From Nitratireductor sp. XY-223 (lineage in GTDB: Bacteria; Pseudomonadota; Alphaproteobacteria; Rhizobiales; Rhizobiaceae), in assembly GCF_004959855.1 (NCBI RefSeq), contig NZ_SPNT01000010.1, positions 34,434 through 98,433 of the forward strand: a DNA stretch of 64,000 nucleotides. The letters are read 5' to 3'. Positions 1 to 64,000 of this stretch are shown here, in pieces. A program made the position numbers and the translations under genes. The notes under the pieces are model-generated. The model was given only the letters and a program-made list of their open reading frames with translations. It was not told the DNA's origin and ran no database searches. How positions within the stretch are numbered: the stretch's first letter is position 1; each line of letters begins with the position of its first letter.

Positions 1-417
1 CTCTGCGAGGCACTGGTAACGTCCAAGGCGGCCGGCATGGATCTCAACACCGCCTACGAGGCGATCCGCATTTCCTCCGGCAACTCCTTCGTCCACGAGA
101 CAGAGAGCCAGGTGATCCTCAACGGCTCGCGCGACATCAATTTCACCATGGATCTCGTCTCCAAGGACATCGGCCTGTTCCAGCAGGTCGCCGACCGGGC
201 GGGCGTTCCGCTCGAGATGAACCCGATCATGATCGACATTTTCAGGGATGGCGAAAAGCGTTTCGGTTCAAGGGAATACTCGCCGAATATCATCAGAAGG
301 CTGGAGGAAGCGACCGGCATCGAGATCCTGGCCCCCGGATTCCCGCCCGAGATGACCGACGACGAACCGGAAGAACCGGGCTACGAGGTGGTGCCGAAGG
401 GAGTCGAGCGGCTTTAG
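1..417 (+). CDS. 3-hydroxyisobutyrate dehydrogenase-family oxidoreductase, C-terminal part (5' end outside window)
   Basis: The open frame runs from base 1 with no stop before 417, so this is the 3' end of a longer gene. The visible 138 residues match the all-helical C-terminal domain of beta-hydroxyacid dehydrogenases (NAD-binding domain 11): a helix with GNSFV, then the conserved block LVSKDIGLFQQVADRAGVPL. The Rossmann domain and the catalytic lysine lie upstream of the window. The tail after residue ~115 is acidic and Pro-rich, longer than usual. The family oxidises beta-hydroxy acids with NAD(P); the substrate cannot be told from this fragment. An ATG at 37 exists but is inside the domain, so it is not the start. 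Confidence 0.8.
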   Translation, partial: LCEALVTSKAAGMDLNTAYEAIRISSGNSFVHETESQVILNGSRDINFTMDLVSKDIGLFQQVADRAGVPLEMNPIMIDIFRDGEKRFGSREYSPNIIRRLEEATGIEILAPGFPPEMTDDEPEEPGYEVVPKGVERL

Positions 418-501
418 CTGCGGAATTTCACACAAATGCCGTGGACCTTGATTGTCGGCTGGTTCACTATGGCGCGGGGTTTCTTGTTGAGGGTGCCGAA
501 C

Positions 502-1365
502 GTGCTGAAATTCATCCACCTGACGGATATTCACCTGATCAGCGGCGGGCGCCGCCTCTATGGCGTCTCACCGGAGCGCCGGCTGCATGCCGCCGTCGAC
601 AGCATTCTTGAGGAGCACGGCGACGCGGATTTTATCGTCTTTACCGGCGATCAGGCCCATTGGGGCGACGACGCCAGCTATGGTGTGCTGGCCGATGCGA
701 TTGCCCGTGTCGACATGCCCGTCAAGGTGCTGATGGGCAACCATGACCACCGCGACGCGCTTGCGCGGGTCGTCCCCGGTGTTGACTCTGACGCAGATGG
801 CTTCATCCAGTCGACGCTCGATACCGAAGCCGGCCGCTGCCTGTTTCTGGACACCAAGAAGGACACGGTGACGGACGCCGGCGAATATTGTGAAAAGCGT
901 CGCGATTGGCTGCGCGCGCGGCTCGAGGAGAGCGACGAACCGGCGATGATCTTCATGCATCACCCGCCGCTGAAGCTCGGCCTCAAGGGCATGGACGTCA
1001 TCGATCTCCTCGATTCGGAAGCTTTCTTTGATGTGCTGAAGCCGCATATCGGCAAGATAAGGCACATCTTCTTCGGTCATGTTCACCGGCCGGTTTCCGG
1101 CAATTGGCGCGGCATCGGTTTTACCTGCATTCGCGGGCTCAATCATCAGCTGGCACTGGACCTTCGGGCTCCACAGACGAGCGTGCCCGGCAACTTCGAG
1201 CCGCCCGTCTACGGCGTCGTACTGGCCGACAGGGACCAGATTGTCGCCCATCTCCATGAATTCATGGACCGTTCGCCGCACTTCGAGTTGGTGACACCGG
1301 ACGGCCAGGACGGTAAGGAATACAGTCTGAACATGCGGCACGGCGACTGGGACCGCATGACCTGA
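502..1365 (+). CDS. Class III cyclic-nucleotide-phosphodiesterase-like metallophosphoesterase
   Basis: A 287-residue calcineurin-like phosphoesterase of the CpdA/Icc/GpdQ group. All metal-binding signatures are present in order: DIH near the N-terminus (D9, H11), GDQAHWGDD, GNHDHRD, HHPP and GHVHRP. These build a dinuclear Fe/Mn site. No signal peptide is seen, so it is cytoplasmic. I chose GTG 502 because a GAGGG ribosome site ends nine bases before it and the conserved fold starts immediately (VLKFIHLTDIH). ATG 436 would add 22 residues with no family match. Family members hydrolyse cAMP or glycerophosphodiesters; which applies here is not visible. Confidence 0.8.
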   Translation: MLKFIHLTDIHLISGGRRLYGVSPERRLHAAVDSILEEHGDADFIVFTGDQAHWGDDASYGVLADAIARVDMPVKVLMGNHDHRDALARVVPGVDSDADGFIQSTLDTEAGRCLFLDTKKDTVTDAGEYCEKRRDWLRARLEESDEPAMIFMHHPPLKLGLKGMDVIDLLDSEAFFDVLKPHIGKIRHIFFGHVHRPVSGNWRGIGFTCIRGLNHQLALDLRAPQTSVPGNFEPPVYGVVLADRDQIVAHLHEFMDRSPHFELVTPDGQDGKEYSLNMRHGDWDRMT

Positions 1366-1392
1366 TCTTCAATCGGGGACGCGTTCGGCCTG

Positions 1393-2496
1393 ATGAAAAT
1401 GCCAGTGATTTTCTGCCGGGTTTTACCGGCCATCTTCGCCGTCACGATTGGCCTTTGGGCAACCGCTGAGCCCGCCCGGGCAGGCGAAACGATGCCTGTC
1501 ACGCCGGTAAGCAATGCCATCGCCCGGTTCGTTCTTCCGGCGTATGAAAATTTCAGCAAGCGGAGCGGCGACCTGAGCGAGCGGATCGGCGCGCTCTGTG
1601 CATCCCCGTCGCCGGAAGGGCTCGACGAAGTCAGGTCGGCATTCAGCAACACCGTGGTGGCGATGGCCGCAGTCAGTATCGTGCGTATCGGACCAATCCT
1701 CGAGGATAACCGGCTCGAAAGGCTCCTATTCTGGCCGGACCGGCGCGGCATTGGGCTGCGGCAGATCCAGGTGATCATCGCCAAGCAGGATCCGACCGCA
1801 ACGGATCCCGGCGGCCTTGCCGGCAAGAGCGTCGCGGTCCAGGGGCTCACGGCGCTGGAATTCGTGCTGTTCGGTGAAGGCGCGGAGACACTGGAGCAGA
1901 TCCCGAACGGCTACCGTTGCCGCCTGGCGCGGTCCATCGGCACCAATGTCAGCGGGATCGCCAAGGCGGTCCTCGAAGAATGGCAGGCGCCTGCGGGCTT
2001 CGCACATGGGTGGCAGAACCCTGGGCCGGAGAATTCCGCGTTCCGCGATGAGAAGGAATCGCTGAGCGCATTGGTCAGCCTGTTCGCCAACGGACTGGAA
2101 TATTATGACACCATCGAGCTCGGGTCTTTCCTTGGTGTGACGCCCGAAAAGGACCGCCCCCGCCGAGCGCTCTTTCACCGGTCCGGCAATACGCTCCGCT
2201 TCCTGCAGGCGGGACTGAAGGATTTCCGGGAACTCTATAGGACGTCTGAACTGGCTGCGCTGCTTCCCGATGGATCGGCCTGGATCGACGAGGCGGTCGT
2301 CTTCGGCTTTCGCCATGGCATTGCAGGCCTTGAATCGCTCAGCGGCTCCGCGGCGGACCTGATCGAGAGCCCACAGCAACGCTCCAAGCTCGTCTTCGTG
2401 CGCACGGTCGTTCGCGGGCTCGGCGAGAATTTCGGCATCGACATGACCGCTGCACTCGACCTGACCGCCAATTTCTCAAGCCTCGACGGAGACTGA
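1393..2496 (+). CDS. Imelysin (M75)-family secreted protein
   Basis: A 367-residue protein with a Sec signal peptide (hydrophobic core residues 5-24, cleavage near PARAG) followed by an imelysin-like helical domain. The family signature is seen as VQGLTALEFVLFGEG. Classical imelysins carry HxxE in this position; here it reads TALE, so the His is missing, as in the predicted-lipoprotein branch of the family. Imelysins are periplasmic or surface proteins linked to iron uptake, with no proven peptidase activity in this branch. It is followed three bases later by a DUF1513 gene, its usual partner. Confidence 0.8.
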   Translation: MKMPVIFCRVLPAIFAVTIGLWATAEPARAGETMPVTPVSNAIARFVLPAYENFSKRSGDLSERIGALCASPSPEGLDEVRSAFSNTVVAMAAVSIVRIGPILEDNRLERLLFWPDRRGIGLRQIQVIIAKQDPTATDPGGLAGKSVAVQGLTALEFVLFGEGAETLEQIPNGYRCRLARSIGTNVSGIAKAVLEEWQAPAGFAHGWQNPGPENSAFRDEKESLSALVSLFANGLEYYDTIELGSFLGVTPEKDRPRRALFHRSGNTLRFLQAGLKDFRELYRTSELAALLPDGSAWIDEAVVFGFRHGIAGLESLSGSAADLIESPQQRSKLVFVRTVVRGLGENFGIDMTAALDLTANFSSLDGD

Positions 2497-2498
2497 CC

Positions 2499-3599
2499 GT
2501 GGCAAGGCAGCTTTTGGACAGGCGCGCATTTCTGGCGACATCCGGTGCGGCCTTCGTCGCCTCGCTCGCGCCGGCGCGTGCCGAAGCGCTTGAGCGTGCG
2601 GGTGCGGTTTTCGCCTCGGCATACGCCGACGGTCGCGGCGGGTTCGGGGCAGCCCTTTTGACCGAGCGTGGCGATCTTCTCGCCACCGTTCCCCTGCCCT
2701 CGCGCGGTCATGACATTGCCTGTCACAAGGCCTCAGGGCGGGCATTCGCCTTTGCGCGTCGGCCCGGCACGATCGCCGTGGCATTCGACCGCGACGGCAG
2801 GACCGCACCGCAGTCGATTGTCGCGCCTTCCGGGCGGCACTTTTACGGTCACGGCGTTTATTCGCCGGACGGCAAGCTGCTTTATGCCAGCGAGAACAAC
2901 TTTGACGGCGCGGCCGGCGTCGTTGGCGTCTACGATGTCGAAGCCGGCTACAGCAGGATCGGTGAGTTTTCCTCCGGCGGCGTCGGCCCGCACGACATGC
3001 TGCTCCTAGGCGACGGCCGCACCCTGGCCATTGCCAATGGCGGCATCGAAACCCATCCGGATTTCGGCCGCGCGAAGCTCAACCTCGCGACGATGGCGCC
3101 GTCACTGTGCTTTGTCGACCGGATTGACGGATCGCTCATCGAACGTCAGGCATTGCCCGCCGAACTGCACCGGCTGTCGATCCGCCACCTGGCACGGGAT
3201 GGCCGGAACGGGGTCTATTTTGCCTGCCAGTTCGAGGGATCGCCGACGGAACGCCCGCCGCTTTGCGGTCGCGCGGTCCCGGGCCAGGATATCCGCCTGT
3301 TCGAAATGGAACCGCAGATCAGCGCGAAACTGAAGAACTATGTCGGATCGATCGCAGCCAACCGGCAGGCAGGAACCGTCGCGATCAGCTCGCCGCGCGG
3401 CAATTGCATGATGGTGCTCGACGGCCGCACCGGTCGCGTGATCGGGCAGCGGCACATGCACAATGTCTGCGGCGTTGCCGAGATGGCTGACGGCTACATT
3501 GCCTCGACCGGTGACGGTGTGCTTTTCAGCACATCCGGCGGCAATGTCGATGGCGGTATGCTGCACTGGGACAATCACATGCTGCGGGTTGCCGGATGA
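2499..3599 (+). CDS. DUF1513 domain protein with Tat-type signal
   Basis: A 366-residue protein that starts at GTG 2499, right after the imelysin stop, so the two are translationally linked. The N-terminus (DRRAFLATSGAAF) is a Tat-like signal with cleavage near PARAEA. The remainder is a seven-bladed beta-propeller-like DUF1513 domain with motifs such as FYGHGVYSPDG, VGPHDM and SSPRGN. DUF1513 proteins occur with imelysins and a di-haem peroxidase in putative iron-uptake loci; the peroxidase is not in this window. Biochemical function is unknown. Confidence 0.8.
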   Translation: MARQLLDRRAFLATSGAAFVASLAPARAEALERAGAVFASAYADGRGGFGAALLTERGDLLATVPLPSRGHDIACHKASGRAFAFARRPGTIAVAFDRDGRTAPQSIVAPSGRHFYGHGVYSPDGKLLYASENNFDGAAGVVGVYDVEAGYSRIGEFSSGGVGPHDMLLLGDGRTLAIANGGIETHPDFGRAKLNLATMAPSLCFVDRIDGSLIERQALPAELHRLSIRHLARDGRNGVYFACQFEGSPTERPPLCGRAVPGQDIRLFEMEPQISAKLKNYVGSIAANRQAGTVAISSPRGNCMMVLDGRTGRVIGQRHMHNVCGVAEMADGYIASTGDGVLFSTSGGNVDGGMLHWDNHMLRVAG

Positions 3600-3623
3600 C
3601 CCGTTAGCGGCAGGAGCTTGCAC

Positions 3624-5039
3624 ATGACCAACCAGCGTGAACTGATCGACCTCAGCGCCTGCCGCATGGTGGAACTCCTCGACGCCGGCACCATTTCCGC
3701 GGCCGATGCGCTGGACGCTCTCGAAAGCCGCATTGCCGAGGTCGACCCGCTGGTCAACGCGCTGCCGACACTGTGTTTCGAGCGCGCCCGCGACGCGGCG
3801 CGGCGGCTGCAGGACCTGCCCGTCGATGAACGCGGTTTGCTGCGCGGCCTTCCGGTGCCGATCAAGGACCTCACCCAGGTCGCCGGTGTGCGCACCACAT
3901 CCGGCTCCCTCCTGTTCGAGGATCACGTATCGGAAACGACCGGGCTGCCCGCCCGTGTCCTCGAAAGGAACGGCGCGGTCGTCTACGCGAAATCCAATAC
4001 GCCGGAATTCGGCACCGGCGGGCACACGCGCAACAAGGTCTTCGGCATCACCCGCAATCCGCGCGACCGGTCGCGCTCCGCCGGCGGGTCTTCCGGCGGC
4101 GCCGCCGCCGCGCTGGCGACCGGCATGGCCTGGATCGCCCACGGCTCCGATATGGCCGGTTCGCTGCGAACGCCGGCCAGCTTTTGCGGTGTTGCCAGCC
4201 TGCGCCCTTCGCCCGGACTGATCGCGGGAGACCAACCGAGACTGCCGTTCCAGGTCCTCGGCCAGGAAGGGCCGATGGCGCGCAACGTCGAGGACGTTGC
4301 CCTGATGACCGACGCCATGAGCGGTCTTTCGTTCGAAGCCGGGCTGACGAAACCCGCGCCGGAATCCTCGTTTCTGGACGCGGCACGCACGCCGAAAAGA
4401 CCGCCGCGCATTGCCGTCAGCACGGATCTCGGCGTGACCGAGGTCGCGGCCGAGGTCCGCGATACGTTCAATGCCGCCATGGAGACACTGGCGGGTGCGG
4501 GCCTTGCACTCGAAGACGGCCATCCGGACTTTTCCGACGCTGTAGAGGCGTTCACCGTGCAGCGCGCGCTGATATACGCCGTCAAGCTCGGCGACGCGCT
4601 CGCTGATGCGCGCGGTCTTTTCAACCCCGAGGTCGTCTGGAATATCGAAAAGGGTCTCGACGCCGACGGACCGTCCATCCGCAGCGCCATTGCGGCGCAG
4701 GGCCGGCTGTTTCAGAAGGCCGTGCAGTTCATGCAGGAATACGACCTGTTGATCTGCCCGGCCACGGTCATGCAGCCCTTCCCCGCGGACGAAACCTATC
4801 CGGGATCGTCCGCCGGGACCCCCGTGAGCGACTACTTTGACTGGCTGAAAATCGTCTATGTGGTGTCCGCCGCGACGCTTCCGGTCGTCACCGTTCCCTG
4901 CGGCTTCACCGAGGGCGGGCTACCGCTCGCGATTCAGCTCATCGGCCGGCCGCACGGCGAACACGAGCTGTTCCGTTTTGCCAGGTACATCGAGGATATC
5001 CTCGGCTGGGACGCAGCACCGATAGACCCCGTCGAATAG
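3624..5039 (+). CDS. Amidase-signature enzyme
   Basis: A 471-residue amidase of the GatA/AtzF superfamily. The Ser-cisSer-Lys triad is visible: K81 in PVPIKDL, the cis-Ser within GGSSGG (156-157) and nucleophile S180 in SDMAGSLRTPA. The common TGGS before the nucleophile is MAGS here, a known variant among stand-alone amidases. ATG 3624 is chosen because AGGAG lies seven bases upstream; TTG 3618 is the only other option. There is no GatB/GatC nearby, so it is a catabolic amide hydrolase, not a tRNA amidotransferase. Substrate unknown. It is 24 bases after the DUF1513 gene and may be co-transcribed. Confidence 0.85.
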   Translation: MTNQRELIDLSACRMVELLDAGTISAADALDALESRIAEVDPLVNALPTLCFERARDAARRLQDLPVDERGLLRGLPVPIKDLTQVAGVRTTSGSLLFEDHVSETTGLPARVLERNGAVVYAKSNTPEFGTGGHTRNKVFGITRNPRDRSRSAGGSSGGAAAALATGMAWIAHGSDMAGSLRTPASFCGVASLRPSPGLIAGDQPRLPFQVLGQEGPMARNVEDVALMTDAMSGLSFEAGLTKPAPESSFLDAARTPKRPPRIAVSTDLGVTEVAAEVRDTFNAAMETLAGAGLALEDGHPDFSDAVEAFTVQRALIYAVKLGDALADARGLFNPEVVWNIEKGLDADGPSIRSAIAAQGRLFQKAVQFMQEYDLLICPATVMQPFPADETYPGSSAGTPVSDYFDWLKIVYVVSAATLPVVTVPCGFTEGGLPLAIQLIGRPHGEHELFRFARYIEDILGWDAAPIDPVE

Positions 5040-5156
5040 GGCAATTCCTTAACGCGCACACGCCGATACGGGTTAATCCTTAACCATATCCTTCATGACA
5101 ATTTTAAGGGTTCGCCTGCATGCTCACAACCAGTTCAGTATGTTCCTCGGTGCTGC

Positions 5157-5561
5157 GTGATGCGCAAGACAGTCTTTTCCATACTCATCGTGGCCATGGC
5201 CGGCCTGCCGCTGTCCGGCTGCGCCAGTTTCTTCGGCATCGGCTCCTACTCGTCGAAGGTGAGCTACAACGACACCAAATGGTGCGTGCCGCGCAAGCTC
5301 AAGCGCGTGCTCGGACGCGTCTCGCGCAAATACGGCACCGTCACCGTCCACTCGACCAAGCGCTGGTGGTTCGAGAACTGGCGCAAGGGCGGCGCCCGCA
5401 ACTCGTACCACCTGAACTGCCAGGCGGTTGACTTTACCGTGCGCGGCGATCCGGCTTCCGTCCTTGCCTATCTGCGCTCCCAGCGCGAGGTCGGCGGCTA
5501 CAGCTACTACGCCCGCACCGGCCACTATCACATCGACACCGGCCCGCGGCGGACCTGGTAG
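5157..5561 (+). CDS. M15-family peptidase-like lipoprotein
   Basis: A small (133-134 residue) lipoprotein. The signal peptide ends in lipobox LSGC, so the mature protein is lipid-anchored. The domain resembles Peptidase_M15_3/DUF882 (YcbK/MepK-like): SYHLNCQAVDFTV supplies His and Asp and GHYHIDTG the second His of a zinc site. Such proteins cut peptidoglycan cross-links or are inactive relatives. Start is GTG 5157 or ATG 5160, one codon apart. It precedes an L,D-transpeptidase and a Pal-like lipoprotein, so the three form a cell-envelope neighbourhood. Confidence 0.8.
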   Translation: MMRKTVFSILIVAMAGLPLSGCASFFGIGSYSSKVSYNDTKWCVPRKLKRVLGRVSRKYGTVTVHSTKRWWFENWRKGGARNSYHLNCQAVDFTVRGDPASVLAYLRSQREVGGYSYYARTGHYHIDTGPRRTW

Positions 5562-5580
5562 GTCTGGTTTTGCCCGGCGG

Positions 5581-5610
5581 TTGACGCAAAACGCCTTTTA
5601 CGCATTTAAT
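5581..5610 (+). promoter_or_regulatory. Putative sigma-70 promoter of the L,D-transpeptidase gene
   Basis: TTGACG at 5581-5586 and TTTAAT at 5605-5610, each 5/6 to consensus with an 18-base spacer. Predicted transcription start is about 70 bases before the ATG at 5685. Confidence 0.45.
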
Positions 5611-5684
5611 AGCCTCCATGTGACGAACGGCCGCACCGGGCGGAGATGCGGCGTGCCGGCAATGACCGGCGCAGGGAGGATCAA

Positions 5685-6323
5685 ATGGAAAGGCGCAGCC
5701 TTTTAAAAGGCGCCCTGGCGGCAGCAGCCGGCTTGAGCGTACCCTTTGTCTGGACCAGCAGTGTCCAGGCCCAGTCGTCGAAATACTTCAAGGGCGCGAC
5801 GAAGGACGGCGAGTACACCTACCCGAACACCAATTTCAAGTCGATCGACCCGCGCTGGCACCGCCAGATGGTCAAGTACTTCTCCGACGAGCCGGAAGGC
5901 ACGGTCGTTGTCGATACGCGCAACCACTATCTCTACTGGATCTGGGAAAACAACACCGCGATGCGCTACGGCGTCGGCGTCGGGCGCGAGGGCTTCCAGT
6001 GGTTCGGGCGCGCCAACATTGCGCGCAAGGCCCGCTGGCCGCGCTGGGTTCCGCCGGAGGCAATGAAGCAGCGCCAGCCCGACCTGCCCGACTCCATGGA
6101 TGGCGGCCCGAGGAACCCGCTGGGCGCGCGGGCGCTTTATCTGCACGGCAAGGGCGGCGACACAGGCTATCGCCTGCACGGCACGGCCGAGCCCTGGTCC
6201 ATCGGATCCGATGTCTCGTCCGGCTGCATTCGCATGTTCAACGAGGACATCATCGACCTTTACCGGCGCGCGCCGATCGGCACCGCCGTTCTCGTTCTGG
6301 AGCACATCTCCGACAGGGCATGA
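5685..6323 (+). CDS. L,D-transpeptidase (YkuD family)
   Basis: A 212-residue exported transpeptidase. It begins MERRSLLKGALAAAAGL, a Tat-like signal with cleavage near QAQ, then a YkuD domain with the full active-site block: HGTAEPWSIG followed by SSGCIRM, the nucleophile being the Cys. It forms 3-3 cross-links or attaches proteins to peptidoglycan; rhizobia carry many paralogues. ATG 5685 is preferred over ATG 5646 because GGGAGGA lies just upstream and the signal peptide then starts correctly. A good promoter precedes it. Confidence 0.88.
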   Translation: MERRSLLKGALAAAAGLSVPFVWTSSVQAQSSKYFKGATKDGEYTYPNTNFKSIDPRWHRQMVKYFSDEPEGTVVVDTRNHYLYWIWENNTAMRYGVGVGREGFQWFGRANIARKARWPRWVPPEAMKQRQPDLPDSMDGGPRNPLGARALYLHGKGGDTGYRLHGTAEPWSIGSDVSSGCIRMFNEDIIDLYRRAPIGTAVLVLEHISDRA

Positions 6324-6365
6324 TTTGAAAAATGCGCGCGACGGGGAGCGCGCAACACGGGGGAA

Positions 6366-6920
6366 ATGAGTATGAAGAGTATTCTCCATCTGGTGGCGGT
6401 CATCGCGCTGCTTTTATCCGGCGTGGCGCTGTCCGGCTGCAATGCGACGCGCGCGGCGCTGGGCGATCCCAATTCCGGGCAGACGGACGACGCCGCCGTC
6501 GGCTTTGCCGACATCAGCACCGGCAGCGAGGAAAACTTCATCATGACCGCCGGACGGCGGGTCTATTTCACCTCCGGTTCGGCCGAGCTTGACGATGTGG
6601 CGCGCGAGACGCTCGACCTTCAGGCGGCCTGGCTGACGCAGCACCGAAGGTGGCTCGTCAAGCTGCAGGGCTTCGCCGACGATCCGGGTTCCGGCGCGGC
6701 AAATGTCAAACTGTCGGACCGGCGGGCCAAGGCCGTGATGGACTACCTTGCATCCAAGGGCGTCAGCCCGCAGCGCATGTGGGCCAAGGGCTACGGCAAG
6801 GAACGCCTGGTCCGCAACTGCCCGGACATTTCCTGCAAGGCACAGAACCGGCGTGTCGTCGTCAATCTGCGCGAGGAATTCGACGCCGCGGCGCCGCAAT
6901 ACAGGGGCAACCAGAGCTAA
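6366..6920 (+). CDS. OmpA/Pal-like peptidoglycan-binding lipoprotein
   Basis: A lipoprotein of 182-184 residues. The signal peptide ends at lipobox LSGC, followed by a short linker and a C-terminal OmpA domain (VYFTSGSAELDD, then LSDRRAKAVMDYL, then NRRVVV) that binds meso-DAP. It is shorter than a canonical Pal and has no Tol genes nearby, so it is a Pal-like paralogue rather than Pal. ATG 6366 and 6372 are both possible; 6372 has better spacing from the GGGG run at 6360-6363. Its stop is 19 bases from the convergent ACP gene. Confidence 0.82.
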   Translation: MSMKSILHLVAVIALLLSGVALSGCNATRAALGDPNSGQTDDAAVGFADISTGSEENFIMTAGRRVYFTSGSAELDDVARETLDLQAAWLTQHRRWLVKLQGFADDPGSGAANVKLSDRRAKAVMDYLASKGVSPQRMWAKGYGKERLVRNCPDISCKAQNRRVVVNLREEFDAAAPQYRGNQS

Positions 6921-6939
6921 ACGCGATCGGTCCGGGGCG

Positions 6940-7194
6940 TCAGGCGTTTTTCGTAACGTAACCGATGATCAGATTGATCGTGCCGAAATTCTCGATGGTC
7001 AAATCATCGTCGGGAATCGAAATCCGGTAGGTCTGTTCCAGCCACATGATCAGTTCCATCGTGGCGGCGGAATCAAGGATATCCAGCTGCGGGATGAAGG
7101 CGTCGTCGCCGAGACCGTCCGCCTCGTTGCCGATTGCCTCCGCAAGCGCGACTATTTTGTCGCGGATTTGCTGTCGTGCCGTATCCGGGTCCAT
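6940..7194 (-). CDS. Stand-alone acyl carrier protein
   Basis: An 84-residue acidic four-helix carrier protein. The phosphopantetheine site is S42 in LDILDSAATMEL, followed by a typical helix III (DDDLTIENF). It starts at ATG 7194 with an AGGGG ribosome site and lies 14 bases after the E2 stop, last gene of an operon methyltransferase - E1 - E2 - ACP. It is not the housekeeping AcpP: the sequence differs and no fab genes are nearby. I infer that it receives the acyl group from the neighbouring E2, or carries a pathway intermediate. Confidence 0.85.
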   Translation of the reverse strand: MDPDTARQQIRDKIVALAEAIGNEADGLGDDAFIPQLDILDSAATMELIMWLEQTYRISIPDDDLTIENFGTINLIIGYVTKNA

Positions 7195-7208
7195 GGATTC
7201 CCCTAAAG

Positions 7209-8327
7209 CTATTCTTTAGCAATTGCGTTTTCGTTAGGCGACGTCAGGTGATTGAGCGCCTGGAACGCGGCGGCGCCGTCAAGCACCCGGTGATCGTAGG
7301 TCGCGCCGAGGATCGACCGGCCGTCCCGGGCCGCGCTGTGGGCGACCATCAGCGAAACAAAGGGCGGCAGGATCGGCATGTGCCGGAGCACCGGCCAGCG
7401 CGCCATGCTCGAAATGGCGACCGTGGCGCCGCTCATTTCGGCGGGCTGCAGTTTGCCGCGCATGGCCGAGCGGTGCAGCCGGGCAAACGCATCAACGAAT
7501 TCCCTGCCATCCATGCCGTCGGCCTCGTGGACTACGGGCAGGAAGAGCTTGCCGCCGATATGGACGGTGAAACCGAGATTGACGCAGTCATAGACGTATT
7601 TCCGGCCGTTATGGACCGTGGTGTTGAGGTCCGGGTTGTCCGCTGCATGACGGACGAGCTGGTAGGCCATGAGCGGCACCAGCGGACTGCTCAGAAGGCC
7701 GTGCGTGTCGCGGAAATTCTGGGCGAATGCCTGCCAGTCCGCCTCGTCATAGTCCGCCTCAAGATAGGTGGCGGCTGCGTCATTTGCGTGCCACGAAACC
7801 GAATTGAGCATCGCCGCCTCATAGGCACTGAATTCGACGCTCTTTCCGTCGGCATCCGGCGCGCCGGTCTGCGCGACCGCAGCCTTTGCCGGTTCGGCGT
7901 TTGGCGCGTTTGCGGCGATGAAGGCCTCGACATCCGAGACCTTCATGCGCGCGCCCGAGACGGGAATGTCCCCGGCGGACATACCGTGCTCTTTCATCAA
8001 TGCCAGGGCACCCGCCGTCGGCCGGTCGCTCGCGGACAGGGCCGCCGCGTCCTGCTTCGCCGGTTGCTCCTCCGGCACCGCCTCGTCGGGCGTCGCGCCG
8101 ATCCACATCAGCACCGCGCCGACATCGAGCATCTCGCCCTCGGCGCCCGACGCCTCGAGAACAAAGCCGTCCGCCTCGGCCTCGACGACCACGGTCGCCT
8201 TCTCGGACTCGATCTCCGCCACCGCCTGTCCGGATGTCACCGCCTCTCCCGGCGAAACCAGGACGGCGATAAGCCTGACCTCATCGTCATTGTTGTTGAT
8301 GCGCGGCACGAAAACGGGTTGGGGCAT
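7209..8327 (-). CDS. 2-oxo acid dehydrogenase E2 (dihydrolipoamide acyltransferase)
   Basis: A 372-residue E2 with three parts. The lipoyl domain (1-78) has lipoyl lysine K43 in ESEKATVVVEAEADG. A peripheral-subunit-binding domain follows (about 95-140, with KVSDVEAFIA). The catalytic acyltransferase domain (~165-372) ends with active-site H346 in DHRVLDG. The core is shorter than in PDH or BCKDH E2s. It normally moves an acyl group from lipoate to CoA. Here it lies between a fused E1 and a free ACP with no E3 in the locus, so transfer to the ACP is a reasonable inference. It is seven bases after the E1 stop. Confidence 0.85.
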   Translation of the reverse strand: MPQPVFVPRINNNDDEVRLIAVLVSPGEAVTSGQAVAEIESEKATVVVEAEADGFVLEASGAEGEMLDVGAVLMWIGATPDEAVPEEQPAKQDAAALSASDRPTAGALALMKEHGMSAGDIPVSGARMKVSDVEAFIAANAPNAEPAKAAVAQTGAPDADGKSVEFSAYEAAMLNSVSWHANDAAATYLEADYDEADWQAFAQNFRDTHGLLSSPLVPLMAYQLVRHAADNPDLNTTVHNGRKYVYDCVNLGFTVHIGGKLFLPVVHEADGMDGREFVDAFARLHRSAMRGKLQPAEMSGATVAISSMARWPVLRHMPILPPFVSLMVAHSAARDGRSILGATYDHRVLDGAAAFQALNHLTSPNENAIAKE

Positions 8328-8334
8328 GTCTGGC

Positions 8335-10329
8335 TCAGAACAACTCGAGGATTTCGGCGATCAGCCGGTCGCGGCCCGGCAGAACCTGCTCTTCCAGCGA
8401 ACGGGCCGACGGGATCGGTACGGAAGGTGCGCCGACCCGCCGCAATAGCCCGACATAGCCGCTTTCGGCAAGGGTCGCGGCGATCTCGGCGCCGACCCCG
8501 AACTCGGTCGGCGATTCCTCGGCGATGATGATGCGTGATCGGCCGGCCAGCGCATCCGATAGTGTTTGGCGCGGCAACGGCGCGATCAGCGACGGAAGCA
8601 CGATCTCGACCGCGATCTCCTCCTCACGCTCCAGTTCCTCGGCCACCTCTTCGACGAGCGGCGCCATGCCGCCATAGGCGACGATCGTGACGTCCGGCTC
8701 GGCCCTGTCGTTGTGCAACGTCGGAAAGAGCTGCGCCGCTGGGTCGGCCGCGTTGGCTGGCAGGACCGTGTATCCGCCCGGCTCGTTCGGCCGGCTGTAG
8801 AGCAGCTTGTGTTCGAAAAAGACCGTCGGGTGCCTCCAGTCGTGCACCGCATTTTCCAGAAGGCGACCCATATCGTGGCGGTGGCTGCCATAGACCACGG
8901 TCAGGCCGGGGACCGATGCGCAAAGGCTCTCCGGCGTCTGGCTGTGCGTGGCGCCGTATCCGCGCCCGCCGCCGCAGGCGGCGCGGATCACCAGCGGTAT
9001 CGCGACCTCCTCGAAGAGCGGCGGGAACTTGACCGCGTGGTTGTAGATCTGGTCCATGCCGAGGCTGAGGAAATCGGCGAACATGATCTCCACGACCGGC
9101 AGCCGGCCCGCCATGGCAAGGCCGATCCCGGATCCGACGACGCCGGCCTCGCTGATCGGCGTCGACAGGACACGGTCCGGATATTCGCTTGTCATGCGTT
9201 CCGTGACCTTGAACGCTCCGCCATAGGGATCGTGCAGGTCCTCCCCGAGAACGATTGCTTCGGGACACGCCTCGAGGATCGCGTGAAGCGCGGCATTGAG
9301 CGCCTGGCGCACCTTGCCGCCATAGCGTTCGTCTCCGGCGGGCACCGGCGCATTGTGTCCGAACGGATGGCGCGGCACGCTGTCGAAACGTGCCGGCGGC
9401 GACTGCATCGCACGCTCGGTCGCCGCCTTCAGGAACGCGGCATTGCGTTCCTCGATCGCCCGGCGGTCGGATGCCGGCAAACACTCGCCGAGCCGCATCA
9501 GTGGATCGCGGGCACGGATCGCATCCATCTCGTCGTCGGCGCGCAGATCGTCTCCCTTGCTGTGCGGGCCGAGCCGCATGGTGTCGATGACCAGGAAACC
9601 CGGCGAGCCGCTTTTCCGGACAGCGCCCACCACCTCTTCGGCCCGTTCGAAAAAGTCCGGCGCATCGTCGCTGAGCCGCCATGTCGGCATGCCGAAAGCC
9701 TCGCCCCGGGCGGTCAGCGATCCGGCCGTGGTGCCGGCCGTCGGTGTGGTCTGGGCGATACCGTTGTTTTCAACCACAAACAGGATCGGAACGTCCCACA
9801 CGGCCGCGAGGTTGAGCGATTCGTAGACAAGCCCCTGCCCCAGGGTTCCGTCGCCGATGATCGCCACGACGATGCCGCCCTTGCCATCCAGCTTGCGGGC
9901 CAGCGCATGGCCGACTGCAATCGCCGTCATGCCGCCCTGGACGCCACTGCTGTGGAACCCCCGGTACGCAAGATGCTGGCTGCCGCCCCGGCCGCCGCAT
10001 ACGCCTGCCTCGCGTCCCATGACTTCCGCAAGGAGCCCCTCGAAATCGCCGCTATAGGTCAGGAAATGACCGTGGTTGCGATGGTTGGAGAACACCGCGT
10101 CATTGTCGTGGTCCAGCGCCCTAACGATGCCCATCTGGCAAAGTTCCTGCCCGAGGCAGGTGTGGGTGGTGCCGGAAAGCTGGCCCTTGCTGAAGAGATC
10201 GAGCAGTGTTTCCTCGGCCCCGCGGATCAGGTGGCCGAACCCGTAGAGAATCGCGGGATCGAGCGGAAGCGCCGGTTTCGTCCCCCCGTCAAGGGCGAGC
10301 CCGGCGACGGGCTTCGGTTCAGACGCCAT
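8335..10329 (-). CDS. Fused E1 alpha-beta, thiamine-diphosphate 2-oxo acid dehydrogenase
   Basis: A 664-residue single-chain E1. Residues ~25-325 are the alpha part, with the ThDP motif from GDG (159-161) to NN (188-189). Residues ~335-664 are the beta part, with ALNAALHAIL, VLGEDLHDPYGGAF and TPISEAGVVG. The usual PDH/BCKDH E1s of alphaproteobacteria are split alpha2beta2 proteins, so the fusion is notable. It decarboxylates a 2-oxo acid and reductively acylates the E2 lipoate. The 5' end overlaps the methyltransferase stop by 11 bases, so they are co-translated. The substrate could be pyruvate, a branched 2-oxo acid or a ketol donor; sequence alone does not decide. Confidence 0.85.
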   Translation of the reverse strand: MASEPKPVAGLALDGGTKPALPLDPAILYGFGHLIRGAEETLLDLFSKGQLSGTTHTCLGQELCQMGIVRALDHDNDAVFSNHRNHGHFLTYSGDFEGLLAEVMGREAGVCGGRGGSQHLAYRGFHSSGVQGGMTAIAVGHALARKLDGKGGIVVAIIGDGTLGQGLVYESLNLAAVWDVPILFVVENNGIAQTTPTAGTTAGSLTARGEAFGMPTWRLSDDAPDFFERAEEVVGAVRKSGSPGFLVIDTMRLGPHSKGDDLRADDEMDAIRARDPLMRLGECLPASDRRAIEERNAAFLKAATERAMQSPPARFDSVPRHPFGHNAPVPAGDERYGGKVRQALNAALHAILEACPEAIVLGEDLHDPYGGAFKVTERMTSEYPDRVLSTPISEAGVVGSGIGLAMAGRLPVVEIMFADFLSLGMDQIYNHAVKFPPLFEEVAIPLVIRAACGGGRGYGATHSQTPESLCASVPGLTVVYGSHRHDMGRLLENAVHDWRHPTVFFEHKLLYSRPNEPGGYTVLPANAADPAAQLFPTLHNDRAEPDVTIVAYGGMAPLVEEVAEELEREEEIAVEIVLPSLIAPLPRQTLSDALAGRSRIIIAEESPTEFGVGAEIAATLAESGYVGLLRRVGAPSVPIPSARSLEEQVLPGRDRLIAEILELF

Positions 10330-11257
10330 GTCCGACCACCATGGCGGTGACTTCGGGCGGGTTTTCGTCGTCGGCCCTGCTCGGATGCCGGACCGTCAGG
10401 TGCGCATGCACGTCTAGCCCGCCCTCTTCGACCAGCCGGAGCAGTTCGTCCTCGCTTCGGAACAGGAAGATATGGTCCGGCTGTGGCGCGTTGATCGCGC
10501 CGGTGAGGAACGCCAGCCCGCCCGGCTGCAGGCTCTCCTTGATGCGCCCAACCAGCGCCTTCGGATCCGGCACGTGTTCAAGCAGTTCCCCGCACACGAT
10601 GCGGCTTGCCTGCGGCAGCGACGGCACGGCAAGCACGTCCTCCAGCCGCGTTTCCACCCGCTCGCCCGCGCCGCTGGCGCCGAGCACGGCCTCGCTGAAC
10701 TGCAGGCTCTGCGGGCTGAGATCGATCAGCAGCGATGGGCTGTCCGCCCACCTGCCGAGCGCCTCGACGCTGAGCAGGCCGTGGCCCGGCCCCCATTCCA
10801 TGACGAGCCCCTGCGGATCGTGCGGCGGCGACAAAAACGCTTCCCGGTAGAATTTCAGCAGCCGGTAGTGATGCGGCCACAGGAAATAGGTGCAGTAGAG
10901 CCCGACGAGGTAATAACCCTCCATGACCTCGGGATTGCTGTAGAAATCGTCTTTAAGTGCCTGAAGTTCCTCAACACTTGCGGAGTACTGACCCGTCTGC
11001 TTGAAGGCCACCTCCTCGCGCAGGATGGTGCTTCCCAGGCGCTGGAAGCCGCGCACCGCCCAGGTCGGAAAGTCCTTGTCCGGGAACGCCCTTTGCAAGA
11101 GGCCAAGGCTGTTTTCGAAGTCCGCCAGATAGGCATCGCCGTAGTCGGTGTGGAGGCCCTCCACAGCCGAGGCGGAGGAGCCGAAGAGCGTCTTGTTCAG
11201 GCCATCCTGGAGGGCGGACACCAGGGGAAACGAACCGGTCGTCAGGTCATGCTTCAT
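10319..11257 (-). CDS. SAM-dependent methyltransferase
   Basis: A 312-residue class I methyltransferase. Motif I is VMEWGPGHG (~155-163), motif II LIDLSPQSL, and the post-motif block CGELLEHVPDP followed by LQPGGLAFLTG. An N-terminal helical extension of about 150 residues without catalytic motifs precedes the fold, suggesting a substrate-recognition region. It is the first gene of the minus-strand operon feeding E1, E2 and ACP, so it is probably part of the same pathway. A perfect 12-base palindrome abuts its start codon. Acceptor (O, N or C) unknown. Confidence 0.75.
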   Translation of the reverse strand: MKHDLTTGSFPLVSALQDGLNKTLFGSSASAVEGLHTDYGDAYLADFENSLGLLQRAFPDKDFPTWAVRGFQRLGSTILREEVAFKQTGQYSASVEELQALKDDFYSNPEVMEGYYLVGLYCTYFLWPHHYRLLKFYREAFLSPPHDPQGLVMEWGPGHGLLSVEALGRWADSPSLLIDLSPQSLQFSEAVLGASGAGERVETRLEDVLAVPSLPQASRIVCGELLEHVPDPKALVGRIKESLQPGGLAFLTGAINAPQPDHIFLFRSEDELLRLVEEGGLDVHAHLTVRHPSRADDENPPEVTAMVVGHGV

Positions 11258-11269
11258 ATTGCGCGCAAT
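11258..11269. promoter_or_regulatory. Perfect palindrome at the methyltransferase start
   Basis: ATTGCGCGCAAT, a perfect 12-base palindrome directly next to the ATG of the minus-strand methyltransferase and in the 109-base gap shared with the divergent GNAT gene. It could be an operator able to block the operon; no regulator gene is in the cluster. Confidence 0.3.
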
Positions 11270-11366
11270 CGATCCGTTCGCTGACTGGGATTGGTTGGAC
11301 GGGATATCATTCCCCTTGTAAAACGCAAAATAGGCGAATTGGATTGAAATCGAAAGGCATAATCGG

Positions 11367-12425
11367 ATGGTCGAAATTCGAACCTATGACGGCGACGGAA
11401 GCGACTTTGCCGAATTGTGTCTGCGCATCCGCGGGCAGGAGGGCGAAGCGGAAAAATGGTCGCCGCTGTGGGACGCCGACTATCTGCGCGGCCAGATCGA
11501 GGCCCCTGCCGCCGATCGCGAGTTGATGGTCGCCGCCTATGACGGAGGGCGCCTGATCGGATCGTTCTTCGCGGTACCCTATAGGTTCAATCTGCGCGGT
11601 GAATCCCTTCGGGGAACCTATTCGACCTGCCTGATGATCGACCCCGCCTTTCGCGGCCTGACACCCTACGTGATCGAGAAACTCCGACGCCGTCACCGAG
11701 ACAACGGCTACGCCCTTTCGCTCGGCTTCGTCATGGGCGGGCCGGGTTCCGGCCCCCATCAGTGCTGGACCAGCTACGCCAGGGCCTATCCGAAGAACTG
11801 CCGCTTCGTTGCCGACGCCGGATACTGGATCAGGGCCTTCGATCCTTCCGTGCTCGACGCGGAAAGCCGCGCCGGGCAGGCCCGCGCCGACGAACAACTC
11901 GCCGGCCGGCTGTCAGGGGGCGAAGTTGACCCGCCGCCGGACACCGAACTCAGGGCCTGCCGTGAAGACGATATCGATGCGTGCCTGGAACTGCTCAGGG
12001 CTCAGGCCGCCAGGGCGGACTGCTCGATGGACTGGGACCGCCAAAGCCTCGGCAGGCATCTGATCGGTTCCGCCAACACGGATGCGCTGGTCGCCGATCG
12101 CGACGGGTCGGCCATCGGCCTTGTCGCCATGCACCGGCTGCCCGTCTGGAACGAAAGGCCCGTCCACGGCGTTGTCATCGACATGCTTGCCGCCGATGCC
12201 CGCGACGATCAGACCAGGCGGCTCCTCCTGAACGGCGCCTGCGCGAAAGCACGCGAGGCGGGTGCGCAGATCGCAACCGCCCTTCGCTCATCCATGTTCC
12301 GCGCACGCGTCATGATCCCGGCAGGTTTCCTGCCGGCCCCCGATCCGGGCCGGCTTGTGGTGCTGTTCGCGGACGAGACAATCGAGGCCTCGGCCGCCGA
12401 CGATTTCGAGCTGATGTTGCGCTGA
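11367..12425 (+). CDS. GNAT-family N-acyltransferase, two-domain
   Basis: A 352-residue protein with two GNAT-like halves: residues ~1-165 (LIGSFFAVPYRF, then TYSTCLMIDPAFRG, the acyl-donor loop region) and ~185-350 (ELRACREDDIDACLELL, then VVIDMLAADA). It is transcribed opposite to the methyltransferase/E1/E2/ACP operon and converges on the aminotransferase with six bases between the stops, so it sits inside the cluster. A plausible role is acylation of an amine made by the neighbouring aminotransferase; some GNATs use acyl-ACP as donor. Start ATG 11367 follows an A-rich leader with no strong ribosome site. Confidence 0.7.
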   Translation: MVEIRTYDGDGSDFAELCLRIRGQEGEAEKWSPLWDADYLRGQIEAPAADRELMVAAYDGGRLIGSFFAVPYRFNLRGESLRGTYSTCLMIDPAFRGLTPYVIEKLRRRHRDNGYALSLGFVMGGPGSGPHQCWTSYARAYPKNCRFVADAGYWIRAFDPSVLDAESRAGQARADEQLAGRLSGGEVDPPPDTELRACREDDIDACLELLRAQAARADCSMDWDRQSLGRHLIGSANTDALVADRDGSAIGLVAMHRLPVWNERPVHGVVIDMLAADARDDQTRRLLLNGACAKAREAGAQIATALRSSMFRARVMIPAGFLPAPDPGRLVVLFADETIEASAADDFELMLR

Positions 12426-12431
12426 GCGGCG

Positions 12432-13793
12432 TCAAATCCAGTTTGGAACTCTTGAGAGGATGCGCTTGAGGCCCGCGAACGCCTCGTCGAAATGCGCGTC
12501 CTCGAGGATGAACGGCGGCAGCAGCAGGATCCGGCTGCCGGCGATATGCACCCATAGTCCGCGCGCGAAACAGGCCTTCGCCACCATGTCCATGGCCTCG
12601 GCGTCAAGCGGCTCGCGCCCGGTGCCGTCGCGCACCAGGTCGATGGCAAAAAGCATCCCGATGCCGCGGGCATTGTCGACGACCTGCAGTTCCTTCAGTT
12701 CCTGGAGCCGTTCGAGGAACGCCGCGCCCCGCGCCGCCGCATCCGCGATCAGGTTGTCCCGCGTTAATATATCGATGGCCGCAAGGCCCGCCGCACAGGC
12801 CCCCGGGTGACCCGCATTGGTCGAGCCGTGGTTGAAGCGCATGTCATCCGTTTCGGCGAGGAAAGTATCCCAGATCTCGTCGGTCGCGACCGCCGCCCCG
12901 AGCGGGAAATAGCCGCCGCTGATCGCCTTGCCGAGGCACATGACATCCGGATCGAGATTGAACCGCTCGGAGGCGAACAGTGTCCCGGTGCGGCCGAAAC
13001 CGGTCGTCACCTCGTCGACCACCAGCTTGATGTCGTGGCGCTTGCAGGTCTCGCTGATGATGTCGAAATAGGCTTGTCCGGGCACGATGGCACCGCCCAT
13101 GCCCTGCACCGGCTCCATGATGAACATGGCGACCGTCTCGGGGCCTTCGGCGAGAATGGCCTTTTCAAGCTGCTCGGCGCAGGCGACCTCGAAGGCCTCC
13201 CGTTCGGCCTCGGTCTGGCTGTCACGGTTGAAGGGCTGCGCGATCTTGATGAATCCCTCCGGCATCGGGCCGAAGCCCTGCTGGTCGTCAGCGAACCCGG
13301 ATGCCGCCAGCGCCCCGTAGGAAACGCCGTGATAGGCGTTTTCAAGCGAGATGACCTTGTATTTGCCCGATCCCTTGCGATGAAAATACTGCCGTACCAT
13401 CTTGATGGCCGTTTCCACCGATTCCGAGCCGTTGGATGTCAGGAATACGCGATTGAGGCGGCCCGGCGCGATCTCGGCAACCTTGCGCGCAAGGTCGATG
13501 GCCGGCCGGTGCGCCGTCCGGAACAGCGCCGCGAAACTCAGCTCGTTGAGCTGCGTGTTGATGGCCTCGATAATGTCCTTCCGCCCGAGGCCCAGCGGCG
13601 CGTTCCAAAGGCACGAGGTCAGGTTGAGGTAGCGCTTGCCGTTCTGGTCGAAGAGATACGGTCCCTCGCCGCTTTCGACGACGATGTTCTGCGCACCGAG
13701 GATCTTCTGCATCTGGCTGAACGGATGCCACAGGTGGTAGTCCGCTCCGGCGTCAGGTTCCTGCCCGGCGATCTGCTGTTCGGATTGGCTCAT
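12432..13793 (-). CDS. Class III aminotransferase (PLP-dependent)
   Basis: A 453-residue omega-type aminotransferase. It shows the N-terminal substrate-entry motif LWHPFSQM (19-26), the PLP phosphate region SNGSESVETAIK, D260 in VVDEVTTGFGRTG and the PLP lysine K289 in CLGKAISGGYFPLG. The start is ATG 13793, overlapping the upstream SDR stop by four bases (ATGA). The open frame continues to 14258, but that part is the SDR gene read in another frame. Members transaminate omega-amino acids, diamines or amino-alcohol precursors; here an amino group is probably installed on the cluster's product. Confidence 0.87.
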   Translation of the reverse strand: MSQSEQQIAGQEPDAGADYHLWHPFSQMQKILGAQNIVVESGEGPYLFDQNGKRYLNLTSCLWNAPLGLGRKDIIEAINTQLNELSFAALFRTAHRPAIDLARKVAEIAPGRLNRVFLTSNGSESVETAIKMVRQYFHRKGSGKYKVISLENAYHGVSYGALAASGFADDQQGFGPMPEGFIKIAQPFNRDSQTEAEREAFEVACAEQLEKAILAEGPETVAMFIMEPVQGMGGAIVPGQAYFDIISETCKRHDIKLVVDEVTTGFGRTGTLFASERFNLDPDVMCLGKAISGGYFPLGAAVATDEIWDTFLAETDDMRFNHGSTNAGHPGACAAGLAAIDILTRDNLIADAAARGAAFLERLQELKELQVVDNARGIGMLFAIDLVRDGTGREPLDAEAMDMVAKACFARGLWVHIAGSRILLLPPFILEDAHFDEAFAGLKRILSRVPNWI

Positions 13794-14575
13794 GACTGCT
13801 GTTTCTCCGATGAAACCATGGGAAGCGGAATGGTCTGGGTCCAGCCCAGCGGCAATGTGCTGCCGGTGATCCAACCGGCATCGCTGGATGCCAGAAACGC
13901 AACGGCATTGGCGATATCGTGACGCGACCCGGTGCCGAGCGGATGGCAGGCATTGACCTGCTCCCAGGCCTCCGGCGTGAAGTCTTTCGCGAAATCGTGC
14001 AGCATGGGCGTGTGAGCCAGCGCCGGCGCAATGCACACGGCGCGGATTTTCTTCGGCGCCACTTCCAGCGCCAGCGAGTTCGTCAGCGCAATCACCGCGG
14101 CCTTGCTGGCACCGTACGCCGCGTTGCCGGCACAGGCATTCTCGGCCAGCACCGATGCGACGTTGATGATCACGCCGCCCGGCGACGTCATATGCGGCAA
14201 CGCTTCGCGGGTGACCCGAACCGTACCCTTGACGTTGACGTCGAACGTGAACTCCCACTGCTCGTCGGTCAGGTCCTCGAACAGGCCGAAACAGCTGACC
14301 CCGGCACAGTTGACGACCGCGTCGATGCGGCCGAATTCGGAGGCGGTCTCGGCGACCATCTGTCTGACGAAACCCAGGTCCGTTATGTCGCCCTCGTACC
14401 AGCGCACCGGCGCGCCGCGCCGCTCGAGCCGTCCCAGCAGACGCTTTGGCGCAACCCGGTCGGTAAGCACCAGCGTTGCGCCTTCCTCGGCGAACTTCTC
14501 GGCAATGGCGCCGCCGAATCCGCGGTCGTTGGCACCGGTCACAAGGACAATGGAATTCTCGAAACGTTGCGACAT
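13790..14575 (-). CDS. Short-chain dehydrogenase/reductase
   Basis: A 261-residue classical SDR. The cofactor motif is TGANDRGFGG (13-22), the structural motif NCAG (89-92), and the catalytic triad S141, Y154 and K158 (YGASK). An acidic residue after beta2 (TDR) favours NAD(H). It is the first gene of a two-gene minus-strand unit with the aminotransferase. An SDR-aminotransferase pair commonly converts an alcohol to an amine through the ketone or aldehyde, which fits a tailoring role in this cluster. Confidence 0.85.
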   Translation of the reverse strand: MSQRFENSIVLVTGANDRGFGGAIAEKFAEEGATLVLTDRVAPKRLLGRLERRGAPVRWYEGDITDLGFVRQMVAETASEFGRIDAVVNCAGVSCFGLFEDLTDEQWEFTFDVNVKGTVRVTREALPHMTSPGGVIINVASVLAENACAGNAAYGASKAAVIALTNSLALEVAPKKIRAVCIAPALAHTPMLHDFAKDFTPEAWEQVNACHPLGTGSRHDIANAVAFLASSDAGWITGSTLPLGWTQTIPLPMVSSEKQQS

Positions 14576-14758
14576 GTTAGAACCGGCACCTCCACCACTT
14601 CATCGCTGCTGGGATCGCTCGACAAGGCGGCATAGTAGCGACGCGCAGGCCCGGCGGAAACGCTTTTTTTAAAGAGACGACGAATTGCCTATTCCTGATG
14701 TGAAAGGCCTGTTTTCGAAGCGGTAATCAGGTCGACAGACGGGTCCGAGACCGTATCT

Positions 14759-16102
14759 TCACGACTCCCGGAAAGCGCGCCTGATCTGGTCGGACAGGGG
14801 TTTCAAGGCGTAATTCAGCACCGAACGCCGGCGCGTCTGAATGAACACCTCGACGGGCATTCCGGCAATGAGATCCAGCCCCTCCAGGGTCGCGAGTTCT
14901 TCCTCAGCCACGTCAACATACACGGTGTAGTAAGGCGCGCCGCCGCCTGGTTCGTGAAGAACGTCCGCGGACACCCGGGTCACCGTGCCGACAAGCTCCG
15001 GTGTCGTGCGCAGGTTGAAGGCCGAAAACCGGACCTGCGCCGATTGCCCCGCGAATACCTCGTCGATGGAGCCGGGTTCTATGCGGGTCTCGATCTCGAA
15101 CCGTTTGTCCTGCGGAACGATCTTCATCAACGTTTCGGCGGCGCCGACGACGCCGCCTATGGTGAAGACATTCAGATCATGGACGATGCCCGACGCCGGC
15201 GCCGTGATCTCGACGCGCCGCATCCTTTCCTGCGTGGATTTCAGAAGCTGGGACACCTCGTCATATTCGCCCGCGGCCTGCCGCAGCGTGGCGAGCACCT
15301 CTTCCCGGAAGTCGTGGTCGATCTGCAGGATCTGCAGTTCCGTCTCGCTGATTGCGTTCTCCGTACGCGCGATGGCCGCTTCAAGCTCTCCGATCCGGCC
15401 GGTCAGCGTTTCGCGTTGCCGCTCCAGGTTCAGGACCCGCGATGCGGTCGCCAGTCCCTTTTCCCGCAACTGGCGGACCCCGGTCAGTTCCTGGTCGAGC
15501 GAGGCGATCTGCCTTCCGTTCGACCGGATGACAGTCAACGTTCCCTTCACCTGGTTCTCGAACTGCGCGATTTTCTCGCGAAGGCGCGACACCTGGCCAT
15601 TGCGGGACTGGCGCCGCGCCTCGAACAACCGCTCTTGGCCGTGTCGCACGGCAGGATCGGATATGATCCGGTTGATATCCAGCAGGTCATCCCGCCACCG
15701 GATGGCGTCAAGGCCGTCACGCTCCGCCTCCAGCCGCGCCAGCCGGGCGACCGCTTCTCGCAGCCGCGCCGCGTGGACCTTGAATTCCGCCCGCAACAGC
15801 GTGTCGTCGAGCCTGATCAGGGGTTCGCCCTGCTCAACCCGCTCCCCATCGGCAACACGGATCTCGGCGATCAACCCGCCATCGGCATGCTGGACATCCT
15901 TCGGCCGGCCGGCCACCGAGACCTTGCCCTGCGACACCACCGCGCCGGACAAGCGGGCAAAACTTGCCCAGCCGCCGCCGACGACGAACAGAAGGACCAT
16001 CAAGGCGAGCCCGAGACGGATTGTCCTGCGCGCCGATGTCCGCACGCTTGGTCCATCGGGCGGAGCGGCCGGTTGTGGCTGTCGATCGATTGATAGCCTC
16101 AT
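14759..16102 (-). CDS. HlyD/PrtE-type membrane fusion protein of type I secretion
   Basis: A 447-residue adaptor with one N-terminal membrane helix (about 29-48, LGLALMVLLFVVGGGWASF). A barrel/lipoyl half (GLIAEIRVADGERVEQGEPL), a long coiled coil (~110-300, rich in R/E/Q/L heptads) and a C-terminal beta-barrel follow. This is the HlyD/PrtE/LapC pattern. The start is ATG 16102, overlapping the ABC stop by four bases. With the ABC exporter it forms the inner-membrane part of a type I secretion system for the upstream RTX peroxidase. The outer-membrane TolC partner is not in the window. Confidence 0.87.
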   Translation of the reverse strand: MRLSIDRQPQPAAPPDGPSVRTSARRTIRLGLALMVLLFVVGGGWASFARLSGAVVSQGKVSVAGRPKDVQHADGGLIAEIRVADGERVEQGEPLIRLDDTLLRAEFKVHAARLREAVARLARLEAERDGLDAIRWRDDLLDINRIISDPAVRHGQERLFEARRQSRNGQVSRLREKIAQFENQVKGTLTVIRSNGRQIASLDQELTGVRQLREKGLATASRVLNLERQRETLTGRIGELEAAIARTENAISETELQILQIDHDFREEVLATLRQAAGEYDEVSQLLKSTQERMRRVEITAPASGIVHDLNVFTIGGVVGAAETLMKIVPQDKRFEIETRIEPGSIDEVFAGQSAQVRFSAFNLRTTPELVGTVTRVSADVLHEPGGGAPYYTVYVDVAEEELATLEGLDLIAGMPVEVFIQTRRRSVLNYALKPLSDQIRRAFRES

Positions 16103-17847
16103 CTGGAAGTCCTGTGCGATGCCAGCGCGATATTGCGGCCCGGAACGGCGCGGGTCAGCTTGCGCAGTACCTCGACCTTTTCGCCGAACTGGACCTGCTG
16201 ACCGTTTTTCAGGAACAGGATCCTGTTGACCGCCGCGATGGCGCTTGGCCGGTGCGCCATGACGACGACGCAGGACCCGCGTTGCCTGAGCACCTTTATC
16301 GCGTTGATCAACGCCGCCTCCCCGTCGGCGTCGAGGCTCGCATTCGGCTCGTCGAGCACCACCAGCCTGGGACAGCGCAATACGGCACGCGCCAGGGCGA
16401 CGCGCTGGGCCTGCCCACCCGACAGGATCGATTTGCCCCTGGCTAGATCGGTGCTGTAGCCGTCGGGAAGCGTCAGGATCAGTTCGTGAACGCCTGCAAG
16501 CGTTGCAGCCTCGACAATCTGCGCATCCGTCACGGTCGGGTCGAAACGGGCAATGTTCTGCCGGATCGTAGCGGCCATAAGATCGACGGACTGGGGCAGG
16601 TAACCGACATGGCGTCCAAGGGCATCCCTGTCCCACTGCTCGAAGGTGCCGCCGTCCAGCCGGACTGTGCCGCGATCCGGCGCCCACAGGCCGATCAGCA
16701 GTCTGGCGAGGCTCGACTTGCCGGAACCGCTCGCGCCGATGACGCCGAGACCGTCGCCCGGTTGCAGCTCGAACTGAATGCCGTTGAGAATCGGCCGGCG
16801 GCGCCCCTGCCGGTCGGCCTCGGCAACTTTGACAACACCGTTCACCGTCAAACAGCCCTTGGGCGCCGGCAGGGCAAACGGAGTGAAGCCGGACGGCTGG
16901 CCCTCGAGCACCTGCAGAAGGCGCTTGTACGCCTGGCGCGACACGATCAGGTTTTTCCAGTTGGCGACCGCCGCGTCGATCGGCGCAAGTGCCCGGCCGG
17001 CGAGGATCGAGGCAGCGATCATCGATCCGGCGGAAATTTCCTGGAAGATTGCGAGGCAGGCACCGAGCGCCAGGATGCCGGACTGGATGAACAACCGCAT
17101 CGCCTTGGTGAACGACTGAGCAACTTCCGAGCGGCCGCCCGCTGTTTGGGCTTCAGCCAGTCCATCATGGCGTATCAACTGCCAGTGCCTGCACACATCG
17201 GCAACCATGCCCATAGCCACGATCGCTTCGGCATCCCGCTTCGCCGCCTCGGAGAAGTTCGTGTCGCGAATATCCTCAGCCGCCGAGCGCGCAATGGGAC
17301 CGCGTGTCATCCACTCATTGACCAGGGTCGCGGCAACGACGGCCAATGCCCCGACGGTGGCCAGGAGACCCAGCCAGACATGCAGGAGATAGACGATGCC
17401 GAGATAGATCGGCACCCAGGGCAGGTCGAACAGGGCCGGCAGGCCGTTCGAGCACAGGAACCGCCTGATCGCCGAGAGATCGCCGACCGGGCGCACCGGT
17501 TCCGCGCCTGTTCGGGTTCCGGACCCGATGAACGCCGCCTGTGCCGGTGTCATCAACTCTATGTCGAGGCGATATCCGGCGCGCGAAAGCACGCGGGCGC
17601 GGACGAAATCGAACATGCCCAGAAACGCATAGAGGACCGCGACCATCGCAAACAGGGCGACCAGTGTGGGAATGGAGCGGCTCACCAGGACACGATCGTA
17701 GACCTGCAGCATGAAGAGCGGTCCGGTGAGCATCAATACGTTAATGGCGAAGGAGAAGGCGCCGACATACAGGAACGAGTCCCGCAGCGATCCGATCGCG
17801 CGGGACAGTGGATTCGTTGTAGTCGCCGGATTTTGAAGAACTGCCAA
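16099..17847 (-). CDS. Type I secretion permease/ATPase (PrtD family)
   Basis: A 582-residue half-ABC exporter. It has an N-terminal transmembrane domain (six helices, about 25-310) and an ATPase with Walker A GASGSGKSS, Q-loop YLPQSVDL, signature LSGGQAQRVALARAV and Walker B LVVLDEPNASLD. It lacks the N-terminal C39-like domain, consistent with the PrtD/AprD branch that exports RTX proteins without leader cleavage. It lies 87 bases downstream of the RTX peroxidase on the same strand, with a hairpin in between. Confidence 0.9.
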   Translation of the reverse strand: MAVLQNPATTTNPLSRAIGSLRDSFLYVGAFSFAINVLMLTGPLFMLQVYDRVLVSRSIPTLVALFAMVAVLYAFLGMFDFVRARVLSRAGYRLDIELMTPAQAAFIGSGTRTGAEPVRPVGDLSAIRRFLCSNGLPALFDLPWVPIYLGIVYLLHVWLGLLATVGALAVVAATLVNEWMTRGPIARSAAEDIRDTNFSEAAKRDAEAIVAMGMVADVCRHWQLIRHDGLAEAQTAGGRSEVAQSFTKAMRLFIQSGILALGACLAIFQEISAGSMIAASILAGRALAPIDAAVANWKNLIVSRQAYKRLLQVLEGQPSGFTPFALPAPKGCLTVNGVVKVAEADRQGRRRPILNGIQFELQPGDGLGVIGASGSGKSSLARLLIGLWAPDRGTVRLDGGTFEQWDRDALGRHVGYLPQSVDLMAATIRQNIARFDPTVTDAQIVEAATLAGVHELILTLPDGYSTDLARGKSILSGGQAQRVALARAVLRCPRLVVLDEPNASLDADGEAALINAIKVLRQRGSCVVVMAHRPSAIAAVNRILFLKNGQQVQFGEKVEVLRKLTRAVPGRNIALASHRTSR

Positions 17848-17884
17848 TGCTCACCCGTGATTGTCAAATTTGCGGAATTCTATG

Positions 17885-17919
17885 ATCGGGCCCGCACGTT
17901 GTTCCTGCGCGGACCCGAT
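17885..17919 (-). terminator. Stem-loop between RTX gene and secretion genes (attenuator-like)
   Basis: An imperfect inverted repeat: 17885-17896 (ATCGGGCCCGCA) pairs with 17906-17919, with one mismatch and one bulge, around a 9-base loop. No T-run follows, so it is more likely a partial terminator or processing site. It would let the secreted substrate be made in excess over the exporter, as in other RTX operons. Confidence 0.4.
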
Positions 17920-17934
17920 GGATGCCCTGATCAA

Positions 17935-19971
17935 TCAGCCGATCAGCACATCGTCCTGTCGCAGGTTTGCAAGGTCGACATCCTCGAGCACAAGGGAGCC
18001 CTGATCGCCCGCGTCGATAACCACGTTTCGGCCGTCCTGGATGGCGGCATCGAACAGGGCCTCCGTCGTCTCGAACAGGTCGCTGTCGAAAACCAGCGTG
18101 TCAGATTTCCTGCCCGTATTGAAATCGGTGATCGTATCGTCGCCGAAAATGCCTTCGAAGATGAAGGTGTCGTAGCCGGCGCCGCCGGACATGAGGTCAT
18201 TGCCCTCGCCGCCATTGAGTGTGTCGTCGCCCCTTCCCCCCTGCAGGTTGTCGTCTCCGGAACCGCCGGCCAGATTGTCGGCACCTTCGCCGCCCTCCAA
18301 CTGGTCCTTGCCCTCGAGACCCTCGAGGACGTCATCGCCGGCCATGCCGAGCAGCAAGTCGCTGGCATCCGATCCGCTCATCTGCTCGTCATCGTCGGTA
18401 CCGCCGGTCCGGTCGTAGGAAATCAGGGCATTGTCCTGGATGAATTCGATGTCTGTATTCGCCTCGATCACGTCGGCCAGCGTCGTGTCCCACAATGCAT
18501 CGAGTTCCCTTTGCGGCAGTTCCGAGCCTTCGCTCCAGAACGGATCACCGTCGCGCAGCCTGAGGAACTGATCCGTGATCACCGTTGCGAACAACTCACC
18601 GACCATCCCGCTGCCATGCGGATCCTCCGCAAGGCCGCCGATCCAGGCATCGACGGCATCCACGTCTCCGTAGAGCTCCTCGAGCCGGGCGGCGAGATCG
18701 GCGTCCGACGTGATGTCGCTGAAGTCCTGCGCCCGCTCGAGACCGAGCGCTTCGCGCAGATCGTTATAGGCGGCGACACCCAGGTCGCGTCCGCGCTGGA
18801 TGTTGAGGGAAGCAAGGTCGAGACCGCCGGAGCCCGGCGCGCCGAACAGGAAGGAACGGACATCCTCGATCACCTGTACGTCGAGTTCCTGGGCAGTGCT
18901 GTCGGCAAGACCGCGAAGAATGGGATCGATGCCGCCGAATTCGGCGATCAGGTACGGTGAGAAATACGCGTCGCGCAGTTCGAGATTGCCCGCCTCAATG
19001 ACCGAACCGTCTTCATTCAGCCGCTGTATCTGGGATGACAGCAGGCTATGGCCGAACCGGTATGCCGCGGTCGAGAACTCGACGGTGATGCCGGGATTGA
19101 CGTTCGGGTCATAGCCCTCATATTCGGTGATCGCGTCCTCGCCGAGCAGCACGGGAAGGAACTCGTTGAAGGTGATCGCCTGGATTTCCGCCTCGACGCG
19201 CTGGCGCGCCGCGTTAAAGAGGTCGTCGTCGCTGAGACCGGGATCCGCCGCCGCGAGTTCGTCGACAATGCGGTTGTGCTCGCGGGCAAACAGCGTGTGA
19301 AGCGAAGTCAGGGCAACATTTTCAGCAGCCCTTATGTCGCCCGCCAGGACCGAATTCTCACTCGGCTGGACAAGCAGGTCCTGTGCGTCGAGGAGCAGTG
19401 TGCCGCCTTCGCCCCTGAGCGAGGCCGCAGTTTCCGCGTCGGAACCGTAGACCATCGAGGCATCCAGAAAGGCCGTGATCGCGTTTTCGTACTGGCGCGG
19501 CGTCGTCTCGCCCGTGCCTTCGACCGGATCGGCCCGGAAGAAATCAATCGTCGCCTCACCCGTGCCGTCGGGGTCGAACAGGGGATCGCCGGTCGGAACG
19601 GAGATGGGAAAGGCCTCCGAGTCGCCGGCCTCGGTCAGGTCCAGATCATGGTCGATGAACTGGCCCCACGCCCAGAACAGATCGCTGACGCCGAAGCTGT
19701 TTGGTTCATCGCCGGTCTGCTGGGCCACCGCATTGCTGATCTCGCGCGCGCTCGGCAACCCCTCCACCGGCGTGCCGATGCCGTCCTCGAAACGCACATC
19801 GGCGAGGCGCAGCAGGGTCTGCCCGGCCGCTCCCCAGTCTGTGTTTTCCTCGACAGTGCCGGTGCCGTCGATGGGACGAACGGCCGTGACCAGGATGTCG
19901 GGTTCGTTCGGATCATCGTCTCTTCGTCTCCGGTTCTGGGAATCCCGTTCGCCTTGACCCCTGTGTCGCAT
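17935..19971 (-). CDS. Secreted haem peroxidase with RTX C-terminus
   Basis: A 678-residue peroxidase of the animal (peroxidasin/cyclooxygenase) superfamily fused to RTX repeats. The haem site is complete: distal H108 in WGQFIDHDLDLT, R230 and E231 in LFAREHNR, proximal H308 in YRFGHSLL. Residues ~533-604 are eight calcium-binding nonapeptides, followed by a C-terminal type I secretion region (~605-678). There is no Sec or Tat signal; export is by the PrtD/PrtE-type genes downstream. It would use peroxide to oxidise halides or organics outside the cell. The start has ribosome site GAGGAG. A PmrA-type box lies about 90 bases upstream. Confidence 0.88.
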   Translation of the reverse strand: MRHRGQGERDSQNRRRRDDDPNEPDILVTAVRPIDGTGTVEENTDWGAAGQTLLRLADVRFEDGIGTPVEGLPSAREISNAVAQQTGDEPNSFGVSDLFWAWGQFIDHDLDLTEAGDSEAFPISVPTGDPLFDPDGTGEATIDFFRADPVEGTGETTPRQYENAITAFLDASMVYGSDAETAASLRGEGGTLLLDAQDLLVQPSENSVLAGDIRAAENVALTSLHTLFAREHNRIVDELAAADPGLSDDDLFNAARQRVEAEIQAITFNEFLPVLLGEDAITEYEGYDPNVNPGITVEFSTAAYRFGHSLLSSQIQRLNEDGSVIEAGNLELRDAYFSPYLIAEFGGIDPILRGLADSTAQELDVQVIEDVRSFLFGAPGSGGLDLASLNIQRGRDLGVAAYNDLREALGLERAQDFSDITSDADLAARLEELYGDVDAVDAWIGGLAEDPHGSGMVGELFATVITDQFLRLRDGDPFWSEGSELPQRELDALWDTTLADVIEANTDIEFIQDNALISYDRTGGTDDDEQMSGSDASDLLLGMAGDDVLEGLEGKDQLEGGEGADNLAGGSGDDNLQGGRGDDTLNGGEGNDLMSGGAGYDTFIFEGIFGDDTITDFNTGRKSDTLVFDSDLFETTEALFDAAIQDGRNVVIDAGDQGSLVLEDVDLANLRQDDVLIG
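18160..18348 (-). repeat. RTX nonapeptide repeats in the peroxidase
   Basis: Seven consecutive nine-residue units of form GGxGxDxLx (e.g. GGSGDDNLQ, GGRGDDTLN), plus one degenerate unit just before them (18349-18375). They form a calcium-dependent parallel beta-roll. Confidence 0.85.
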
Positions 19972-20057
19972 CTTTTTTCTCCTCGAATTTGCTTTCGAAT
20001 GGATTGGTTTGCGGGGTTCAGATGCGGATGGCCGGCTGAAACAAAGCTGAAGCCGAT

Positions 20058-20077
20058 CTTAAGGTTTCCTTAAGGTT
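20058..20077 (-). promoter_or_regulatory. PmrA/QseB-type tandem box upstream of the RTX peroxidase
   Basis: The + strand reads CTTAAGGTTTCCTTAAGGTT, i.e. CTTAAG-N5-CTTAAG with an extra GTT after each. Repeat period is 11 bases, one helical turn, as expected for a tandem OmpR-family dimer. It lies 87-106 bases upstream of the peroxidase ATG and next to an orphan OmpR-family regulator gene. Confidence 0.55.
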
Positions 20078-20243
20078 CAATCAGAGGAGGAAGCACCTTC
20101 CCCGCATTGATCGGAAAGCGCGAAAAATTACGCATAATCAATAGGTTAAATGATCGCACGGCAAAAGCAGCGCGCCGGGGTGGCGCACCATGCAGGTGTC
20201 TCAAACCGATGCCCGCCCTTGGGCGTCATCCGTCAATCGCGCA

Positions 20244-20918
20244 TCACGGTTCCGGGCTTTCACCGCTTCCGATCGTATATCCGCGCCCGCGTATCGTGCG
20301 GATGAACCGGTGATCGATCTTGTTGCGCAGGTGGGCAACATATACTTCGACTGTGTTGGAATCGCGTTCTTCGAAATAGCCGTAGATTTGCTCGGCCAGT
20401 TCCGACTTGCTGTGCACCTTGTCCGGCCGCAGCATCATCGCCCTCAGCAGCTTCAGTTCATTGCCGGTCAGATCGACCGGCTCGCTTCCGCGATAAACCC
20501 GCCCTGTCAATACGTTAAGCGAAACATTGCCGTACCGTATATCGGCCTGCGCCAGGCCGGCGGAGCGCCGGATCAGGGCATGCAGCCGGGCGACCAGCTC
20601 TTCCATCTGAAACGGCTTTGCGAGGAAATCGTCGCCGCCCGCATTCAGGGCGCCGACGCTGTCCTGCCAGCCTGTACGTTCCGTCACGGTGAGAACCGGT
20701 GTTCGAACGTCTTTCGACCGCCAGTGGCGCAGCACGGAGATTCCGTCCTTCGCCGGCAGTTCCAGATCGAGAATGATGGCGTCGTATCGCTCCGTTTCTC
20801 CCAGAAACTGACCGTCCACGCCATTGGCCGCAAAATCGACCGTAAACCCCTCACGCACCAATTCAAACTGTATTTGTTTTTGTAGTGCGATAGCGTCTTC
20901 CACTACGAGAATTTTCAT
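20244..20918 (-). CDS. OmpR-family response regulator (PmrA/QseB-like), orphan
   Basis: A 224-residue two-domain regulator. The receiver has phospho-acceptor D51 (IILDLELPAKDG) and K101 (DFLAKPF). The usual D/S-A-R region between reads TVTERTG. The C-terminal winged helix (about 128-218) has NELKLLRAMM, SKSELAEQIYG and RTIRGRGYTI. The DNA-contact helix DSNTVEVYVAHLRNKI is typical of the PmrA/QseB/TctD branch. The start is ATG 20918. No histidine kinase gene is adjacent on either side, so the partner is elsewhere. The box at 20058-20077 is the kind of site this branch binds. Confidence 0.85.
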   Translation of the reverse strand: MKILVVEDAIALQKQIQFELVREGFTVDFAANGVDGQFLGETERYDAIILDLELPAKDGISVLRHWRSKDVRTPVLTVTERTGWQDSVGALNAGGDDFLAKPFQMEELVARLHALIRRSAGLAQADIRYGNVSLNVLTGRVYRGSEPVDLTGNELKLLRAMMLRPDKVHSKSELAEQIYGYFEERDSNTVEVYVAHLRNKIDHRFIRTIRGRGYTIGSGESPEP

Positions 20919-21402
20919 GTCCAGGACCCGATTTTTCCCACCCGGCCGCAACGGATGCGCCTGTGTGCTCGCCCATCCGCTTGCCGGAACATGTAATCGG
21001 CTGTCGTATCCGCGGTCACAATCGCCCATCAAACCGCACTTTTTACTGCCTATACGTCGCCCACTTTTATTCGCCGACCCGATTTTCCCTGCGACATGCG
21101 CCGCAAAGGCGATCCCAATTGATCACCAGGTCGGACAGCGGGATTTTGAGCGAGCAATGGGGCGTCAATTAGTCGGCACATTCTCCTCCCCACCGCAGCG
21201 GACCGTGATCGGCCCGGCGGCGGTTCAGGCCGCAGCAGCGCCGGTTGCGGCCGTCCTTTCCATTTTTTCTCGACGCGGCGAGGGCTGATGTGCAATCTAA
21301 CGGAAAACCGCCGGTTCTGCGGATCGGTCGCGGGTGGCGCCGCGGCATTTGTTCCCTGGAACCGGGCAAAAACTGGTAGCAGGCCTACAGCAGGGAACCA
21401 CG
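20919..21402. other. 484-base non-coding region between response regulator and pot operon
   Basis: Divergent upstream region. No convincing ORF with a ribosome site. The only clear structure is a hairpin with T-tract at 21228-21268 on the + strand. No CTTAAG box was found here. Confidence 0.5.
21228..21268 (+). terminator. Terminator-like hairpin upstream of the pot operon
   Basis: GGCCGCA (21228-21234) and TGCGGCC (21246-21252) form a perfect 7-bp stem with an 11-base loop. Ten bases later comes a run of six T (21263-21268). It could end a short leader transcript or a small RNA starting in the preceding 300 bases. Confidence 0.35.
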
Positions 21403-22488
21403 ATGGAACTGAAAACAATCGCCGTCGCACTGACATTGTCTCTCGGCGCCAGTGCGGTACTGGCCGAGGAAGTGCGCGTCTACAACTGGTCCGACTATAT
21501 CGACGAAGAGCTTTTGAAGAAATTCGAGGACGAGACCGGCGTCAAGCTGATCTATGACGTCTTTGATTCAAACGACGTATTGGAAACCAAGCTGCTGGCG
21601 GGCAGTTCCGGCTATGACGTCGTCGTGCCTTCTGCCAGTTTCCTGCAGCGGCAGATCCAGGCCGGCGTGTTCCAGCCGCTCGACCAGGACAAGCTGCCGA
21701 ACAGCAAGCATTTGTGGGATCTGATCAAGCAGCGCACGGCACCCTACGACCCGGACAATGCCTATTCGGTGAATTACATGTGGGGCACCACCGGCATCGG
21801 CATCAATGTCGACAAGGTCAAGGAAGTGCTCGGCGGTGATGCGCCCGTCGATTCACTGGAACTCGTTTTCAATCCACAGTACATGGAAAAGCTCGCCGCT
21901 TGCGGCGTCCATTTCCTCGATGCGTCGGCCGAGATGATCCCCGCGGCCCTGACCTATATCGGTGAGGATCCCAACACCCAGGACACCGATATCATCGCCA
22001 GGACCGAGCCTGTGCTGATGGCCATCAGGCCCTATGTCACGAAGTTCCACAGTTCCGAGTACATAAACGCGCTCGCCAACGGCGATATCTGCGTCGCCTT
22101 CGGCTATTCGGGCGACATCCTGCAGGCACGCGACCGCGCCGACGAGGCCGACAACGGCGTGACCATCGCCTACAATGCGCCCAAGGAGGGCGCCGTCATG
22201 TGGTTCGATCAGATGGCGGTTCCGGCCGACGCGCCCAACCCGGACGCGGCGCATAAATTCCTCAATTTCATGATGGACCCGAACAACATGGCGGCGGCGT
22301 CCAACTATGTCTACTACGCCAACGGCAATCTCGCCTCGCAGGAATTCCTGGAGGAGGATGTGATCAACGACACGGCGATCTATCCCAACGATGAAACGCT
22401 GAAATCGCTTTATACGACGATCGCCTGGGTACCGCGCACGCAACGCTACGTGACGCGCCTGTGGACCAAGATCAAGTCCGGAACCTGA
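21403..22488 (+). CDS. potF: Polyamine ABC transporter, periplasmic binding protein (PotF-like)
   Basis: A 361-residue periplasmic binding protein of the spermidine/putrescine family. It has a Sec signal (ELKTIAVALTLSLGASAVLAEE), then the hallmark N-terminal strand VRVYNWSDYIDEELLKKFE and VVVPSASFLQRQIQAG. The start ATG 21403 follows CAGGGA at a proper distance; the frame opens earlier at 21334 but without a ribosome site. It is the first gene of a four-gene operon with ATPase and two permeases, and captures putrescine or a related polyamine. Confidence 0.88.
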   Translation: MELKTIAVALTLSLGASAVLAEEVRVYNWSDYIDEELLKKFEDETGVKLIYDVFDSNDVLETKLLAGSSGYDVVVPSASFLQRQIQAGVFQPLDQDKLPNSKHLWDLIKQRTAPYDPDNAYSVNYMWGTTGIGINVDKVKEVLGGDAPVDSLELVFNPQYMEKLAACGVHFLDASAEMIPAALTYIGEDPNTQDTDIIARTEPVLMAIRPYVTKFHSSEYINALANGDICVAFGYSGDILQARDRADEADNGVTIAYNAPKEGAVMWFDQMAVPADAPNPDAAHKFLNFMMDPNNMAAASNYVYYANGNLASQEFLEEDVINDTAIYPNDETLKSLYTTIAWVPRTQRYVTRLWTKIKSGT

Positions 22489-22533
22489 CCAGAGCCTGCC
22501 GCCGCGGGGGCGGCAGGTGCTCATGCGGGGGAC

Positions 22534-23676
22534 ATGATGCAACAGACGGCAACCGGCGGCAGCTTCTCGCCCTGGGACGACCCGAACGAGGAACCGCTCA
22601 TCCGTTTCGAGCAGGTCACCAAGCGGTTCGGCGCCTTCACCGCGGTTGACCGGCTGGATGTCGAAATCTTCAAGGGCGAGTTCTTTGCCCTGCTTGGCCC
22701 GTCGGGCTGCGGCAAGACAACACTCATGCGCATGCTCGCCGGTTTCGAAAAGCCGACCGAAGGCCGCATCCTGCTGGACGGGCGCGATATCGGCCCCGTG
22801 CCGCCGAACCGGCGCGCCGTCAACATGATGTTCCAGTCCTATGCGCTGTTCCCGCATCTGACCGTCGCCGAGAACATTGCCTTCGGGCTCAAGCGCTCCG
22901 ATATGCCGAAGGCCGACATTCCGGCCCGCGTCAACGAGATGCTGAACCTCGTTCAGCTGAGGGATTTCGCCGGCCGCAAACCGCACCAGATTTCCGGCGG
23001 ACAGCGCCAGCGCGTTGCCCTCGCCCGCTCGCTCGCCAAGGCGCCGAAGCTGCTGCTGCTCGATGAGCCGCTCGGCGCGCTCGATAAGAAACTGCGTCAG
23101 CAGACCCAGTTCGAGTTGGTCGACATCCAGGAAAAGACGGGCACAACCTTCGTCATCGTCACCCACGACCAGGAAGAGGCGATGACCGTGGCGAGCCGTG
23201 TCGCGGTCATGGATCACGGGCGACTGGTCCAGGTGGATACGCCCGACCGCATTTACGAGACGCCGAACTCGGTCTACGTCGCCGACTTCATCGGCGACGT
23301 CAACCTGATCGAGGGCAATGTCGCCTCTGTGGATGGCGAGCGTATCGAAATCAGCTGGGCGGAAGGGCAATCGCCGATCATCGGATGCTCCGCCTCTCCC
23401 CCGGCGGCGGGAACCCGCTGCTCCTTCGCCATCCGCCCGGAAAAGGTCGCGATTTCGGCCGAACGGCCACCCGACGCCGCCAACGCGATCAGGGGACACA
23501 TCCACGACATTGCCTATCTGGGCAACATCTCGACCTATCACGTGCGGCTGGCTTCGGGCCACATCGTGAAGGCCCAGGCGGCCAACAGCCGGCGCGTCGG
23601 GCGCCGCGACTTCACCTGGGAGGACGCGGTCTGGCTGTCGTGGACCGAGACCGCCGGGATCGTGCTGACGGGATGA
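22534..23676 (+). CDS. potG: Polyamine ABC transporter ATPase (PotG-like)
   Basis: A 380-residue ATPase. Walker A GPSGCGKTTL, Q-loop FQSYALFPHLTV, signature ISGGQRQRVALARSL, Walker B LLLLDEPLGALD and H-loop VTHDQEEAM are followed by a C-terminal TOBE domain (about 290-380). An N-terminal extension of ~25 residues (SFSPWDDPNEEPLIRFEQV) is typical of PotG rather than PotA. It lies 45 bases after the binding protein and four before the first permease, on the inner face of the membrane. Confidence 0.9.
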   Translation: MMQQTATGGSFSPWDDPNEEPLIRFEQVTKRFGAFTAVDRLDVEIFKGEFFALLGPSGCGKTTLMRMLAGFEKPTEGRILLDGRDIGPVPPNRRAVNMMFQSYALFPHLTVAENIAFGLKRSDMPKADIPARVNEMLNLVQLRDFAGRKPHQISGGQRQRVALARSLAKAPKLLLLDEPLGALDKKLRQQTQFELVDIQEKTGTTFVIVTHDQEEAMTVASRVAVMDHGRLVQVDTPDRIYETPNSVYVADFIGDVNLIEGNVASVDGERIEISWAEGQSPIIGCSASPPAAGTRCSFAIRPEKVAISAERPPDAANAIRGHIHDIAYLGNISTYHVRLASGHIVKAQAANSRRVGRRDFTWEDAVWLSWTETAGIVLTG

Positions 23677-23680
23677 ACGG

Positions 23681-24577
23681 ATGAACCTGCGCCGTCTCAT
23701 ACTGATCGCCATTCCCTATCTGTGGCTGCTGCTGTTCTTCCTCATTCCCTTCGGCATCGTCCTGAAGATTTCGCTGTCCGAGACGGCGATCGCCATCCCG
23801 CCCTATACGCCAACGCTCGACCTTTCTGCCGGATGGCAGGGGCTGACCGCCTATCTCGGCGAACTCGATTTCGACAATTTCCGCTTCCTTGCCGAAGACG
23901 ATCTCTACTGGAAAGCCTTCCTTTCCAGCCTGACGATCTCGTTCGTCGCGACGCTGCTCGCGCTCGTGGTCGGCTTCCCTATCGCCTACGGCATGGCCAA
24001 CGCGCCGGAGGAGTGGCGGCCGAGCCTCATGGTGCTCGTCATCCTGCCTTTCTGGACCAGCTTTCTCATCCGGGTCTACGCGTGGATGGGGATCTTGAGC
24101 CAGGGCGGGCTGCTCAACCAGTTGCTGATGTGGATCGGGCTGATCGATGCGCCGCTGACGATCCTCAACACAAACACCGCCGTCTATATCGGCATCGTCT
24201 ATACCTATCTGCCGTTCATGGTGCTGCCGATCTACGCGACACTCGAAAAGCTCGACAATTCGCTTCTCGAGGCCGCGGAGGATCTCGGCTGCTCGCGCAT
24301 TCAAGCCTTCTGGCTGGTGACCGCGCCGCTTTCGCGGCCCGGCGTGATCGCCGGCTGTTTCCTGGTCTTTATCCCGGTCCTCGGCGAATTCGTCATTCCG
24401 TCGCTGCTCGGCGGGTCGGGAACGCTGATGATCGGCAAGGTGCTGTGGGAAGAATTCTTCACCAATCGCGACTGGCCGGTCGCCTCGGCCGTGGCCGTGG
24501 TGCTCCTGATCATCCTCATCGTCCCGATTACCCTGTTCCAGCGCAACCAGCAGGCCCAGCGGGAGGCAGACGAATGA
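23681..24577 (+). CDS. potH: Polyamine ABC transporter permease (PotH-like)
   Basis: A 298-residue inner-membrane permease with six predicted helices. It has a long periplasmic loop after helix 1, and the EAA loop is seen as AAEDLGCSRIQAFWLVTAPLS, which contacts the ATPase. Its stop overlaps the next permease start (ATGA), so the two subunits are co-translated and form the heterodimeric channel of the polyamine importer. Confidence 0.9.
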   Translation: MNLRRLILIAIPYLWLLLFFLIPFGIVLKISLSETAIAIPPYTPTLDLSAGWQGLTAYLGELDFDNFRFLAEDDLYWKAFLSSLTISFVATLLALVVGFPIAYGMANAPEEWRPSLMVLVILPFWTSFLIRVYAWMGILSQGGLLNQLLMWIGLIDAPLTILNTNTAVYIGIVYTYLPFMVLPIYATLEKLDNSLLEAAEDLGCSRIQAFWLVTAPLSRPGVIAGCFLVFIPVLGEFVIPSLLGGSGTLMIGKVLWEEFFTNRDWPVASAVAVVLLIILIVPITLFQRNQQAQREADE

Positions 24578-25389
24578 GACGCCTGACCTGGTTCAACGTG
24601 ACGTCGCTGACGCTCGGTTTCGCCTTCCTCTACATCCCGATCGTCATTCTCGTCATCTACAGTTTCAACGCCTCGAAACTGGTGACGGTATGGGCCGGCT
24701 TCTCGACCAGGTGGTATTTCGAGCTGATGCGCAACGAGGCGTTCCTCAGCGCCGCCTGGGTCACGCTCAAGGTGGCCCTCGCATCCTCGACGGCGGCCAC
24801 CGTGCTCGGCACCATGGCCGCCTATGTCATGGTGCGCGGCGGCCGCTTCTTCGGCCGCACGCTGTTTTCCGGCATGATCTACGCGCCGCTCGTCATGCCC
24901 GAGGTGATCACCGGCCTGTCGCTGCTGCTGCTGTTCATCGCCGTCGGACTGGAACGCGGCGTGTTCACCGTCGTCCTCGCCCACACCACCTTTTCCATGT
25001 GCTACGTGTCGATCGTCGTTTCCTCGCGTCTTGCCACGTTCGACCGGTCGATCGAGGAAGCCGCGCTCGATCTCGGCTGCACGCCATTCGATGCGTTCCG
25101 CAGCGTGACCTTGCCGATCATCGCGCCGGCGGTGATCTCCGGCTGGCTGCTCGCCTTCACCCTGTCGCTCGACGATCTCGTCATCGCCTCCTTCACGACC
25201 GGGCCAGCGTCGACGACGCTGCCGATCAGGATATTCGGCTCCATCCGGCTCGGGGTCAGCCCGGAGATCAACGCGCTGTCGACGATCCTGATCGCCATTG
25301 TCACCATCGGCGTCATCACCGCTTCGCTGGTTTCCAAACGCGCCATCGCGCGCCGGCGAGCCGAGGAACGGCGGGCGGCGGGCGCTTGA
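24574..25389 (+). CDS. potI: Polyamine ABC transporter permease (PotI-like)
   Basis: A 271-residue permease starting at ATG 24574 (MRRLTWFNVTSLTLGF) with six helices; the EAA motif is EEAALDLGCTPFDAF. It is the last gene of the potFGHI-type operon. The frame is open from 23722, but the upstream part is potH read out of frame. No strong terminator follows, only a weak 5-bp stem near 25412. Confidence 0.9.
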   Translation: MRRLTWFNVTSLTLGFAFLYIPIVILVIYSFNASKLVTVWAGFSTRWYFELMRNEAFLSAAWVTLKVALASSTAATVLGTMAAYVMVRGGRFFGRTLFSGMIYAPLVMPEVITGLSLLLLFIAVGLERGVFTVVLAHTTFSMCYVSIVVSSRLATFDRSIEEAALDLGCTPFDAFRSVTLPIIAPAVISGWLLAFTLSLDDLVIASFTTGPASTTLPIRIFGSIRLGVSPEINALSTILIAIVTIGVITASLVSKRAIARRRAEERRAAGA

Positions 25390-25579
25390 ATCAGAATGTG
25401 AGGAAGTCGCCGCAGGATACTTGCGGTATTGCACGTACATAATTGTTATTTCAGCATAAACGGATGAGCGCTCTGCATCTCCGTATCAATGTGTCACGTG
25501 ACCCGCCCGACCGCCGGCCCGGCAACGGGGCACAACGGTCGGGATGACGAGCACGCGTGTTCGCGCCGTCAGGTTCGGC

Positions 25580-26260
25580 TTACGGCCTGACCGGGCGTTG
25601 CCTTATGTGGGTATTGCCGGCCGGTCCGGTCCGCCTGACCGTGCAGTTCGGATCGCCCCGGCGGCAGGTGACCGTTTTGCTGGCCGAATTGCCGGTAGGC
25701 GTTGTCACGGTTTGCCTGGTGGCACAGCCGTTTCCGACGCAGCCACCGCTCTGTCGCAGGGTATTGCCCTGCGAACCGGTCGTCGTGCGGGTCGCGCCGC
25801 AGGCGTTTCCGATACAGCCCGAGCCGCCGGTGACGGAGCCTGGCGGAGGCGGTGGGGGCGGCGGCGGCCGATAGTAGACATTCCACTGCCCGTACCAGGG
25901 ATAGGTCGAATAGTAGTTGTCCCAATAGGCACGGCTGTAAGCCACGGTGGCAATGCCGACCGTCGCCGCTACGGCAGGGGTGACGACGGTCTGCGTCCCG
26001 CCGCTGGAAACGCGGATGTAGTTGGCGGATGCCCAACCCCTCTGCGATCCATAGGCGATGTCGCACCAGGTCACGTTGGCGTTGCATCCGTACATGGTGA
26101 CCGGTGCGGATTGCGGCACAACGGTAACGACTGGGTATTGTGTTGACGGCCCGGCGCGAAGGTTGAGATCAACCGTCACGGATGCCGTACTCGCTGCCCG
26201 GGCCGGCGATGCGATGACGACGACCGCAGCCAGGAACGGTAAGATTGTTTTGAGGTTCAT
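25580..26260 (-). CDS. Secreted bacterial SH3-domain protein with polyproline linker
   Basis: A 226-residue exported protein. After the Sec signal (NLKTILPFLAAVVVIASPARA) there is one SH3_3 domain (residues ~24-85: DLNLRAGPSTQYPVV, then GWASANYI). A Tyr/Trp-rich stretch, a run of nine prolines, and a low-complexity Gly/Thr/Cys tail follow, with two related units (GGSGCIGNACGATR and GGCVGNGCATRQ). SH3_3 domains in the periplasm usually bind peptidoglycan or proteins. The Cys-containing repeats could form disulphides. The start is ATG 26260. Function unknown. Confidence 0.75.
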   Translation of the reverse strand: MNLKTILPFLAAVVVIASPARAASTASVTVDLNLRAGPSTQYPVVTVVPQSAPVTMYGCNANVTWCDIAYGSQRGWASANYIRVSSGGTQTVVTPAVAATVGIATVAYSRAYWDNYYSTYPWYGQWNVYYRPPPPPPPPPGSVTGGSGCIGNACGATRTTTGSQGNTLRQSGGCVGNGCATRQTVTTPTGNSASKTVTCRRGDPNCTVRRTGPAGNTHIRQRPVRP

Positions 26261-26425
26261 GAAAATCACTCCGTGAAAGATCGTGAGATCCGCCGGACAG
26301 GCTGCCGGGGCGACGGCAGTTTGCCTGTCCTGGCGGGTGGAGTGGTGCGATGGCCCCTCGATCGGAATGCAGCGCCCGAATGGAGAAAGGCGCGGCAAAA
26401 CCGTCGGGACATCATACCGTCCACA

Positions 26426-26695
26426 TCACGATTGCAGTTTCTGCAGGCATTTTCCGGCGGACATTGCGTTGGCCTGCGCGACCTGGCGGGTCATTTGACC
26501 CGAAAGGACCAAGTCGCGCGCCTGGGCGCGGACAATGTTTTGCAGATCGGATGTCGGCGTCACATGCGGTGCGCTGGCGTCGTAGATCTGTTTTGCCGGT
26601 GCATTGAGCGCCGCGGCGCAGGTATTTGCTTCGGACTGTCCCGCCAGGGCCGAGACCGGTAGAAGGACAAGTGCCAATACGATAATATGTTTCAT
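26426..26695 (-). CDS. Small secreted protein of unknown function
   Basis: An 89-residue protein with a clear Sec signal (KHIIVLALVLLPVSALAGQ) and a mature part of about 70 residues, mostly helical, with two Cys (CAAAL and GKCL) that could form one disulphide. I do not recognise a family. It lies upstream of the SH3 protein on the same strand, 165 bases away, and divergent from a TetR gene, so it may be a target of that regulator. Confidence 0.6.
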   Translation of the reverse strand: MKHIIVLALVLLPVSALAGQSEANTCAAALNAPAKQIYDASAPHVTPTSDLQNIVRAQARDLVLSGQMTRQVAQANAMSAGKCLQKLQS

Positions 26696-26790
26696 AGCTT
26701 TCTCCGAAATTGTTGCTCTGTCCGATTTAGATATGTTCGATTTGGAGCGCGCACTACTCGGTTTTCGGAGACACGGGTCGCGAAGGAATC

Positions 26791-27417
26791 ATGCCGCAAC
26801 CAATTGAAAAAAAGAGGAAATTTCCGCACCAGAAACGGGCGCACAAAACCATTGACGAGATTTTGGAAGCAACTGCTCAGCTTTTGGAACGCGGCGGAAA
26901 GGCCGGATTTACCACCAATCACATCGCACGGCGCGCCGGTTATTCAATCGGAACGCTCTATCGCTATTTCCCCCACAAGCTGGCGATCATGAGGGAAATG
27001 GCGGATTCGGAGCTGAGGCAGCAGGAGGCGGCCGCACGAACCCTGCTTGAAGGAACCGGCGCCTTGGACGCAGATGAGCTCATACGCGGTGTCGTGCGCT
27101 CCATCCTGCAGCGCTTCAGCCGCAGCCGGGCCCGCAAGAGCATACTCTCGGCGCTGATCGACGACGCCGAGCTGGTGGCAAGAACGAACGAAACCCATCG
27201 TCGCATCATGCACATGTTTCACACGCGCCTCGTGGAGATCGACCCCGCGCGCTTCCGCCGGCCGACGGAGATATCGTGTCTTGCGCTGTCCGGCGCCCTG
27301 CTCGGCAGTATACGATCGACACTGTTTTACGAGCCGCAAAGCCTCAAGGACCCGGAATACGAGCGCGAACTGGTGGCGATGGTCACGCATTTCGTCAGCG
27401 CCAGGGAACCGACCTGA
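26791..27417 (+). CDS. TetR-family transcriptional regulator
   Basis: A 208-residue repressor. The N-terminal HTH (about residues 16-65) reads TIDEILEATAQLL, then FTTNHIARRAGYSIGTLYRYFPHKLAIM, the canonical TetR recognition helix. The C-terminal domain is a divergent ligand pocket. It is divergent from the small secreted protein gene with a 95-base gap holding imperfect direct repeats (TCCGATTTAGA / TTCGATTTGGA), a possible operator. The codon use of the first 15 residues (KKRKFPHQKR) is A-rich. Ligand unknown. Confidence 0.85.
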   Translation: MPQPIEKKRKFPHQKRAHKTIDEILEATAQLLERGGKAGFTTNHIARRAGYSIGTLYRYFPHKLAIMREMADSELRQQEAAARTLLEGTGALDADELIRGVVRSILQRFSRSRARKSILSALIDDAELVARTNETHRRIMHMFHTRLVEIDPARFRRPTEISCLALSGALLGSIRSTLFYEPQSLKDPEYERELVAMVTHFVSAREPT

Positions 27418-28147
27418 TTGTCCCTGCCCTGAGGCACACCGCAGGTTCTGTTCGGTCGCAATGAAATGGGCCCGCCGGACGATGGCCGGAATGGGGCGAC
27501 AGTCCGGCCAGGGGTTTGGTTGTCCGGCAGGCCCAAGGCAAGGAATCCCCTGCCATCTCGCTACCGTTTGCAGGCATTGGCGGCAGCCGGCGCAACCGCG
27601 CCGCCTGCGGCGGTAAATCGGTCTTTGTTTACGTTTGATGCCCTCTCCGGCGCCGCCTTGCCGATGGCCCGCTACACAAACCGATCGGGCGGAAGCCGAG
27701 GCACCGCATGACGCAAAACTAATTAAATATTTATTTGTATTGTGTTCGACGGGTAGGCGCTCGGCAGAAAATTGTCAAGCAGACGAAATCGTCACAAAAC
27801 CCCTGAGATTGCAGGGTGTTGCATTCGCATCACACTGGCCGATTCGACACCGGATAAGTGGATTTTCACGGTCAAGATGATCCACCGGATTGATGCAAAT
27901 CTGGGGGATAATTATTGACCGTTCGGCAACAATCGGCGATGCCCGGGCGCCGGGTCCGGGCCGGCATTTGTCCGTATAGCGGACACTCGATCCGCATGGT
28001 CTCCTGAGGCCACTCGAACCGGACTACGCTTCACCAACTGCAATCCGGCTCGAATATGCAACGGACAAATTGATGGCCGACAAGACACTGGACATTCGGC
28101 GCACCCATCCTGAAAGGCCGGCCATCGCCGGTGCGGGCGTATAGGTC
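27418..28147. other. 730-base gap, largely regulatory or degenerate
   Basis: No ORF with a believable start or codon use. It contains an A/T-rich stretch at about 27715-27745, an inverted repeat GTGGAT/ATCCAC (27858-27863, 27880-27885), a TTGACC at 27915 and an IclR-like palindrome at 27969-27985. Confidence 0.5.
27969..27985. promoter_or_regulatory. IclR-type palindrome upstream of the flavin hydroxylase operon
   Basis: TGTCCG-TATAG-CGGACA, a perfect 6-bp inverted repeat with a 5-base centre, 163 bases before the hydroxylase ATG. A further CGGACA half-site lies at 28062-28067. The third gene of the operon encodes an IclR-family regulator, the natural candidate to bind it. Confidence 0.5.
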
Positions 28148-29626
28148 ATGGAACGCTTCGACGTCGCCATCATCGGTTACGGACCGACCGGCGCAACACT
28201 CGCGCACCTTCTTGGCCAGTGCGGCGTCAAGGTCCTTGTGCTCGAGCGCGAGGCCAGTGCCTATCATCTTCCCCGCGCCGTGCATCTCGACGCCGAGGTC
28301 ATGCGTGTCATGCAATGGGTCGGAATCGCCGACGCGCTTGAACCCAAGACCGCCCGCCATCCCGGCATGCGCTTTGTCGGCCCCGACGGCAGCCTGCTGC
28401 TCGACTGGCCGCGCCCGCAGGGCCCCGGGCCGCAGGGCTGGCGCGCCAACTACCGCTTTCACCAGCCGGATCTCGAAAAACTGCTGCGCGATCACATGGC
28501 CGAGCGTGAATCGGTGACGGTCCGCACACGCTGCGAGGTGTTTTCGATCCAGGACGGGGAAGACGAGGCCGAACTGCGCTACGAGGATATGCGCGACGGC
28601 AAGGTCCGGAGGGTTGCCGCACAGTATGTGGTCGGATGCGACGGCGCGCGTTCGCTCGTCCGCCGCTTCATCGAGAGCGATATGGAGGATTTCGGCTTCC
28701 ATGAGCGCTGGCTTGTGGTCGACGTCATTCTCAACGGCGAAAAACCGGAACTGGGCGATCATTCCGTTCAGTACTGCGTTCCCGAACGGCCGGCCACCTA
28801 TGTGCGCTGCCCCGGTCAGCGGCGACGCTGGGAGATAACCGTCTTGCCCGAGGAGGATTCCGTCGAAATCGTCAGGCCGCAGCGTGTATGGGAGTTGCTC
28901 TCGCCGTGGCTGAAGCCGCAGGAAGCGGTGCTGGAGCGCGCGGCGGTCTACGTGTTTCACTCATTGGTGGCGAAGACCTGGCGCAAGGGACGGCTGGTCC
29001 TGGCCGGTGACGCCTGCCACCAGACCCCGCCCTTCATGGGCCAGGGCATGTGCGCCGGCATACGCGACGCCGCCAATCTTTACTGGAAGCTCGCGCTTGT
29101 CTGCCGGGGCTTGGTCACCGGCACGTCGGCCGAGCGGCTGCTTGGCACTTACGAATCCGAACGTCGGCCGAATGCACGCGAATACATTGAAACGGCCGTC
29201 CGGCTTGGCGGACTGATCAACACCTGCGGCACTGAAGAGGCGCTGCGGGCGGCGCTGCGCACCGAGGACGGCACCGCCCGGATGGAGTCCATCGCGCCGC
29301 CGCTCGGGCCGGGCCTCGGAACGGGCGGAGGGGCCGGACGGCTCTTCGGCCAGCCGGTCCTGGCGGACGGTGAACGCCTGGACGCTGCCTATCCCCATCA
29401 ATTCGTCGTCGTTTCGGAGCCGGATCTCATCGACGGCATGGCGCCGCCCGAAGGGGCTGCATTCATATCGACTGCCGCATCGCCGGACGCGGCGGAGCAC
29501 CTGCAGCGCACCGGTGCCCGCGCCGCGGTTCTGCGCCCGGACCGTTACACACTGGGCACGGCCGAGACGAGGCAGGAGCTTGCCGGCCTCGTCGCCGCCA
29601 TCCCGCCCGGCCCTCGCACAAACTGA
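28148..29626 (+). CDS. Class A FAD-dependent aromatic hydroxylase (MhpA/PheA-like)
   Basis: A 492-residue flavoprotein monooxygenase. It shows the FAD motif GYGPTGATLAHLLG (11-24), the DG motif GCDGARSLVRR and the GD motif GDACHQTPPFMGQGM. The C-terminal thioredoxin-like region (~385-490) is typical of the MhpA/phenol-hydroxylase branch. It inserts one oxygen into a phenolic ring using NAD(P)H. The next genes, an FAH-family enzyme and an IclR regulator, fit an aromatic catabolic operon, though no ring-cleavage dioxygenase is present, so the pathway is incomplete here. Confidence 0.85.
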   Translation: MERFDVAIIGYGPTGATLAHLLGQCGVKVLVLEREASAYHLPRAVHLDAEVMRVMQWVGIADALEPKTARHPGMRFVGPDGSLLLDWPRPQGPGPQGWRANYRFHQPDLEKLLRDHMAERESVTVRTRCEVFSIQDGEDEAELRYEDMRDGKVRRVAAQYVVGCDGARSLVRRFIESDMEDFGFHERWLVVDVILNGEKPELGDHSVQYCVPERPATYVRCPGQRRRWEITVLPEEDSVEIVRPQRVWELLSPWLKPQEAVLERAAVYVFHSLVAKTWRKGRLVLAGDACHQTPPFMGQGMCAGIRDAANLYWKLALVCRGLVTGTSAERLLGTYESERRPNAREYIETAVRLGGLINTCGTEEALRAALRTEDGTARMESIAPPLGPGLGTGGGAGRLFGQPVLADGERLDAAYPHQFVVVSEPDLIDGMAPPEGAAFISTAASPDAAEHLQRTGARAAVLRPDRYTLGTAETRQELAGLVAAIPPGPRTN

Positions 29627-29648
29627 CAACCGGAGACGAAAGCAAACC

Positions 29649-30491
29649 ATGAAGCTGTGTTCCTTCGAAGAAAGCGGCCGCGCATCATTCGGCCTTGTCG
29701 TGGATGACGGGATCGTCGATCTCGGCAAACGTTTCACGGAGCCGACCCTGCGCGATTTTCTCGCCAATGAGGGTCCAAGGCGCGCCGCCGCCCTTGCAGC
29801 CGAGCCCGCGGATTTCGCCTTTGGGGACATCGTCTTTGCACCGGTCATCCCAAACCCGGACAAGATCATCTGCGTCGGGCTCAACTACCACGATCACATT
29901 GCCGAGACGGGCCGCAACGAGACAGCCAAACCGGTCCTCTTTGCCAGATACGCCGGAAGCCAGGTCGGCCACGGCCAGCCGCTGGTCAAGCCGCTGGAAT
30001 CGGACATGTTCGACTATGAGGGCGAGCTTGCCGTCATCATCGGCAAGCCGGGGCGGCGCATTCCCGAAGCCCGTGCGCTCGAACATGTTGCCGGCTATGC
30101 CTGCTACAATGACGGCTCGGTGCGCGATTGGCAAAAACACACGCATCAGTTCATGCCGGGCAAGACTTTCGCCGGCACCGGCGCCTTCGGCCCCTGGATG
30201 GTGACGGCGGACGAGATACCGGATCCGGCCGAATTGCACCTCACCACGCGCTTGAATGGCGCTGTTGTACAGGACACGGACCTGTCGCTGCTCATAACGC
30301 CGATCCCCGGCCTGATCGCCTATTGCTCGACAATCCTGCCGCTTCTGCCGGGCGATGTCATCGTGTCCGGCACACCGGGCGGTGTGGGCGCGCGCCGCAC
30401 GCCGCCGCTGTGGATGCGCCACGGCGATGTCTGCGAAGTCGAAGTGCCCGGAATCGGCATCCTGTCGAACCCCGTAACGGCGGAGGCATGA
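29649..30491 (+). CDS. Fumarylacetoacetate hydrolase-family enzyme
   Basis: A 280-residue FAH-fold enzyme (fumarylpyruvate/acylpyruvate hydrolase or 2-oxo-hepta-3-ene-1,7-dioate hydratase type). Visible motifs are CVGLNYHDHI, the metal ligands in DYEGELAVIIGK, YNDGSVRD and SGTPGGVG. The start ATG 29649 follows GGAGA 13 bases upstream. It would cleave or hydrate a ring-fission product of the hydroxylated aromatic made by the preceding enzyme. It sits 22 bases behind that gene, same strand. Confidence 0.85.
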   Translation: MKLCSFEESGRASFGLVVDDGIVDLGKRFTEPTLRDFLANEGPRRAAALAAEPADFAFGDIVFAPVIPNPDKIICVGLNYHDHIAETGRNETAKPVLFARYAGSQVGHGQPLVKPLESDMFDYEGELAVIIGKPGRRIPEARALEHVAGYACYNDGSVRDWQKHTHQFMPGKTFAGTGAFGPWMVTADEIPDPAELHLTTRLNGAVVQDTDLSLLITPIPGLIAYCSTILPLLPGDVIVSGTPGGVGARRTPPLWMRHGDVCEVEVPGIGILSNPVTAEA

Positions 30492-30540
30492 TGGCGTTCG
30501 CCGCCTTTTCGTGTTGAGGTGCAACATGAAAGGATGACGC

Positions 30541-31332
30541 ATGTTGCCGAAGGCTGGTCGGGGCGGAAAAAACGAATCCGTTCGCGCGCTCACGCGCGGG
30601 CTCGCCATTTTACGCCACGTAAACGCCGTCGGCGAGGCGCGGCCCGGCGAGATCGCCCGGGCACTGGATATCCCCCGCCCCACTGTCTACCGCCTGCTCT
30701 CGACCCTGGAGGAGGCGGGCTATGTCATCTTTTCCGCAAGCGCCAATCTGGTGCGGGTCAGCCCGCTCGCCGCTGCGCTGGGCGACGGCCATGCGCAGCG
30801 ATCCGAGCTTTGCCAGGCGGCGGGGCCGCTCTTTGCCGCATATGGCGCGAAGCTCGTCTGGCCGCTCGATCTCGCGGTCTATGACAACGCGGCCATGGTG
30901 ATCCTGGAAACGACACACGCGCGCTCGCCACTGTCGATCGACCGGGCAATGATCGGCTACCGGCTGCCGATGCTGCGCACATCGGCGGGCCGGGCCTACC
31001 TCGCCTTTTGCCCCGAGGACGAACGCGAACTGATCCTCGAACATCTTCGGCGCCTGGGCGATCCAGCCGACCTGGCCTTTCTGCGGCCCGCCTGGCTCAA
31101 CCGCATGATCCGCGACGCCGGCACGCGCGGTTACACGGTCCGTGACGCCGGCGAATTCCGTCCGCAAACGGCATCGATCGCGGTACCGATACGCGCGGAA
31201 AACGGGGTCCTCGGTTGCGTGTCGATGATCTGGATCCGCACCGCGCTGACGACGGACAAGGCTGTTGAGACATCCGCCGGGCCATTGCTGGAAATCGCCG
31301 GCAAGCTTTCCGAGGCAGTGCAGGCGCACTAG
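30541..31332 (+). CDS. IclR-family regulator (MhpR-like)
   Basis: A 263-residue regulator. The N-terminal winged HTH is RPGEIARALDIPRPTVYRLL (residues ~37-60) and the C-terminal IclR effector domain contains MLRTSAGRAYLAF and IAVPIRAENGVLGCVSM. It resembles MhpR-type activators of phenylpropionate degradation and is encoded in the same direction as the hydroxylase and FAH genes, 49 bases behind them. It probably controls this operon through the palindrome at 27969-27985. Confidence 0.85.
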   Translation: MLPKAGRGGKNESVRALTRGLAILRHVNAVGEARPGEIARALDIPRPTVYRLLSTLEEAGYVIFSASANLVRVSPLAAALGDGHAQRSELCQAAGPLFAAYGAKLVWPLDLAVYDNAAMVILETTHARSPLSIDRAMIGYRLPMLRTSAGRAYLAFCPEDERELILEHLRRLGDPADLAFLRPAWLNRMIRDAGTRGYTVRDAGEFRPQTASIAVPIRAENGVLGCVSMIWIRTALTTDKAVETSAGPLLEIAGKLSEAVQAH

Positions 31333-31359
31333 GAGCCGACCGGACGCGCTCTTTGCGGT

Positions 31360-32232
31360 TCAGACGAATTTGCGGAACAGTCCGGTCCGGTCGAAGATGC
31401 CTTCGAGTTCCTCCGTCCGGCCGCGGGTATCATCCCAGTGCATCTCCTGGACCGCGGCGATGGCCGCTTCGACCACCAGCAGTATGGCGATCGATGAGTC
31501 CCAGGCCGACGGCACCGTGATGCGCGCCGAGACGGTGTGGCCGGCGATGGCCTGGATGGGCGAGCGCCATTGGTCGGTGAAAAGGATGATTTCCGCACCG
31601 CGCTCGCGCGCCATTTCCGCCAGCAGTTGCGTGCTGCTCTCGTAGCGGCGGATATCGAACACCGCCAGGATATCGCCTTCCTTCAGATCCAGAAGATAGT
31701 GTGGCCAGGCGTTCGAGTTGGACGGCACGAGAACGACGTTGGGCCGGATCATCTGCAGGTGCAGGAACAGGTAGTTGGCCAGCGTCTGCGTGATGCGGCC
31801 GCCGGCGATATACACCCGCCTGTCCGGGTCGGCGACGAGGGCGGCGATGCGGTCGAATATTTGCGGATCGAGCTGTTCCAGGCTGCTGCGGATGTTCTCG
31901 GTGGCCTCCTGCGTGAAGCGGTTGAGGATGTGCTGGTCGGGTGCAGCGCTGACCCAGGTCTCCCGCTTGGCGATCGGGTTTGAGAGGATGTCATTCAGTT
32001 CCTCGCGCAGTTTCGCCTGGAACTCCGGATAGCCGGCAAAGTCGAGTTTCTGGACCATGCGCGCAATGGTCGGGGTGGACACGTCCGCCGCTTCCGCCAG
32101 TTCGGTGATGCTGCCGAGGCCGGAAGCCGGGTAGTTGCTCAGGATGACATCGGAAACCTGCCGCTCGGCCCGCGTCAGCTCCCGCTGCCGGGCGTTCAGT
32201 CGTTCGGCGACCGTCGTTTCATGTGGTTCCAA
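31360..32232 (-). CDS. MurR/RpiR-family regulator
   Basis: A 290-residue regulator with an N-terminal RpiR HTH (SITELAEAADVSTPTIARMV, about residues 41-60) and a C-terminal SIS domain (~125-265: VYIAGGRITQTLANYL, then EGDILAVFDIRRYESST). SIS domains of this family bind sugar phosphates, but relatives beside amino-acid and amine genes exist. The start is TTG 32232 with AGAGGG nine bases upstream; no in-frame ATG fits. It is divergent from the amidohydrolase/TRAP operon and two matching operator-like elements lie between them. Confidence 0.83.
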   Translation of the reverse strand: MEPHETTVAERLNARQRELTRAERQVSDVILSNYPASGLGSITELAEAADVSTPTIARMVQKLDFAGYPEFQAKLREELNDILSNPIAKRETWVSAAPDQHILNRFTQEATENIRSSLEQLDPQIFDRIAALVADPDRRVYIAGGRITQTLANYLFLHLQMIRPNVVLVPSNSNAWPHYLLDLKEGDILAVFDIRRYESSTQLLAEMARERGAEIILFTDQWRSPIQAIAGHTVSARITVPSAWDSSIAILLVVEAAIAAVQEMHWDDTRGRTEELEGIFDRTGLFRKFV

Positions 32233-32282
32233 CGCCTCCGGCCCTCTCAGCTTGAATAATCAATGCCCATGGCAACCGCGCA

Positions 32283-32298
32283 TGAAGAAAATTTTTCA
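32283..32298. promoter_or_regulatory. RpiR operator-like element 1
   Basis: TGAAGAAAATTTTTCA, near-palindromic (12 of 16 positions symmetric). It shares the pattern TGAAGAA-N4-TTTCA with a second copy at 32327-32342, 44 bases away. Confidence 0.5.
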
Positions 32299-32307
32299 GT
32301 AATTATA

Positions 32308-32342
32308 TTGACAGCTGCCACCATTGTGAAGAATTATTTTCA
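32308..32342 (+). promoter_or_regulatory. Promoter with RpiR operator-like element 2
   Basis: A perfect -35 TTGACA at 32308-32313; an A/T-rich -10-like AATTAT at 32332-32337 is 18 bases on. The second operator copy TGAAGAATTATTTTCA (32327-32342) covers that -10. A transcript from here would begin at or next to ATG 32344, implying a leaderless or very short leader mRNA. Confidence 0.45.
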
Positions 32343-32343
32343 G

Positions 32344-33120
32344 ATGCTGCTGGACGAGCCGAACGCATTGACACCGGATCAGGTCGTGGCAGTGCTCAAC
32401 GAATCCGGGGATCACCGCGTGATCCTGGTCTGCGAGCACGCCTCGAACTGGATTCCGGCGGGTTTCAAGGGGCTGGGCCTCGACGCGCTGGCGCAGCACA
32501 GCCATGTCGCCTGGGATCCGGGTGCCCTCGGCGTCGCCGAGGCGCTTGGCGGCGCAATGAATGCACCGCTGGTGTTCGGCTGCGTGTCCCGCCTGGTCTA
32601 TGACTGCAACCGCCCGCCGGAGGCGGACGACGCCGTGCCGGCGGTGTCAGAGGTCACGGCTGTGCCGGGCAATGCGGACCTGACCGCCGCCGCCCGCGCC
32701 GAGCGCGTCGACGCGGTTTACCGCCCTTTCCGTCAGCGCCTCGAGCAGGTGATCGGCCGCGCCCCGGCGGACGCCGCGCTTGTCACGGTTCACAGTTTCA
32801 CGCCCACCTATCACGGCCAGAAAAGAACCACCGAGATCGGCATCCTGCACGGCGAGGACCCGCGCCTCGCCGACGCGATGATGGCGCGTGCCGGGCAGCA
32901 TACCGGCCGTTGCGTCCGCCTGAACGATCCCTACGGACCGAAGGACGGCGTCGCCCACACGCTCGACCTGCATGGCAGCCGGAACGGTCTTGCCAACGTC
33001 ATGATCGAGATCCGCAACGATCTCATCGACAGCAAGAACCGGCAGATCAAGATGGCGCAATTGCTGTCCGGCTGGCTGCGCGAGGCGATCGCCGACCTCG
33101 CACCGGAGGTTTCATCGTGA
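32344..33120 (+). CDS. N-formylglutamate amidohydrolase-family enzyme
   Basis: A 258-residue zinc amidohydrolase (HutG-like N-formylglutamate deformylase fold). Motifs are LVCEHASNWIP, DPGALGVAEAL, RLVYDCNRPP, VHSFTP and the C-terminal HGSRNGLANVMIEIRNDLI. The start is placed at ATG 32344: the frame is open to ATG 32263, but those 27 residues encode the promoter/operator region and do not match the family. In this operon, with a gamma-glutamyl ligase, the enzyme probably removes an acyl or gamma-glutamyl-linked group rather than serving histidine degradation, since no hut genes are present. Confidence 0.8.
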   Translation: MLLDEPNALTPDQVVAVLNESGDHRVILVCEHASNWIPAGFKGLGLDALAQHSHVAWDPGALGVAEALGGAMNAPLVFGCVSRLVYDCNRPPEADDAVPAVSEVTAVPGNADLTAAARAERVDAVYRPFRQRLEQVIGRAPADAALVTVHSFTPTYHGQKRTTEIGILHGEDPRLADAMMARAGQHTGRCVRLNDPYGPKDGVAHTLDLHGSRNGLANVMIEIRNDLIDSKNRQIKMAQLLSGWLREAIADLAPEVSS

Positions 33121-33734
33121 ACCGGGTGATGGCGACCTATGTGCGCGTCGTGGACGCTGTCAACCACCGCATCGGCAGGATCATGATGTACGGCGTCTTC
33201 GTCATGATGGCGATCCTGCTCTGGTCGTCGATCTCGAAGACGTTTTTCCTGCCCTCGCTGTGGACGCTGGAGACCGCCCAGTTCGCCATGGTCGCCTATT
33301 ACATCATGGGCGGCCCCTATTCGATCCAGCTCGGATCGAACGTGCGCATGGACCTGTTCTACGGATCCTGGAGCATCCGCCGCCGCGCCTGGTTCGATTC
33401 CTTCACCGTGTTGTTCCTGATCTTCTATCTCGGCGTGCTGCTCTATGGCGGCATCGGTTCGACCGCCTACTCGCTCGGCCATTGGGGGGACGAGCCGATC
33501 GGCTTTCTAAGCCAGATCGTCGGCGGTTTCTTCACCGGCGGCACGGACGGCGCGGCCGAGGTCATCGGACGGGCCGAGCGCAGCCCTTCGGCCTGGCGGC
33601 CCTATCTGTGGCCGATCAAGACCGTGATGTGCTTCGGCATCTTCCTGATGCTGCTGCAGGCCGTCTCGGAACTGTTCAAGGACATTGCCTGCCTCAAGGG
33701 CTACGAATGGGGGCGCCAGGCCGATGTCGCATGA
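33117..33734 (+). CDS. TRAP transporter small permease (DctQ-like)
   Basis: A 205-residue membrane protein with four predicted helices. It starts at GTG 33117, overlapping the amidohydrolase stop (GTGA), with GGAGG seven bases upstream. Conserved DctQ-type features are LWTLETAQFAMVAYYIMGG and the basic NVRMDLFY segment. It carries a ~45-residue insertion before the last helix (IVGGFFTGGTDGAAEVIGRAERS), making it longer than most DctQ proteins. It pairs with the large subunit next door for sodium-driven uptake. Confidence 0.85.
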   Translation: MNRVMATYVRVVDAVNHRIGRIMMYGVFVMMAILLWSSISKTFFLPSLWTLETAQFAMVAYYIMGGPYSIQLGSNVRMDLFYGSWSIRRRAWFDSFTVLFLIFYLGVLLYGGIGSTAYSLGHWGDEPIGFLSQIVGGFFTGGTDGAAEVIGRAERSPSAWRPYLWPIKTVMCFGIFLMLLQAVSELFKDIACLKGYEWGRQADVA

Positions 33735-35046
33735 GATGATCGCCATCTTCATGTTCGCATCCATGATGCTGATGCTGTTCACCGGGCAGCGCGTCTTCGG
33801 TGCGATCGGCGCCGTCGCCGCCATCGCCGCGCTTGCCCTTTGGGGCACCGGCGGCCAGGACATTCCGTTCTCGGCCGCCATGAAGCTGATGAAATGGTAT
33901 CCGCTGCTGACGCTGCCGATGTTCATCTTCATGGGCTACATCCTGTCGGAATCGAAGCTCGCCGACGATCTCTACCGCATGTTCCATGTCTGGATGGGAC
34001 CGGTGAACGGCGGGCTGGCGATCGGCACGATCGGCCTGATGGTGCTGGTCTCGGCGATGAACGGCCTATCGGTCGCCGGCATGGCGATCGGCGCCACCAT
34101 CGCCCTGCCGGAGCTCTTGCGACGCGGCTATGACAAACGCATGGTCACCGGCGTCATACAGGCCGGATCATCGCTCGGCATCCTTGTTCCGCCGTCGGTC
34201 GTCCTTGTCCTCTATGCCATGATCGCCCGCCAGCCGGTCGGCCAGCTCTGGCTGGCAGGCGTCGTCCCGGGCCTGCTGATGGCCGGCATGTTCATCCTCT
34301 ATATCGGCGTGCGCTGCTACTTCCAGCCCAGTCTGGGCCCGGCGCTCAAGGACGATGCGCGCACCATGCCGAGGGCCGAGAAGCTGAAGCTCCTGCAGGC
34401 CGGCATCCTGCCGCTGGCGATATTCGCGGCGATGATGATCCCCTTCGTCAACGGCTGGACCTCGCTGGTCGAAAGCTCGGCCATCGGCGCGCTCACTGCC
34501 TTTGCCGCGGCGGTTCTGCGGGGGCGCATGACGCGCGAGGTGTTCGAGAACAGCACAAGGCAAACGCTGGCGATCTCCTGCATGTTCATGTGGATCATCC
34601 TTGCGGCGCTGGGTTTCGGCGCGGTGTTCGACGGGCTCGGCGCCGTCCGCGCCATCGACAACCTGTTCACCGAACAGCTCGGGCTCGACCCGTGGATGAT
34701 CCTCATCCTGATGCAACTCAGCTTCCTGCTCATGGGCACGTTTCTCGACGACACGGCGATGCTGGTCATCGTCGCGCCGCTTTACGTGCCGCTGGTCAAG
34801 GCGCTCGGCTTCGATCTCATCTGGTATGGCGTGCTCTACACGATCACCACCCAGATCGCCTATATGACGCCGCCATTCGGCTACAACCTCTTCCTGATGC
34901 GCGCCATGGCGCCGCCCGAGGTGCGCCTTTCCGACATCTACAACTCCATCATTCCGTTTGTCGGGGTGATGATCGCCTGCCTGGCGCTGATCATGGCGTT
35001 CCCCGAGATCGCGCTCTGGCTGCCGAAATACATCTACGGGAACTGA
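33724..35046 (+). CDS. TRAP transporter large permease (DctM-like)
   Basis: A 440-residue permease with about 12 membrane helices. It starts at ATG 33724, overlapping the small-subunit stop by 11 bases. Typical DctM features are LLTLPMFIFMGYILSES, NGLSVAGMAIGATIALPELLRRGYDK, GSSLGILVPPSVVLVLYAMI and LGTFLDD-like MGTFLDDTAML. It forms the ion-coupled channel of the TRAP system. Downstream is the binding protein. Confidence 0.9.
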   Translation: MSHEMIAIFMFASMMLMLFTGQRVFGAIGAVAAIAALALWGTGGQDIPFSAAMKLMKWYPLLTLPMFIFMGYILSESKLADDLYRMFHVWMGPVNGGLAIGTIGLMVLVSAMNGLSVAGMAIGATIALPELLRRGYDKRMVTGVIQAGSSLGILVPPSVVLVLYAMIARQPVGQLWLAGVVPGLLMAGMFILYIGVRCYFQPSLGPALKDDARTMPRAEKLKLLQAGILPLAIFAAMMIPFVNGWTSLVESSAIGALTAFAAAVLRGRMTREVFENSTRQTLAISCMFMWIILAALGFGAVFDGLGAVRAIDNLFTEQLGLDPWMILILMQLSFLLMGTFLDDTAMLVIVAPLYVPLVKALGFDLIWYGVLYTITTQIAYMTPPFGYNLFLMRAMAPPEVRLSDIYNSIIPFVGVMIACLALIMAFPEIALWLPKYIYGN

Positions 35047-35069
35047 CAAGAACTCCGAAAGGAGCAGGA

Positions 35070-35108
35070 ATGCAAACCATAACGATGAAAACTCGGAGGA
35101 CGATATGA
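35070..35108 (+). CDS. Putative 12-codon leader ORF coupled to the TRAP binding protein
   Basis: ATG 35070 follows AAAGGAG and encodes MQTITMKTRRTI; its stop TGA (35106-35108) overlaps the ATG of the binding protein. It also contains the binding protein's own ribosome site CGGAGG. It may only be a coupling device that raises translation of the next gene. Confidence 0.25.
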   Translation: MQTITMKTRRTI

Positions 35109-36139
35109 CTTCACGACGCAAATTTCTGAAGACGGCCGGCATCGCCGGAGCCGCGACTCTCGCCGCGCCCGCCGTCAAGGCGCAGGCGCCGATCAAGTGG
35201 CGCATGCAGACCTATGCCGGACCGGCGCTGGCCGCCCATGTGATCAAGCCGTCGATCGACGCTTTCAACATCGCTGCCAAGGGTCAGATGGAGATCGAGC
35301 TGTTCTTCTCCGATCAGCTGGTGCCGACGGGTGAACTCTTCCGCGCCATGCAGAAGGGAACCATCGACGCGGTGCAGTCGGACGACGATTCCATGGCTTC
35401 GCCCACGGAAGTCACCGTCTTCGGCGGCTATTTCCCGTTCGCATCGCGCTATTCGCTCGATGTGCCGGTGCTCTTCAACCAGTACGGCCTGAAAGAAATC
35501 TGGGAAGAGGAATATGCCGCCGTCGGCGTCAAGCACATTTCCGCCGGCGCGTGGGATCCGTGCCACTTCGCCACCAAGGACCCGATCAACAGCCTCGAGG
35601 ACATGAAGGGCAAGCGGGTCTTCACCTTCCCGACCGCCGGCCGCTTCCTGACGCAGTTCGGCGTCGTGCCGGTGACGCTGCCATGGGAGGACATCGAGGT
35701 CGCGGTTCAGACCGGCGAGCTCGACGGCATTGCCTGGTCCGGCATCACAGAGGACTACACCGTCGGCTGGGCGGACGTGACCAACTACTTCCTCACCAAC
35801 AACATCTCAGGCGCCTGGGCCGGCTCGTTCTTCGCCAACATGGACCGCTGGAACGAACTTCCCGAGCACCTGAAGGTCATGCTGCAGATGGCCATGGACC
35901 AGTCGCACTACTACCGGCAATGGTGGTACTGGGGCGGCGAGGCCAATCTGCGTGTCCACGGCACCAAGCTGAAGCTGACGACGATCCCGGACGCCGAATG
36001 GGCAACAGTCGAAAAGGCCGCGGTCCAGTTCTGGGACGAGATCGCGGCTGAAAGTCCGACAAAGGCCAAGGTCGTCGAGATCTTCCGCAAGTATAATGCG
36101 GACATGGAAAAGGCTGGACGGCCGTACCGTTACAGCTGA
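35105..36139 (+). CDS. TRAP transporter substrate-binding protein (DctP family)
   Basis: A 344-residue periplasmic protein with a Tat signal (SRRKFLKTAGIAGAATLAA, cleavage near VKAQA). The DctP fold follows: KWRMQTYAGPALAAHVIKP, MEIELFFSDQLVPTGELFRAM, then MKGKRVFTFPTAGRFL. DctP proteins usually carry an Arg in strand 7 that binds a carboxylate; the visible region shows RVFTFPTAGRF, so a carboxylated or amino-acid-like ligand is possible. Its neighbours suggest an amine or amino-acid derivative. Confidence 0.87.
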   Translation: MTSRRKFLKTAGIAGAATLAAPAVKAQAPIKWRMQTYAGPALAAHVIKPSIDAFNIAAKGQMEIELFFSDQLVPTGELFRAMQKGTIDAVQSDDDSMASPTEVTVFGGYFPFASRYSLDVPVLFNQYGLKEIWEEEYAAVGVKHISAGAWDPCHFATKDPINSLEDMKGKRVFTFPTAGRFLTQFGVVPVTLPWEDIEVAVQTGELDGIAWSGITEDYTVGWADVTNYFLTNNISGAWAGSFFANMDRWNELPEHLKVMLQMAMDQSHYYRQWWYWGGEANLRVHGTKLKLTTIPDAEWATVEKAAVQFWDEIAAESPTKAKVVEIFRKYNADMEKAGRPYRYS

Positions 36140-36207
36140 TATCGGTTTGCGGGGCGGGCATGCCCTGCCCCGCAATTTTGACCGTCTAGGGTTTGGTGGA
36201 ACGGACA

Positions 36208-37560
36208 ATGACATTCGACGAACTCAAAGCCGCCGTCGCCGACGGCACGATTGACACCGTGCTCACCTGCATCGTCGACATGCAGGGCCGGCTGATGGGC
36301 AAGCGTTTCGTCGCCCGGCATTTTGTCGACAGCGCCTTCGAGGAAACCCATTGCTGCGACTACCTCCTGGCGACCGATCTCGAAATGGCGACACCCGACG
36401 GATACGCGTCGACGAGCTGGGAGTCGGGCTATGGCGACTATGTCATGAAGCCGGACCTTGCGACGCTGCGTCCGGTCCCCTGGCTGGAGGGCACCGCCCT
36501 TGTGCTGTGCGACGTGCTCGACCACCACACGCATGAACCCGTTCCGCATGCCCCGCGCGCCGTCCTGAAGCGCCAGATCGCGCGGCTCGCCGACATGGGC
36601 CTTTCGCCGGTGATGGCGACCGAGCTGGAGTTCTTCCTGTTCGAAAAGAGCTATGACGAGATCCGCAGGTCAGGCTATGGCGACCTGCAGCCGATCAGCG
36701 GCTACAACGAGGATTACCACATCTTCCAGACGACCAAGGAAGAGGCGATCATGCGCCCGCTGCGCAATCATCTGGTGGCGATGGGCGTTCCGGTGGAGAA
36801 CACAAAGGGCGAGGCCGAGGCCGGACAGGAAGAGCTGAATATCCGCTATGCCGAGGCGCTGTCCTGCGCCGACCATCACACGCTCGCAAAGCACGCCGTC
36901 AAGGAGATCGCGTGGCAGAACGGCCGCGCCGCGACATTCCTTTCCAAATGGGACCACAAGCGCGTCGGCAGCGCCTCGCACATCCACCAGTCGCTCTGGC
37001 ACGATGGCGGCAATGCCTTCCAGGATGCCGGAGCGGAGCTCGGCATGTCGGACCTCATGCGCAACTATATTGCCGGACTCATCAAATACACGCCCGACAT
37101 CATGGTGTTCCTGGCGCCCTACGTGAACAGTTACAAGCGATTCGCCAAGGGCACCTTCGCACCGACCAAATCCGTCTGGTCGGTCGACAACCGGACGGCC
37201 GGATACCGGCTGTGCGGCGACGGCACCGCGGCCGTGCGCGTCGAATGCCGCATCGGCGGCTCGGACTTCAATCCGTACCTGGCGCTCGCTGCCCAGCTCG
37301 CTGCCGGCATCGCCGGCATGGAGGAGAAACTGGAACTCGCGGCACCGACCTCCGGCGATGTCTACAACGCCGCCGACGCGCCTGATATTCCGGGCACCCT
37401 GCGTGCCGCCACCGAGTGTCTGCGCAGCTCCGCGATGCTGAAAGCGTCCCTCGGTGAAGATGTCGTCGCCCATTATGTGCGCTGCGCCGAATGGGAGCAG
37501 GAGGAGTTCGACCGGGTTGTGACCGACTGGGAAATCGCCCGCGGTTTCGAAAGGGCCTGA
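36208..37560 (+). CDS. Glutamine synthetase-like gamma-glutamyl-amine ligase (PuuA/GlnA3/IpuC type)
   Basis: A 450-residue enzyme of the glutamine synthetase superfamily. The ATP and metal sites are visible: MATELEFFLF (Glu cluster), GEAEAGQEELNIRY, ASHIHQSLW and SVDNRTAGYRLCG, then RVECRIGGSDFNPYLALAA. It lacks the adenylylation loop of GlnA and matches gamma-glutamylpolyamine, gamma-glutamylethanolamide or gamma-glutamylalaninol synthetases. These join glutamate to a primary amine with ATP. ATG 36208 is chosen over TTG 36193 because GTGGA is well placed. It is followed within three bases by an aldehyde dehydrogenase. Confidence 0.85.
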   Translation: MTFDELKAAVADGTIDTVLTCIVDMQGRLMGKRFVARHFVDSAFEETHCCDYLLATDLEMATPDGYASTSWESGYGDYVMKPDLATLRPVPWLEGTALVLCDVLDHHTHEPVPHAPRAVLKRQIARLADMGLSPVMATELEFFLFEKSYDEIRRSGYGDLQPISGYNEDYHIFQTTKEEAIMRPLRNHLVAMGVPVENTKGEAEAGQEELNIRYAEALSCADHHTLAKHAVKEIAWQNGRAATFLSKWDHKRVGSASHIHQSLWHDGGNAFQDAGAELGMSDLMRNYIAGLIKYTPDIMVFLAPYVNSYKRFAKGTFAPTKSVWSVDNRTAGYRLCGDGTAAVRVECRIGGSDFNPYLALAAQLAAGIAGMEEKLELAAPTSGDVYNAADAPDIPGTLRAATECLRSSAMLKASLGEDVVAHYVRCAEWEQEEFDRVVTDWEIARGFERA

Positions 37561-37562
37561 CC

Positions 37563-38933
37563 ATGCTTGAATGCATCTCGCCGATCGACGGCACGGTATT
37601 CGCCGCCCGCCCGACGCTCTCCATCGACGAGGCGGCGACCGCGGTTGCCCGGGCGCGAACGGCGCAGCCGGGCTGGGTCGCTCGCCCCCTCGCCGACCGC
37701 GTTGCCCTGGTTCGCGCCGGCGTCGCCCGGCTGCGGGACATGAACGACGAGGTCGTACCTGAACTCGCCCGCATGATGGGCCGCCCAGTGCGCTATGGCG
37801 GCGAAATCGGCGGCGTCGAGGAACGGGCGTCCTACATGGCCGACATTGCCGAAGAGGCGCTGGCGCCCTTTGTCGTTGAGGACGGCCCTGCCTTCGAGCG
37901 CCGCATCCTGCGCGAGCCGCAGGGTGTCGTCCTGGTCGTCTCGCCCTGGAACTACCCGTACCTCACGGCCATCAACACGGTCGCCCCGGCCCTGATTGCC
38001 GGCAATGCGGTGCTTTTGAAAGGCGCCACCCAGACGCTTCTCGCCGGCGAGCGGCTGGCGCGCGCGTTCCACGAGGCCGGCGTTCCGGAGGACGTGTTTC
38101 AAAACCTCTACCTCGACCATCAGACCACGTCCGAGCTGATTGCCCGGCGCAGCTTCGGCTTCGTCAATTTCACCGGTTCCGTTTCGGGCGGGCAGGCGAT
38201 CGAACGGGCCGCGGCCGGCACCTTCACCGGCGTCGGCCTGGAACTGGGCGGCAAGGACCCGGGCTACGTACTCGACGATGCCGATGTCGACGGGGCGGCC
38301 GAGACGCTCATCGACGGCGCCATGTTCAATTCCGGCCAGTGCTGCTGCGGCATCGAACGCATCTATGTGCACCGGCGCCATTACGACCGCTTTGTCGACA
38401 AGGCGAAGGCCATCGTCGACGCCTACGTGCTGGGCAACCCGCTGGATGCTGGGACCACGCTCGGCCCGATGGCCCACCGGCGCTTCGCCGAACTCGTGCG
38501 CGCCCAGACTGCCGAGGCGATCGCCGCCGGCGCCACGCCGGTCATCGACACGGCACGGTTCGACGACGACGGCGGCGCCTATCTTGCCCCGCAGATCCTG
38601 ACAAACGTCTCCCACGGCATGCGGGTGATGCGCGGGGAAAGCTTCGGCCCTGTCGTCGGCATCATGCCGGTCGACAGTGACGACGAGGCCGTGGAACTGA
38701 TGAACGACAGCGATTTCGGCCTGACCGCTTCGCTGTGGACGGCCGATCCGCAGCGTGCCGCCGCGATCGGCGCCCGCATCGAGACCGGCACCGTGTTCAT
38801 GAACCGCTGCGACTATCTCGACCCCGGTCTTTGCTGGACCGGCTGCAAGGACACCGGCCGCGGCGGCGCGCTGTCGCATATCGGGTACCAGCACGTCACC
38901 CGTCCCAAATCCTATCATCTGAAGAAGAGCTGA
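37563..38933 (+). CDS. Aldehyde dehydrogenase
   Basis: A 456-residue NAD(P)-dependent aldehyde dehydrogenase. It shows the oxyanion Asn in VVSPWNYPY (N130), general base E227 in LELGGKDP and the catalytic loop FNSGQCCCGIERI, where C261 aligns with the nucleophile. Three adjacent Cys are unusual. Lys153 (LLKGATQT) replaces the common LKPSE context. The start is ATG 37563, two bases after the ligase stop. In PuuA-type pathways an ALDH oxidises the gamma-glutamyl-aminoaldehyde to the acid, the most likely role here. Confidence 0.85.
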   Translation: MLECISPIDGTVFAARPTLSIDEAATAVARARTAQPGWVARPLADRVALVRAGVARLRDMNDEVVPELARMMGRPVRYGGEIGGVEERASYMADIAEEALAPFVVEDGPAFERRILREPQGVVLVVSPWNYPYLTAINTVAPALIAGNAVLLKGATQTLLAGERLARAFHEAGVPEDVFQNLYLDHQTTSELIARRSFGFVNFTGSVSGGQAIERAAAGTFTGVGLELGGKDPGYVLDDADVDGAAETLIDGAMFNSGQCCCGIERIYVHRRHYDRFVDKAKAIVDAYVLGNPLDAGTTLGPMAHRRFAELVRAQTAEAIAAGATPVIDTARFDDDGGAYLAPQILTNVSHGMRVMRGESFGPVVGIMPVDSDDEAVELMNDSDFGLTASLWTADPQRAAAIGARIETGTVFMNRCDYLDPGLCWTGCKDTGRGGALSHIGYQHVTRPKSYHLKKS

Positions 38934-38937
38934 GCGC

Positions 38938-40086
38938 ATGAAGCTGAAAGCCAACTGGTCCTACCCCACCGCCATCCGCTTCGGCGCCGGCCGCATCGCC
39001 GAACTGCCGGGCGCCTGCGCCGACGCCGGCATTTCGAAGCCGCTTCTGGTCACCGACCGCGGGCTGGCGGACCTGCCGATCACCACCCGCGCGCTGGATA
39101 TCCTGGAGGCGGCCGGCCTTGGCCGCGCGCTGTTTGCCGATGTCGATCCGAACCCGAACGAGATCAACCTCGCCGCCGGTATCGAGGCCTTCAGGGCCGG
39201 CGGGCACGACGGTGTCGTCGCCTTTGGCGGCGGCTCCGGCCTCGATCTCGGCAAGATGGTCGCCTTCATGTCCGGCCAGACCCGCCCGGTCTGGGATTTC
39301 GAGGACGTCAGCGACTGGTGGAGCCGGGCGGACGGCGGCGCGATTGCCCCGAATGTCGCGGTGCCGACGACCGCCGGCACCGGATCGGAAGTCGGGCGTG
39401 CCTCGGTTATCACCAACTCGGAAAGCCACGAAAAGAAGATCATCTTCCACCCGGCCGTTCTGCCCTCTGTGGTCATCGCCGACGCCGAACTTACCGTCGG
39501 CATGCCGCCGGCGATCACCGCGGGAACCGGCATGGACGCTTTCGCCCATTGCCTCGAGGCCTATTGCTCGCCGTTCTACCACCCCATGAGCCAGGGCATC
39601 GCGCTCGAGGGCATGCGCCTCGTGAAGGAATATCTTCCCCGCGCCTATGCGACACCGGACGATCTCGAGGCCCGCGCCCACATGATGTCGGCCGCGATGA
39701 TGGGCGCCACCGCCTTCCAGAAGGGCCTCGGCGCGATCCACGCGCTCAGCCACCCGATCGGCGCGCTTTACAACACCCATCACGGCACCACCAATGCCGT
39801 CGTCATGCAGGCCGTCCTGCGTTTCAACCGCGCGGCGGTGGAGGACCGGCTGGTCGAGGCCGCCGCCTATCTCGGCATCGACGGCGGCTTCGACGGGTTC
39901 TACGCCTTCGTCGGCGAACTGAACGCGACGCTGGGCATCCCGGAGAACCTCGCCGCGATGGGTATCGCGGACCCCGACATCGACCGCATCGTCGCCGGCG
40001 CCCTCGTCGATCCGAGCCGCCTTGGAAACCCGGTCACGCTGAGCGAAGACAACACGCGCGCGCTGGTGATGGAACTGCTGGACTAG
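38938..40086 (+). CDS. Iron-containing (group III) alcohol dehydrogenase
   Basis: A 382-residue Fe-ADH. The nucleotide site is FGGGSGLDLGK and VPTTAGTGSEV. Metal ligands are D and H in TAGTGMDAFAHCLEAY and the two His in GAIHALSHPIGALYNTHHG. It lies four bases after the ALDH. An ADH plus ALDH behind a gamma-glutamyl ligase suggests that the glutamylated substrate is an amino alcohol (alcohol to aldehyde to acid), since polyamine pathways use an oxidase instead. An excellent terminator follows. Confidence 0.87.
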   Translation: MKLKANWSYPTAIRFGAGRIAELPGACADAGISKPLLVTDRGLADLPITTRALDILEAAGLGRALFADVDPNPNEINLAAGIEAFRAGGHDGVVAFGGGSGLDLGKMVAFMSGQTRPVWDFEDVSDWWSRADGGAIAPNVAVPTTAGTGSEVGRASVITNSESHEKKIIFHPAVLPSVVIADAELTVGMPPAITAGTGMDAFAHCLEAYCSPFYHPMSQGIALEGMRLVKEYLPRAYATPDDLEARAHMMSAAMMGATAFQKGLGAIHALSHPIGALYNTHHGTTNAVVMQAVLRFNRAAVEDRLVEAAAYLGIDGGFDGFYAFVGELNATLGIPENLAAMGIADPDIDRIVAGALVDPSRLGNPVTLSEDNTRALVMELLD

Positions 40087-40090
40087 CTGG

Positions 40091-40109
40091 AAGCGCCGCC
40101 GGCGTTTTG
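40091..40109 (+). terminator. Rho-independent terminator after the alcohol dehydrogenase
   Basis: AAGCGCC-GCC-GGCGTTTT: seven-pair stem (one G-T), three-base loop and T-run, between the convergent alcohol dehydrogenase and TctA genes. Confidence 0.6.
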
Positions 40110-40118
40110 TACCGCCGC

Positions 40119-41624
40119 TCAGGCTTCCGCGCTTGCCAGGGACCTGCGCCAGCCCCGCAGCGTCAAAACGACCGCGCCCGCTATCAGCACCACATTGATC
40201 ACGGCAAGGACCGCCGATACGGGGCGCTCGGCAAAGATCCACAGCCCGTCCTGCGAGATCAGCATCGAGCGCCGGAAATTGTTCTCAAGGAGCGGTCCGA
40301 GGATGATCCCGATGACGACCGGTGCCAGGGGGATGTTCGTCGCCCGGAACAATATGCCGATAAGCCCGAAGGCGAACATCACCATCAGGTCGAAAACCGA
40401 AGCCTGCAGCGCGAACGTTCCGATTGAGCACAGCAGCAGCACGATCGGCACCAGGTGGCTTTTCGGGATCTTCAGCACGTAGACGAACATCGGCGTGACC
40501 ATGATCCCGACAAAGAGCAGCAGGACATTGGAGGCCAGGTAGACAAGGAAGATGCCGCCGACAATCTCGCCGTTGTGCACGAACATCTCGGGTCCCGGAA
40601 TGATGCCGAGGATCAATAGCGCGCCGAGCAGCATGGCCGAGGAGGCGTCACCGGGAATGCCGAGCGCCAGCGTCGGCACCAGCGTTCCGCCGACGGTCGC
40701 GTTGTTGGCCGCCTCGGTGGCGACGACGCCCCCTTCGGCCCCCTCGCCGTATTTTTCATCGCTTTTCGAAAGGGCCTTTGCGGCGGCATAGGACGTGAAC
40801 GACGAGATCACGCCGCCGGCGCCCGGAAGCGCGCCGAAGAAGGCGCCGATGGTTGACGACCGCAGCACGTTGATCCAGTGCTTCATGGTCAAGATGATGG
40901 TGCCTAGACCCGGACGCGCGACATCGATATCGGGCGATTTGAGCATGTCCTTGCCCATCATCTGATGCGCCATTTCGGATATCGCGAACAGGCCGACGAC
41001 GACGGCGACGATATGAAACCCGTTGAGCATGTGATGGGAGCCGAAGGTGAACCGGTAGCCGGTTGAAAACTCGTCCGTGCCGATGGTCGCCAGCAGCAGC
41101 CCGAAGCAGCCGGCGATCAAGCCGTTGATGACCGATCCGCCGGAAATCACGGATATCGCGATGAGGCCTGTTATGGCCAGCATGCTGTATTCGGGCGGCG
41201 CGAAATTTGCCGCGAAGTTGGCCAGAAGCGGCGACGCCATGATCAGCACGATCCCGCCGAACAGCCCGCCCAGGGCCGATGCCGATATGGCAATCCCGAT
41301 GGCGTCCGAGGCACGCCCCTTCTGCGCCATGGGGAAGCCGTCAAACAGCGTCGCCGCGGCCAACGGCGTTCCCGGAATGCGCAGCAGGATCGCCGATATG
41401 GAACCGCCGCAGGACCCGCCGACAAAGATCGCGATGAGGAATCCCATCGCCGCGACCGGCGGCAGGCCGATGACCACCGGAAGCATCAGGATGATACCCA
41501 TCAGCGGACCGAGGCCTGGCAACGCGCCGATGAGCAGCCCGAACAGGACACCAAGCAGCGTCAGTCCGATGGCAAGGGGTGTCAGGAACAGCGCGAACCC
41601 GTCGGCAAGTGAATCAACGATCAT
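40119..41624 (-). CDS. Tripartite tricarboxylate transporter (TTT) large permease, TctA family
   Basis: A 501-residue membrane protein with about 11-12 helices. Conserved TctA segments are seen: LPGLGPLMGIILMLPV, GGSCGGSISAILLRIPGTP, GAFFGALPGAGGVISSFTSYAAAK and LALGIPGDASSAMLLGAL. It is the last gene of a minus-strand operon sulfatase - TctC - TctB - TctA, with four bases between TctB and TctA. It is a secondary transporter for carboxylates or other anions, supplied by the periplasmic TctC protein. Confidence 0.9.
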   Translation of the reverse strand: MIVDSLADGFALFLTPLAIGLTLLGVLFGLLIGALPGLGPLMGIILMLPVVIGLPPVAAMGFLIAIFVGGSCGGSISAILLRIPGTPLAAATLFDGFPMAQKGRASDAIGIAISASALGGLFGGIVLIMASPLLANFAANFAPPEYSMLAITGLIAISVISGGSVINGLIAGCFGLLLATIGTDEFSTGYRFTFGSHHMLNGFHIVAVVVGLFAISEMAHQMMGKDMLKSPDIDVARPGLGTIILTMKHWINVLRSSTIGAFFGALPGAGGVISSFTSYAAAKALSKSDEKYGEGAEGGVVATEAANNATVGGTLVPTLALGIPGDASSAMLLGALLILGIIPGPEMFVHNGEIVGGIFLVYLASNVLLLFVGIMVTPMFVYVLKIPKSHLVPIVLLLCSIGTFALQASVFDLMVMFAFGLIGILFRATNIPLAPVVIGIILGPLLENNFRRSMLISQDGLWIFAERPVSAVLAVINVVLIAGAVVLTLRGWRRSLASAEA

Positions 41625-41628
41625 CGCG

Positions 41629-42129
41629 TCAGCTCCACGGGATCACGAGGCGGAAGACGCCGCCCGGAAGCACGATCTTGAGGAAGAATTCGAACATGAA
41701 CGCGAAGAAGAGCGACATGCCGAGGGCCAGGGCAATCAGGGCGACCGGGTTGCGGACACCGGCAATATACATGACGGCCAGGAGCATCGGAGGCGTCGCG
41801 ATGTGGTAACCGATCCAGCTGAGCAGACTCAGATAGACCGCGAAGACCACGAGCATCAGGAACGGTTTGGAAAGTGACGCAACCTCGATGCCCTCGTCCG
41901 GTTCCGTCGATGGCGTCCTGAACACAAGGCCGACCGCGATCTTGAGAACGATCAGGAAGCCGAGCAGCAGAGCGATGGTTCTTGGATAAGCCGCCGCATT
42001 GTCGTAGGGACCGCCGGAGGCGATCCCCTGTTCAGCCATGTCGGTGGCGATTTGCTGGAACACGACCGCGATCACGACCGCGAAAAACAACGTCACGAGG
42101 ACATTCAGATGTTTCCTGCGTATGACCAC
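41629..42129 (-). CDS. TTT small permease, TctB family
   Basis: A 166-residue protein with four predicted helices (VLVTLFFAVVIAVVF, AYPRTIALLLGFLIVLKIAVG, then two C-terminal). The start is GTG 42129, just after the TctC stop at 42141 and preceded by an AGGA site. The frame is open to 42174, but that would overlap TctC. Sequence is poorly conserved across the family; assignment rests on length, topology and gene order. Confidence 0.78.
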   Translation of the reverse strand: MVIRRKHLNVLVTLFFAVVIAVVFQQIATDMAEQGIASGGPYDNAAAYPRTIALLLGFLIVLKIAVGLVFRTPSTEPDEGIEVASLSKPFLMLVVFAVYLSLLSWIGYHIATPPMLLAVMYIAGVRNPVALIALALGMSLFFAFMFEFFLKIVLPGGVFRLVIPWS

Positions 42130-42140
42130 GGTCCCGGTTC

Positions 42141-43142
42141 CTATTTCAGCTTCTTGAGCTCTTCTTCTTCCCACGCCAGCGCGTTGCCCATGGCGCCAAG
42201 CTGCCCCGAGACGGGTCCGACGATTTCCTCATACTGGGTGTGATCCCAGTCGAGCGGAACGAATCCGACCGCTTCGATGGCTTCCCGCACATCCGGACGC
42301 TTCATGGCCGCGGTCATGGCCGTGCGGAGCTTTTCCGTCACGTCGTCCGGGGTGTCGCGGTGAACGATCCACCAGGTCCAGCCCATGGGCGCCAGGCCGG
42401 AAAGCCCGAGGTCGACGTTCAGATCGACGATACTGGGCGCACCGTCATAGGACGCCTTGGCGCCCGGAAGCTCCGAAAGAACAAGCATGATATTGAAGGC
42501 GCTCGGATCCTGCTTGTAGTTGCCGACATTGATGAATGAAAAGTCCAGCACGCCCGACTTCAGGTCCTTCACGGCGTTTCCATCGGCCGAATACGGAATG
42601 TTCTGGGCGACGACGCCATAGGACTGGAGCACTTTGGCAATCACCATATGCGGCAGGTTGTTGCGCGAACCGGACGAGTAGCGGAGTTTGCCGGGATTTG
42701 CCTTTCCGTAGGCCATCATCTCCTCGAAGTTCGACCAGCGCGTTTCGTCCGGCCGTCCGCCAATGGCGAAAGCGTTGGATACCGCGGCATGCAGCGGCTT
42801 GTAGTCCGCGTAGGTCCAGTCGGCATTGCCGAGCACCGGCTGGAGCACCAGGGGCGCGACATAGCCGTCCATGATGGTGTATCCGTCGGCGGGGCGGCCC
42901 ATGGCGGTGATCATGCCCTTGGTGCCGGCGGCGCCGGGTGTCGAGATGACCGGCAGGGCGACGCCCAGCTCGTCGGACATCGCCTTCGCGATGATCTGCG
43001 ACACGGACATCGCGTTGCCCGGCGACCATGGATGAATGAGTTCAATCGTCCTTTCGGGAAACTCCGCCAGCGCTGCACCGGCGCCGATCATCAGGCTGAC
43101 CGCGACTGCGAGACCGGTCTTTATGGGGTTGAATTTCATCAT
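42141..43142 (-). CDS. TTT periplasmic binding protein, TctC/Bug family
   Basis: A 333-residue periplasmic protein. The Sec signal (GLAVAVSLMIGAGAALAE) is followed by the Bug fold: FPERTIELIHPWSPGNAMSV (usual pattern P..I..v.p...Gg..D), KGMITAMGRPADGYTIM and LRYSSGSRNNLPHMV. The usual Asp of the ligand loop (GGxxD) is absent (GNAMS), so the ligand may differ from di- and tricarboxylates. Encoded between the sulfatase and TctB. Confidence 0.85.
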   Translation of the reverse strand: MMKFNPIKTGLAVAVSLMIGAGAALAEFPERTIELIHPWSPGNAMSVSQIIAKAMSDELGVALPVISTPGAAGTKGMITAMGRPADGYTIMDGYVAPLVLQPVLGNADWTYADYKPLHAAVSNAFAIGGRPDETRWSNFEEMMAYGKANPGKLRYSSGSRNNLPHMVIAKVLQSYGVVAQNIPYSADGNAVKDLKSGVLDFSFINVGNYKQDPSAFNIMLVLSELPGAKASYDGAPSIVDLNVDLGLSGLAPMGWTWWIVHRDTPDDVTEKLRTAMTAAMKRPDVREAIEAVGFVPLDWDHTQYEEIVGPVSGQLGAMGNALAWEEEELKKLK

Positions 43143-43161
43143 CTGCTCCTCCCTACATGGG

Positions 43162-44769
43162 TCATTCCATCCTGGCTACGAATTGTTCGTTGCTCCTGGA
43201 ACCCGACTCCGGACGACCCAATCCAAAGTACGAGTAAAGCTCCTGCGGCGCATCGTGGCGCGCGAAGTCCTTGAAGATTGCCGCGGTGAACATGTCCTCG
43301 ACCGTGTCGTTGCGAATGGGACGCGACTGCCCCGGATCCTCGTCGAGATCGAAGAGCGCGGTCGAAAAGGCGCCCAATGTCTGCCCGTCCATGCCCACCT
43401 GTGTGCGTTCCACGCTCAGCGGCACCTTGAGAACCGGTGCCCCCTTCATAAAGTCGAAGCCTTCGACGAGCTTGGCGGATTTCAGCTCCTCCACGGAGAA
43501 CTGCTCCGCCAGGTGCATGGGCATCAGCGTGTACAGGCTGAGTTGTTTCGGATCGTTCTCTACCGGATACCGGAAGTAGCTGTATTTCCCGTCCGTGACG
43601 CCGACGGGTCCCGCGAACATGCCGAATGTCAGCGAGTCGCGGACCGGTGTGTCCCCGCCCAAAAGAGGGACGAGGGACACGCCGGTCACGCTCGGTGGAG
43701 CTGCGCATTCGTGAAAATCAAGGAACGTCGGCATCAGGTCCGGCGTTTGCGTCAGGCTGGCGCGGCGCTGCCCGGCCTGGGCGCTGTGCCGCGGGTGCCA
43801 TATCATCAGCGGTATATGCGAGATCTCTTCGTAGTAGGGCATGCGGTTCTTGCCCCACCAGTCATGTTCGGACAGCAGGAAACCGTGATCGGTGGTCAGC
43901 ACAAGGCAGGTATCGTCCCAAAGGCCGTTCGTGTCGAAATAGTCAAGCAGCTTGCCGAAATACTCGTCGCACATGGCCACGAGCGCCGCATAGTTTCCGC
44001 GGATCTCGGCGATCTCCTCTTCGGAACCGGTTGATTGTTCATACATCGGCCAGTTGAGGATCTTGCCCTTGTAGCCGCTGGCATAGGCATCGCGGAAACG
44101 CTCGGGCGCGACGAAGGGTTCGTGCGGATCGAAGCACTCAAGCTGCAGGAACCAGTTGTCCGCTTCCGAATTGAGATCGAGGAACTCGAAGGCCGAAGCG
44201 AAGCACTTGGCCGTGGGGAAATCCTGCTCCTCCTCGAGAAAGACCTGATTGATGGCGCCCCGGGATTTCTTCCAGGCCATCTTCGCCGTTGTGCCCCGCG
44301 TGATCGCGGTGGCGTCTTCAAGGTCGCCCATCGGATAGTGGCGGCCATCGAACATCTCGCGGTAGCGCGCGATCGGCGGCTGGACCAGCGCCTTGACCGC
44401 ATCGTATTCCTGACCGCGAATGAAATCCCAGCTATCGAAGGCGTTGGCATAGCCCCAGCCGCCGTCCTCGAAATAGTGCAGGTGATCCGAAATCAGATGG
44501 GTATAGACACCGTTCCTGCTGAGGATCCTGGCAAATGAGTCGTCGAACGGCTCCAGCGGCCCCCAGGTCCGGTGCATGTAGTTGAGGCGCCCGGTGTGAA
44601 TGTCCCGGCGCGCCGGCATGCACGGCAGACTGCCGACATAGTTGTTGTCGAAGACCACGGCTTTCGCGGCGAAGCGGTCGAAGTTGGGCGTGCGCAAAGC
44701 TGATCCGCCATAGGCGCCAATGGCCCGGCGATTGAGCGAATCGAACAATACAAACACCGTCCTCACCAT
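43162..44769 (-). CDS. Formylglycine-type sulfatase, cytoplasmic
   Basis: A 535-residue type I sulfatase. The modification site is C50 in CMPARRDIHTG, matching CxPxR followed by TG; a formylglycine-generating enzyme is needed and is not in the window. The metal site has D10 (LFDSLNRR) and DHG in LTTDHGFLLSEHDWWGK. There is no signal peptide, so it acts in the cytoplasm on imported substrate, consistent with its operon with a TTT importer. It is divergent from a LysR regulator. Related families include choline-O-sulfatases and phosphonate monoester hydrolases; the substrate is unclear. Confidence 0.85.
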   Translation of the reverse strand: MVRTVFVLFDSLNRRAIGAYGGSALRTPNFDRFAAKAVVFDNNYVGSLPCMPARRDIHTGRLNYMHRTWGPLEPFDDSFARILSRNGVYTHLISDHLHYFEDGGWGYANAFDSWDFIRGQEYDAVKALVQPPIARYREMFDGRHYPMGDLEDATAITRGTTAKMAWKKSRGAINQVFLEEEQDFPTAKCFASAFEFLDLNSEADNWFLQLECFDPHEPFVAPERFRDAYASGYKGKILNWPMYEQSTGSEEEIAEIRGNYAALVAMCDEYFGKLLDYFDTNGLWDDTCLVLTTDHGFLLSEHDWWGKNRMPYYEEISHIPLMIWHPRHSAQAGQRRASLTQTPDLMPTFLDFHECAAPPSVTGVSLVPLLGGDTPVRDSLTFGMFAGPVGVTDGKYSYFRYPVENDPKQLSLYTLMPMHLAEQFSVEELKSAKLVEGFDFMKGAPVLKVPLSVERTQVGMDGQTLGAFSTALFDLDEDPGQSRPIRNDTVEDMFTAAIFKDFARHDAPQELYSYFGLGRPESGSRSNEQFVARME

Positions 44770-44823
44770 GCACCTCCCTGCCGTGATCCGCAGATGCTTG
44801 CACGGATATTGATATTCTGTAAA

Positions 44824-44846
44824 ATTGATAATTCGACTGTATCGAT
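44824..44846. promoter_or_regulatory. LysR box in the sulfatase-LysR intergenic region
   Basis: ATTGAT-N11-ATCGAT (44824-44829 and 44841-44846), an imperfect inverted repeat with the T-N11-A spacing typical of LysR-type activators. It is in the 95-base A/T-rich gap between the divergent sulfatase and LysR genes. Confidence 0.5.
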
Positions 44847-44864
44847 AAAAAATATGAATTTCAT

Positions 44865-45758
44865 ATGGATCGAAACCTCCAGGCCTTTCTGGCCGTCGCC
44901 GAGACGCAGAACATCACCAGGGCCAGCGATCTCCTGGCCCTGACTCAGCCATCGGTCACCAAGCGGCTTGCCAGCCTCGAGGAGGAATTCGGCGCGCGGC
45001 TGTTCGAACGCCACAGGCGGGGAATGAAGCTGACCCCGGCCGGCAAGGTGTTTCTCGAACACGCGAAAACGATCGAAGCCGAATACAGGACAAGTCTTGA
45101 AAAGGTGGGCGCGATCGGCGCCGCGGGCCTGTCCGTCCTGCGGGTCGGCGCCGGACCGCTGTTTCACATGCGCTTCATCGCGCCGCTGTTCAAGATATTG
45201 TCCGACCGCTTCCCGCACCTTGACCTGGACCTTCAGACAGATGCCAATGTGCGCACGATCCCGATGCTGATCGAAGGCAGCCTGGACGTCGTTCTCGGAA
45301 TGATCGAGCCGGATGACGTCGATGAGTCCATCCACCTGAAGCCGATCATCGAGATCGAACACGGCGTCGTCTTCAAGCGCGGCCACATGGCCGAGAGCCA
45401 GCAATTCGTGACCCCGGCGCATTTCACCGGGGCATCCTGGGTGATCTATACGGACGATCCCGAGACCGAAAAGGCGATCAGCGATTTCTATCTTCCCGAA
45501 GAGACCGACACGGTGAACGTGAAGGTCCGGACGACCTCATTTTTCACCGGCCTCGAGCTGGTCTCCCAGGGCAATTTCGTCATGTCCGCACCGCTTCAGC
45601 TGGAAAGCGTGATCAAGGCGCACGGGCTGGAGATCAGGCCCGTCGCCGGCGGAATGCAACGGCGCGATGCCGGCGTTCACGTGCGCAAGAGTTCGCTGGG
45701 CTATCCGGCGATCAGGGTCCTGCTCGACGCGTTGGATAACACCGGAATTGCGCCATAG
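44865..45758 (+). CDS. LysR-family transcriptional regulator
   Basis: A 297-residue regulator. The N-terminal HTH is LQAFLAVAETQNITRASDLL, then QPSVTKRLASLEEEFGARLFER, and a LysR substrate-binding domain follows (~90-295). It is divergent from the sulfatase/TTT operon, which it most likely activates in response to the imported compound or its desulfated product. Start ATG 44865 lies directly behind the A/T-rich promoter region. A 9-bp stem-loop follows the gene. Confidence 0.88.
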   Translation: MDRNLQAFLAVAETQNITRASDLLALTQPSVTKRLASLEEEFGARLFERHRRGMKLTPAGKVFLEHAKTIEAEYRTSLEKVGAIGAAGLSVLRVGAGPLFHMRFIAPLFKILSDRFPHLDLDLQTDANVRTIPMLIEGSLDVVLGMIEPDDVDESIHLKPIIEIEHGVVFKRGHMAESQQFVTPAHFTGASWVIYTDDPETEKAISDFYLPEETDTVNVKVRTTSFFTGLELVSQGNFVMSAPLQLESVIKAHGLEIRPVAGGMQRRDAGVHVRKSSLGYPAIRVLLDALDNTGIAP

Positions 45759-45803
45759 CGCCACCGTCATTCCCGGCCCGCGGTTCCGAAAAGGCGGTCT
45801 CAG

Positions 45804-45839
45804 CGGCATTCCTGACGGGTCGGCCGCGGGGGAATGCCG
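45804..45839. terminator. Stem-loop between convergent LysR and nucleoside hydrolase genes
   Basis: CGGCATTCC (45804-45812) and GGAATGCCG (45831-45839), a perfect 9-bp stem with an 18-base GC-rich loop. No T-tract directly follows, but its position between convergent genes fits a bidirectional terminator. Confidence 0.4.
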
Positions 45840-45896
45840 GCGTTCGCTGCAAAAACAAATTGGCTAGTTTTTCACTGACACCCCTTGCAAAGCCGT

Positions 45897-46850
45897 TCAA
45901 GGCAGGCGCTTCAGGCAATCCTGCAGGAGCTGATAGTACCGGACAGCATCTCCGCTACGCACGTAAAATGCGTTCTTTGGTCGGTCCGTAATCTGCCACC
46001 AATCCGCAACCGTCATTCCGAGTGTAAGCGGGCTGCCGCGTTCAACCGACACATTGATGTGCCGGCCTGAAAAGATCTCCGAATCAAGCATGTAGGCAGG
46101 AACGCACGGCCCGTGCAGTGGCGCGCCCTCCCAGCCATATTTGTCCAGATCGAAGCGCTCCGAAAAGGTCAACATATCGGCGAGCGCTGGGCCGCAGCGA
46201 TTTCCGATGGCGCGCATCGCATTCAGGCGTTCGCGGGTCGACAGCATCTGATGCGTCACATCGAGCGGCAAAAGGGTGACCGGGACACCGGAACCGAGCA
46301 CGATTTGCGCGGCCTCGGGATCGACATAGACATTGAACTCGGCAGTCGGCGTGATATTGCCGACCTCGAAATAGGCACCGGCCATTGCAACGATGCTGTT
46401 TATCTTTGGCGCGATATCGGGCGCCTGGACCAGCGCCAGCGCGAGATTGGTCAGCGGAGACAGCGAACAGATCGTGATTTCACCGGGGTCAGCCCGGCGT
46501 ATCGTATCGATAATGAAGGCCACACCGCTGCCAGGTGCCGGCCGGGATTTCGGCTCAGGCAGTTCAACACCGTCCAGGCCTGTCGGCCCGTGGACATGTT
46601 CCGCTGTCGTCAGGTCGCGTAGAATAGGCCGCGGGCTGCCCGCATAGACCGGAATGTCCGAGCGACCGGCCAACTCCAGCAGCTTCAGACAGTTGTTCAC
46701 CGTATGGGAAAGGTCGATGTTTCCCGCTGTCGCCACGATGCCTTTGACATTGAATGCCTCGGAAGCACCAAGGATCATGAAAATGGCAGCAGCCTGATCC
46801 TGTCCCGGATCCGTCAATATGATGAGGTTGCGTTTCTGCCGCCCTGTCAT
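45897..46850 (-). CDS. Nucleoside hydrolase-family protein with altered metal site
   Basis: A 317-residue protein of the inosine/uridine-preferring nucleoside hydrolase fold. Recognisable blocks are LTDPGQDQAAAIF, VATAGNIDL, NITPTAEFNVYVDPEAA and APLHGPCVPAY. In canonical enzymes the first reads DxDPGxDDA and the last HDP. Here the first Asp is Leu, the second Asp of DD is Gln (Q19), and the Asp after the His is Gly (G247), so calcium ligands are lost. It may bind another metal or act on a different glycoside. It is last in the operon, overlapping the permease stop by four bases (ATG 46850). Confidence 0.8.
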   Translation of the reverse strand: MTGRQKRNLIILTDPGQDQAAAIFMILGASEAFNVKGIVATAGNIDLSHTVNNCLKLLELAGRSDIPVYAGSPRPILRDLTTAEHVHGPTGLDGVELPEPKSRPAPGSGVAFIIDTIRRADPGEITICSLSPLTNLALALVQAPDIAPKINSIVAMAGAYFEVGNITPTAEFNVYVDPEAAQIVLGSGVPVTLLPLDVTHQMLSTRERLNAMRAIGNRCGPALADMLTFSERFDLDKYGWEGAPLHGPCVPAYMLDSEIFSGRHINVSVERGSPLTLGMTVADWWQITDRPKNAFYVRSGDAVRYYQLLQDCLKRLP

Positions 46851-47740
46851 TGGTCTCTCAACTCCCCGAAACCGGTCAGGGCTTTGGTTCCGCCGCGCAG
46901 CCTTGCACTCAGCCATATGCCGATAACGGTGGCGATATAGGGCAGGCTGAGAAGAAGCTCGTGCGGAATGTGATCACCGAACACGATCTGGGCGCGAATG
47001 CCCATTGCACCGACGACGGCGAAAAACATGGCCGCGCAAGCCGCTCCGATCGGATGTCCGGCTCCGAATATGGCGGCGGCGAACCCCATGAAGCCCCGTC
47101 CCGCAGTCATGTTCTGGGCAAATATGTTCAAGCTTCCGGCAGCGAGTTCGGCGCCTGCCAGGGCACACAACACGCCACCGATCAGCAGTGCGGCAAGCCG
47201 CATCGTCGATGGATTGACGCCGGCGCTCCTGGCTGCAAACGGGTGTTCTCCGGAGGCCGCAAGCCGCAGCCCGAACCGCGTTCGCCTCAGCATGACCCAG
47301 ACCAGGAAGACGATGACAGGCATCAGCAAGGCGAGAATGGAGAGCGACTCGAACGGTCCGAATGCCGGACCGATCTTCGGCAATCCGAACGGCGCGCTGA
47401 CGGCGGCCTGCGTGCCGAATATGGATTGCACGGCCAGCGTCGTTCCACCCAATCCCAGCCCCGTAAGGCCAAGACCCGCAATAATCTGGTTGGCCTTCAG
47501 TTTTTCCACCACCAGCCACAGCAAGGCCGATCCGAGCATGCACACAGCGATGGCGATGATCAGCGCAAGGAGCACCGATTGGGTCAGGACAATGCCGACA
47601 ATGGTTGCACAGGCACCCGCGATCATCAGCCCCTCAAGCCCGAGATGCCAGATTCCGGCCCGCTGTGCGATAACGCCGGCGAGCGCCGCATAAACGAGCG
47701 GCGTACCCGAGCGTAAAGTGGCGATCAGGATTTCGTCCAT
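46847..47740 (-). CDS. Nucleoside-type ABC transporter permease 2 (BPL_transp_2)
   Basis: A 297-residue permease with 8-9 helices, starting at ATG 47740 (MDEILIATLRSGTPLVYAALAG). Typical segments are AQRAGIWHLGLEGLMIAGA and GVNPSTMRLAALLIGGVLCALAGA. It is the RbsC/NupQ-like partner of the next upstream permease, overlapping it by 16 bases. The frame is open to 48094, but the upstream part is the other permease read out of frame. Confidence 0.88.
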   Translation of the reverse strand: MDEILIATLRSGTPLVYAALAGVIAQRAGIWHLGLEGLMIAGACATIVGIVLTQSVLLALIIAIAVCMLGSALLWLVVEKLKANQIIAGLGLTGLGLGGTTLAVQSIFGTQAAVSAPFGLPKIGPAFGPFESLSILALLMPVIVFLVWVMLRRTRFGLRLAASGEHPFAARSAGVNPSTMRLAALLIGGVLCALAGAELAAGSLNIFAQNMTAGRGFMGFAAAIFGAGHPIGAACAAMFFAVVGAMGIRAQIVFGDHIPHELLLSLPYIATVIGIWLSARLRGGTKALTGFGELRDQ

Positions 47741-48771
47741 TGCCCTTTTCCAAGTCTTGCAACCCGGTCTATGAAACCGGACTTTGCCGTTATGAACAAA
47801 GAGATTGCCGCGTTGATAATGTCGATGGCCGCGGACGGCAGGCCCGCGAGGATCGGCAGGAACAGTGCCGCCGAGGCGAGGCCGCCAAAGAACAGTGCCG
47901 CGACCGCCGTTCCCAGCACCGACAGGTTCGCCACCAGTGCGATCAGGATCGCGGTGAAGCCGTGGCCGGGCAGGAAACCGCCGGCAAGCCGTCCGTTCGG
48001 GCCCATCAACTCGATGGTTCCGGCGAGGCCCGCGAGCGCGCCGCTGATCAGGAAGCTCGCCAGGCCGATCCGCCAGACCCGGGCACCCTGCCACTCGACC
48101 ATCGTAGGATTTCGACCTGAAAGGCCGGCCAATATGCCGAAGCTTGTTCTGTTCAACAGAGCCCAGACGAGAACACCGGCCAGAACGGCGATAATGATGA
48201 TTGTCGGCGACAGCCCGAGCGAATTGCTGATGCGATAGGCCGCGTCGAGGGGCCGGCTGGATGCCTGTTGGCCGGATCCGGACGGATCCTTGAGCGGTCC
48301 GGCCGTCACGTAGACAAGGACGAAAGCGGCGATGAAGTTGCCCATGAGCGTGGTGATGACCTCATCTGCCCCCGATTTGATGCGCAATATGCCCGGCCAG
48401 AGCGCCCATAATGCTCCGCCGGCCATGCCCGCGACAAAACAGGCGGGGATCACCAGGGCAGCCGGTGAGCCTTTCAGCCATTCGGCGACAAATGCTGCGG
48501 CGATCGCTCCCATGTAGAACTGGCCCTGTCCGCCGATATTGAAGTAGCCGGCCCGAAACGAAATGACGACGCCCAGCGCCGTAATGAACAGGGGCAGCGC
48601 CCATCGCAGTGCCTGTTCCAGGGCCCCCCTGCGCAGGAACGCGCCGTCAAGGATCGATTCAAACATCAGCGGTGCGGAATATCCGGCAATCTCGAAAATA
48701 ACGCCGCACAGAAGCAGGGCGATGACGATGAACACGGCGGCGCGCAGGCCGGACAGGATGCTTTCCATCAC
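47725..48771 (-). CDS. Nucleoside-type ABC transporter permease 1
   Basis: A 348-residue permease with 9-10 helices. Typical features are ALPLFITALGVVISFRAGYFNIGGQGQFYMGA and a C-terminal TILIALVANLSVLGT-like segment (TAILIALVANLSVLGTAVAA). It overlaps the ATPase stop at its start and the second permease at its end, so ATPase, permease 1 and permease 2 are tightly co-translated. Such systems (NupPQ/BmpBCD type) import purine or pyrimidine nucleosides. Confidence 0.88.
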   Translation of the reverse strand: MMESILSGLRAAVFIVIALLLCGVIFEIAGYSAPLMFESILDGAFLRRGALEQALRWALPLFITALGVVISFRAGYFNIGGQGQFYMGAIAAAFVAEWLKGSPAALVIPACFVAGMAGGALWALWPGILRIKSGADEVITTLMGNFIAAFVLVYVTAGPLKDPSGSGQQASSRPLDAAYRISNSLGLSPTIIIIAVLAGVLVWALLNRTSFGILAGLSGRNPTMVEWQGARVWRIGLASFLISGALAGLAGTIELMGPNGRLAGGFLPGHGFTAILIALVANLSVLGTAVAALFFGGLASAALFLPILAGLPSAAIDIINAAISLFITAKSGFIDRVARLGKGQWTKS

Positions 48772-50324
48772 TGCACCGCACCGGTCATGGCGGCCCCGAC
48801 GCGGCCGATTTCGAAGGGCGGCTCGAATACCGCCTGTATGTGTCCGGATACCATCACGGCGACCCGGTCGGAAATATCAAAGATCTCGTCGAGATCCGAT
48901 GAGACGAACAGGATGCCGCAGCCGCGCGCCCGCGCGGCGCGAAGCGCGTCCCACACGAAAGCCGTTGCGCCGATGTCCAGCCCTCTCGTCGGTTGAGCGG
49001 CGATGACCAGTTTGGCGGCTTCATCGATCTCGCGGGAAAGGATCAGTTTCTGGGCATTGCCGCCGGACAGCGAACCCGCCCGCTGGTTGATGTCCGCATA
49101 GACAACGTCCCAACTTTCGAGCGCCCCGATACAGTCTCGGCGAAAACCACCGGGGCTGATCATTGCGAAAAGCGGCTTGCGGAGCAGGCCGAGAGCCGAC
49201 CAGTTCTCCCACAACGGGCTGTTGAGGCTGAGGCCCTCGACATTGCGTTCGAAGGGTATGATACGCAATCCCGCCGAACGCCGGTCAGCGAGGCTCTGCT
49301 GCGTTACGTCGCTGCCGTTGAGGCCGACGGTTCCTTCGGAAACGTGCGAAAGACCTGCGATCGTGCGCACCAGCGTGCGCTGGCCATTGCCCTCGACACC
49401 GGCGATGCCGACGATCTCGCCGGGCCGGATCGAAAGTTCGATCGAATCAAGGCCCGGCCCGTCGCTGTCTCGCCGGGTTGAGACGTTTTTCAACTCAAGA
49501 ACCGGTATTCCCTCAGATGTCTGCGCGGCATGGAGGTGAGCGGGCGTTGCCGCTCCGGTAAGCGCCGCCCGGTCTTCGTCGTCCAGTTCGTCCGACGATG
49601 AACCGATGATCAACTCCGACAACCGCTCGGAATCGATCTGCGCGGTTTCCAGGGGGCCGGCCACACACAACCCTCCGCGCAGGACCGTAACGGTCTCGGC
49701 GACTGCGAGCACCTCGCGGATTTTGTGAAGGATCAGAACCACGGTCACGCCGCGGTCGCGCAAATGCCTTACCTGATCGAACAGTCTGGCCGCACCCTCC
49801 GGTGAAAGCACGGCCGTCGGTTCATCGAGAATGAGCAGCTTTGCGTCGGAAACCAGTGCACGCGCTATTTCGACGGCCTGCTGCGATTCGATCGGCAGAT
49901 CGCGGATGCGCTGACCTGCCTTGACCTGGATATCCAGCTTGTCGAGATGGGATTGCCAGCGCCTCTCCAGCGCACTTCGCGAGTACAGTCCGCCCCCATC
50001 GGCGCCGAACTGCATTGCTTCCGCAACCGTGAAGGACGGGGGCAACGCAAAGCTCTGGTGGACCAGTTCAATGCCGGAATGGCGCGATGCGGCGACGTTG
50101 CCCGGCGCAATCGCGGAGCCATTCATCCTGACCTCGCCCTTGTCCGGCCTGACGAGACCGGCGACGACACGGGCAAAGGTGGTCTTGCCCGCGCCGTTCT
50201 GCCCCACAACGGCGTGGATCCTGTTTGCCTCCAGGCTGACGTCAACGTCCTGAAGCGCCGTTACCTCGCCGAACCGAACGGTGAGTTCCCGGCACTTCAG
50301 GAGCGTTTCGTGATCGCTCTCCAT
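48768..50324 (-). CDS. Nucleoside-type ABC transporter ATPase, two-domain
   Basis: A 518-residue tandem ATPase. Domain 1 has Walker A GQNGAGKTTF, signature-like LPIESQQAVEIARAL and Walker B LLILDEPTAVLSP. Domain 2 has the degenerate P-loop GVEGNGQRTL, signature LSGGNAQKLILSRE and LVIAAQPTRGLD. This one-good, one-degenerate pattern is standard for the RbsA/YufO sugar-nucleoside group. The start is ATG 50324; the frame extends to 50429 without a ribosome site. It sits 29 bases behind the binding protein. Confidence 0.88.
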   Translation of the reverse strand: MESDHETLLKCRELTVRFGEVTALQDVDVSLEANRIHAVVGQNGAGKTTFARVVAGLVRPDKGEVRMNGSAIAPGNVAASRHSGIELVHQSFALPPSFTVAEAMQFGADGGGLYSRSALERRWQSHLDKLDIQVKAGQRIRDLPIESQQAVEIARALVSDAKLLILDEPTAVLSPEGAARLFDQVRHLRDRGVTVVLILHKIREVLAVAETVTVLRGGLCVAGPLETAQIDSERLSELIIGSSSDELDDEDRAALTGAATPAHLHAAQTSEGIPVLELKNVSTRRDSDGPGLDSIELSIRPGEIVGIAGVEGNGQRTLVRTIAGLSHVSEGTVGLNGSDVTQQSLADRRSAGLRIIPFERNVEGLSLNSPLWENWSALGLLRKPLFAMISPGGFRRDCIGALESWDVVYADINQRAGSLSGGNAQKLILSREIDEAAKLVIAAQPTRGLDIGATAFVWDALRAARARGCGILFVSSDLDEIFDISDRVAVMVSGHIQAVFEPPFEIGRVGAAMTGAVQ

Positions 50325-50353
50325 TGTTGTCTGATCTTGCAGTCGTCGCTCCT

Positions 50354-51424
50354 CTAAAGCACGGTATTGAACGGCACCTTCACGGAACCGTCGAGAATGC
50401 CGGCCTTTGCCTTCTCGATTGTCGGCCACACCTCCTTCGACTTGGCAATGACATCGGCCGGGCCCTTTTCCTGGAATACCGGTGAAAGGATGAAATCGAT
50501 CACACCGGTGCCGATGCCGGTCGAAACATGCGTCCCCCCCTGCCAGTCACTGCCCAGCGCCTTCTGGGTTTCATTGTAGAGGGAAACACCGAAGTCGAGT
50601 CCGACAATTGAAATCAGGGAACTCGGGCCGAGCGGGAACTGCGCCGGATCGAGCGCGCTGACCATTCTGCCTTCTGCCTCATTGGCAGCCGTGATGATGC
50701 CGAAATCGGTCGCCGCAGCGTCGGTCTGAATATAGTCGATACCGTCGCTGAACATCTGCGTAGCGATTTCCTGACCCTTTGCCGGATCCTGGAACGAACC
50801 TGCGAAAGCGGCGGTAACCGTCGCATCGGGCCTGACCGAAAGCACCCCTGCCTTCAAGGCATTGAAATCGGCATTGATCGGCGGAATCGAGATGCCGCCG
50901 ATGAAACCGATCTTTCCGGTTTTGCTGACATGGCCGGCGAAGATGCCCGACAGGTAACAGCCGAGATAATAGTCATAGGAGACCGTCACCACGTTCGGGA
51001 TCGGGGGATCGAACGGATCGCCGAAAAGCTGGATCCACTTGGTGTCCGGGTAGGCCGGCGCGACCGCCTTGAAAGGCTCGGCCACCTCGTTGAAGGTGGA
51101 GATCACCACCGCCGCGCCGGCGTCGCCAAGCGTGCGAAAGATGGTCTCGTAGGTTGCCGGATCCTGAGCGTAGACCTCGCGGGTTTGCAGGCCTCTTTCT
51201 TCGGCCAGCAGTTTGAGTTTCGAGATCATGGAATCGACAGGACCGGCGTCGCCGGCGGCCTGTGTGTGAACAAGCGCGACAAGGCCGGTTTGCGCAGTTG
51301 CCTTCGGCGTGACAAGTGCGCCGGCAGCGCCCAGTGCCACGATCCCCGCAGTTGATTTCAGGAAAAGCCTCCGGTCGCATCGAGCGGCGCCAATCGCGGC
51401 AGCAATCCGTTTGTAATCAGACAT
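50354..51424 (-). CDS. BMP-family (BmpA/Med/PnrA) substrate-binding protein
   Basis: A 356-residue periplasmic binding protein. A twin-Arg signal (CDRRLFLKSTAGIVALGAAG, cleavage near TAQTG) is followed by the Bmp fold: VALVHTQAAGDAGPVDSMI, VVISTFNEV and GKIGFIGGISIPPINADFNA. Relatives (PnrA, BmpDEFG) bind purine nucleosides. It supplies the ABC transporter encoded immediately downstream. The Tat signal is a little unusual for this family, which mostly uses lipoprotein signals. Confidence 0.88.
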   Translation of the reverse strand: MSDYKRIAAAIGAARCDRRLFLKSTAGIVALGAAGALVTPKATAQTGLVALVHTQAAGDAGPVDSMISKLKLLAEERGLQTREVYAQDPATYETIFRTLGDAGAAVVISTFNEVAEPFKAVAPAYPDTKWIQLFGDPFDPPIPNVVTVSYDYYLGCYLSGIFAGHVSKTGKIGFIGGISIPPINADFNALKAGVLSVRPDATVTAAFAGSFQDPAKGQEIATQMFSDGIDYIQTDAAATDFGIITAANEAEGRMVSALDPAQFPLGPSSLISIVGLDFGVSLYNETQKALGSDWQGGTHVSTGIGTGVIDFILSPVFQEKGPADVIAKSKEVWPTIEKAKAGILDGSVKVPFNTVL

Positions 51425-51499
51425 CTGTACATTCCTCCTGCTATGTAGACCGCCGATCGCTTCCTCGACCGACAGCGTCTCCCCGGTTTCGACGCCTGA

Positions 51500-51838
51500 T
51501 CAGGCGCCCTCATTTTGTTCGACACCGGGAGAGAACGGTGCCGGATTCATGATCATCACGTCCTGGCTCTGGATGGCATCCAGCGACCAGACCTCGGAAA
51601 TGAATTTTTGCCAATCGGGGTCCGCGTACATGGCAGCACGGCGTGCTTCCCGGTCGGCCAGGCTGTCATAGGCCCAGATCAGCACGCTGGTGTGCAGACG
51701 GCCGATTTCGCTGGTGTAGAGACCCATAAAGCGGTTCAGGTGCCGCTTCTGAACCGGCAGGCCTTCCTCGCCGTATTTGTTGAGCCAGCGATCGATCGTG
51801 CCGGGCCTGAATGTGTAGGTTCGGTGTTCGATGATCAT
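51500..51838 (-). CDS. NIPSNAP-family protein
   Basis: A 112-residue dimeric alpha/beta-barrel protein with the NIPSNAP pattern: IIEHRTYTFRPGTIDRWLNKY, then GLYTSEIGRLHTSVLIWAYDSLADREARRAAM. Function of NIPSNAP proteins is not settled; in bacteria they often sit in catabolic operons. The start is ATG 51838, overlapping the GMC oxidoreductase stop by four bases, so they are co-translated and probably act on the same substrate. Confidence 0.82.
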   Translation of the reverse strand: MIIEHRTYTFRPGTIDRWLNKYGEEGLPVQKRHLNRFMGLYTSEIGRLHTSVLIWAYDSLADREARRAAMYADPDWQKFISEVWSLDAIQSQDVMIMNPAPFSPGVEQNEGA

Positions 51839-53466
51839 TTCTGTCGATCCTCCAAAATGAACTCGGCGGCCTTTTCGCCGATCATGATTGCCGGAGCATT
51901 GGTGTTTCCGCTCGCGATGATCGGCATGATGGAGGCATCCGCGATCCGCAGGCCGTCGATACCGTGCACGCACAATCGTTCGTCCACGACAGCCATGGGG
52001 TCGGTGCCCATCTTGCAGGTGCCGACCGGATGGAACGTCGTCATGGCGGTGGCGCGCAGCCACTTCGTCATGTCGTCGTCGGTGGCGACATCGGGTCCTG
52101 GCGCCAGTTCCTTGCCGCGATAGGGATCGAACGCTTTCTGGCCGATCACATCGCGGGTCATGCGGATGCCGGAAATCATGGTACGCAGATCAAACTCGGA
52201 TTGCAGATAGTTGGCATGAATGCGTGGCGCGTCATCGGGATTGGGCGACTTGAGCTTTATTTCGCCACGGCTTTCGGGATTGACCGGGCCGACGCGCAGT
52301 GTGAAACCGTGATCGGCTTCCACCGGCCTTTTCTTGAACGGATTCGGGAAATGCAGATTTGCCGTTTTCTCGAGCGCCGGCATGAAGTGCAGCTGGATAT
52401 CCGGGGAGGCAAGACCGGTGTGCGACTTCATGAAGGCGCCCGCTTCATAGGGGAAGGTGGTGACGGTGCCGCGGCCGAACAGCATGCCCTCGACAAGCGA
52501 CCAGGCCAGCTTGTCGGCGCGCAGGTCGCCGTAAAGGGTCACAGGTTTAAGGCACTCCCAGGACATCACGCAGTCCACGTGGTCCTGCAGGTTCTTGCCG
52601 ACGCCGGGCAGGTCGAGGACCGTATCGATATCGTGTTCGGACAGTTCGTCCGCCGGCCCGATGCCGGAAAGCAGCATGAGTTGCGGCGAGTTGACCGTAC
52701 CGGCCGACACAATAACCTCGCCATCTGCGCGGGCTGTGCGGAATTCGCCTCCCTGCGAGAATTCGACGCCTACGGCACGACCGCTTTCGACAAGGATCCT
52801 GTGAGTCAGCGCGCCGGTCTCGATTGTCAGATTTCGGCGGCTCATGACAGGCTTGAGGAATGCGGACGATGTCGACCAGCGTTTGCCCTTGCGGATGGTG
52901 AAATCGAATCTTCCGAAACCCTCCTGCTCCGCGCCATTGAAATCGTCATTGCGCGGATGGCCGGCCTGCGTGCCGGCTTCGACGAAGACTTCGTGAAGGC
53001 TGTTGTTGCCGCGCGCCCGGCAGACGGTCAGTTCCCCGCCGTCGTTGTGATAATCGTCCTTGCGCTGGATGTGCCCCTCCGAGCGCAGGAAGGAAGGCAG
53101 GACTTCGTCATAGGACCAGCCCGCCAGTCCGAGTTGCGCCCACCGGTCGTAGTCGCGACGGTTGCCGCGCACGTAGATCATGCCGTTTATCGTCGACGAT
53201 CCGCCAAGCACCTTGCCGCGCGGCCAATAGAGCGACCGTCCGTTGAGATGCGGCTGCGGTTCCGTGTGATAATGCCAGTTGTAAATGCCTGACTGGAAAA
53301 GCTTGCCCATCAGCATCGGCAGGCGGAACAGCGGGTTGCGGTCTTTGCTGCCTGCCTCAAGCAGCAACACGCTGTTGTCCGGGTTCTGCGAAAGCCGGTT
53401 GGCGATGACGCAGCCTGCCGAACCCGCTCCGACGATAATGTAGTCGTATGTTTTGGACTCGCTCAT
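51835..53466 (-). CDS. GMC-family FAD oxidoreductase
   Basis: A 543-residue GMC flavoprotein (choline dehydrogenase/alcohol oxidase group). FAD motif GAGSAGCVIANRL (residues ~15-27), GMC signature 1 near GKVLGGSSTINGMIYVRG, signature 2 SAGTVNSPQLMLLSGIGP and catalytic His in FHPVGTCKMG, then NTNAPAIMIGEKAAE. It oxidises a primary alcohol group. In this operon with a nucleoside importer the alcohol might be a nucleoside or sugar hydroxyl, which would be new for GMC enzymes; choline-like substrates cannot be excluded. Start ATG 53466. Confidence 0.88.
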   Translation of the reverse strand: MSESKTYDYIIVGAGSAGCVIANRLSQNPDNSVLLLEAGSKDRNPLFRLPMLMGKLFQSGIYNWHYHTEPQPHLNGRSLYWPRGKVLGGSSTINGMIYVRGNRRDYDRWAQLGLAGWSYDEVLPSFLRSEGHIQRKDDYHNDGGELTVCRARGNNSLHEVFVEAGTQAGHPRNDDFNGAEQEGFGRFDFTIRKGKRWSTSSAFLKPVMSRRNLTIETGALTHRILVESGRAVGVEFSQGGEFRTARADGEVIVSAGTVNSPQLMLLSGIGPADELSEHDIDTVLDLPGVGKNLQDHVDCVMSWECLKPVTLYGDLRADKLAWSLVEGMLFGRGTVTTFPYEAGAFMKSHTGLASPDIQLHFMPALEKTANLHFPNPFKKRPVEADHGFTLRVGPVNPESRGEIKLKSPNPDDAPRIHANYLQSEFDLRTMISGIRMTRDVIGQKAFDPYRGKELAPGPDVATDDDMTKWLRATAMTTFHPVGTCKMGTDPMAVVDERLCVHGIDGLRIADASIMPIIASGNTNAPAIMIGEKAAEFILEDRQK

Positions 53467-53470
53467 CGGG

Positions 53471-54319
53471 TCACCAGTCAACAGGCCGCTCGCCTGCCGC
53501 TTCGAGGAAGTCATTGCAGGCAAGAAAGGGATTTTCGAGATCAAGAATGGCCTCCGCGTCCGCCGGATGCGGGCGGCTGATCAGGAAGACGGGCGGTTCG
53601 ATGCGACCGAGTTCCGCCGCCTCAAGGCATTCCGCCGCCGCATCGCCAAACGTCATGAAAACGACGGGGCGTCCGGACCGCGCGAGATGCCGCAGAACAC
53701 CGCACATCAACGGTCGCCACACCGGCAGGTGACCGCGGGATTGGTGCGGATCCGTCCGGACGCTGAACCGCGACAGGGTAAGAGACGCATTCAACAGGAG
53801 CACACCGCTGTCGATCCAACACCCGGCGATGTCGGCCGGTGCCTCAAGCTCGACCAGCCCGGCCTCGATGTCGGCAAGCAGCGTTGGCCAATGGTCGAAG
53901 GAATGTGCGTATTCGGGTTTGCCTGTGCGGGCTGCGCAAATAAGCTGCATAAAGGCCCGGACACTCTTTGAGAACATCTTGTCGAGTTCGCGCCATGCGG
54001 CGACATTGCCGCATTCGAAGGCGCGACCGGTAGCAAAGCCGGGCTCGGGATAAGGGTCCTGGCCGAGGATGACGCACCGCACGTCCTGCGGGCCTATGTC
54101 GTCGAAGGCGCGCAGCATGTGGGCACCTTCAGGTGCACCGGGAAAGGCATTGCGTTTGCGTGCGGGAAAGATCGGCTCCCAATGTTCCAGCATCAGGTCG
54201 GGATCGCAGCCGTCGAGGTCAAGTTCCGTGTCTTCCAGCACTGCGCGCCATGCCGCGGGCAGGTCATCGTGCCAACCCGACAGAGTCTCCCTGAGTGCAT
54301 CGACCAGCCTGACCGGCAT
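53471..54319 (-). CDS. Uracil-DNA glycosylase-superfamily protein
   Basis: A 282-residue UDG-fold protein. Motif A is VILGQDPYPEPGFATGRAFE (catalytic D88; family 1 usually has GQDPYH), the central LLLNASLTL matches the family-1 LLLN..LT, and motif B is RPHPA (H251) instead of HPSPLS. So it is a family-1-like enzyme with changes in both motifs. It is the first gene of a catabolic operon, four bases before the GMC oxidoreductase, a very unusual place for a repair enzyme. ATG 54319 is used; an upstream ATG at 54376 lies inside the operator region. Confidence 0.8.
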   Translation of the reverse strand: MPVRLVDALRETLSGWHDDLPAAWRAVLEDTELDLDGCDPDLMLEHWEPIFPARKRNAFPGAPEGAHMLRAFDDIGPQDVRCVILGQDPYPEPGFATGRAFECGNVAAWRELDKMFSKSVRAFMQLICAARTGKPEYAHSFDHWPTLLADIEAGLVELEAPADIAGCWIDSGVLLLNASLTLSRFSVRTDPHQSRGHLPVWRPLMCGVLRHLARSGRPVVFMTFGDAAAECLEAAELGRIEPPVFLISRPHPADAEAILDLENPFLACNDFLEAAGERPVDW

Positions 54320-54361
54320 TGAACGGCGCCTCCCGTCGCCAGGGCAAAGCTTGTCAAATCC

Positions 54362-54375
54362 TGACCAAAGCGTCA
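54362..54375. promoter_or_regulatory. RutR-like operator copy 1
   Basis: TGACCAAAGCGTCA, inverted TGAC/GTCA with a 6-base centre. It is one of two copies with start-to-start spacing of 33 bases (three helical turns) upstream of the UDG operon, and resembles the E. coli RutR pattern TTGACCANNTGGTCAA in its half-sites. Confidence 0.5.
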
Positions 54376-54394
54376 AGTTTTATGTGAAAAAAAC

Positions 54395-54408
54395 TGACCG
54401 AAACGTCA
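54395..54408. promoter_or_regulatory. RutR-like operator copy 2
   Basis: TGACCGAAACGTCA; with flanking bases CTGAC/GTCAG forms perfect 5-bp arms. It matches copy 1 at 12 of 14 positions and lies between the divergent UDG operon and the RutR-like TetR gene. Confidence 0.5.
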
Positions 54409-54536
54409 GAAAATTGGAGTTCGCCCGGCGGCGCGCTTGGAACGTGGCGAGGAAGGGTGTATGTGCATTGTAAGGTCTCGCACCCGAGTGGCGGGGCTCA
54501 TCTGCCGGAATCTGCAAACTGGAGTAATCTGAAGGC

Positions 54537-55190
54537 ATGACGGAAGCGAAGAGGCCGGTTGCGAAGGTCAATACGGAAGAGCGTATTCGCGCACGCAACG
54601 AGAAAAAAATCCTCAGTGCCGCTGTCGAACTGTTCTCGCGCAAGGGCTTCGACGGTACACGGATCGCCGAAATCGCAGACGTCAGTGCGCTGCCGAAGGC
54701 CAATGTCTACTATTACTTCGCCACCAAGGAGGCCATCTACACGCGGCTGATTGAGGAACTGCTGGCAGGTTGGGACCGGGCACTTGAGCACATCAGTGCC
54801 GAGCGAGAGCCAGCGGAAGCGCTTGCCGACTATGTGACGGCCAAACTCGAATACTCGCGCAAACATGTTCCCGAATCGCGGTTTTTTGCCAACGAGATGC
54901 TGCGCGGCGGACAGTTCCTATCGCGGCGCCAGAAACGCCATATGCGGGACATTACGCGCGAGCGCGCCGCCGTCATTCAAGGCTGGATCGACCAGGGCAA
55001 GATGGCGCCCATCGACCCGAACCATTTTTTGATCATGCTGTGGGCAACAACGCAGTTCTACGCTGATTTTGCGGCCGTGACCGCGGCCACCCTTGAAAAG
55101 GGCCGGCTCAATTTGGCCGATTTCGAAAACGCCCGGAACACGATCGTTGAAGTTGTTGTAAAGGGCGTCATCAGACCCTCGGACACGTGA
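54537..55190 (+). CDS. TetR-family regulator, RutR/YcdC-like
   Basis: A 217-residue regulator. The HTH reads KKILSAAVELFSRKGFDGTR, then ALPKANVYYYFATKEAIYTRL. The C-terminal domain matches the YcdC/RutR type: KLEYSRKHVPESRFFANEML, AAVIQGWIDQGKMAPIDP and MLWATTQFYADF. RutR binds uracil or thymine and controls pyrimidine catabolism. Divergent from an operon with a UDG, a nucleoside importer and a nucleoside-hydrolase-like protein, with two operator-like palindromes between. A nucleobase effector is a good inference. Confidence 0.85.
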   Translation: MTEAKRPVAKVNTEERIRARNEKKILSAAVELFSRKGFDGTRIAEIADVSALPKANVYYYFATKEAIYTRLIEELLAGWDRALEHISAEREPAEALADYVTAKLEYSRKHVPESRFFANEMLRGGQFLSRRQKRHMRDITRERAAVIQGWIDQGKMAPIDPNHFLIMLWATTQFYADFAAVTAATLEKGRLNLADFENARNTIVEVVVKGVIRPSDT

Positions 55191-55234
55191 GGGAGAAGTA
55201 AGACGCGGCTTCCGGCCATCGGTCTGAATGATTT

Positions 55235-55816
55235 TCAGCCTTTCAGGCCCGGGAGAAGAAGATAGACGGCTGCCATCAGTTTTCGCGTGTCGTTGAGCAT
55301 GGCCGGTCGTTCGCGCTGCCATTGCTCCCAAGCGTCCTTGGCCGTGTTGGCATTACTGGTTTCGACAAAATCCGTATCGGAAATTTTCGCCATGGCTTTC
55401 TCCGACATACCGTGCCATTTGCTGCGCCAATTCTCACGATACGTGTCCCGATGGCGTTGTTCCATGCGCATGTGGAACATGGAGGACCGGGCAACGCGCG
55501 GGGCCTGCATGGCGTCGATCCACGGTCCGCAGGCCTGCCACAGCAAACAGGCTTCGTGCAGCAACTTTTCTGCCAGAGCGCCGTCGGTCGGGGCAATGCA
55601 CTGGGCCTGGTTGGCCACCGACGTTGCCAGCCGCGGATCTCCGGGCCGAAATGCCTCCCGGGCTATGCGCAAGGCAAGCCCGGCACTTTCCCGGGCGCGT
55701 TGTGCATCGCCCTCAACGCCCGATTTCGCGTAAGCCTCGGCGGCTTGCTCCCATTCCAGATCAGACGGGCTCCAGCCGGCCTGCAGCAGATCGTTCAGTT
55801 CCCACTTTTCAGACAC
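55235..55816 (-). CDS. Conserved helical (TPR-like) protein at the end of the LIV operon, unknown function
   Basis: A 193-residue soluble, mostly helical protein. The first half has TPR-like spacing (DLEWEQAAEAYAKSGVEGDA, RARESAGLALRIAREAF, PGDPRLATSVANQAQC); the second half is Trp- and Arg-rich. No signal peptide or membrane segment. GTG 55816 is preferred: it overlaps the LivF stop by eight bases and has AGAGGG upstream. It is the last gene of the LIV operon, so it may take part in handling the transported compound. I do not recognise a family. Confidence 0.6.
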   Translation of the reverse strand: MSEKWELNDLLQAGWSPSDLEWEQAAEAYAKSGVEGDAQRARESAGLALRIAREAFRPGDPRLATSVANQAQCIAPTDGALAEKLLHEACLLWQACGPWIDAMQAPRVARSSMFHMRMEQRHRDTYRENWRSKWHGMSEKAMAKISDTDFVETSNANTAKDAWEQWQRERPAMLNDTRKLMAAVYLLLPGLKG

Positions 55817-56505
55817 CAAGATAGGCCCTCTTCACATGTTCGTTCTCGTGCAAGTCCCTTGATGCGCCGTGCAGCGAGACGGTACCCGTTTCCAGCACAT
55901 AGGCATAGTTGGCGAGCCCCAGAGCCAGTTCCGCATTCTGTTCGACCAGGACGACGGGCACGCCGTTTGCCACAATTTCCTTGATGATCCGGGCAATCTC
56001 CAGAATGACCACCGGAGCCAGGCCCATGGATGGCTCATCAAGCAGAAGCAGGCGTGGTTTGGCCATCAGGGCGCGGCCGATCGCCACCATCTGCTGCTCG
56101 CCGCCCGACAGCGTCTTGGCCCACTGGCGGCGACGCTCCTTCAGGCGGGGAAAGCGCACAAAAATACCGTCCAGATCGCGCTCCACGGCAGCCGCATCGG
56201 TCCGCAGGTAAGCGCCGGTGCGCAGATTTTCCTCAACCGTCAGGTCCGGAAATATGCGCCGTCCTTCCGGCACCTGGGCAATGCCGCGTGCGACGACCTT
56301 GTCCGGCGGCAGTGTATCGATGCGCGCGCCGTCGAACCATATTTCGCCGCTGCTTATGGCGGTCAGTCCCGAGACCGCCCTGAGCGTGGTGCTCTTGCCG
56401 GCGCCGTTGGCACCGATGATCGTGACGATCCCGTCGACGGGTACCTCGATGGAGACCCTCTTCAGCGCAGCAACGCCGTTGTAGTGGACCTGAATGTCGC
56501 GAATT

Positions 56506-56516
<11 letters not shown>
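55809..56516 (-). CDS. livF: LIV-type ABC transporter ATPase (LivF)
   Basis: A 235-residue ATPase. Walker A GANGAGKSTT, Q-loop VPEGRRIFPDLTVEENL (the LivF hallmark), signature LSGGEQQMVAIGRAL and Walker B LLLLDEPSMGLAP. The start is ATG 56516, overlapping the LivG stop by 11 bases. It is one of two ATPases of a hydrophobic-amino-acid-type (HAAT) importer. Genomic context with tmm suggests a methylated amine or amide rather than leucine. Confidence 0.9.
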
Positions 56517-57272
<756 letters not shown>

Positions 57273-57276
<4 letters not shown>

Positions 57277-58274
57277 GCGTTCTGCTCCCTGCGCACAGTC
57301 GGCTCAGGCGCCTTGCGTGCCTTGAAGATGCGCCCGGCCTTTTGCACCACGCCCTCCAGCCCTTTAGGAAGGAACAGCACCGAGAGGATCAAAAGGGCGC
57401 CGTAGATCATCGGCCGGGCACTGTCGAAGCCCAGCGACCGCAGGATGATCTCGTTGATGATGGTCAGCGCCACCACGCCGATGATCGGGCCGAAAAAGGT
57501 GTTTGTGCCGCCGACAATGGCCCAGATCAGCACGAACACCATCTCCTCGACGTCGAAGCGGGTCGGATTGATCGTGCCGATATAATGCGCGTAAAGCGCG
57601 CCGGAAAGGCCAGCGAAAAAGGACGCCAGAACGAAGGCCAGCATGCGATACCGGAAGGTGCCCACGCCCACGGATTCGGCCAGCTTGTCCTGCCAGTGGA
57701 TGGCATGGAAGGTGAGGCCGATACGCGATTGCTCGATGCGATAAAGGATAAACAGGCTGAGCGACACCACGGCGAGGCACAGATAGTAGTAGTTCTCCGG
57801 CTCGAACATCGAGATCGGCCCGATATCCGGGAAGCCGGGGATGAGCTTGATGCCTTTCGGGCCGCCAAACGGCGTTGAAAAGTATTTCCAGACGAGACGG
57901 ATCACCTCTCCGGCAGCGAATGAACCGATAAGGAAATAAAACCCCTTCATCCGAAACAGCGGGAAGCTCAGAACCGCTGCGGCGAGGCCTGCGGTCGATG
58001 CGCCGAGGAACATCGAGACGGGGACCGGCACGCCGAGGCGCTTGGCGAACAGGGCGCTGGCATAGGCGCCGACGCCCATGATGACCACGTGGCCGAGGGA
58101 CCATTCGCCCGTCAATGTCATCAACCGGTAGGACGCCACCAGCAGGACGTTGATGACCAGCAGCACGGCAATTTCCCGCTGCGAATAGGACAACACCTGG
58201 GGCAGCACCAAAAGCGCCGCCAGGAACACCAGGCCGAGGCCCCACTTCGAGATCTTGCTGATGTCCTCACGCAC
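57273..58274 (-). CDS. livM: LIV-type ABC transporter permease (LivM)
   Basis: A 333-residue permease with about ten helices; conserved GEWSLGHVVIMGVGAYASAL and FAGLSGALYAHYIGTINP plus IVGGTNTFFGPIIGVVAL. I place the start at GTG 58274, which overlaps the LivH stop by eight bases and has GGAG nine bases upstream; the frame begins at TTG 58289. The C-terminal tail is basic (KARKAPEPTVRREQ). Confidence 0.88.
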
Positions 58275-59133
58275 GTTCTCTGGCTCCAAACAATCCCGTC
58301 GGTTTGATCACAAGCACCAGAAGCATCAGGACGAGGCCGACGATATCGGCCACCACTCCGTCATAAAAGGTGGTGACGAATGTGTGCACGAAAGCGTAGA
58401 GCACCGCGGCGACGACGGCTCCTTCAAGATGTCCGATGCCGCCGACGATGATGATGATGAAGGCCGTGACAATGACGGAATGGCCCATGTAAGGGGTCGG
58501 GCTGACGAGGGGCGCAGTCAGCGCACCGGCAACGCCCGCCAGGCTTGCGCCGATGAACATGGCGATCCGGGTGATCTGGTTCAGCGATATCCCCTGCAGG
58601 GCCGCCGCCTCCCTGTCCTGCGCGCACGCCCGCATGGCCCAGCCGATCTTTGTCTTGCGCAGGAACAGGTAGAGCCCCGTCAGCAATAAGATCGCGGCCG
58701 CAATCACAAGGAAGCGCTGATAGGTCAGCACGGCTCCCAGCAACTCAATCTTGCCCTGGATCGGCGGCTTGATGTGGGCCATCCGCACGCCGAAACCCAG
58801 TACCGCCGCCGTCTGCAGCATCAGCAGGAAGCCGATCGATGCGATGAGGCCGCCCAGCGGATTGTCGCGAAGCGGACGGAAAAGCGAATACTCCATCAAG
58901 ATGCCCAGGAGCCCGACGAAGGCAAGTCCCGCCGCGACTGCGATCAAGAACGGAAAGTTCAGATGGGAGTAGAGCGCAACCACGGTGTAGGCGCCGGCCA
59001 TATAGAGTTCACCATGGGCAAAATTGATTACGCCCATCACGCCGAAGATGAGCACAAGCCCGACGGCGATGAGCGACATGTAGCTGGCGGCATAGACCGC
59101 ATTGAGCGTCGTCTGCAGGATGATTTCTGTCAT
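58267..59133 (-). CDS. livH: LIV-type ABC transporter permease (LivH)
   Basis: A 288-residue permease with about eight helices. Hallmarks are LIFGVMGVINFAHGELYMAGAY, ACAQDREAAALQGISLNQI and IIVGGIGHLEGAVVAAVLY. It follows the binding-protein gene after 127 bases that contain two hairpins, and overlaps the LivM start. Confidence 0.9.
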   Translation of the reverse strand: MTEIILQTTLNAVYAASYMSLIAVGLVLIFGVMGVINFAHGELYMAGAYTVVALYSHLNFPFLIAVAAGLAFVGLLGILMEYSLFRPLRDNPLGGLIASIGFLLMLQTAAVLGFGVRMAHIKPPIQGKIELLGAVLTYQRFLVIAAAILLLTGLYLFLRKTKIGWAMRACAQDREAAALQGISLNQITRIAMFIGASLAGVAGALTAPLVSPTPYMGHSVIVTAFIIIIVGGIGHLEGAVVAAVLYAFVHTFVTTFYDGVVADIVGLVLMLLVLVIKPTGLFGARERA

Positions 59134-59170
59134 GATCGGGGAGAACCGCTTTTGCTGGTGTTCAGAGCCC

Positions 59171-59246
59171 GCCGCGACAGGTCGCGCGGCGCCCCCTCAC
59201 CGGTCCGCCGCCCCCTTCCCTCTTGCAAACGGGAATGGAGCGGCGG
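59171..59246. other. Two GC-rich stem-loops between the LIV binding protein and LivH
   Basis: Hairpin 1: GCCGCGAC (59171-59178) with GTCGCGCGGC (59181-59190), one bulge. Hairpin 2: CCGCCG (59205-59210) and TTCCC (59216-59220) pairing with GGGAA (59231-59235) and CGGCGG (59241-59246). Such structures often stabilise the upstream binding-protein mRNA and lower readthrough into permease genes. Confidence 0.4.
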
Positions 59247-59260
59247 GGCAAGGCTGAAGA

Positions 59261-60565
59261 TCAGCCGCGCTGATCCCACATCTGGCCGAGCGCCCGGAAG
59301 TGCTTGATCACCAGATCGCTGTGCTGGTTCCACCAGTCCGGTATGGACTTGTACTCCTTGATCACGGCCTTGCCGTTTTCAATCACCACCACCGGCCAGT
59401 TGCCGACCAGGGCGTTGTCGATGCCGAAAAGCTCTTCGCCCCACCAGTCGGCGTCACCGAATGCATGTTTGCCCTTGCCGCTGGATTTCATGGCGGCAAG
59501 CACATCGCCCGGCTCGATGGAACCGGCCTTGCTCGCGGCATCCGCCCACAGGTCCATGATGGAGGCGTATTCCCAGGAAACCGCGCTCCATTCCGATTCG
59601 CCGAAGCGGTTGGCATATTCCTGGAAAAACTCGTTCGGCTTGGAGAAATTGACATTTGCGTCGTTGAGCGCCGGGTCATCGAAATCGGGGAACTGGAAGA
59701 CAAATCCCTCCATGAACTCCTTGGAGGTCTTTTCGATGATCTTCGGATAAAAATCCGCGGTGCAGGAAATGATGGTGCCCTGGAAGCCCTGCTGGAAAGC
59801 CTGTTCGCACAGCGGATGCACGTAGTCGGCATAGCAGGTATCGAGGCACAGGATGTCCGGCTTGCCCGACAGCAGCCTGGTCATCACCGGAGCAAAATCC
59901 GTTGTCGCGGGATCGAAGAACAGCGGCTCGTCAATCACATCGATGCCCGCAGCCTCGAAGGCTGCCAGATAGGTTGCGACCGACGGCTTGCCGAGGGCAT
60001 CGTCCTGCGCGCAGATAACCGCGGTTTTCATGTCCGGCTTGTTTTCCGCCAGCCATTGAACACCGGTGACATTGTATATCGGATGGACCTCGCAGGGCGC
60101 GATAAGGGTCTTGGTGTCCGGGGTCAGATCGGATGGCAGCAAGGTTGAGACCAGCATGCCTTCGCGCTCCGCCATCGGCTGCACGCCGGGCCAGGTGTCG
60201 CCGCCCAGCATCATGATGAACTTGACGCCGTCTTCCTTGATCAGCTTGGCAGCACCGGTTCGGGCCTTTCCCGGATCGTATTCATTGTCATAGGCAATGA
60301 ATTCGACCTTGTAGCGGTCACCGCCGATCTCGATGCCGCCGGCGTTGTTCACCCGGTCGCTCCAGATCTGGCAGCCGTCCAGCCCGGGTTTGCCCCAGGC
60401 CGCGACCGCTCCGGTAAGCGGGGCCAGAAAGCCGATCTTGACGGTCTTGTCGGCGCCGAAAGCAAATTTCGGTGCGCCTGTGGTCGCCAGCATGGTGACG
60501 GCGGCGGAGCTTGTGAGCAAGAGTTCGCGGCGGCTGATACGGCGCGGCGTGGAAGTCAGTCTCAT
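59261..60565 (-). CDS. LIV-type ABC transporter substrate-binding protein
   Basis: A 434-residue periplasmic protein of the Peripla_BP_6 family. The Tat-type signal (ISRRELLLTSSAAVTMLATT, cleavage near FAFGA) is followed by IGFLAPLTGAVAAWGKPGLDG, typical of AmiC/FmdD/urea-type binding proteins. Trp-rich patches (WWGEELFGIDNALVG, WWNQHSD) could form a cation-pi cage, fitting a quaternary or tertiary amine ligand. The start ATG 60565 has an ideal GGGAGGG site. It is divergent from tmm. A truncated relative lies at 63095-63991. Confidence 0.87.
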   Translation of the reverse strand: MRLTSTPRRISRRELLLTSSAAVTMLATTGAPKFAFGADKTVKIGFLAPLTGAVAAWGKPGLDGCQIWSDRVNNAGGIEIGGDRYKVEFIAYDNEYDPGKARTGAAKLIKEDGVKFIMMLGGDTWPGVQPMAEREGMLVSTLLPSDLTPDTKTLIAPCEVHPIYNVTGVQWLAENKPDMKTAVICAQDDALGKPSVATYLAAFEAAGIDVIDEPLFFDPATTDFAPVMTRLLSGKPDILCLDTCYADYVHPLCEQAFQQGFQGTIISCTADFYPKIIEKTSKEFMEGFVFQFPDFDDPALNDANVNFSKPNEFFQEYANRFGESEWSAVSWEYASIMDLWADAASKAGSIEPGDVLAAMKSSGKGKHAFGDADWWGEELFGIDNALVGNWPVVVIENGKAVIKEYKSIPDWWNQHSDLVIKHFRALGQMWDQRG

Positions 60566-60689
60566 GTGTATCCCTCCCTGGCAAATATCTGTAAAGCCAG
60601 AATTTTTGATCGTTGACGGAACATTCTCGAATTTGCGGCGGCGCTCCTCCAGCCGACCGCAAGTGATAACGAAGTCTGCGATAACTAGG

Positions 60690-60791
60690 CCAATTTTATA
60701 CCAATTTGCGAGCCAATCATGGCATATTTGAACCAATACGTCAATTTGGACTTGCATTGGTTCAATTGGCATGTAAATTGGACTGAACCAA
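60690..60791. promoter_or_regulatory. CCAAT/ATTGG array and 10-bp inverted repeat in the tmm control region
   Basis: TTGAACCAAT (60728-60737) and ATTGGTTCAA (60756-60765) are perfect inverted repeats, 28 bases centre to centre. CCAAT occurs at 60690, 60701, 60713 and 60733; ATTGG at 60756, 60765 and 60777; TGAACCAA again at 60784-60791. This is in the gap shared by the LIV binding protein and tmm, and a GntR regulator is encoded behind tmm. Confidence 0.55.
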
Positions 60792-60848
60792 AAAATGCCA
60801 GCGGTCAGGACAAACGAGGTTCCGGCCACCAAACGGAGGGTTAGACAC

Positions 60849-62204
60849 ATGACAAAACGCGTGGCGGTAGTCGGGGCCGGTCCGTCCGGATTGGCACAGC
60901 TTCGGGCATTCCAGTCAGCCGCCCGGAAGGGTGCGGACATTCCGGAAATCGTCTGCTTTGAAAAGCAGGAAGACTGGGGCGGGCTGTGGAACTACACCTG
61001 GCGTACCGGAACCGACGAATACGGCGAGCCCGTGCATTGTTCGATGTACCGCTATTTGTGGTCCAACGGCCCCAAGGAGGGGCTGGAATTCGCCGACTAC
61101 ACCTTCGAGGAACATTTCGGCAAGCAGATCGCGTCTTATCCGCCGCGCAGCGTGTTGTTCGACTATATCGAGGGCCGCGTGAAGAAGGCGGACGTGCGCA
61201 AGTGGATCAGGTTCCGCACGCCGGTGCGCCGGGTAACCTTTGACGAGGGTTCAAACAAATTCACCGTCACCGCGCACGACCTTGTCAACGACCGCGAGTA
61301 TTCCGAGGAATTTGACCACGTCGTTGTCGCTTCGGGCCACTTTTCCACGCCAAACGTGCCGCATTTCGAGGGCTTCACCACGTTCAACGGAAGGGTGCTG
61401 CACGCCCATGATTTCCGCGACGCGCTGGAATTCAAGGACAAGGACATCCTGATCGTCGGCACGTCTTACTCGGCCGAGGATATCGGCTCGCAATGCTGGA
61501 AATACGGCTGCAGGTCGGTCACCGTTTCCTACCGGACCGCGCCGATGGGTTTCGACTGGCCCGACAACTGGAAAGAGGTTCCGCTGCTTCAGAAGGTGGT
61601 CGGAAACACCTGCACCTTCAAGGACGGCACGACCACGGACGTGGACGCCATAATCCTGTGCACCGGCTACGTGCACCATTTCCCCTTCATGCAGGAGGAA
61701 CTGAAGCTGCGCACGGCAAACCGGCTGGCGACAGCAGACCTGTATAAGGGCGTTGTCTGGGTGGACAATCCCAGGCTCTTTTACCTGGGCATGCAGGACC
61801 AGTGGTACACCTTCAACATGTTCGACGCACAGGCCTGGTACGTGCGCGACATCATCATGGGCCGCATTGAAGTGCCCGATCGCGAGGCCAGGGCCGCCGA
61901 TGTGGAAGCGCGCATTGCCGCCGAAGACGCCCTTGAGGATGACTACGGCTGCATCGAGTACCAGGGTGCCTATACCGGCGAGCTTATCGCCGAGACGGAC
62001 TATCCGAGCTTCGATATTGCGGGCGCAAACGAGGCGTTCTTCCAGTGGAAGAAACACAAGAAGGAAAACATCATGGGCTTTCGCAACAACAGCTACCGGT
62101 CGGTGATGACCGGCTCGATGGCCCCGCCGCACCACACGCCGTGGAAAGATGCCCTGGACGATTCGCTGGAAAGCTATTTGCAGGTCGAGCTGGAGACGGC
62201 TTAG
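60849..62204 (+). CDS. tmm: Trimethylamine monooxygenase (bacterial flavin-containing monooxygenase)
   Basis: A 451-residue FMO that I recognise as Tmm. FAD motif [16 protein letters not shown] (9-24), the NADPH motif [14 protein letters not shown], and the FMO identifying sequence [11 protein letters not shown]. Long stretches such as [20 protein letters not shown] and [17 protein letters not shown] are shared with characterised Tmm of methylotrophs and marine Roseobacter/SAR11. It converts trimethylamine to its N-oxide with NADPH and O2. Start ATG 60849; a strong terminator follows. The usual downstream genes tdm and gmaS are not in the window. Confidence 0.93.
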
Positions 62205-62245
62205 CGACCACACTACCTCCCTAAAGAAACTTGTGCTAGCAACTT

Positions 62246-62272
62246 GGGCCGGAGCCATCCGGCCCTTTTTTT
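62246..62272 (+). terminator. Rho-independent terminator after tmm
   Basis: GGGCCGGA-GCCA-TCCGGCCC followed by seven T: a perfect 8-bp GC stem, 4-base loop and T-tract, 42 bases after the tmm stop. Confidence 0.9.
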
Positions 62273-62308
62273 GATGCGGCAAAGCCAAAGACACTGTTTA
62301 ATTGCGGA

Positions 62309-63082
62309 ATGCGGGCCAGGAAAGAGAACAGCTTGAACGACGCGAGCGACGAAACGGCAGCGGCTTTGTTCGGCGACCAATCGATCCCGAGCACGGTACG
62401 CGTCGTGGTGGAAACGCTGTTTGCCAGGATCAATACCGAGGAGTACCCGGCGGACTCCCGCCTTCCCGCCGAACGAAATCTTGCTGCGGAACTGGGCGTT
62501 GCGCGCAATACCGTTCGCGAGGCGCTGAACCTGCTTGAGGCGCACAACGTCATCAACCGCCGGGCCGGCAGTGGCAGCTTCGTGATCTACAAGAGCCACC
62601 AGCTGCAAAACGATGTGATGCCGGCCTCCTCCGACGAAAGCCACCAGGTTTCCGAGGCAACCAGCCCCCTGCAGCTTCAGATCATGCGCGGCATAATCGA
62701 ACCGGAAATGGTGCGGCTCGCCATAATCAACATGGCGCCGCGCGCCATAGAGGCGCTCGGCGACGTGCTCATGCGCATGGAGGCGATCAGAACGGACGCG
62801 GGCGCCTATTCGCGCCTTGAGGACGAGTTTCATCTCCTTGTCGCGCGCGGCACCGGCAATCCGCTGCTTATCGCCTGCTATGAACTGATCATGGAAGTTC
62901 GCCAGCACAATTTGCGGACCGCCCAGCAAAAGCGCCACTTGTCGCCCAAACGCATCGAGCAGTATCAGCGGCGCTACAATTCCCTCTACAATGCCATTGC
63001 CCTGCGTGACATCGAAAATGCGGTGGAGATCGTCAAGCTCCACCTGGTCGACGAGCAACGGCGGCTGTTGCAGGAAGACTAG
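62309..63082 (+). CDS. FadR/GntR-family regulator
   Basis: A 257-residue GntR regulator of the FadR/FCD subfamily. The winged HTH reads YPADSRLPAERNLAAELGVARNTVREALNLL (split here: PAERNLAAELGV, then RNTVREALNLLEAHNVI), and the C-terminal FCD domain contains IIEPEMVRLAI, EFHLLVARGTGNPLL and HLVDEQRRL. The metal His residues of FCD are present (DEFH, HLVD). It is encoded behind tmm after a terminator, so it has its own promoter. Likely regulator of the tmm/LIV divergent unit through the CCAAT array. Start ATG 62309 lacks a strong ribosome site; TTG 62333 is an alternative. Confidence 0.83.
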   Translation: MRARKENSLNDASDETAAALFGDQSIPSTVRVVVETLFARINTEEYPADSRLPAERNLAAELGVARNTVREALNLLEAHNVINRRAGSGSFVIYKSHQLQNDVMPASSDESHQVSEATSPLQLQIMRGIIEPEMVRLAIINMAPRAIEALGDVLMRMEAIRTDAGAYSRLEDEFHLLVARGTGNPLLIACYELIMEVRQHNLRTAQQKRHLSPKRIEQYQRRYNSLYNAIALRDIENAVEIVKLHLVDEQRRLLQED

Positions 63083-63094
63083 GGCGTATCCGAG

Positions 63095-63991
63095 CTACGT
63101 CTGCGGCAGGCGTTCCCGGGAAAGCTGGCGCGGTTCGATTTCCCGGTCCTGTGTCGTCGGCACCGCGCGCTGGTCCCACATCTGACCCAGAGCGCGCATG
63201 TGTCGCTCGAGCAGGTCCCCGTGCGCCTTGCACCACTCGATGGTGGAGCGGAATTCCTGGATGCGGGCCTTGCCGTCGCGTATGGCGACAACCGGCCACG
63301 GGCCCACCAGCGCATTGTCGATACCGAACAATTCGCGCCCCCACCACTCGGCATCGCCGAAGGCGTGGGCACCCCTTCCGCCGGCTTTCATGGCAGTCAA
63401 CACCGAAACGGGCTCCACCGTGCCCGCCAGTTCGATCGCCTGGCGCCACAGGGAAAGGATCGAAACGTATTCCCATGAAACGGCGCTCCATGTCCCGGGA
63501 AAACGCGCGGAATATTCCTTGAAGAAGGCGTTTGGCCGGTTGAAGTTGACGCCGGGTGCGTTGAGCGTGGGATCGTCGAAATCCGGAAACTGGAAGACGA
63601 AGCCCTCCATGAACTCCTTGCTGGTATGCTCGATCAGCGTCCTGTAATTGTCCGCGGTGCACGAAATGATCTGTCCCTGGAACCCCTGCCGGAAGGCCTC
63701 CTCGGTCAGCGCATGAACAAATGGCTCATAGGCCGTATCCCAGCACAATATATCCGGATTTTCGGCCAGCATGCCGGAGACAATCGACGAAATGTCCGGA
63801 TTGAGTGCTGGAAAAAACACCTCGCGCACGATTGCGATCCCCGCCGCTTCGAACGCGGCGCGATAGGTGGCGATCGACGGCGGGGATGTCCCGTTCTCTG
63901 TTGAAAAAGGAACGGGCAGCGTTGCGGTTTCATGATTAGGCGGCCTGCGCCATGTCGTCAACCTGGTTGCTGTCGCCCGATCCTGCGCCAT
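63095..63991 (-). pseudogene. N-terminally truncated paralogue of the LIV binding protein
   Basis: From about residue 38 of this frame (position ~63880) to the end, the product closely follows the binding protein at 59261-60565 (shared TSKEFMEGFVFQFPDFDD and ELFGIDNALVG, and RALGQMWDQR near the end). The ~165 N-terminal residues, including signal peptide and first lobe strands, are missing; upstream sequence has no similarity. It would not fold as a binding protein or be exported. It converges on the GntR gene with 12 bases between stops. The C-terminus has a 22-residue tail not found in the other copy. The frame stays open to the window edge, so a chimeric longer gene is not excluded. Confidence 0.6.
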
Positions 63992-64000
63992 GTCTGTGGA

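Follow-up and report, generated by a model that had tools for sequence, protein, structure and literature searches.

Loading of C2 units from sugar phosphates onto an acyl carrier protein (ACP) is described for antibiotic-type assembly lines in excerpts of three papers (PMC6335953, PMC7570522, PMC5384830). The same excerpts name QncN/QncL/QncM, NapB/NapC/NapD, SclQ1-4 and DinS/T/U as glycolyl (hydroxyethyl) loaders of NRPS clusters, and they are reported or proposed to use a ketose phosphate as the source of the C2 unit placed on an ACP. Residual scleric acid was formed after deletion of sclQ1-4 according to a passage of PMC6335953, so the loader role there rests partly on glycolic acid feeding. 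FkbH/ACP/O-methyltransferase sets of the methoxymalonyl-ACP type are proposed in a passage of PMC7489565 to make an alpha-hydroxyacyl-ACP and to O-methylate it on the carrier.

The locus described here lies in a 64,000-nucleotide stretch of Nitratireductor sp. XY-223 DNA (the window). Like the Qnc, Nap, Scl and Din systems, it holds E1 parts, a lipoyl E2 and a free ACP in one unit, but it differs in having a single fused E1 and the order E1-E2-ACP, and the scanned genes include no NRPS, PKS or KASIII, with an N-myristoyltransferase-type acyltransferase and a methyltransferase in their place. It also resembles the pepteridine system, an E1 with the E2-carrier-condensation fusion Plu2796, in which a PDH-like E1/E2 is proposed to charge a carrier before an amide is formed on a free amine. 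Pepteridine, however, is proposed to use an alpha-keto-acid donor, and its system has an NRPS condensation domain instead of an N-myristoyltransferase-type enzyme (excerpt of PMC5384830).

Layout, conservation and distribution of the cluster

The first-pass annotation had proposed seven genes encoding a free ACP, E2, fused E1, methyltransferase (MT), acyltransferase, aminotransferase (AT) and SDR. All seven open reading frames and families were confirmed:

6940..7194, minus strand: free-standing ACP, 84 aa (Pfam PP-binding, E 4.9e-6)
7209..8327, minus strand: lipoyl E2, 372 aa (Pfam Biotin_lipoyl, 3.9e-11; 2-oxoacid_dh, 5.7e-19)
8335..10329, minus strand: fused E1 alpha/beta, a thiamine-diphosphate enzyme (E1_dh, Transket_pyr and Transketolase_C)
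10319..11257, minus strand: MT, class I SAM with a helical N-terminal domain
11258..11366, no strand: divergent intergenic region between MT and acyltransferase, 109 bp
11367..12425, plus strand: double-GNAT acyltransferase of N-myristoyltransferase type, 352 aa, with a conserved Arg as its last residue
12432..13793, minus strand: class III AT, 453 aa (Pfam Aminotran_3, E ~5e-95)
13790..14575, minus strand: SDR, 261 aa

The overlaps of 11 bases (E1/MT) and 4 bases (AT/SDR) are as had been claimed. AT and SDR converge on the acyltransferase gene with a 6-bp gap, and the AT start at ATG 13793 is fixed by a full-length match in Hoeflea poritis. The Pfam domain scan covered the called genes between 37 and 44769, with NCBIfam used for the amidase at 3618-5039. 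Among these genes no fab, PKS or NRPS was found, in agreement with the annotation, nor any E3. NRPS/PKS genes, a membership feature of glycolyl-unit antibiotic clusters, are thus missing from the scanned part. The domain scan of the seven genes gave no HAD/FkbH, and neither an Rfam nor a tRNA scan found a match anywhere in the window. The T1SS/peroxidase genes at 14759-19971 were rejected as members, being absent between the SDR and the pot-type genes in H. poritis.

All seven genes are collinear and in the same orientation in H. poritis, at 76-94% amino acid identity. Judged from these two genomes, the seven-gene arrangement is not a product of chance, because order and orientation are kept with dN/dS of ~0.06-0.17 (ratios from computed dN and dS, window genes against H. 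poritis). The intergenic region at 11258..11366 is identical in 99 of 110 aligned columns, against 77-87% for the flanking genes at the nucleotide level, and is likely a shared promoter region of MT and acyltransferase.

Judged by its E1, the set is rare and patchy across Alphaproteobacteria. Counting the genome of the window or of the search centre itself, the E1 was found at 1e-120 in 1/385 class genomes (the window's own) and in 2/297 family genomes (H. poritis besides the window's own), and at 1e-150 in 1/299 phylum genomes; searches centred on Acidobacteria gave 1/199 phylum and 6/200 order genomes, and a genus-level search gave 2/8. Scattering of the genes in close relatives would have spoken against a dedicated route, but they are linked in H. 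poritis, the sole close relative having them. In a protein search, 4951 of 7997 candidates scored as E1 homologues with an E-value no worse than 1e-60, and viral contigs held no relative of E1 or acyltransferase. Linkage was assessed for E1, MT and acyltransferase through shared contigs inferred from equal size, using the best 119 of 4951 E1 matches, 58 of the 59 listed MT matches (one came without a size) and 19 acyltransferase matches, with the query's own row excluded each time and chance estimated by a simple length-jitter simulation. The E1 list ended at 120 of 4951, so a miss within it carries no weight. Linkage was seen for all three, with members of this trio on contigs of 831188, 126959 and 39225 bp; five matches joined GNAT and E1, one of them H. 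poritis itself.

Membership of AT and SDR is the weakest and least certain part of the set, with linkage in two genomes. The functional unit might comprise ACP, E2, E1, MT and acyltransferase only, with AT and SDR as neighbours in another role such as amine catabolism, and we consider this a real possibility with the odds somewhat against it. The linkage test covered E1, MT and acyltransferase, the three for which linkage was seen, and Acidobacteria have E1-E2-ACP without AT or SDR. The AT itself appears omega/polyamine-transaminase-like, with putrescine and polyamine:pyruvate transaminases among the closest solved structures, and pot-type genes (polyamine-type ABC transporter) come after the SDR in H. 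poritis. The AT/SDR overlap, the short convergent gap and the retention of both genes in H. poritis at 92-94% identity argue for a seven-gene unit instead.

The loader: E1, E2 and ACP

The fused E1 carries the motifs THTC, HSKGDD, YGGAFK and RGYG. A 100/100 split in the E1 tree separates five RenH-type E1s (four from clusters, one of unread context, none of them an assayed Nap or Qnc protein) and 15 family E1s from 19 ordinary E1s, and it keeps 100 SH-aLRT without the motif columns. HSKGDD occurs in all of the best 119 of 4951 E1 matches. The motif table holds 27 ordinary E1 rows, some from overlapping loci and one (L007) a 91-residue fragment reaching neither motif, so that both motifs can be read in 25 distinct ordinary rows. 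The motifs had already been chosen when P. polymyxa, NBC_01136 and Nonomuraea joined the table. By tree and motifs, the window E1 belongs to the RenH clade, apart from PDH, BCKDH and other ordinary E1s. The assignment of RenH and of the plasmid loci rests on homology and context, and the motif table draws on sequences other than the assayed Nap and Qnc proteins. One E1 match (P0049) with PLP-decarboxylase domains prompted the idea of a PEP-CTERM/exopolysaccharide cluster.

RenH and RenI of Candidatus Endohaliclona renieramycinifaciens (renieramycin) share with the window the order of a fused E1 followed by an E2. RenH is 39.8% identical to the window E1 over 95%, shares HSKGDD and RGYG and falls in the same clade, whereas RenI is only 20.5% identical to the window E2. 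The renieramycin cluster is presumably NRPS-type; the compared stretch of the record names RenB-RenL.

The set compared with the E2 held RenI, two ordinary E2s and three more that are cluster E2s or their relatives. The window E2 has a lipoyl lysine in ESEKAT, a catalytic histidine in DHRVLDG and an N-terminal PRINNNDD motif. The ACP has the predicted phosphopantetheine serine in ILDSAAT, aligned in 10/10 carrier proteins compared. Lipoyl E2 and free ACP thus stand in one unit with lysine, histidine and serine in place, as in a loader set, and the ACP adjoins the E2 in the window, in H. poritis and in 4/4 acidobacterial loci that are not truncated at a contig edge.

The E1 and E2 domain content alone would also fit an ordinary 2-oxoacid dehydrogenase of catabolism whose neighbours have nothing to do with it, and the annotation had named a branched-chain or acetoin dehydrogenase with a nearby E3 as one finding that would refute its reading. 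Such an enzyme is very improbable here. Clade and motifs differ, the scanned genes hold no E3, the ACP adjoins the E2 across the loci above, and contig C11 encodes separate PDH- and BCKDH-type E1s together with E2s and two E3-like genes (recognized by eye). Clade, motifs and the lack of an E3 among the scanned genes led to the rejection of a BCKDH or PDH. Another alternative is that the group which E1/E2 puts on the ACP derives from an alpha-keto acid (pyruvate, 2-oxobutyrate or branched-chain), in which case a common short acyl amide would result in place of a glycolyl or methoxyacetyl one. The fold family of the E1 is that of 2-oxoacid dehydrogenases, pepteridine is proposed to arise from an E1 and an E2-carrier fusion with alpha-keto acids, and the same source cites clusters for N-acyl amides that are primed with branched-chain acyl-ACP (both in excerpts of PMC5384830). 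The separation of the E1 from the 19 ordinary E1s in the tree, its RenH-type motifs and the pairing of MT kin with FkbH, a maker of alpha-hydroxyacyl-ACP, make this alternative unlikely. Glycolyl-type C2 loading of the ACP by E1/E2 is, from sequence comparison, the probable function.

Acidobacterial relatives have E1-E2-ACP without MT, AT or SDR, so the full gene set is not fixed. They carry another protein of ~370 aa that looks GNAT-like only by eye and for which homology to the acyltransferase was unsupported (BLASTP E 1.3, hhalign probability 9%). Over 20.9 kb around the Nonomuraea E1a-E1b-E2 locus, the queries used for ACP, KASIII, PKS and NRPS matched nothing, and Bryobacterales clusters have no PKS or NRPS genes as judged by ORF size.

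Methyltransferase and acyltransferase

Distant kin of the window MT adjoin FkbH and ACP, as in the FkbH/ACP sets, with FkbH present in 6/6 loci read. The window itself differs in having no FkbH and an E1/E2 loader, and its MT shares at least the common SAM fold with FkbG/Mad15. Viral contigs hold 44 MT loci, among which only L050 shows extended homology (the others are weaker, E 1e-9 or worse); L050 is FkbH-linked and lies alongside sugar genes. The P. polymyxa MT was rejected as close kin, its match being weak (19%, E 0.024), and RenJ gave no match to the window MT in the same comparison. Methylation of the ACP-bound unit by the MT is an evenly poised proposal.

The annotation had called the acyltransferase a GNAT protein. 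The fold was right, and the description can be refined to a tandem-GNAT protein of N-myristoyltransferase type. The tandem GNAT fold spans the full length, and the predicted model matches N-myristoyltransferases; identity to the eukaryotic enzymes is 13-19% among the alignments listed. No Pfam NMT domain was detected in the window acyltransferase even with the E cutoff at 1, and PF01233 was detected in 9/20 family members (best 1.9e-4). The C-terminus is fixed, with 19/19 complete homologues ending in Arg at the same column. In N-myristoyltransferases the C-terminal carboxylate is the catalytic base, and FeeM-type N-acyl amino acid synthases are GNAT-fold enzymes that use acyl-ACP. The window enzyme is thus predicted from its model to be built like an N-myristoyltransferase, but it is bacterial and paired with an ACP loader, unlike the eukaryotic enzymes. 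We favour N-acyl transfer as its activity, if a little less firmly than C2 loading.

The full-length model fold and the C-terminus match enzymes that acylate an N-terminal glycine, which would suit a bacterial protein-acylation system acting on a protein N terminus, lysine or peptide. This is quite improbable given the adjoining AT and SDR, which suit a small-molecule amine, and the lack of an obvious target protein among the seven genes. The related loader clusters that were read also sit with PKS/NRPS genes, and the FkbH-linked L050 with sugar genes.

A proposed route and its meaning

A dedicated biosynthetic route, as the annotation had suggested, is supported as the best reading of the cluster; neither scattering of the genes nor an ordinary dehydrogenase was found. 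To the annotation can be added the grouping of E1/E2/ACP with loaders of antibiotic-type clusters, the pairing of MT kin with FkbH/ACP and the N-myristoyltransferase-like acyltransferase. We suggest, with a probability of roughly 45%, that the seven genes form one pathway in which E1/E2 loads a glycolyl-type C2 unit on the ACP, the MT methylates it and the acyltransferase transfers it to an amine. We infer all substrates. A ketose phosphate would be the C2 donor of the E1, as clade and motifs suggest and as reported or proposed for its Qnc/Nap-type relatives. The unit would pass to the E2 lipoyl arm and from there to the ACP, on its phosphopantetheine thiol, rather than to CoA, consistent with the lysine, histidine and serine present, and the dihydrolipoyl arm would be re-oxidized by an E3 encoded elsewhere. 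O-methylation of the alpha-hydroxyl by the MT could then yield methoxyacetyl-S-ACP, in line with the distant kin adjoining FkbH/ACP. SDR and AT might turn an alcohol into an amine, which is the least certain step, and their supplying the acceptor is possible but doubtful. The acyltransferase would finally form the amide with its C-terminal carboxylate as base, as fold and fixed C-terminus suggest. An assembly-line-free route in this full form, from sugar-phosphate glycolyl put on the ACP by a transketolase-like E1/E2 pair through methoxyacetyl-S-ACP to a small-molecule amine (or protein) N-acylated by an N-myristoyltransferase homologue, is somewhat unlikely.

Within the searched terms and among the matches listed, the literature held no free-standing glycolyl-ACP or methoxyacetyl-ACP pathway and no bacterial N-myristoyltransferase homologue of this kind. 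Since PKS and NRPS genes are missing from the window and H. poritis (scanned genes) and from Bryobacterales (ORF size), the C2 loader may have a broader chemical role that has gone unseen. The N-myristoyltransferase family is a drug target studied in eukaryotes. If the proposed route is true, it would bring the N-myristoyltransferase fold into one pathway with a C2 loader of the antibiotic type, pointing to an ACP-fed small-acyl branch of this family in bacteria. The seven-gene cluster would offer a simple system for how the N-myristoyltransferase fold evolved its choice of donor and acceptor.

A probable seven-gene unit and its occurrence in the genus

The seven genes recognized by the first-pass annotation are present, intact and correctly placed.

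Genes of the cluster (window positions, strand)
6940-7194, minus, ACP
7209-8327, minus, E2 (lipoyl)
8335-10329, minus, fused E1
10319-11257, minus, methyltransferase
11367-12425, plus, GNAT gene
12432-13793, minus, aminotransferase
13790-14575, minus, SDR

The methyltransferase and GNAT genes are divergent with 109 bp between them, and the GNAT and aminotransferase genes converge with a gap of 6 bp. Hoeflea poritis (NZ_JAPJZH010000008.1), compared as a genus relative, carries all seven genes in the same order at 76-94% identity, with dN/dS ranging from about 0.06 (aminotransferase, SDR) up to 0.17 (E1, E2, GNAT). The divergent intergenic region, with 99 of 110 aligned columns identical, is better conserved than the coding sequences, which are 77-87% identical in nucleotides.

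E1 was not found at E 1e-120 in the other six of the eight genus genomes. In one of these six, G001, the amidase, the metallophosphatase and the pot-type genes that flank the cluster sit within 17.5 kb, and none of the seven genes has a match there; the M15, YkuD and OmpA neighbors are absent from this site too. With these neighbors missing as well, the variable block may extend beyond the seven genes. Beyond the SDR, positions 14759-19971 hold genes for HlyD, an ABC transporter and an animal-haem-peroxidase-type protein with RTX repeats, the last likely a type I-secreted peroxidase. In H. poritis, pot-type ABC genes directly follow the SDR, and the secretion and peroxidase genes are not found between them.

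Relatives of the predicted E1/E2/ACP loader

The E1/E2 pair could have been an ordinary dehydrogenase complex, a possibility named by the first-pass annotation. The window E1 is distinct from the pyruvate and branched-chain enzymes of the same genome, whose E1s and E2s lie on another contig (C11) with two E3-like genes recognized by eye. In a maximum-likelihood tree, 15 window-family E1s and five RenH-type E1s split from 19 ordinary E1s on a branch with 100/100 support, and the split persisted once the motif columns were removed (100 SH-aLRT in a quick search). An earlier tree with RenH and the Streptomyces cattleyicolor E1 alone gave the same split, but with both on long branches. The motifs HSKGDD and RGYG occur in 127/127 rows of the family plus RenH and S. 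cattleyicolor, versus 0/27 ordinary rows (25 distinct rows with letters at these sites). The family rows are skewed to close matches, and the five RenH-type E1s provide the independent support. Both motifs also occur in three further plasmid E1s (Streptomyces NBC_01136, P. polymyxa and Nonomuraea). Other motifs are less clean among the 27 ordinary rows (YGGAFK 1/27, GDGT 1/27, THSQ 4/27). HSKGDD lies in the E1-alpha loop and RGYG just ahead of the E1-beta histidine in THSQ, and their added basic residues would bind sugar phosphate. One family member (P0049, 860 aa) has the PLP-decarboxylase domains PF02784 and PF00278 in the same protein record.

In a tblastn search of plasmids with the window E1, the top match was RenH from the renieramycin cluster, followed by an unannotated locus on the S. 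cattleyicolor megaplasmid. The latter (L037:8608-12967) has the order KASIII-ACP-E1a-E1b-E2 between two very large ORFs that by eye look like modular PKSs, and is a likely glycolyl-unit loader for an unassigned polyketide. Its E1a was the query that retrieved three more sets. NBC_01136 has ACP-E1a-E1b-E2 adjoining annotated PKS and condensation-domain genes, and P. polymyxa has E2-methyltransferase-ACP-E1a-E1b with PKS and thioester-reductase genes. Nonomuraea gerenzanensis (L047:10001-12935) carries a RenH-type E1a-E1b-E2 set (at 69, 60 and 42% to the S. cattleyicolor proteins), and the ACP, KASIII, PKS and NRPS queries tried gave no match in 20.9 kb.

SclQ1-4 comprise the same parts and are described in PMC6335953 as homologues of QncM/N/L, a set that directs the attachment of a C2 glycolicacyl unit; xylulose 5-phosphate is named there as a likely source. 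PMC7570522 describes NapB/NapD homologues as two-component transketolases that use xylulose 5-phosphate as donor of a hydroxyethyl unit for an ACP. In the window E2 both the lipoyl lysine and the histidine of DHR are conserved, as is the serine of the ACP. The loader type, predicted to place a two-carbon glycolyl-type unit on the ACP, is well supported.

The METHYLTRANSFERASE and the FkbH link

Close homologues of the methyltransferase are linked to E1, as judged from the matching sizes of their contigs. More distant kin, all with extended homology, were read in two plasmids, one IMG/VR contig and three genomes of the window's order. The latter are 3 of 296 genomes of the order besides the window's own. 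The remaining distant matches, outside these six loci, are metagenomic proteins. An FkbH protein and an ACP occur in all six loci, the ACPs scoring under the curated cut-offs of ACP models. FkbH was recognized by NCBIfam in the plasmids and the IMG/VR contig (E 1.1e-69, 4.5e-87 and 1.6e-70) and by tblastn in the order-level loci (E 2.4e-161 or better). The 43 other viral methyltransferase loci gave no FkbH match at E 1e-6.

In methoxymalonyl pathways, as outlined in PMC7489565, FkbH makes glyceryl-ACP and an O-methyltransferase acts on the derived hydroxymalonyl-ACP. What E1/E2 and FkbH would have in common is an alpha-hydroxyacyl thioester carried by an ACP. Because this unit is common to both, we place methylation at the ACP-bound stage, where the methyltransferase would act on the alpha-hydroxyacyl thioester.

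The IMG/VR locus (L050:5658-11533) encodes an SDR, KASIII, methyltransferase, MaoC, FkbH, ACP, a GNAT with weak resemblance to PseH, an FdtA-type sugar gene product and a polysaccharide gene. It looks like an O-antigen cluster, in which an amino sugar may be N-acylated from the FkbH-loaded ACP, parallel to the window case. In two of the three order-level loci, the gene next to the methyltransferase encodes 481-485 aa and by eye begins like MaoC.

Proteins of 481-485 aa beside the methyltransferase
L115:9972-11429
L116:7736-9181

Bryobacterales loci and the putative tailoring genes

The E1 is carried by 6/200 Bryobacterales genomes, and five of the six loci were examined. Four of the five show E1-E2-ACP followed by a 309-aa protein, with a protein of about 370 aa alongside; the fifth ends at a contig edge. 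The ~370-aa protein appears GNAT-like by eye and in L040 lies on the opposite side of E1.

309-aa proteins after E1-E2-ACP
L041:7775-8707
L044:8223-9152
L040:4292-5218
L042:11284-12213

The 309-aa protein shares 51-62% identity between loci, had no Pfam or NCBIfam match in the two of four scanned, and by eye looks like a divergent NodB-type deacetylase. No PKS/NRPS-sized ORF was called in these stretches, judged by ORF size with a minority of ORFs domain-scanned.

In the window, a structural model and profile strongly support the predicted N-myristoyltransferase-like type of the GNAT acyltransferase. The nearest sequence relatives of the aminotransferase are class III omega-transaminases, among them putrescine and polyamine types, and the SDR is FabG/BudC-like. 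Both are assigned to the pathway from their gene coupling and from their conservation in a single further genome. We infer the substrates of the proposed pathway, and the view that these genes form a dedicated biosynthetic unit, first raised from the DNA alone, is supported.
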